Shown here piece by piece: positions 1 through 20,159 of a DNA stretch of 20,159 nucleotides. The number at the start of each line of letters is the position of its first letter. Position 1 is the stretch's first letter. A program made the translations under genes and the position numbers. The DNA lies in IMG/VR virus record IMGVR_UViG_3300032087_002837, positions 1 to 20,159 of that record; one strand, written 5' to 3'. Source of the DNA: a virus. The notes beneath the pieces are model-generated. The model did not search any database. It was not told the DNA's origin and saw only the letters and a list, made by a program, of their open reading frames with translations.

Positions 1-1008
1 GGCAAAAAAGACTCTGTAAAAATTGCCAAAGATTCTATTGCTTATTGTAGTTCTGGTCTTGTAGATAGAAACAAGGGAACTGTTCTTTCATATCTGCATA
101 AAGCAATCAAGGCACTCAATCAACTGAGAATGATTGAGGATTCTTTGGTTATCTATCGTTTAAGTAGAGCACCAGAAAGAAGAATTTTCTATATCGATGT
201 TGGAAATCTTCCTAAAGTAAAAGCAGAGCAATACCTCAAAGAGGTTATGTCTCGCTACAGAAATAAACTTGCTTACGATGCAAATACGGGTGAAGTCCGT
301 GATGACCGTAAGTTCATGTCCATGATGGAAGATTTCTGGCTTCCAAGAAGAGAAGGTGGTCGTGGTACTGAAATCACTACACTCCCTGGTGGTCAAAATC
401 TTGGCGAACTTTCCGACATTGAGTATTTCCAAAAGAAACTGTATAGAGCACTCGGAGTTCCAGAATCAAGAATTGCTGCTGATGGTGGTTTTAATCTTGG
501 TCGCTCTTCTGAGATTTTGAGAGATGAACTCAAATTTGCCAAGTTTGTTGGTCGTTTGAGAAAGCGTTTTTCTCAGATGTTCAATGACATGCTCAAGACC
601 CAATTAATCTTGAAAAATGTCATTACTCTTCAAGATTGGGAAGAAATGAGTGATCATATTCAGTATGATTTCTTATATGACAATCAGTTTTCTGAACTCA
701 AAGAATCTGAGATGATTCAGAGCAGACTGACTAATCTTGCAACTATTGAACCTTATATTGGTAAGTTTTATTCTACCGAATATGTAAGGAAAAAAATTCT
801 TCGCCAAACTGATCAAGAAATTATTGAAATTGATGCTCAGATTGAAGACGAAATTTCAAAGGGAATTCTTCCAGATCCAGCGACAATTGATCCTATCACA
901 GGACAACCAATTGCAGATCCCATGAGCGTTGGAACTACTCCGAAAGAACCTGACTTAGAAAAGCAAGGAGAAACTACTGAAGTAGACGGAAAAACCGCAG
1001 AGATATAA
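1..1008 (+). CDS. 20: portal vertex protein gp20, C-terminal part (5' end outside window)
   Basis: This is the T4-type portal protein, the dodecameric ring at the unique capsid vertex through which DNA is packaged and to which the neck joins. The frame is open from base 1, so 335 residues are visible; T4 gp20 has about 520, so roughly the first third is missing. The segment with EDFWLPRREGGRGTEITTLP followed by GGQNLGEL is the hallmark of the T4/cyanophage portal family. The C-terminus is acidic and rich in Pro and Glu. The following core, protease, scaffold and capsid genes are in the T4 order, which supports the call. The stop codon lies inside a late promoter motif. Confidence 0.97.
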   Translation, partial: GKKDSVKIAKDSIAYCSSGLVDRNKGTVLSYLHKAIKALNQLRMIEDSLVIYRLSRAPERRIFYIDVGNLPKVKAEQYLKEVMSRYRNKLAYDANTGEVRDDRKFMSMMEDFWLPRREGGRGTEITTLPGGQNLGELSDIEYFQKKLYRALGVPESRIAADGGFNLGRSSEILRDELKFAKFVGRLRKRFSQMFNDMLKTQLILKNVITLQDWEEMSDHIQYDFLYDNQFSELKESEMIQSRLTNLATIEPYIGKFYSTEYVRKKILRQTDQEIIEIDAQIEDEISKGILPDPATIDPITGQPIADPMSVGTTPKEPDLEKQGETTEVDGKTAEI

Positions 1009-1011
1009 ATA
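1004..1011 (+). promoter_or_regulatory. T4-type late promoter TATAAATA before the gp67-like gene
   Basis: A perfect TATAAATA overlaps the gp20 stop codon and ends 23 bases before the ATG at 1035. This octamer is the known late promoter element read by gp55-type sigma factors, and a gp55 gene is present at 8611. No -35 element is expected. Confidence 0.8.
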
Positions 1012-1034
1012 AAAGATATACATCATTATTTTTT

Positions 1035-1208
1035 ATGGAAGATAGTATTGTAAGTCTGATTGCACAAGATTCTTCTGCGTCTGAGGTTAGTGATGCAATC
1101 AAAAATTTGTTGTATGCAAAAGCTGCAGAAAGAATTGATGCTGCAAAACCAACTGTGGCTGCAAATCTAATTTTTAATGACCCCGAAGAAGAGGAAACAG
1201 AAGAATGA
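1035..1208 (+). CDS. 67: small prohead core protein, gp67-like (57 aa)
   Basis: This short ORF starts MEDSIVSLIAQ and ends in an acidic tail (DPEEEETEE). T4 gp67 is also small, begins with a similar helix (MEGLIEAI...), contains an AAR/AKAAERID-like helical middle and ends in a long acidic run, and its gene lies in the same place between 20 and 21. T4 gp67 is an internal prohead scaffold component cut up by the protease. The match is by position, size, charge pattern and short similarity. It has its own late promoter 23 bases upstream and its stop overlaps the next ATG (ATGA). No convincing Shine-Dalgarno site is seen. Confidence 0.75.
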   Translation: MEDSIVSLIAQDSSASEVSDAIKNLLYAKAAERIDAAKPTVAANLIFNDPEEEETEE

Positions 1209-1474
1209 CTGTAAAACCAGCGAGTCTTGGTAAAGATCTTTTTAGTGCATCTGCTGATTTAGATTCTGCAAGATTGGTATCAATCATTAATACAAATGCC
1301 GCTGCAATAAAAGTAATTATTGCAGGAACTGCATCTTATGAAATTCATATGGCAGGTGGAGAAAGACTCTCTGTTGAGAAAGAAATTGGTTCAAATATTG
1401 TGGTAGAACTGGCAGCAGGTGGTCCAATTAGTGCTGGTACAGTATTCGGATCTCAGATAGCATTTACAAACTAA
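1205..1474 (+). CDS. hypothetical small protein in the gene 68 position (89 aa)
   Basis: The protein is rich in Ala, Gly, Ile and Val, with alternating hydrophobic stretches (AIKVIIAGTASYEIHMAGG) that suggest a small beta-rich fold with no membrane segment or signal peptide. In T4 this slot holds the core protein gp68, which is helical and charged, and I see no resemblance to it. Its start overlaps the gp67-like stop by 4 bases and the protease starts 5 bases after its stop, so it is translated within the head operon. A minor head component or decoration protein is an inference from location only. Confidence 0.8.
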   Translation: MTVKPASLGKDLFSASADLDSARLVSIINTNAAAIKVIIAGTASYEIHMAGGERLSVEKEIGSNIVVELAAGGPISAGTVFGSQIAFTN

Positions 1475-1479
1475 GAAAA

Positions 1480-2130
1480 ATGAAACTCATCACAGAAGAA
1501 ATTTCAAACGTAAAGATTATTACCGAAGGTAAAGGATCTAACAAAAAGTTATATATTGAAGGGGTATTTCTTCAAGGTGGAATCAAGAATCGTAATGGAA
1601 GAATGTATCCAGTACAAACTCTTGCTAATGAAGTAAATCGTTATAACGAAAACTTTATTCAGAAAGGACGTGCTCTTGGAGAACTGGGACATCCTGACGG
1701 ACCTACAGTAAATCTTGATCGCGTTTCTCATAAGATTACTTCTTTGGTACAAGAAGGTAATAATTTTAAAGGTAAAGCATGTATTTTGAATACACCTATG
1801 GGTAAAATCGCATCTTCTCTTCTTGATGAAGGTGTTATGCTTGGTGTTTCTTCTCGTGGTGTTGGATCTTTGAGAGAAGATCGTACTGGCGCTAAAGTTG
1901 TTGGCGAAGATTTCATGTTGGCAACTGCTGCCGATATCGTCGCTGATCCTTCTGCACCTGATGCTTTTGTTCAGGGAATTATGGAAGGAAAAGAGTGGGT
2001 TTGGGAAGGAGGAATTCTTCGTGAACAACTCGCAGAAAAAACTCAAAAGAGAATTAATACTCTTGTAGATCAAAGAGCACTTGAAGAGCACAAACTCAAT
2101 CTCTTCAATGATTTCTTATCAAATCTTTGA
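1480..2130 (+). CDS. 21: prohead core protein protease gp21
   Basis: This is the serine protease that sits in the prohead core and cleaves scaffold, capsid and internal proteins during head maturation. Length is 216 aa against 212 in T4. Shared landmarks are LYIEGVF near residue 24, NRNGRMYP near 38, ALGELGHPDG with the probable catalytic His71, and GVSSRGVGSL with the probable catalytic Ser124 or Ser125, then PSAPDAFV. The order and spacing match the herpesvirus-assemblin-like T4 protease family. It lies between the core genes and the scaffold as in T4. In T4 the consensus site is (L/I)xE followed by a small residue; candidate sites occur in gp22, gp23 and two other proteins here. Confidence 0.95.
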   Translation: MKLITEEISNVKIITEGKGSNKKLYIEGVFLQGGIKNRNGRMYPVQTLANEVNRYNENFIQKGRALGELGHPDGPTVNLDRVSHKITSLVQEGNNFKGKACILNTPMGKIASSLLDEGVMLGVSSRGVGSLREDRTGAKVVGEDFMLATAADIVADPSAPDAFVQGIMEGKEWVWEGGILREQLAEKTQKRINTLVDQRALEEHKLNLFNDFLSNL

Positions 2131-2132
2131 TT

Positions 2133-2140
2133 TATAAATA
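2133..2140 (+). promoter_or_regulatory. T4-type late promoter TATAAATA before gp22
   Basis: A perfect TATAAATA lies 3 bases after the gp21 stop and ends 32 bases before the gp22 ATG. It is probably also the main source of gp23 mRNA, since no such element lies between gp22 and gp23. Confidence 0.8.
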
Positions 2141-2172
2141 AATATAGATTATAACAAATTTAATCAATAAAA

Positions 2173-3258
2173 ATGTCCGCTGATAGCAACTTACAGGAAA
2201 TGGAAAACGCAGTAACCAAAGACGCTGCACCAGCTGAACCAATGCAAGCTGGCGGCGTTCCTTACGAAGATCTTGGGGGTCCTACTCCTGAGAACTCAAG
2301 ACCAGACGACGAATCTAACAAGATTGCCACCCCTGGCGCTACCCTTAAGCAAGTTAAGGATGTAGTTAATGCCAAGGCAGCTCCTGCTGAAGAAGTAGAA
2401 GTTGGTGAAGATCAAGAGGTTGTCTCTGAAGAGGAAGCCACTGAGGAAGAAGTAGTATCCGAAGTATCTGAAACCACCGAAGAAGAGGTTGTTGAAGAGA
2501 CTGAAGAACAGGAAGAAACCATTGAGGAAGAAATTGACATCGAAACCGATGTTCAGGCTCTCCTTGAAGGTGAAGAACTTTCCGAAGAATTCCAAGAAAA
2601 AGCACGCACCATTTTTGAAGCTGCTATTAAGACTAAGGTTTCTGAGATCAAAGAAAATCTTGAGGCTGCTTACGAGCAAGCACTCATAGAAGAAGTTCAA
2701 ACAATCAAAGAATCTCTGGAAGATCGTATTGACGGTTATCTTGAGTATGTTGCCGATGAGTGGATTCAAGAGAATGCACTTGCCGTAGAGCAAGGTCTCA
2801 AGACCGAAATGACCGAATCTTTCCTTGAGGGTATGAAGACCCTTTTTGAAGAACATTATGTAACCATCCCTGAAGATAAATATGATGTACTCGAGAGCAT
2901 GGTAGATAAACTTGATGAAATGGAGAATAAACTCAACGAGCAAATTGACCGCAATATTGCTCTGAATCGTAGATTAGCTGAATCTACTTCTGACGTAATT
3001 TTCGCAGAAGTCGCTGAGGGTCTTGCCCTTTCGCAGAAAGAAAAGTTCGCTTCTCTCGCTGAAAATGTTGAGTTTGAAAGTGAAGCAGACTATCGTGAGA
3101 AGCTTGTAGTTCTGAGAAAGTCTTATTTCCCAGAGCAAACTAGCACTCAAAGAGATCATACTGAGACCATCTCTGAGGGAACCGTAGTTGAGCAACAATC
3201 TGTTACTCCACTCATGGAATCCTACATGCAGACTCTTGGTAGAGTCTCTAAAAAGTGA
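2173..3258 (+). CDS. 22: prohead scaffold (assembly) core protein gp22
   Basis: This is the main scaffold protein, which forms the core around which gp23 assembles and is then degraded by gp21. It has 361 aa, longer than T4 gp22 (about 270). Residues ~75-130 are a very acidic Glu/Val/Thr-rich region, followed by long charged helices with coiled-coil character to about residue 290. Several Glu-Ala and Glu-Ser steps in helical context (for example IFEAA, NLEAAYE, LAES) fit the protease's taste for cleavage after Glu. The long acidic insert in the first third is not in T4. Identity rests on position between protease and capsid gene plus composition and the ending with PLMESYMQTLGRVSK, which is typical of cyanophage gp22. 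Confidence 0.92.
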   Translation: MSADSNLQEMENAVTKDAAPAEPMQAGGVPYEDLGGPTPENSRPDDESNKIATPGATLKQVKDVVNAKAAPAEEVEVGEDQEVVSEEEATEEEVVSEVSETTEEEVVEETEEQEETIEEEIDIETDVQALLEGEELSEEFQEKARTIFEAAIKTKVSEIKENLEAAYEQALIEEVQTIKESLEDRIDGYLEYVADEWIQENALAVEQGLKTEMTESFLEGMKTLFEEHYVTIPEDKYDVLESMVDKLDEMENKLNEQIDRNIALNRRLAESTSDVIFAEVAEGLALSQKEKFASLAENVEFESEADYREKLVVLRKSYFPEQTSTQRDHTETISEGTVVEQQSVTPLMESYMQTLGRVSKK

Positions 3259-3294
3259 TTTTTAGATCATAGTTCAAACTAACTTTTTAAACAC

Positions 3295-3300
3295 GAGGTA
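3295..3300 (+). promoter_or_regulatory. ribosome binding site of the major capsid gene
   Basis: GAGGTA lies 8 bases before the gp23 ATG. It is one of the few clear Shine-Dalgarno sites in this window, which fits very high translation of the capsid protein and decides the start at 3309 over the nearby ATG at 3315. Confidence 0.6.
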
Positions 3301-3308
3301 AAATTCAA

Positions 3309-4685
3309 ATGCAAATGCCTTCTAACGAGGTGCTGCAGGAGAAGTGGGCACCCCTTCTTGACTACGAAGGTCTTGATTCCATCAAAGACAATCATCGTAG
3401 AGCAGTAACCGCTCAACTCCTGGAAAACCAAGAAATCGCTCTTCGTGAGGAAAGAGACTTCCTCTCGGAATCCCCAACCAACTCTGTTGGTGCCGGTGGT
3501 TATACTTCCGCTGGTGGTCAAACCGTTGCTGGTTTTGACCCTGTTCTGATCTCCTTGATCAGACGCTCCATGCCTAACCTGGTCGCTTATGACCTCGCTG
3601 GCGTTCAGCCAATGACCGGTCCTACTGGACTGATCTTTGCAATGCGTTCCCGCTACAAGACTCAAGACGGAGCAGAAGCTCTGTTCGACGAGGCATATAC
3701 CGCATTCTCTGGACAAGACTCCAACTTCAACCGCACCGCCGGATTCACCGCTGGTAGCGTTGGTATGGGTACCACTGGTCAAACTGGTTCTAACCCTGCC
3801 GCTCTGAACCCAACTTCCGGTATCACTGGAAGCACCTATTCTGTAGGTCAGGGTCTTGCCACTACCGATGCTGAGAACCTTGGCGATGGCATCGGCGCTT
3901 TCAACGAGATGGCATTCTCGATTGAAAAGGTTACCGTTACAGCTAAGTCCCGTGCACTGAAAGCTGAGTACTCCTTGGAGTTGGCTCAGGACCTCAAGGC
4001 AATTCACGGTCTGAACGCTGAAGCAGAACTCGCCAACATCCTCAGCACTGAAATTCTTGCTGAGATCAACCGCGAAGTCATCAGAACCATCTATCGTGTT
4101 GCTGAGCAAGGCGCTACCGTCAACACTGCAACTGCTGGTGCTTTTGACCTTGACGTTGATTCCAACGGTCGTTGGAGTGTTGAGAAGTTCAAGGGTCTGA
4201 TCTTCCAAATCGAGCGTGACGCTAACGCAATTGCACAGCGCACTCGTAGAGGAAAGGGCAACATGATCATGTGCTCTGCTGACGTTGCTTCCGCTCTGAC
4301 CATGGCTGGTGTACTTGATTACACCCCTGCCCTGAACGCTAACCTGAACGTTGATGACACCGGTAACACCTTCGCTGGTGTTCTTGCTGGTAAGTATCGC
4401 GTCTACATTGACCCATATGGTGCTAATGGTGCCGCTGATCAGTACTACGTTGCTGGTTACAAGGGTTCCTCCCCATATGACGCTGGTCTCTTCTACTGCC
4501 CATACGTTCCCCTCCAAATGGTTCGTGCCGTTGGTCAGGACACCTTCCAACCCAAGATTGGATTCAAGACCCGCTACGGCATGGTCGCTAACCCATTCGC
4601 AGAAGGAACGAACGTTGGTGCCGGTGCTCTTACTCAGAACACCAACCGCTACTATCGTCGCGTTAAAGTTCAAAACCTTATGTGA
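3309..4685 (+). CDS. 23: major capsid protein gp23
   Basis: This is the HK97-fold major head protein. The 458 aa protein aligns along its length with T4 gp23 (521 aa): LLDYEGLDSI, RRSMPNLVAYDLAGVQPM, SRALKAEYSLELAQDLKAIH, AELANILSTEILAEINREV, GKYRVYIDPY, and QPKIGFKTRYGMVANPFAE. The T4 maturation cut (FLTE before Ala66) corresponds here to FLSE, residues 51-54, before Ser55, so mature protein probably starts at Ser55. The gene is clearly richer in GC and in C-ending codons (aac, ttc, gac, tac, acc) than its neighbours, as expected for the most highly expressed gene. No separate vertex gene 24 follows it. Confidence 0.99.
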   Translation: MQMPSNEVLQEKWAPLLDYEGLDSIKDNHRRAVTAQLLENQEIALREERDFLSESPTNSVGAGGYTSAGGQTVAGFDPVLISLIRRSMPNLVAYDLAGVQPMTGPTGLIFAMRSRYKTQDGAEALFDEAYTAFSGQDSNFNRTAGFTAGSVGMGTTGQTGSNPAALNPTSGITGSTYSVGQGLATTDAENLGDGIGAFNEMAFSIEKVTVTAKSRALKAEYSLELAQDLKAIHGLNAEAELANILSTEILAEINREVIRTIYRVAEQGATVNTATAGAFDLDVDSNGRWSVEKFKGLIFQIERDANAIAQRTRRGKGNMIMCSADVASALTMAGVLDYTPALNANLNVDDTGNTFAGVLAGKYRVYIDPYGANGAADQYYVAGYKGSSPYDAGLFYCPYVPLQMVRAVGQDTFQPKIGFKTRYGMVANPFAEGTNVGAGALTQNTNRYYRRVKVQNLM

Positions 4686-4706
4686 TCCTGGTTCACATAT
4701 CTTTTC

Positions 4707-4733
4707 GGGGGGTCTTCGGACCTCCCTTTTTTT
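4707..4733 (+). terminator. strong intrinsic terminator after gp23
   Basis: An 8-bp stem (bases 4707-4714 with 4719-4726, one G-U pair) closes a UUCG tetraloop with the favourable C-G closing pair, and is followed by seven T. It ends the head operon and sits 7 bases before the next late promoter. Confidence 0.93.
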
Positions 4734-4740
4734 GTCTAAA

Positions 4741-4748
4741 TATAAATA
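4741..4748 (+). promoter_or_regulatory. T4-type late promoter TATAAATA directly after the gp23 terminator
   Basis: A perfect TATAAATA ends only 9 bases before the ATG at 4758. With initiation about 6 bases downstream of the motif the mRNA leader would be about 4 bases, so translation from it would be nearly leaderless. Confidence 0.75.
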
Positions 4749-4757
4749 AAACTTCGT

Positions 4758-5072
4758 ATGAGATCTTTCAAAGAATTTCAAGAAAATGCCATATCATATG
4801 CTGCAAGTCTTCCTCCAGGAGTACGAGCAGATATGAAAAAGGGTGGAAAGACTCAATCCCCAGTTAGTGATGTGGCAGGATTAGCTGCTACCGGACTTGC
4901 TGTTAAGGCAGGTCTTGGTGGACCACTCTCTAGTGGTTTGAGTGCTTTATCAAAAAGTGATATGGCAAGAAACATTATTAGAAATTTGAGAACTAGAGGA
5001 TTAAAGCAGATTAGATCTGGGAAGCAAGGAAGTTCGAAGAAGTTTGGAACATTAGACACTGATACCCCATGA
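4758..5072 (+). CDS. small late protein with a T4-like capsid-targeting N-terminus (104 aa)
   Basis: I do not know an assigned function. The N-terminus MRSFKEFQENA closely follows the capsid-targeting sequence of T4 internal proteins (MKTYQEFIAEA), which directs them into the prohead before cleavage by gp21. The rest has an Ala/Gly-rich mildly hydrophobic stretch (residues ~38-65) and a basic C-terminal third (NLRTRGLKQIRSGKQGSSKK), suitable for contact with DNA. The gene follows the capsid gene behind its own terminator and late promoter, and its stop overlaps the next ATG (ATGA). A packaged internal head protein is the inference; the exact T4 cleavage rule is only partly met (QE then N). 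Confidence 0.85.
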   Translation: MRSFKEFQENAISYAASLPPGVRADMKKGGKTQSPVSDVAGLAATGLAVKAGLGGPLSSGLSALSKSDMARNIIRNLRTRGLKQIRSGKQGSSKKFGTLDTDTP

Positions 5073-5617
5073 GTTGCAATTTTGCTGACGATATAAGCAA
5101 CAGGAATTTTCTATCTCCAGTTGGTTTTAATTTTAGTCTTGCAAAGGAACCAAAGGTTTCTTTCTTTTGCACTAGTGCGAGGATACCTGAAATCAGTTTA
5201 GGTGTTGCAAAACAACCATCATATCTAAAAGATATTGATGTACCTGGAGAAAAATTAACTTACGGAGATCTTACTTTAAGATTTTTGGTTGATGAGGATA
5301 TGTCAAACTATATGGCAATCCACAATTGGTTAACTGGTCTTGGATTTCCAGAAACAACCCAAGATTTTAAAGATTTTATTATTAATGAAGATGGTATTCA
5401 AGATTTACAAGAACAATTTAGTGATGGTTCTTTAAATATTTTGAACAGCAACTATCGCGTAAATGCAATCGTCAAGTTTAAAGATTTATTTCCAGTAGCA
5501 TTGACATCTCTTGAGTTTGATACAAAAGCAACAGATATTCAATACTTTACAGCAGAAGCAACTTTCAAGTATACTGTATATAATATCCTTGATCAAGACA
5601 ACAGAACTCGCTTATGA
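5069..5617 (+). CDS. tail tube-fold protein (gp19-like; possibly the gene 3 equivalent)
   Basis: The 182 aa protein has the outline of the T4 tail tube protein gp19 (163 aa): an FFCTSARIPE segment matching the FQCKATALP region, then VPGEKLTYGDLTLRFLVDED followed by IHNWLTGLG, and KFKDLFPVALTSLEFDT near the C-terminus, matching the IKGLWPTNVGELQLDWD region. This is the beta-barrel fold of phage tail tubes and their relatives. The true gp19 of cyanophages normally lies upstream of gp20 with the sheath gene, so this copy is probably a paralogue with a tube-end or neck role; cyanophage annotations often place gene 3 (tail completion) here. It overlaps its neighbours by 4 bases on each side. Confidence 0.8.
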   Translation: MSCNFADDISNRNFLSPVGFNFSLAKEPKVSFFCTSARIPEISLGVAKQPSYLKDIDVPGEKLTYGDLTLRFLVDEDMSNYMAIHNWLTGLGFPETTQDFKDFIINEDGIQDLQEQFSDGSLNILNSNYRVNAIVKFKDLFPVALTSLEFDTKATDIQYFTAEATFKYTVYNILDQDNRTRL

Positions 5618-6045
5618 TGGACCTTGACAAAATTCAGGAGATGTGGCAGAAAGATGCTGTCATTGATCCTGATAATTTACATGATGAGTCTCTAAAAATT
5701 CCACAACTACATTCAAAATATTACACAATTTACAATACTCTCACTTTACTTAGAGAAAAAGCAAGAGATTCTTATAAGAAAATAAAACTTGAAAGGTACA
5801 ACTACTACACAGGAAAGGCACCTATAGAGGTTTACGAGAAAGAACCGTTTGATTATAAGGTTCGGGAGAAAGACGCCATACAGAGGCATCTAGACGCTGA
5901 TGAGAAGTTAAATACAATTGATTTGAAGATTAGGTATTACGATGTCCAATTAAAATTTTTGGAAGAAGTAATCAAAACAATCGCAAATAGAACATATCAA
6001 ATCAAAAACGCTATTGAGTGGCAAAAGTTTCAGGCAGGTTTCTAA
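5614..6045 (+). CDS. uvsY: recombination mediator UvsY
   Basis: UvsY loads the UvsX recombinase onto gp32-coated single-stranded DNA. Length (143 aa) matches T4 UvsY (137). Similarity runs throughout: an N-terminal DLDKIQEMWQKDAVID, LHSKYYTIYN, the basic YKKIKLERYNYYTGKAP matching the T4 LKARLDYYSGRG DNA-binding region, and the end AIEWQKFQAGF matching DMRAFEAGK. It begins inside the stop of the tail gene (ATGATGG; the second Met at 5617 is an alternative start) and its stop overlaps the next ATG (TAATG), so it is translationally coupled on both sides. Confidence 0.93.
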   Translation: MMDLDKIQEMWQKDAVIDPDNLHDESLKIPQLHSKYYTIYNTLTLLREKARDSYKKIKLERYNYYTGKAPIEVYEKEPFDYKVREKDAIQRHLDADEKLNTIDLKIRYYDVQLKFLEEVIKTIANRTYQIKNAIEWQKFQAGF

Positions 6046-6263
6046 TGGATGAAGATTGGATTTATCAGGATGAAGAATTTGATGAAGATCTTCCTTATAT
6101 TGAACTTCAGTTTGGTATAAGCGATTTATATCTCTTGTACGAATCTGTAAAGACTCGTCATGAGAAATGGACTGGAGGTGACCCAGAAGAACAATCAAGA
6201 CTTGCTTATTTGAGAGATTTCTTGTATAGAGTTGTTCTTGAGTACAAATTCAAAATGGATTAG
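6045..6263 (+). CDS. hypothetical acidic protein (72 aa) between uvsY and uvsW
   Basis: The sequence starts MDEDWIYQDEEFDEDLPYIE and is strongly acidic at the N-terminus, then forms two helices (SDLYLLYESVKTRHEKW and RLAYLRDFLYRVVLEYKF). I chose the ATG at 6045, which overlaps the uvsY stop by one base, over an in-frame ATG at 6018 inside uvsY. No family is recognised. Co-translation with UvsY makes a recombination-related role possible but unproven. Confidence 0.8.
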   Translation: MDEDWIYQDEEFDEDLPYIELQFGISDLYLLYESVKTRHEKWTGGDPEEQSRLAYLRDFLYRVVLEYKFKMD

Positions 6264-6271
6264 CATAAATA
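6264..6271 (+). promoter_or_regulatory. late promoter variant CATAAATA
   Basis: CATAAATA begins right after the stop of the preceding gene and ends 21 bases before the ATG at 6293, the same spacing as at the perfect late promoters in this window. Only the first base differs from consensus. Confidence 0.6.
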
Positions 6272-6292
6272 CTACACAACAATAATTTAATT

Positions 6293-6565
6293 ATGGCAAT
6301 CAGTACAGATACATCAATCTACGTAGCAGGTATCACGACTTATACAATTGATAGCGTAACAGATACTGAATTTACAGTATCTTATCCTGTCGGTGTAGGA
6401 GCTACTTTTACGAGAAAAATTAATCGTAGTGGAGATTCCACAGAAGATGAAGCACGTTTAGATTCTCATCTCTTGGCAGTTAATCATAAAGTGCATGTTG
6501 GTGTAATTTCTACAGTTCCACCAGAAGATCCTGCAGCACCAGAAGAAACCGATCCTGTAGGGTGA
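6293..6565 (+). CDS. hypothetical late protein (90 aa), beta-rich
   Basis: The N-terminal two thirds alternate polar and hydrophobic residues (TSIYVAGITTYTIDSVTDTE, FTVSYPVGVGATFTRKINR), suggesting a small beta sheet; the C-terminus is a Pro/Glu/Ala tail (VPPEDPAAPEETDPVG). No membrane segment or signal is present. It has its own late promoter, and its stop lies inside the next late promoter. That pattern fits a minor virion protein placed among recombination genes, but I recognise no family. Confidence 0.75.
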   Translation: MAISTDTSIYVAGITTYTIDSVTDTEFTVSYPVGVGATFTRKINRSGDSTEDEARLDSHLLAVNHKVHVGVISTVPPEDPAAPEETDPVG

Positions 6566-6571
6566 TAAATA
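6564..6571 (+). promoter_or_regulatory. late promoter variant GATAAATA before uvsW
   Basis: GATAAATA overlaps the preceding stop and ends 23 bases before the uvsW ATG. Initiation about 6 bases downstream would fall near 6577, inside the left arm of the hairpin at 6571-6593. Confidence 0.6.
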
Positions 6572-6593
6572 TCCATAGGTGAATCCTATGGAT
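6571..6593 (+). promoter_or_regulatory. RBS-overlapping hairpin upstream of uvsW
   Basis: ATCCATAGG (6571-6579) and CCTATGGAT (6585-6593) form a perfect 9-bp stem with a 5-base loop. The only Shine-Dalgarno-like string before uvsW, AGGTGA (6577-6582), is in the stem and loop, and the ATG follows 2 bases after the right arm. Read-through mRNA would carry the whole hairpin; mRNA from the late promoter at 6564 would lack most of the left arm. Confidence 0.65.
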
Positions 6594-6594
6594 T

Positions 6595-8058
6595 ATGTCT
6601 CATTTGATAATTTCTAAGAAGAACGAGGTATATCTTCACGTAAAAGCGGAACCTCATGTGTATTATGAACTGGCAGACCAGTTTACGTTTGAGGTTCCAG
6701 GTGCAAAATTTATGCCCCAATACCGTAGTAAGTATTGGGATGGAAAAATTCGTTTATTTAATACACAGACTGGTGAGGTTTATGTTGGTCTGTTAGATAA
6801 AATTACAAGTTTTTGTGAGTCTCATGGGTATACTTATGAATTCACAAATAATAAGTTTTATGGTACACCTTTTGAGGTAAATGAGCTTATTTCAAAAGAA
6901 GGTGTCAAAGATTATATGACATCTGTATCTAAGTATGCTCCAAGGGACTATCAAGTAGAGGGAGTATACGACGCCCTAAAACATAATAGAAGGTTGTTGA
7001 TATCCCCAACTGCCTCTGGAAAGTCTCTGATGATATATTCTGTTGTGAGATATCACGTTGAGAAAGGACGAAATATTCTGATAGTCGTTCCGACGACTTC
7101 CCTAGTAGAACAGATGTATAAAGACTTTGCAGACTATGGTTGGGACGTAGGTTCATTTTGCCACAAGATTTATGCGGGACGTGAAAGAGAGACCGATTCT
7201 CAGGTGATTATCACCACCTGGCAGTCCATCTACAAACTACCCCGCAAATACTTTTCAAGATTTAATGTGGTCGTTGGAGATGAAGCACACCAGTTCAAAT
7301 CAAAGTCTTTAATATCTATAATGACAAAACTTGCTGATGCAAAGTATCGTTATGGTTTTACTGGTACATTGGATGGAACACAAACACACAAATGGGTTTT
7401 AGAAGGATTGTTTGGCCCATCATATAAGATTATTAAAACTAAAGAACTCATGGCTAAAGGTCATGTTGCCCAATTAGATATTAATGTGCTTCTACTGAAG
7501 CACCCAGCGCATAAATTTGAAACTTTTGAGGATGAAGTTCAATATATTATTAACCATGAACGTCGAAATAAATTCATAAGAAATCTTGCTCTTGATCTTA
7601 AAGGTAATACTCTTATTTTATTTTCCAGAGTCGAAGGTCATGGGCAACCATTATTCGATTTAATAAATAATCGTAGTGTAGAAGATCGTCATGTATTCTT
7701 TGTTCATGGTGGAGTGGCAACTGAAGATCGTGAAAAAGTAAGAGAGATTACGGAAAAAGAAAACAACGCAATCATTGTTGCTTCATACGGAACATTTAGT
7801 ACAGGAATTAACATTAAAAATCTTCATAATGTTATTTTTGCTTCTCCTTCTAAATCCAGAATACGTAACCTGCAAAGTATCGGCAGAGTACTCAGAAAAG
7901 GGAATAACAAAACAAAAGCAACTTTATATGATATCGCTGACGATATATCCTACAAATCCAGGAGAAATTATACCCTTAATCATTTAATAGAAAGAATTAA
8001 AGTTTATAATGAAGAAAACTTTAACTACGATATAGTAAACATACCACTTAAGAACTAA
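6595..8058 (+). CDS. uvsW: UvsW superfamily 2 DNA/RNA-DNA helicase
   Basis: UvsW is a late T4 helicase that unwinds R-loops at origins and branched recombination intermediates, moving replication from origin- to recombination-driven initiation. The 487 aa protein has the N-terminal DNA-binding region with YWDGKIRLFN (residues ~47-56), RDYQ at 117-120, Walker A SPTASGKS at 137-144, DEAH at 229-232, motif III FTGTLDG, and motif VI QSIGRVLRKG from 427. The T4 protein is similar in length and order. The start at 6595 matches the T4 N-terminus; an out-of-frame ATG at 6588 opens only a 9-codon frame. A late promoter and hairpin upstream suggest late-only translation. Confidence 0.97.
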   Translation: MSHLIISKKNEVYLHVKAEPHVYYELADQFTFEVPGAKFMPQYRSKYWDGKIRLFNTQTGEVYVGLLDKITSFCESHGYTYEFTNNKFYGTPFEVNELISKEGVKDYMTSVSKYAPRDYQVEGVYDALKHNRRLLISPTASGKSLMIYSVVRYHVEKGRNILIVVPTTSLVEQMYKDFADYGWDVGSFCHKIYAGRERETDSQVIITTWQSIYKLPRKYFSRFNVVVGDEAHQFKSKSLISIMTKLADAKYRYGFTGTLDGTQTHKWVLEGLFGPSYKIIKTKELMAKGHVAQLDINVLLLKHPAHKFETFEDEVQYIINHERRNKFIRNLALDLKGNTLILFSRVEGHGQPLFDLINNRSVEDRHVFFVHGGVATEDREKVREITEKENNAIIVASYGTFSTGINIKNLHNVIFASPSKSRIRNLQSIGRVLRKGNNKTKATLYDIADDISYKSRRNYTLNHLIERIKVYNEENFNYDIVNIPLKN

Positions 8059-8059
8059 T

Positions 8060-8497
8060 ATGGGAGATGAATTTTACGCAATATTAAAACTTACATCTGG
8101 TGAAGAGATATTATCTCTCATTTCTATCGATGAAAACGATGGTGATCCTTTAGTTGTTTTGCAAAATCCAATTACTATGAAAGTTCTTCATAGTCCTCAT
8201 GGAATGCACATTAAAGTTAAATCATGGATAGAAATGTCTTCTGATGATTTCTTTATCATAAAACCTGATAAAATTATGACAATGACAGAAACTAAAGAAG
8301 AAAGATTGATTGAGATTTACAATAGTTATCTTGAAGATGATAGTGATTTGGATTTATACAGTCCTTCAGAACCTTCTATTGAAAAATCTTCTGGTAAGAT
8401 TAAACCATCAAGAAAAATGGGGTATATTTCTTCAGTAGAAGAAGCAAGAAAAACATTAGAAAATATTTTTAAACTTGAAGATACTAAAGAAAGCTAA
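8060..8497 (+). CDS. conserved hypothetical, possible Sm-like N-terminus (145 aa)
   Basis: The N-terminus (EFYAILKLTSGEEILSLISI) reads like the first strands of an Sm/LSm-like barrel, where a Leu-Thr-Ser-Gly-Glu-Glu turn is common, followed by a beta-rich stretch to about residue 75 (MKVLHSPHGMHIKVKSW, FFIIKPDKIMTM). The rest is an acidic linker and a C-terminal helix (VEEARKTLENIFKLED). The start is one base after the uvsW stop, so it is coupled to uvsW. The family is frequent next to uvsW in cyanophages as far as I recall, but no function is known to me. The Sm-like reading is a guess from pattern only. Confidence 0.8.
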   Translation: MGDEFYAILKLTSGEEILSLISIDENDGDPLVVLQNPITMKVLHSPHGMHIKVKSWIEMSSDDFFIIKPDKIMTMTETKEERLIEIYNSYLEDDSDLDLYSPSEPSIEKSSGKIKPSRKMGYISSVEEARKTLENIFKLEDTKES

Positions 8498-8546
8498 AAC
8501 CTCATCTTCAAACCTAACAAAGGTAGTCTACTCATAATTCATCATG

Positions 8547-8576
8547 TTGTCAAGCCTTTAAAAAATGTGTTATAAT
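8547..8576 (+). promoter_or_regulatory. sigma70-type promoter upstream of gp55
   Basis: TTGTCA (8547-8552) and a perfect TATAAT (8571-8576) are 18 bases apart in the 113-base gap before gp55. This fits transcription of the late sigma factor by unmodified host RNA polymerase before late promoters can be used. Confidence 0.8.
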
Positions 8577-8610
8577 AAAAACAACTTATAATACTTAAGA
8601 GTAATGAATT

Positions 8611-9135
8611 ATGCCCAAGAAGAAATCAGAACATTATGTTAATAATAAAGAGTTGTTGGAGGCAATGATTAACTACCGTGCACGGGTGGAAGTATCATAT
8701 AAAAAGGTTTTTAATAGAGATCTCACCGAACAACCAAAACAAGAAAGAGGAAAGCAGTGGGAGGGTAAACCACCGATTCCAAATTATCTTGGTGAGTGCT
8801 TCTTAAAAATCGCAACACATCTCTCATACAAACCCAACTTTGTTAACTACATGTTCCGTGAGGATATGATTTCTGACGGCATTGAAAATTGTGTTCAATA
8901 TATTCATAACTTTGACCCAGAAAAGTCAAAGAATCCTTTTGCATATTTTACTCAAATTATTCACTATGCTTTTCTGAGACGCATACAGAAGGAAAAGAAG
9001 CAACTGGATATCAAGACTAAAATTATTGAGAAGACCGGGTTTGATGAGGTTATGATGGTTGACGACAGCTTGCTTTCTGGACATAGTTCGGACTACAACA
9101 CTATTAAAGATAATATTCAATATAGAAATCGTTGA
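8611..9135 (+). CDS. 55: late-transcription sigma factor gp55
   Basis: gp55 replaces the host sigma factor and directs RNA polymerase to TATAAATA promoters. The 174 aa size is close to T4 gp55 (185). Residues ~55-130 (NYLGECFLKIATHLSYKPNF, EDMISDGIENCVQYIHNFDP, NPFAYFTQIIHYAFLRRIQK) match the conserved sigma region 2-like part, including the helix that contacts the -10 element. The gene lies behind a sigma70-type promoter, with seven to eight of its target motifs elsewhere in the window. The start at 8611 is the first ATG after the promoter. Confidence 0.95.
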   Translation: MPKKKSEHYVNNKELLEAMINYRARVEVSYKKVFNRDLTEQPKQERGKQWEGKPPIPNYLGECFLKIATHLSYKPNFVNYMFREDMISDGIENCVQYIHNFDPEKSKNPFAYFTQIIHYAFLRRIQKEKKQLDIKTKIIEKTGFDEVMMVDDSLLSGHSSDYNTIKDNIQYRNR

Positions 9136-9166
9136 ATACTATTATTTTATAAATAGTTATAGTATT
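9135..9166 (+). promoter_or_regulatory. inverted repeat enclosing the late promoter of the endonuclease gene
   Basis: AATACTAT (9135-9142) and ATAGTATT (9159-9166) are perfect reverse complements around a 16-base loop that contains TATAAATA. Transcripts entering from gp55 could fold it; late transcripts starting near 9161 could not. The stem is all A/T but for two pairs, so it is weak. Confidence 0.4.
9148..9155 (+). promoter_or_regulatory. T4-type late promoter TATAAATA before the endonuclease gene
   Basis: A perfect TATAAATA lies 12 bases after the gp55 stop and ends 21 bases before the ATG at 9177. Confidence 0.75.
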
Positions 9167-9176
9167 ATAGAAATCT

Positions 9177-9638
9177 ATGAATACCTTTATTGGAAAACCT
9201 TGTAAAAAGTGTGGAAACACAGAAAGATATTCATCTGGTAATAAACCTTGTGTCAAATGTGCAAAAGAAAACTCTAAGCAGAGGTCAAAAAACGGAAAAA
9301 GAAACGAGTGGTCTAGAAAAAACAAAGATAAAATAAACTCCAAAAATAATATCTACTACCACTCGTTAACGACTGAAGAAAAGATACTTAGGAATAGAAA
9401 GCAACAGGTTTCTCTTTACGGATTGACTTTAGAGGACTATGATGCTATGATGGAAAGACAAAATGGGGTCTGTGCCATTTGTTCTACAAGAACGAAAGGT
9501 AATCTGCATATAGACCACAACCATCAAACAAATGAGGTTAGAGGACTGTTATGTGGAAAATGTAATCGTGCAATAGGATTACTAAACGACGATGTTTCTT
9601 TATTTACAAAAGCAATTACTTATTTGAAATGCGTGTAG
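9177..9638 (+). CDS. HNH endonuclease of the recombination endonuclease VII type (153 aa)
   Basis: The C-terminal half carries the endonuclease VII signature: CAIC, then IDHNHQTNEVRGLLCGKCNR, then a helix. This gives a zinc site of four Cys and the His-containing catalytic centre, as in T4 gp49 (CLIC ... LDHDHELN ... VRGLLCNLCN). The N-terminus has an extra CKKCG...CVKC zinc ribbon and a basic Lys/Asn/Arg linker, a layout common in free-standing phage nucleases. It could be the phage's Holliday-junction resolvase or a mobile homing-type nuclease. It sits between gp55 and gp47, has its own late promoter, and its last codons overlap the gp47 start by 10 bases. Confidence 0.9.
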   Translation: MNTFIGKPCKKCGNTERYSSGNKPCVKCAKENSKQRSKNGKRNEWSRKNKDKINSKNNIYYHSLTTEEKILRNRKQQVSLYGLTLEDYDAMMERQNGVCAICSTRTKGNLHIDHNHQTNEVRGLLCGKCNRAIGLLNDDVSLFTKAITYLKCV

Positions 9639-10663
9639 CAATCATCACAGACACTCACTATGGCGCTAGAAAGGGTTCTAAGTATCTCCACGACTACTTT
9701 GAACTCTTCTATCAGAACGTCTTCTTCCCTGCCCTGAAAGAGCATGGTGTTGAGGCAGTCATTCATATGGGAGATGCTTTTGATAGTCGCAAGTCCATTG
9801 ATTATCAAAGTCTTCAGTGGGCAAAGAGAGTTGTGTTTGACCGACTCAAAAGTTACAAAGTGCATATGATTACCGGTAATCACGACGTTTACTTCAAAAA
9901 CACAAATGAAGTTAATTCACCAGGTTTGCTTCTATCTGATTATAATAATATTTCTGTATATTATGAACCTACCGAAGTGAAATTGGGGAAACTTAAAGTT
10001 CTTTTTATACCTTGGATTAATTCTGAAAATGAAAAAATATCTCTCGACACTATTAAAAAGACTTCTTGCAGGTGTGCGATGGGGCACCTGGAGCTCCAAG
10101 GATTTAGAGTTAATCGACAAATCATCATGGAGCATGGTTTGGAGAGCAAACTATTTGAGAAGTTCGATCATGTCTTCTCGGGACACTATCACACTCGATC
10201 GTCTGACGGAAGAATCTCATACCTAGGAAATCCTTATGAGATGTATTGGACGGATGTCAACGACACTAGAGGATTTCATATATTTGATACGGAAACCCTC
10301 ACCCTGACTCCAATTAATAATCCTTATAAATTATTTCATAACATCTATTATGAGGATACCAATTACAAACTTTTTAATGCTTCAGAATATGAGAGTAAAA
10401 TTGTAAAAGTTATTGTTCGTAAAAAATCAAACCCGAAAGATTTTGAAAAGTTTATTGATAAACTTCACTCCGTTGGAGTTCAGGAACTTAAAATTGTAGA
10501 AAACTTTGACATTCATGAATCTGAAGAATTTGAAGTTGATGAAGAAGAAAATACAATTTCAATTTTAAATCGATATATTGATGAATCTGAATTTGAGTTT
10601 GATAAAAGTATTATTAAAGGTATTTTTCAGGATTTATACAGACAAGCTTGCGAAGTAGAGTAA
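9629..10663 (+). CDS. 47: recombination nuclease subunit gp47 (Mre11/SbcD-like)
   Basis: gp47 is the nuclease half of the gp46/gp47 complex that resects DNA ends for recombination-dependent replication and takes part in host DNA breakdown. The 344 aa protein (T4 339) shows all metallophosphoesterase motifs: DTHYG with Asp8 and His10, GDAFDSR with Asp49, GNHD at 83-86, GHLE with His153, and GHYH at 185-188. The two-metal site is therefore complete. The start overlaps the end of the endonuclease gene by 10 bases, and its stop overlaps the next ATG by one base (TAATG). Confidence 0.97.
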   Translation: MRVAIITDTHYGARKGSKYLHDYFELFYQNVFFPALKEHGVEAVIHMGDAFDSRKSIDYQSLQWAKRVVFDRLKSYKVHMITGNHDVYFKNTNEVNSPGLLLSDYNNISVYYEPTEVKLGKLKVLFIPWINSENEKISLDTIKKTSCRCAMGHLELQGFRVNRQIIMEHGLESKLFEKFDHVFSGHYHTRSSDGRISYLGNPYEMYWTDVNDTRGFHIFDTETLTLTPINNPYKLFHNIYYEDTNYKLFNASEYESKIVKVIVRKKSNPKDFEKFIDKLHSVGVQELKIVENFDIHESEEFEVDEEENTISILNRYIDESEFEFDKSIIKGIFQDLYRQACEVE

Positions 10664-10938
10664 TGTATCTCCTCACACTCAAAGACAACAGAGATGACGG
10701 AGCATACGCCGTCCAAGACAAGTATGGACATAAAGTTTTGTTTTTGTTTGAAGAGGAGGATGATGCCGAAAGATATGCTATGATGCTGGAAGACCAAGAA
10801 GATGCTATAATGGCCATCGTAGAGGTGGACGATGCCCTAGCAATCAAAACTTGTAAACACTACAACTACAAGTACGCCGTGATCACCCCTAATGACATTG
10901 TAATTCCTCCTAAGAATGATAACCTTCAAGAAGATTAA
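10663..10938 (+). CDS. DUF3110-like small protein between gp47 and gp46 (91 aa)
   Basis: The protein (start MYLLTLKDNRDDGAYAVQD, then GHKVLFLFEEEDDAERYAMM) has the look of the cyanobacterial DUF3110 family: a short beta strand, a Gly/Ala/Tyr turn, a strand ending in an acidic EEEDDA, and an RYA helix. The second half (VEVDDALAIKTCKHYNYKYA) is consistent with this. The assignment is from memory of the pattern. The ATG at 10663 overlaps the gp47 stop and is preferred to in-frame non-ATG codons upstream; its end overlaps gp46 by 23 bases. Function unknown; the location invites a link to the nuclease complex. Confidence 0.85.
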   Translation: MYLLTLKDNRDDGAYAVQDKYGHKVLFLFEEEDDAERYAMMLEDQEDAIMAIVEVDDALAIKTCKHYNYKYAVITPNDIVIPPKNDNLQED

Positions 10939-12628
10939 ATATAAAAACTTTCTTTCATCTGGCAATCAGTTTACTGAAATTGATTTTCAACAACATCATA
11001 CAAATTTGATTGTCGGGACAAATGGTGCTGGTAAATCTACGATGTTAGATGCACTTACTTTTGTTTTGTTTAATAAGCCATTTCGTAAGATTAATAAACC
11101 TCAACTAGTCAACACAACTAACGAGAGAGATTGTGTTGTGGAGATTGAGTTTGATGTGAATGGGAGAGAATATTTGGTTCGTCGTGGAATTAAACCAAAT
11201 ATTTTTGATATTGAAGTGAATGGAAATCTTCTTCATAAGGAAGCAGATGATCGTGCTAATCAACGCATCTTGGAAGAAAATATTCTAAAGGTAAATTATA
11301 AGTCTTTCACACAGATTGTAATTTTGGGTAGCAGTACCTTTGTACCTTTTATGCAATTGACGACATCAAATCGTCGTGAGGTGATTGAGGATTTGTTGGA
11401 TATTCGTATCTTCTCGGCAATGAATGGATTGTTGAAAGATAAGATGAGGGAGAAGAAGGATCAAGTTAAGTCTTTGTCTTTGAAGAAAGATACCCTCAAA
11501 GATAAGATGAAGATGCAACAAGAGTTCATTGAAGAACTTGAGAATCGTGGTAATGCCAATATTAATACCAATAAAGAAAAGATTGCCAAGTTAGATGGTG
11601 AAGTTGGTGTTTATATGTTAGAAAATGCCAGAACAGAAGAAGAAATCCATAAGTTTACCAAAGAACAAGAAGAGGTTATGAATGCCGGAGATAAGTTAGT
11701 AAAGCTTAACAATCTTAAGGGAAAACTCTCTCAAAAGGTAAGCACAATTACCAAAGAACATAAGTTTTTTACCGAAAATACGGTATGCCCCACCTGCACA
11801 CAGACTATTGAAGAAGAGTTTCGTGTAAATAGAATTAGTGATGCTCAAAATAAGGCAAAGGAACTTAAAGATGGTTATGCAGAACTTGAGAAAACAATTA
11901 AGTCTGAACAAGAAAGAGAGCGTCAGTTTATTGCACTATCCCAGGAGATTACAAAGTTAACGCATGGCATTTCTCAAAACAATACTCGGATTAGCCTCAA
12001 CCAGAGACAAATCAGAGATCTTGAAAATGAAATTCAAACTATTACCAATCAGTTACAAAACCGAAATACTGAACATGAGAAGTTAGAAGAGTTTAGAGAA
12101 AATCTCCAAAAGACAATAGAAGACCTCTCAGATAAAAAACAAGAAATCGTTCATTACGATTTTGCCTACTCCTTACTCAAGGACGATGGAGTAAAAACGA
12201 AGATCATTAAGAAATATCTCCCGTTTATTAATCAACAAGTAAATCGTTATCTTCAGATGATGGATTTCTACATCAACTTTAAACTTGATGGAGAATTTAA
12301 TGAAACTGTTGAATCACCAATCCATGAAAATTTTTCATATTCTTCTTTTAGTGAAGGTGAAAAGATGAGAATTGACCTTGCACTCCTCTTTACTTGGAGA
12401 GAAGTTGCACGACTCAAGAATTCGGTGAACACCAACTTGCTGATTATGGATGAAGTATTTGATTCATCACTTGACGGATTCGGAACGGAAGAATTTCTTA
12501 AGATCATTCGGTATGTGATTAAAGATGCTAATATCTTTGTCATTTCTCATAAGACTGATCTGCATGACAAATTTGAAAGTGTCCTAAAGTTTGATAAAGT
12601 AAAAGGTTTTTCAACTATGGTGTCTTGA
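10916..12628 (+). CDS. 46: recombination nuclease subunit gp46 (Rad50/SbcC-like ATPase)
   Basis: gp46 is the SMC-type ATPase partner of gp47. The 570 aa protein (T4 560) has Walker A GTNGAGKST at residues 34-42, a long coiled coil broken by a zinc hook CPTC at 291-294, the signature region SFSEGEKMRIDLALL, Walker B LLIMDEVFD with Asp512-Glu513, and an ISHKTD switch His near the end. All key residues are intact. The start lies inside the preceding small gene, so the three genes 47, 10663 and 46 are translationally coupled. Confidence 0.98.
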   Translation: MITFKKIKYKNFLSSGNQFTEIDFQQHHTNLIVGTNGAGKSTMLDALTFVLFNKPFRKINKPQLVNTTNERDCVVEIEFDVNGREYLVRRGIKPNIFDIEVNGNLLHKEADDRANQRILEENILKVNYKSFTQIVILGSSTFVPFMQLTTSNRREVIEDLLDIRIFSAMNGLLKDKMREKKDQVKSLSLKKDTLKDKMKMQQEFIEELENRGNANINTNKEKIAKLDGEVGVYMLENARTEEEIHKFTKEQEEVMNAGDKLVKLNNLKGKLSQKVSTITKEHKFFTENTVCPTCTQTIEEEFRVNRISDAQNKAKELKDGYAELEKTIKSEQERERQFIALSQEITKLTHGISQNNTRISLNQRQIRDLENEIQTITNQLQNRNTEHEKLEEFRENLQKTIEDLSDKKQEIVHYDFAYSLLKDDGVKTKIIKKYLPFINQQVNRYLQMMDFYINFKLDGEFNETVESPIHENFSYSSFSEGEKMRIDLALLFTWREVARLKNSVNTNLLIMDEVFDSSLDGFGTEEFLKIIRYVIKDANIFVISHKTDLHDKFESVLKFDKVKGFSTMVS

Positions 12629-12642
12629 TACACCCAAGAACA

Positions 12643-12783
12643 ATGCAAGTCCCAAACTGGAAGCACAATTCCAAGAAAGAACAGAAACGAAAGCTAAAAC
12701 CGCAAGCACTGCGACAAGCAAAGGCACGACTCAAAGCCTTTAAGAAAAAGCACTCCGAAAGGAGTGTTTTTTTTTATAAATAA
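12643..12783 (+). CDS. possible tiny basic protein (46 aa) after gp46
   Basis: An ORF starts with ATG 14 bases after the gp46 stop and encodes MQVPNWKHNSKKEQKRKLKP and onward, with about 18 Lys/Arg in 46 residues and few acidic ones. It would fill the gap otherwise left between gp46 and the next gene. It reads through the terminator hairpin and ends in the late promoter (stop at 12781-12783), giving the tail SVFFYK. No Shine-Dalgarno site is clear. It might bind nucleic acid, or the reading frame may be accidental. Confidence 0.45.
   Translation: MQVPNWKHNSKKEQKRKLKPQALRQAKARLKAFKKKHSERSVFFYK
12751..12775 (+). terminator. intrinsic terminator after the gp47/gp46 operon
   Basis: A 6-bp stem CACTCC/GGAGTG with a GAAA tetraloop is followed by nine T and preceded by an A tract that can extend the stem. 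The T tract runs straight into a late promoter. Confidence 0.9.
12775..12782 (+). promoter_or_regulatory. T4-type late promoter TATAAATA fused to the terminator
   Basis: A perfect TATAAATA whose first T is the last T of the terminator U-tract. It ends 20 bases before the ATG at 12803. Confidence 0.8.
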
Positions 12784-12802
12784 CTAAAAAGTATTTTGTA
12801 AG

Positions 12803-13360
12803 ATGGATTCAAAAGAACTTCGCAATCTTCAAGAAGCATATATGGAAGTTGTTGAAAATCAACAGCAACTTGATGAAACTGGTAAGAACGATGCTCGTAT
12901 AAGAGACAACATTAGGAGATTTAAAGGTAGCAAAATAGAATATACTCCACCTAGAAACTGGGATCAAGAAGCAAACAGAGGTCAAGGTGCTACCGTAAGT
13001 GCTAAGCAAGCAGAGAAGCGTCGTCGTAAAGCACTTCGTCAGGAAGAAGTAGATCTCTACGACATCATCCTCTCACACCTTCTTGATGAAGGATATGCTG
13101 AAACAGAAGAAGCAGCAGAAGCAATTATGGTGAATATGAGTGAAGATTGGAGAGAGAGTATTGTTGGAGAAATACTTGATGAAGATTCACGTCGTATGAG
13201 CAATAAGCAACATACAAAACGTGTAAGATCTAATATTAAGTCTTTCGGAAGTAACTATACTCCTCCTAGCAACTACGATCCTGATGCTAATCGTGGTCAA
13301 GGAGAAGTTCTTACTCGTAAGCAGATTGAGAAGAAACGTCGTAAGGCACTTCGTAACTAA
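12803..13360 (+). CDS. late protein with duplicated YTPP/NRGQG module, probable head or virion protein (185 aa)
   Basis: The N-terminus MDSKELRNLQEAYMEVVENQ contains LQE before Ala12, an exact match to the T4 prohead protease consensus. A module of about 50 residues occurs twice, at 31-80 (YTPPRNWDQEANRGQG ... KRRRKALR) and 138-185 (YTPPSNYDPDANRGQG ... KKRRKALR). Between them is VDLYDIILSHLLDEGYAETE followed by EAAEAIMVNMSEDW, a helical motif I recall from several cyanophage late proteins. The basic KRRRKALR ends could bind DNA. It is a one-gene unit between a late promoter and a terminator. Molecular function unknown. Confidence 0.88.
   Translation: MDSKELRNLQEAYMEVVENQQQLDETGKNDARIRDNIRRFKGSKIEYTPPRNWDQEANRGQGATVSAKQAEKRRRKALRQEEVDLYDIILSHLLDEGYAETEEAAEAIMVNMSEDWRESIVGEILDEDSRRMSNKQHTKRVRSNIKSFGSNYTPPSNYDPDANRGQGEVLTRKQIEKKRRKALRN
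12893..13042 (+). repeat. first copy of the coding module duplicated in the 12803 gene
   Basis: Encodes residues 31-80. It shares YTPPxNxDxxANRGQG, a KQ-EK step and RRKALR with the second copy at 13214-13357; the DNA copies have diverged, so the duplication is old or constrained at protein level. Confidence 0.8.
13214..13357 (+). repeat. second copy of the coding module in the 12803 gene
   Basis: Encodes residues 138-185 and ends the protein. See the copy at 12893-13042 for the shared residues. Confidence 0.8.
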
Positions 13361-13387
13361 GAAGACAACTTTCCAAACTGGCACACA

Positions 13388-13413
13388 AGAGGGTCTCACC
13401 ACCCTCTTTTTTT
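13388..13413 (+). terminator. intrinsic terminator after the 12803 gene
   Basis: A 7-bp stem AGAGGGT/ACCCTCT with a 6-base loop is followed by a run of T to 13413. It abuts a TATAAT two bases further on. Confidence 0.9.
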
Positions 13414-13414
13414 G

Positions 13415-13420
13415 TATAAT
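13415..13420 (+). promoter_or_regulatory. host-type -10 element TATAAT before the CobT-like gene
   Basis: TTGTATAATA (13412-13421) carries a perfect TATAAT 22 bases before the ATG at 13442. No -35 match is seen at the usual distance, where the terminator stem lies. The same 10-mer occurs before cobS at 15930-15939 in the same setting. Confidence 0.6.
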
Positions 13421-13441
13421 AGGTCCATACGCAACGGATCA

Positions 13442-15556
13442 ATGGCAGTCAATCACGAAATCAAGTCTCAACTTGCCAAACTTCTTGCCACTGAAGACCT
13501 TGTGGTTGAGCACAAGAAGGTGGAGACTGCCTGCTTTAATGTTCATACTCGTGTTCTGACTCTGCCGATGTGGGAGGGTGCCACGAATGAAATCTATGAT
13601 ATGTTGGTGGCACATGAGGTGGGTCATGCACTGTATACTCCAGATCGTGATTGGTTGAAAGAATATAAGATTCCTCCACAGTTTGTAAATGTCGTTGAGG
13701 ATGCTCGCATTGAGAAGATGATGAAACGTCGTTATGCGGGTATCTCCAAGACCTTCTATCGTGGTTATAGTGACCTTTCCGATAAGGATTTCTTTGGTGT
13801 TGAGTGTGAAGATGTAAGCAAGATGAATCTTGCTGACCGTGCTAATCTCTATTTTAAGATTGGCAACTTTGTTGATATTCCTTTTGATGATTATCTTGAG
13901 ATGCCAATCATCCGTATGATTGATGGATGTGAGGATTTTGATGATGTGCTCGTAGCGGCACAAGCACTTTACAAGTATTGCCAAGACCAGATGAATACTG
14001 AAACCAAGACCGATATGGATTCTCTGGAATCTCAAGGTCAAGGTTCTGGTGAGCAACAGCAACAACCAAATGATTCTGGTGAGGAAGGTCAGGAGCAACC
14101 TGATAAGAATGATTCTTATGGAGGAACAGCAGAGCAGGATACCGAGCAAGTTGACAACATGGGTGGTGGTGAAATCAATCCAGAGCCTAAGGTTAACACG
14201 ATGGATTCTCTTAATGAATCTATCAAAGATTTGATTGATATGAATGGTGTTGAGAATGTTTATCTTGAGATTCCTAAATTGGATCTGAAAAAAGTTATTG
14301 TTCCCAACTCTACAATTCATAATGCCTGTCATGAACTATGGGATGATTATTATGATGAAACTGTCTTTGATTTTGTTGATCCTGAGTTTGTAAAGTTTAA
14401 AAAGTCTGCACAGAAAGAAGTCAACTATCTTGTCAAAGAGTTTGAGTGTCGTAAGTCTGCAGATTCTTATGCTCGTGCTACTACTGCTCGCACGGGTGTT
14501 CTTGATTGCACCAAACTTCACACTTACAAGTATAACGAAGATTTGTTTAAGAAAGTCACCACTCTTGCTGATGGTAAGAATCATGGTCTGGTGTTTATCC
14601 TTGACTGGTCTGGTTCGATGGGTAAGGTGATGTTAGATACGGTCAAGCAACTTTGCAATCTGGTTTGGTTTTGTAAAAAGGTTGGTATTCCTTTTGATGT
14701 TTATGCATTTACAAATGACTATCCTCTCATTTCTGTGAATGAAAATGGTAAGTGTATTACTCGTGAACTTTCATATCAAAAGAAAGATGGACTAATGCAA
14801 GTTGGTGAGTGGTTCTCTTTGATGCACATGCTGACTCATAAGACTAACTCTAAAACTCTGGAGCAACAGATGTGTCATTTGTTCCGTCTTGCATGGAGCT
14901 TTAGTCGTTATGCAATGTATAAAATTCCTGTAGGTATGGGTCTTTCCGGAACTCCATTGAATGAAACGATGATTGCACTTCATCAAATCATTCCTCAGTT
15001 CAAAAAAGAAAATAAACTTCAAAAGGTTCAGTGTGTTGTATTGACTGATGGTGAAGGATGTGCTCTCAAATATCATCGTGAGGTGCAACGTCATTGGGAA
15101 ATTGAACCATTTATTGGAACGGCACACATTGGATCATATTGTTTTTTGAGAGACCGTAAAACTGGCAATACTTATAGTTTGGGTGATAATTGGTATGACA
15201 TGACCGATGTTCTTTTAGAGAATCTCAAAGATAATTTTGTGGATACTAACTTCATTGGTATTCGTGTTCTCGAATCTCGTGATGCTGGTTCGTTTATTCG
15301 TCGTTACACTGGATGGAATTCTTCCCAATACGACAAGGTTCATCAGATTTGGAGAAAAGAAAAAGCATTTGCACTTAAAGAATCTGGATATCATACATAT
15401 TTTGGACTTTCGGCAAATGCTCTTGCAAATGAGTCTGAGTTTGAGGTTGATGATGATGCATCTAAGGCACAGATTAAAAAGTCTTTTATGAAAAGCCTTC
15501 AAAACAAAAAAATGAATAAAAAGATTCTCAATGAATTTGTAAGTCTTGTTGCCTGA
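13442..15556 (+). CDS. CobT-like protein: HEXXH metallopeptidase domain fused to a VWA domain (704 aa)
   Basis: Three parts can be seen. The N-terminal ~180 residues hold MLVAHEVGHALYTP with His58, Glu59 and His62, then NVVEDARIEK with Glu86 as a probable third zinc ligand, so a gluzincin-type peptidase site looks complete. Residues ~195-255 are a Gln/Glu/Gly/Asp-rich flexible linker. The C-terminal part is a von Willebrand A domain with MIDAS residues DWSGS (Asp388, Ser390, Ser392), Thr504 (GTPLNE) and Asp536 (TDGEG). Cyanophage versions are often named CobT or peptidase. An AAA+ partner follows at 15968. ATG 13442 is chosen because the upstream in-frame TTG at 13412 lies before the promoter's expected start site. 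Confidence 0.9.
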   Translation: MAVNHEIKSQLAKLLATEDLVVEHKKVETACFNVHTRVLTLPMWEGATNEIYDMLVAHEVGHALYTPDRDWLKEYKIPPQFVNVVEDARIEKMMKRRYAGISKTFYRGYSDLSDKDFFGVECEDVSKMNLADRANLYFKIGNFVDIPFDDYLEMPIIRMIDGCEDFDDVLVAAQALYKYCQDQMNTETKTDMDSLESQGQGSGEQQQQPNDSGEEGQEQPDKNDSYGGTAEQDTEQVDNMGGGEINPEPKVNTMDSLNESIKDLIDMNGVENVYLEIPKLDLKKVIVPNSTIHNACHELWDDYYDETVFDFVDPEFVKFKKSAQKEVNYLVKEFECRKSADSYARATTARTGVLDCTKLHTYKYNEDLFKKVTTLADGKNHGLVFILDWSGSMGKVMLDTVKQLCNLVWFCKKVGIPFDVYAFTNDYPLISVNENGKCITRELSYQKKDGLMQVGEWFSLMHMLTHKTNSKTLEQQMCHLFRLAWSFSRYAMYKIPVGMGLSGTPLNETMIALHQIIPQFKKENKLQKVQCVVLTDGEGCALKYHREVQRHWEIEPFIGTAHIGSYCFLRDRKTGNTYSLGDNWYDMTDVLLENLKDNFVDTNFIGIRVLESRDAGSFIRRYTGWNSSQYDKVHQIWRKEKAFALKESGYHTYFGLSANALANESEFEVDDDASKAQIKKSFMKSLQNKKMNKKILNEFVSLVA

Positions 15557-15562
15557 TAAATA
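15555..15562 (+). promoter_or_regulatory. late promoter variant GATAAATA
   Basis: GATAAATA overlaps the stop of the CobT-like gene and ends 23 bases before the ATG at 15586, the standard spacing here. Confidence 0.55.
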
Positions 15563-15585
15563 TTTTTATAAAATAGGTATCAAAC

Positions 15586-15894
15586 ATGTCTAGATTTGGA
15601 GATTTATTGGGAGGAAAAAAGGCAGCACCTGCACCAGATCCTGCACCAGTAGTAGAAGAAACTATAGAAGTTACAGAATCACCCATTGTGGAGGAAGACA
15701 CTACAAATTATCATGAGGTGATTGAAGAGGAATTAGTCGAAACTTTCCCATATGAAAGTGATGTTTCTCTTCATGATATGAGTAAAAAGGAATTGGAAGA
15801 GTATGGCAGAACTGTCGGTATTGAACTTGATATGAGACATTCCAGAAAAAGAATGGTTCGGGAGTTGGAAGAGTATCTGTTGTCCGATTCTTGA
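15586..15894 (+). CDS. small acidic protein with a possible HeH/SAP-like C-terminus (102 aa)
   Basis: Residues 1-65 are a Pro/Ala/Glu-rich acidic and probably disordered region after MSRFGDLLGG. The last ~35 residues (LHDMSKKELEEYGRTVGIEL followed by DMRHSRKRMVRELEEYL) resemble the two-helix HeH/LEM/SAP-like fold, in which K-x-EL-x-x-YG-x-x-x-GI-x-x-D and a K/R-x-x-MV/LI helix recur; such domains often bind DNA. It is flanked by a late promoter and a terminator, and lies between the CobT-like and CobS-like genes. The domain reading is from pattern only. Confidence 0.85.
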   Translation: MSRFGDLLGGKKAAPAPDPAPVVEETIEVTESPIVEEDTTNYHEVIEEELVETFPYESDVSLHDMSKKELEEYGRTVGIELDMRHSRKRMVRELEEYLLSDS

Positions 15895-15905
15895 ACTGTC
15901 CACTG

Positions 15906-15928
15906 GGGGTCGCAAGACCCCTTTTTTT
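15906..15928 (+). terminator. intrinsic terminator before cobS
   Basis: GGGGTC (15906-15911) pairs with GACCCC (15916-15921) around a GCAA tetraloop and is followed by seven T. A TATAAT follows 5 bases later. Confidence 0.92.
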
Positions 15929-15932
15929 CTTG

Positions 15933-15938
15933 TATAAT
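15933..15938 (+). promoter_or_regulatory. host-type -10 element TATAAT before cobS
   Basis: The perfect TATAAT is in TTGTATAATA, identical over 10 bases to the element before the CobT-like gene. It lies 29 bases before the ATG at 15968; no -35 match is visible. Confidence 0.6.
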
Positions 15939-15967
15939 AACTTCAGTTGAAACGAACAACCAACATC

Positions 15968-17071
15968 ATGCCTCTCTCCACTGACTATATCCGCACCTCT
16001 CTTCAAGGACTTTATGGTGAGTCTGTGACTACTGGTGATATTCGTGCCTGGTGTGCGATGAACGGTTCCAACTATCAAACTGTCACCAACAAACTGTCTC
16101 AATATAAAGTTGGTCGTGGTAAATGGAATCTTGAAGTGACTCAGCAGAAAGTGGAAGAAATCGAACGTACTTATCAGGCACCTGCTGCACTGCCTGCAAT
16201 CGAACAAAACCTTATTCCAGAAAAAGATGATACCTTCGTCAAGTTTGGTAATTTTGGTGACATTAAAAAAATTATTCAGTCCAACCTTTTTTATCCTACG
16301 TTCATTACGGGTCTTTCGGGTAATGGTAAAACGTTCTCTGTTGAGCAAGCTTGTGCCCAACTCGATCGAGAACTTATTCGTGTAAACATCACCATCGAAA
16401 CTGATGAAGATGATCTGATTGGTGGTTTCCGTCTTGTCGATGGAGCAACTGTTTGGCATAATGGACCTGTCGTAGAAGCACTCCAACGAGGTGCAATCTT
16501 GCTACTCGATGAAATTGACCTTGCTTCCAACAAAATTCTATGCCTTCAATCCATCCTTGAAGGTAAGGGTGTATTCCTGAAAAAAATCGGCAAGTTTGTA
16601 AAACCTGCTGCTGGTTTCAATATTATTGCCACTGCCAATACCAAAGGTAAAGGTTCTGATGATGGACGATTCATTGGCACCAATGTGTTGAATGAGGCAT
16701 TCCTTGAGCGTTTCCCTGTGACCTTTGAGCAACAGTATCCAACACCTGCAAACGAGGCAAAGATTCTGGTGAAGATTGCAGAGTCTCTTGGAGTTGATGA
16801 TGACAACTTCATCTCTCGTTTGGTTGATTGGGCAGATATTATTCGTAAGACCTTCTATGATGGTGGTATTGATGAAATCATCAGCACCCGACGATTAGTG
16901 CATATTATTCGTGCTTACAGCATCTTTGACAATAAATCAAAAGCAATCGATGTCTGTACTGCCCGATTTGATGATGAAACCAAACAAGCATTCCTTGAAC
17001 TCTATGACAAAGTTGATGCAGACTTCCAAATGCCCTCTGAAGATACAGTTGACGTTCAAACGTTCTCTTGA
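15968..17071 (+). CDS. cobS: CobS-like (MoxR-type) AAA+ ATPase
   Basis: The 367 aa protein has Walker A GLSGNGKT at 115-122, ETDEDDLIGGFR (the MoxR/CobS segment after strand 2), Walker B ILLLDEID with Asp181-Glu182, sensor-1-like ATAN, and EAFLERF with a probable arginine finger. Residues 1-85 form a separate N-terminal domain. Cellular CobS pairs with CobT in aerobic cobaltochelatase, using ATP to help CobN insert cobalt in B12 synthesis; T4-like cyanophages commonly carry cobS. No CobN is in this window. ATG 15968 is preferred to an in-frame TTG at 15947 because it follows the promoter by a normal leader length. Confidence 0.93.
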   Translation: MPLSTDYIRTSLQGLYGESVTTGDIRAWCAMNGSNYQTVTNKLSQYKVGRGKWNLEVTQQKVEEIERTYQAPAALPAIEQNLIPEKDDTFVKFGNFGDIKKIIQSNLFYPTFITGLSGNGKTFSVEQACAQLDRELIRVNITIETDEDDLIGGFRLVDGATVWHNGPVVEALQRGAILLLDEIDLASNKILCLQSILEGKGVFLKKIGKFVKPAAGFNIIATANTKGKGSDDGRFIGTNVLNEAFLERFPVTFEQQYPTPANEAKILVKIAESLGVDDDNFISRLVDWADIIRKTFYDGGIDEIISTRRLVHIIRAYSIFDNKSKAIDVCTARFDDETKQAFLELYDKVDADFQMPSEDTVDVQTFS

Positions 17072-17077
17072 TATAAT
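17049..17077 (+). promoter_or_regulatory. sigma70-type promoter at the end of cobS
   Basis: TTGACG (17049-17054), a 17-base spacer and TATAAT (17072-17077) make the best sigma70 match in the window. It overlaps the cobS 3' end and would start transcription near 17083-17085, driving the DUF3310-like gene, the clamp gene and the genes after it. Confidence 0.8.
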
Positions 17078-17082
17078 AAGTT

Positions 17083-17484
17083 ATGACTAACTCTTGGTCC
17101 ATGCTTTACGATGAAATTTTGAAAATGGATGAAAATGATTTTACTATTAATATGACAGACATTTCTACAGGTTCTATTGACTTAATTAATCCTATGACAC
17201 CTTGGAAGTATAATGAAGAGGAGATTTTGAAAGAACTCCTTGAGTATGTTCGGGGAACTTACAATCAGCACTACTCTTCTGGTGATGATAAAATTCAGAC
17301 ACTTGATCTGATTGAGGCATGTGGTGACGGTGAAGCATTTTGCCGTAGCAATATCCTCAAGTATGCCTCTCGTTATGATAAGAAAGGTACTGCCCGACGT
17401 GACATTATGAAGATTTTGCACTATGCTGTTCTTCTAATGCATTTCAACGACAAGAATGCACAACGTGAAACCTACAACCAATGA
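17083..17484 (+). CDS. DUF3310-like protein (133 aa)
   Basis: The C-terminal part (NQHYSSGDDKIQTLDLIEAC, then SNILKYASRYDKKGTARRDI) matches the DUF3310 pattern HY-x(n)-ID-x-IEA ... GN-x-IKY-x-x-RY-x-x-KG found in many phages, often near nucleotide metabolism genes; its activity is unknown to me. The N-terminal ~55 residues are an acidic extension. The ATG at 17083 coincides with the expected transcription start of the promoter at 17049-17077; the next in-frame ATG is 17101, still upstream of the domain. The stop overlaps an ATG in the clamp frame. Confidence 0.85.
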   Translation: MTNSWSMLYDEILKMDENDFTINMTDISTGSIDLINPMTPWKYNEEEILKELLEYVRGTYNQHYSSGDDKIQTLDLIEACGDGEAFCRSNILKYASRYDKKGTARRDIMKILHYAVLLMHFNDKNAQRETYNQ

Positions 17485-17501
17485 AACTCAAAGAACGTAC
17501 A

Positions 17502-18167
17502 ATGAAACTGTCTGATAATGCCCTCGCTATCCTCAAGAACTTTGCTGGAATCAACAACTCGATTCTTGTGAAGGAGGGTAATAAACTCCGCACCATTTCT
17601 GTGGCAAAGAACATTCTTGCCGAAGCAGAAATCAAAGAAGAGTTTCCTCGTGATTTTGCCATCTATGATCTGAACCAGTTTTTGAATGGTTTGAGTCTGC
17701 ACCAAGATCCTGATCTTGATTTTAATGAAGAATCTTACTTGAGTATTAAGGAAGGCAAGCGTCGTGTGAAGTATTTCTTTGCCGATCCTAACGTCATTAT
17801 CGCACCTCCCGAGAAAGAGATTCAACTTCCTACACAGGATGTATGTTTCCAGATGGATAGTGTAACTCTTGAGAAACTAATAAAAGCAGCAGCAGTTTAT
17901 CAACTTCCCGACCTCTCTGCAATTGGTGAGGCAGGTGTGATTAAATTGGTTGTTCGTGATAAGAAGAACGATACTTCTAATGAATATGCGATTGTGGTTG
18001 GAGAAACTGATCAAGAGTTTACTTTCAACTTCAAAGTAGAAAACATCAAGATTATCCCTGGTGCTTATGATGTTGTAGTATCTTCTAAACTTTTGTCGCA
18101 GTTTACCAATACTCAACATAATTTGAAGTATTATATTGCTCTGGAACCTGATTCTACATTTGGATGA
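17502..18167 (+). CDS. 45: sliding clamp gp45 (DNA polymerase processivity factor)
   Basis: gp45 is the trimeric ring that tethers DNA polymerase and, in T4, also activates late promoters together with gp33 and gp55. The protein aligns with T4 gp45 from its first residue: MKLSDNALAILKNFAGINNS (T4 MKLSKDTTALLKNFATINSG), FAIYDLNQFLNGLSL, FFADPNVIIAPPEK, TFNFKVENIKIIPGAYDVVV and a final YYIALEPDSTFG (T4 YVVALEADSTHDF). I chose ATG 17502 for this alignment; an in-frame ATG at 17481 overlaps the previous stop (ATGA) and would add 7 residues (MKLKERT). The gene heads the clamp/clamp-loader group that continues with gp44. Confidence 0.97.
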   Translation: MKLSDNALAILKNFAGINNSILVKEGNKLRTISVAKNILAEAEIKEEFPRDFAIYDLNQFLNGLSLHQDPDLDFNEESYLSIKEGKRRVKYFFADPNVIIAPPEKEIQLPTQDVCFQMDSVTLEKLIKAAAVYQLPDLSAIGEAGVIKLVVRDKKNDTSNEYAIVVGETDQEFTFNFKVENIKIIPGAYDVVVSSKLLSQFTNTQHNLKYYIALEPDSTFG

Positions 18168-18376
18168 AAACACTTACGGCAATGAGAGTTGTAGGCAGTA
18201 TCACAGTTATTTCTGCCTACTTTGTTGTTTTGCATGTTAATTTGACTATCGGTGTCGTAATGAATGTTATTGCCGATAGTATTTCAATCCCATATTTTGT
18301 TAAAACAAAGTCATGGGACATTGTGGTTATGCTAGGATTCCTTTTAGCAATCAGTTTTAGCAAACTTTTATCATGA
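18164..18376 (+). CDS. small membrane protein between gp45 and gp44 (70 aa)
   Basis: The product is mostly hydrophobic: about residues 6-27 and 28-47 form one or two segments (VVGSITVISAYFVVLHVNLT, IGVVMNVIADSISIPYFV), then a short basic KTK turn and a last segment SWDIVVMLGFLLAISFSKLL. Two or three membrane spans are likely, in the host inner or thylakoid membrane. Both ends overlap neighbours by 4 bases, so it is coupled to the clamp gene. No known family is recognised and the role is unknown. Confidence 0.85.
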   Translation: MKTLTAMRVVGSITVISAYFVVLHVNLTIGVVMNVIADSISIPYFVKTKSWDIVVMLGFLLAISFSKLLS

Positions 18377-18885
18377 ATATTTTCGTTACACACGAAAGTC
18401 CTTACGAATCGGCACTAGTGCTCCCAGACAAGCACATCGTCAAGATGCCCTTAGAGACCTGCCAGATGCTCTCCATCGTGGCATCAGAGAAATGGGGGCA
18501 CGGATACGGCACTCTTCCCAAGGCAGACGGCACACCCTATGCTACGGAGAAGGGTGCCTTTCGCAATCATCCCTGCACCATCTGGGCAAATGAGACTGTG
18601 GCAAATGCCCGTTGGTTACTACAACACGGTTTTGCTCTGTGTGAAGAATATGCGGCACGATACGGTAAAGTGCATACCTGCTTTCTAACTCTTGTGGAAG
18701 CAGATAAAATCTTTCCAAAAGCAAAACTGGATACTCACACATCATTCGCACGGGCTATGCCTGACGAATTTAAACTTGATACAAGTATCTCAACCTTTGA
18801 TGCTTATAAGATGTATATTGCATCTAAACCTTGGGTATGCGATAATTATCTTCGGTTGCCCCATCGTAAACCTGATTGGATTTGA
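18373..18885 (+). CDS. conserved phage protein of unknown function (170 aa)
   Basis: The start MNIFVTHESP, then DKHIVKMPLETCQML (19-33), RNHPCTIWANE (64-74), WLLQHGFALCEEYAARYGK (81-99) and a later AMPDEFK define a family I recall from many phage genomes, with conserved His, Cys, Lys and Asp residues that could form an active site. No function is known to me. The DNA of the first half is noticeably richer in G and C than the small genes after it. Its stop lies in the first copy of a repeated junction sequence. Confidence 0.85.
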   Translation: MNIFVTHESPYESALVLPDKHIVKMPLETCQMLSIVASEKWGHGYGTLPKADGTPYATEKGAFRNHPCTIWANETVANARWLLQHGFALCEEYAARYGKVHTCFLTLVEADKIFPKAKLDTHTSFARAMPDEFKLDTSISTFDAYKMYIASKPWVCDNYLRLPHRKPDWI

Positions 18886-18895
18886 TTATGAGTGA
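18878..18895 (+). repeat. junction repeat copy 1 (stop/start junction)
   Basis: GGATTTGATTATGAGTGA contains the stop of one gene and the ATG of the next. The same 18 bases recur at 19102-19119. Confidence 0.8.
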
Positions 18896-19109
18896 ACTAA
18901 CACAAGAACAAATAAAAACTCTTGAAGATGCAATTAATTCACTCCCAGAAAAACTGAGAACTGGAAAGTATACAACTATGGAAGGAATTGAAGAACAACT
19001 TTCGAGTGATACTAACATTATCTTTTATATGAGATGTGAAGATAAAGTTGATGAGGATGGTGAATATAAAGAATTTGAAATGAAGAGTATGAAACTTGGT
19101 GGGATTTGA
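18888..19109 (+). CDS. hypothetical acidic protein (73 aa)
   Basis: Starts MSELTQEQIKTLEDAINSLP, a helix, and has a beta-like centre (NIIFYMRCEDKVDEDGEYKE). It is AT-rich and acidic, without a membrane segment or recognised family. The ATG lies 2 bases after the previous stop inside a repeated junction sequence that also ends this gene. Confidence 0.75.
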   Translation: MSELTQEQIKTLEDAINSLPEKLRTGKYTTMEGIEEQLSSDTNIIFYMRCEDKVDEDGEYKEFEMKSMKLGGI

Positions 19110-19128
19110 TTATGAGTGATTTTATTTG
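19102..19128 (+). repeat. junction repeat copy 2
   Basis: The first 18 bases equal the copy at 18878-18895; bases 19106-19128 (23) equal 19404-19426. It holds the stop of the previous gene and the codons for MSDFI of the next. Confidence 0.8.
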
Positions 19129-19417
19129 CTCTTCTTGGAATACAAATTGGATTCCAGAAGTTATTGATGAAAAAAATCCTGTTAAGTATATAAAAAAATA
19201 CTTAAATGATGAGTATGTATCAAGCAAAAAAATTTATTGCTATGATATACACAACTGCATATCTGAATTGGGAATTTTAGAGCAAAGACCATATGGTATT
19301 AAGAATATACCTTCCGTGTCAAAAAATAGTTTTGATATTATTGTCAATTGGTTTGTAAGTGAGTATAATATGCTCAAAAGGATTAAAGTAACCGATTTTA
19401 TGATTGATTATGAGTGA
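19112..19417 (+). CDS. hypothetical protein (101 aa)
   Basis: Starts MSDFICSSWNTNW; contains a Lys/Tyr-rich centre (KYIKKYLNDEYVSSKKIYCY) and a C-terminal helix (FDIIVNWFVSEYNMLKRIK). It is very AT-rich. No family or function is recognised. Its ATG is in junction repeat copy 2 and its stop in copy 3. Confidence 0.75.
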   Translation: MSDFICSSWNTNWIPEVIDEKNPVKYIKKYLNDEYVSSKKIYCYDIHNCISELGILEQRPYGIKNIPSVSKNSFDIIVNWFVSEYNMLKRIKVTDFMIDYE

Positions 19418-19426
19418 TTTTATTTG
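19403..19426 (+). repeat. junction repeat copy 3, with a truncated MSDFI start
   Basis: Matches copy 2 over 23 bases. Here the ATG at 19410 opens only ATG AGT GAT TTT ATT TGA, a five-codon stub of the kind of start seen at 19112. The shared core TGATTTTATTTG also begins gp44 at 19899-19910. Confidence 0.75.
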
Positions 19427-19432
19427 AGTGTA

Positions 19433-19894
19433 ATGAAAGAATTTGATTATGGACTTGATTACAAAACTCTGGATTTTACAGAACCCGACACCAGAAGAAA
19501 GTATCGCATTGGCAGAGGGGAGCAGGGAGTGCTTCTTGTTAGGCCTTACACTAACGATATATGCGCTCATTGGAGATTCGTAAATGAGACTGCAGCTCGC
19601 AAATCTTCTAATAAGATATACTCCATGTTCTGTGCATATAGAGACTCTGGAGACTTCATTGGAATGGACATGTCAAGGAAATTCCTTGAGATGGGTTTTA
19701 CACGCGCCCGCCGGTATGCAAATCATTCTAGTGGAAGGAAATACGCTGAAGACGGTTCAATTAGACCCCAACAGGCAGATGCACTTTCTAATGTCAAGGC
19801 GAAGGCTGCAAGAATCTTCAAAGAAGTAAGAGATATGGCTGCATATGACCCAAAATATGTTACAATGAGAAAGGAATGGAGAGCATCTGAATGA
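19433..19894 (+). CDS. DUF4385-like protein (153 aa)
   Basis: The sequence KEFDYGLDYKTLDF, YRIGRGEQGVLLVRPY, HWRFVNETAARKSSNKIYSM, GDFIGMDMSRKFLEMGFTRA and RRYANHSSGRKY matches the DUF4385 family found in bacteria and phages, which has many conserved Arg, His and Tyr; its function is unknown to me. The ATG at 19433 is chosen over an in-frame TTG at 19424 inside the junction repeat. The stop overlaps the gp44 ATG (ATGA). Confidence 0.88.
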   Translation: MKEFDYGLDYKTLDFTEPDTRRKYRIGRGEQGVLLVRPYTNDICAHWRFVNETAARKSSNKIYSMFCAYRDSGDFIGMDMSRKFLEMGFTRARRYANHSSGRKYAEDGSIRPQQADALSNVKAKAARIFKEVRDMAAYDPKYVTMRKEWRASE

Positions 19895-20159
19895 ATAATG
19901 ATTTTATTTGGGTCGAAAAATATCGGCCACAAACTATTGAAGAATGTATTCTCCCTGAAGCAACTAAAAAAATGTTTCAGGATTTTCTAAATAGAGGTGA
20001 GATTCCCAACATGCTACTTGCGGGACCTCCTGGTATTGGTAAGACCACAGTAGCTAAAGCACTTTGTAATCAACTTGGAGTTGACTATTATGTCATCAAT
20101 GGATCCGATGAGGGACGATTCCTCGATACTGTCAGAAACAATGCGAAAAACTTCGCTTC
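19891..20159 (+). CDS. 44: clamp loader large subunit gp44, N-terminal part (3' end outside window)
   Basis: gp44 is the AAA+ ATPase that, with gp62, opens gp45 and loads it at primer ends. The visible 89 residues carry FIWVEKYRPQTIEECILP (T4 EQKYRPSTIDECILP), Walker A GPPGIGKT at 45-52, and a NGSDEGRFLDTVRN segment typical of clamp loaders. The frame is open to the end of the window. Its first codons share a 12-base string with the junction repeats upstream. Confidence 0.96.
   Translation, partial: MNNDFIWVEKYRPQTIEECILPEATKKMFQDFLNRGEIPNMLLAGPPGIGKTTVAKALCNQLGVDYYVINGSDEGRFLDTVRNNAKNFA

Follow-up and report, generated by a model that had tools for sequence, protein, structure and literature searches.

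The stretch of DNA analysed here (20,159 nucleotides; hereafter 'the window') is a 20-kb segment of a T4-like cyanophage in which the genes follow one another in a single direction, in the order gp21-gp22-gp23-gp3-uvsY-two small ORFs-uvsW-small ORF-gp55-endonuclease VII-like ORF-gp47-gp46. The uvsW product was identified by its match to a PHROG DNA helicase family (E 1.8e-121) and is 89% identical to the annotated UvsW of S-SKS1. The heptamer ATAAATA occurs 11 times in the window, always on the + strand (5.6 copies would be expected over both strands) and mostly 10–30 nt upstream of a gene; the late promoter consensus of cyanophages S-PM2 and Syn9 is NATAAATA (PMC2984593).

The original prediction, made from the letters of the window, described a perfect 9-bp inverted repeat with a 5-base loop adjoining a late promoter before uvsW, and its coordinates were exact (Table 1). 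The repeat was also said to cover the only Shine-Dalgarno-like string ahead of the gene, which holds for the AGG of that string (paired in the stem) and not for its TGA (located in the loop).

Table 1. Features at and upstream of the uvsW start in the window
Feature	Position	Strand	Remarks
Strong terminator after gp23	4707-4726	+	terminator scan
Promoter-like element in gp3 3' end	5543-5575	+	TTTACA 5546-5551, 18 nt, TATACT 5570-5575; candidate early uvsY promoter
uvsY, recombination mediator	5614-6045	+	upstream of uvsW, co-directional
Late promoter CATAAATA of small ORF 6293-6565	6264-6271	+	second read-through source into uvsW
Late promoter of uvsW, GATAAATA	6564-6571	+	adjoins left stem arm
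Hairpin left arm, ATCCATAGG	6571-6579	+	6/9 bases upstream of predicted +1
Predicted late +1, an A	6577	+	T4 spacing (PMC2988020); A in 89% of distinct relative leaders
Shine-Dalgarno-like AGGTGA	6577-6582	+	12 nt from ATG
Hairpin loop TGAAT	6580-6584	+	read from sequence
Hairpin right arm, CCTATGGAT	6585-6593	+	ends 1 base before ATG (T = 6594)
uvsW, DNA/RNA helicase, 487 aa	6595-8058	+	ATG at 6595

Predicted folding of the uvsW leader and transcripts entering it

Two perfect 9-bp repeats with loops of 3–8 nt are present in the 20 kb, against 0.8 expected from dinucleotide shuffles; a repeat of this kind is by itself unremarkable, and it is the position of this one that is remarkable. The 34-nt leader from promoter to ATG has a predicted folding energy of −12.6 kcal/mol, a value equalled by 0.26% of shuffles (P 0.0026), and within the window no other of the 12 leaders that follow a late promoter (the next folds at −5.7 kcal/mol), nor any other of the 26 gene starts checked, is as stable. 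The structure was also considered as an intrinsic terminator and rejected, since no T-run follows the stem and it is absent from the terminator scan. A search of window positions 4600–9200 against Rfam gave no match at the gathering score.

Late promoters of T4 occupy positions −13 to −6 (PMC2988020), a spacing that by analogy would place the start of the late uvsW transcript at 6577. RNA started there keeps three of the nine left-arm bases, and refolding confirmed the anticipated consequence of losing the other six, with the predicted energy changing from −12.6 to −2.9 kcal/mol. RNA beginning at 6572 or 6573 retains the stem (−11.6 and −10.2 kcal/mol, respectively), and RNA beginning at 6576 or later loses it (−2.9 kcal/mol). 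A late start at 6573 or further upstream would leave the stem intact (−10.2 kcal/mol or better), so that a four-base shift in the start position would decide the lock. The predicted cost of opening the region from −15 to +5 is 15.1 kcal/mol on read-through mRNA of the window versus 5.7 kcal/mol on its late mRNA, with medians of 9.6 and 4.2 kcal/mol for the same two transcripts over 117 related loci.

On the + strand of the window, the terminator scan listed nothing in the interval from uvsY to uvsW. The terminator after gp23 should stop most mRNA of the capsid operon, and late promoters at 4735/4741 and 6264 lie upstream of uvsW and would also give late read-through mRNA. An additional promoter-like element, within the 3' end of gp3, sits 38 nt before uvsY. 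Of 95 relatives, 75% have a sigma-70-like site (score of at least 10/12) within the 100 nt upstream of uvsY, versus 2.8% of shuffles. Across relatives the synonymous choice in the eleven gp3 codons that span the element is frozen and the flanking codons vary (TAC 94% versus 32% in general usage, ACA 92% versus 32%, TTC 90% versus 18% and AAG 90% versus 40%), so coding alone does not explain the element. The simplest reading of this candidate is that it is probably the uvsY promoter, and the site could yield early read-through mRNA into uvsW. The frozen codons, TACTTTACAGCAGARG....CTTTCAAGTATACT, also take in the spacer between the hexamers, which suggests something beyond a promoter. A conserved sigma-70-like site of its own likewise precedes gp55 (8547-8576). 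In the main texts that we found of published cyanophage infection time courses, uvsY and uvsW are not named.

Conservation of promoter and hairpin among related phages

Related uvsW loci were drawn from IMG/VR (several contig sets, largely overlapping) and named phages from GenBank, giving 117 loci that are distinct in leader or protein and 87 distinct leaders. A late promoter of the form [N][A/C]TAAATA begins 26–33 nt before the uvsW ATG in all 117 distinct relatives of the clade; NCTAAATA is a late promoter variant of Aeromonas phage Aeh1 (PMC2988020). Folding at −5 kcal/mol or better is predicted for 50 of the 87 distinct leaders, and the remaining 37 are weaker, some of them without any fold; several subclades retain the late promoter and lack a stable hairpin. 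All 32 members of the subclade that contains the window, which was chosen for analysis as the smallest well supported set around it (support 98 in a quick protein tree), carry the hairpin. Among the cultured phages, P-SSM2, P-SSM5, S-SKS1 and S-SRM01 have the same arrangement, with the P-SSM2 leader laid out as in the window and its late 5' end predicted six bases after TCTAAATA.

Where the hairpin is present the stem sequences differ and pairing is retained (ATTCATAGG/CTTATGAAT, ACATATAGG/CCTATATGT, TCATAAC/GTTATGA and TTTGTATC/GATATAAA). Compensation in the stems of relatives had been named beforehand as a test, and in 30 ungapped relative leaders of equal length, scored against the pairing that the window sequence by itself defines, the uncompensated variation that would have spoken against the hairpin was not seen. 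The covariation score was 0.534 versus 0.272 in shuffles and was reached by none of 500 shuffles; both sides have changed in six of the nine stem pairs, with 39 double-change cells versus 14.3 in shuffles. Standard pairs are formed in 91.9% of pair cells, against 78.4% when shuffled and 29–46% with one arm slid by 1–3 bases. Kinship of the sequences inflates the shuffle tests, and the slid-arm controls share that kinship.

The departures from Watson-Crick pairing bear on the nature of the conserved structure. In fixed pairs we counted 38 G-U (G-T) against 4 A-C (p 2.8e-8); since G-U is stable in + strand RNA and A-C would mark the other strand, the structure appears to be kept as + strand RNA, and the excess points to an mRNA structure and not a DNA palindrome. 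Part of the asymmetry could reflect a left-arm AGG that is conserved on other grounds, with the bases opposite it free to drift. A palindrome acting in the DNA, as a protein-binding site or a cruciform at the late promoter, would fit the way in which the arms adjoin that promoter, but it gives no reason for a G-T preference on one strand, and the + strand also folds better on average than the other (−5.67 versus −4.20 kcal/mol). It is the pairing, moreover, and not the stem sequence that is conserved; we rejected this reading on the G-T versus A-C asymmetry and consider it very improbable. Still less credible is a functionless chance repeat: the number of perfect 9-bp repeats expected in 20 kb and the relatives that lack a hairpin are what such an origin would lead one to find, and it was rejected on the covariation and leader-shuffle results, with the strand asymmetry and the rank of the leader among late leaders pointing the same way. 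Finally, 312 of the 470 pairs in the folded leaders draw their 5' base from sequence that lies before the predicted +1 and that the late mRNA would lack. The pairing would accordingly be maintained for RNA initiated further upstream and not for the late mRNA.

The sequence AGGTGA is kept in the subclade of the window and absent from other hairpin-bearing relatives, and many relatives offer no good Shine-Dalgarno sequence. The stem is kept even in relatives where a Shine-Dalgarno sequence is missing, and in some of them it takes in part of the AUG. A block to the start region is accordingly safer wording than a block to the Shine-Dalgarno. The Shine-Dalgarno part is the weakest of the account, as 12 nt is far and AGGTGA would form the extreme 5' terminus of the late mRNA.

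As a separate observation, most of the distinct uvsW leaders keep a TGA that in the predicted late mRNA stands at +4 to +6 (window 6580-6582), 54 of the 87 at exactly this place. It is kept with or without the hairpin and is rare in other late leaders (4/92).

T4 precedents and a candidate translational lock

Start regions locked in early mRNA and freed in late mRNA have been described in T4 for e, soc, gene 49 and I-TevI (PMC3014915) and for I-TevI and segB (PMC2988022), and e, soc and 49 had been correctly invoked as precedents for the hairpin and late-promoter arrangement. When the same script was applied blind to 46 T4 late-promoter leaders, with rank set by how much upstream sequence adds to stability, the first five places went to gene 49, I-TevI, segB, e and soc (identities being taken from the T4 annotation). 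The scan thus recovers all the well-known T4 cases and is usable for finding further locked genes; it ranks uvsW first of 12 leaders in the window, first of 61 in S-SKS1 and second of 59 in P-SSM2.

In e, soc and 49, as is predicted for uvsW of the window, a hairpin covers the start region on mRNA initiated upstream and the late mRNA lacks its 5' arm, although the genes and the host are different. The T4 hairpins usually hold a good Shine-Dalgarno sequence (AGGAGG in e), whereas that of cyanophage uvsW is weak or missing. The same promoter-in-hairpin layout is found, within early operons, in T4 I-TevI and segB and in mobE of phage Aeh1 (PMC2988022); those genes encode homing endonucleases, in contrast to the core recombination and replication helicase encoded by uvsW. 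Late-promoter expression is reported for the T4 orthologue (PMC3016281), as had been stated, yet its sequence has neither a late promoter nor a hairpin directly before the start. T4 uvsW also lies opposite to uvsY, unlike the co-directional pair of the cyanophages; early mRNA of uvsY therefore cannot extend into it, and no lock against uvsY mRNA is needed.

We consider it likely that the hairpin is a cis-acting translational lock on uvsW that is released on mRNA from the late promoter. Messenger RNA entering uvsW from any upstream promoter would carry the whole 9-bp hairpin, which, lying immediately ahead of the start codon, would hinder 30S binding. Transcripts from the gp55-dependent late promoter would start at about 6577 without six of the nine left-arm bases, form no stem and be translated. 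Because UvsY is expected to be required before late transcription and a conserved sigma-70-like site precedes its gene, a single stretch of genome would likely yield UvsY early and UvsW late, and in many marine cyanophages the production of UvsW is probably confined to late infection. UvsW of T4 unwinds origin R-loops and helps to end origin-dependent replication (PMC3016281), and by analogy the benefit might lie in avoiding too-early unwinding of such R-loops. We infer the +1 position, the early read-through, the lowered ribosome binding and this benefit. As to the lock for late-only UvsW that was originally proposed, covariation and the predicted release speak for it, with three points to be softened: the hairpin is lineage-specific, the role given to the Shine-Dalgarno sequence is better widened to the start region, and timing need not be the only purpose.

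The last of these points touches on another possible use of the same hairpin, which might bar translation off abundant late read-through mRNA so that the own promoter of uvsW alone sets the UvsW level. Such mRNA would come from the upstream late promoters (4735/4741 and 6264), after which no terminator was found before uvsW, and a lock would work on any mRNA initiated upstream; this use does not account for most relatives having a lock rather than a terminator, unless downstream genes need the read-through, and the promoter-like site before uvsY suggests that early mRNA crosses the hairpin too. Such insulation or dose control is conceivable, and we give it less than even weight. Since the lock would also silence late read-through mRNA, timing is not its sole possible purpose, and it may serve timing, dosage or both. 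A function in mRNA stability or processing instead of ribosome binding (for example, a site related to RNase III or RNase E 5' of uvsW) would give the same covariation, and processing close to start regions is common in phage mRNAs. We think this unlikely, as what is conserved is where the hairpin stands with respect to start codon and late promoter, and the nearest precedents act on initiation (PMC3014915).

The mechanism is known from T4; uvsW and cyanophages are not among the reported cases in the literature that we found, in a search that most subscription journals lay outside. A translational lock on uvsW would bring a core recombination helicase of abundant marine phages under this classic control, whose T4 examples are lysis, capsid and homing genes, and would account for how a late gene can be silenced behind an early one in a phage with most genes in one orientation. 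The evolutionary support for such a lock exceeds resemblance in a single sequence.

Distribution of the hairpin and other candidate elements

The hairpin lock is, on these comparisons, lineage-specific and not universal among cyanophages. The orthologous uvsW of Syn9-type cyanophages is usually close behind uvsY, as in the window, but none of the 63 distinct loci has a late promoter; the hairpin is lacking too, and the start follows or overlaps the preceding gene. With a hairpin weak or absent in some subclades and in the Syn9 types, the lock would be dispensable in some lineages. It appears where uvsW has its own promoter and follows a co-directional uvsY, a consistent picture and not a test. 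Two Syn9-type loci (L320 and L322) have no late promoter, yet show an 11-bp hairpin that runs into the uvsW start codon (−11.6 to −12.8 kcal/mol), and uvsW of ACG-2014f has a −7.9 kcal/mol hairpin without a recognisable late promoter.

In some relatives (L064, L203, L219, L235, L238, L285 and others) a strong intrinsic terminator lies directly upstream of the uvsW late promoter, which offers a lead to another way of halting read-through. Lineages with the terminator and those with the hairpin differ in raw contrast (medians of −1.6 versus −6.5 kcal/mol, p 0.0008), but the contrast was lost when lineages were paired on the tree (median p 1 over 5 independent pairs), so that replacement of the one by the other stays a lead.

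Several further elements were noted in passing. The endonuclease VII-like ORF (9177-9638) in the gap between gp55 and gp47 has its own promoter, TATAAATA (9148-9155), and no hairpin; it is absent from that place in S-SKS1 and P-SSM2 and is perhaps a mobile gene. The leader of the small ORF after gp20 (1004-1035) folds across its late promoter (−5.7 kcal/mol, with −4.7 for the P-SSM2 counterpart). Divergent, overlapping late promoters in a palindromic gap are present in P-SSM2 (5573-5607), Syn9 (5141-5181), S-SKS1 (189168-189209) and T4 (77337-77385), and in T4, P-SSM2 and Syn9 the gap is flanked on one side by a gene 4-like (head completion) gene, as judged by protein resemblance. A second candidate lock precedes the hypothetical gene PSSM2_212 downstream of nrdB, where the late promoter lies inside a −9.9 kcal/mol hairpin before the start (L366 1994; P-SSM2 171461-171495); it is kept in relatives (L382, L383, L384 and L390), with its sequence changed in L390.
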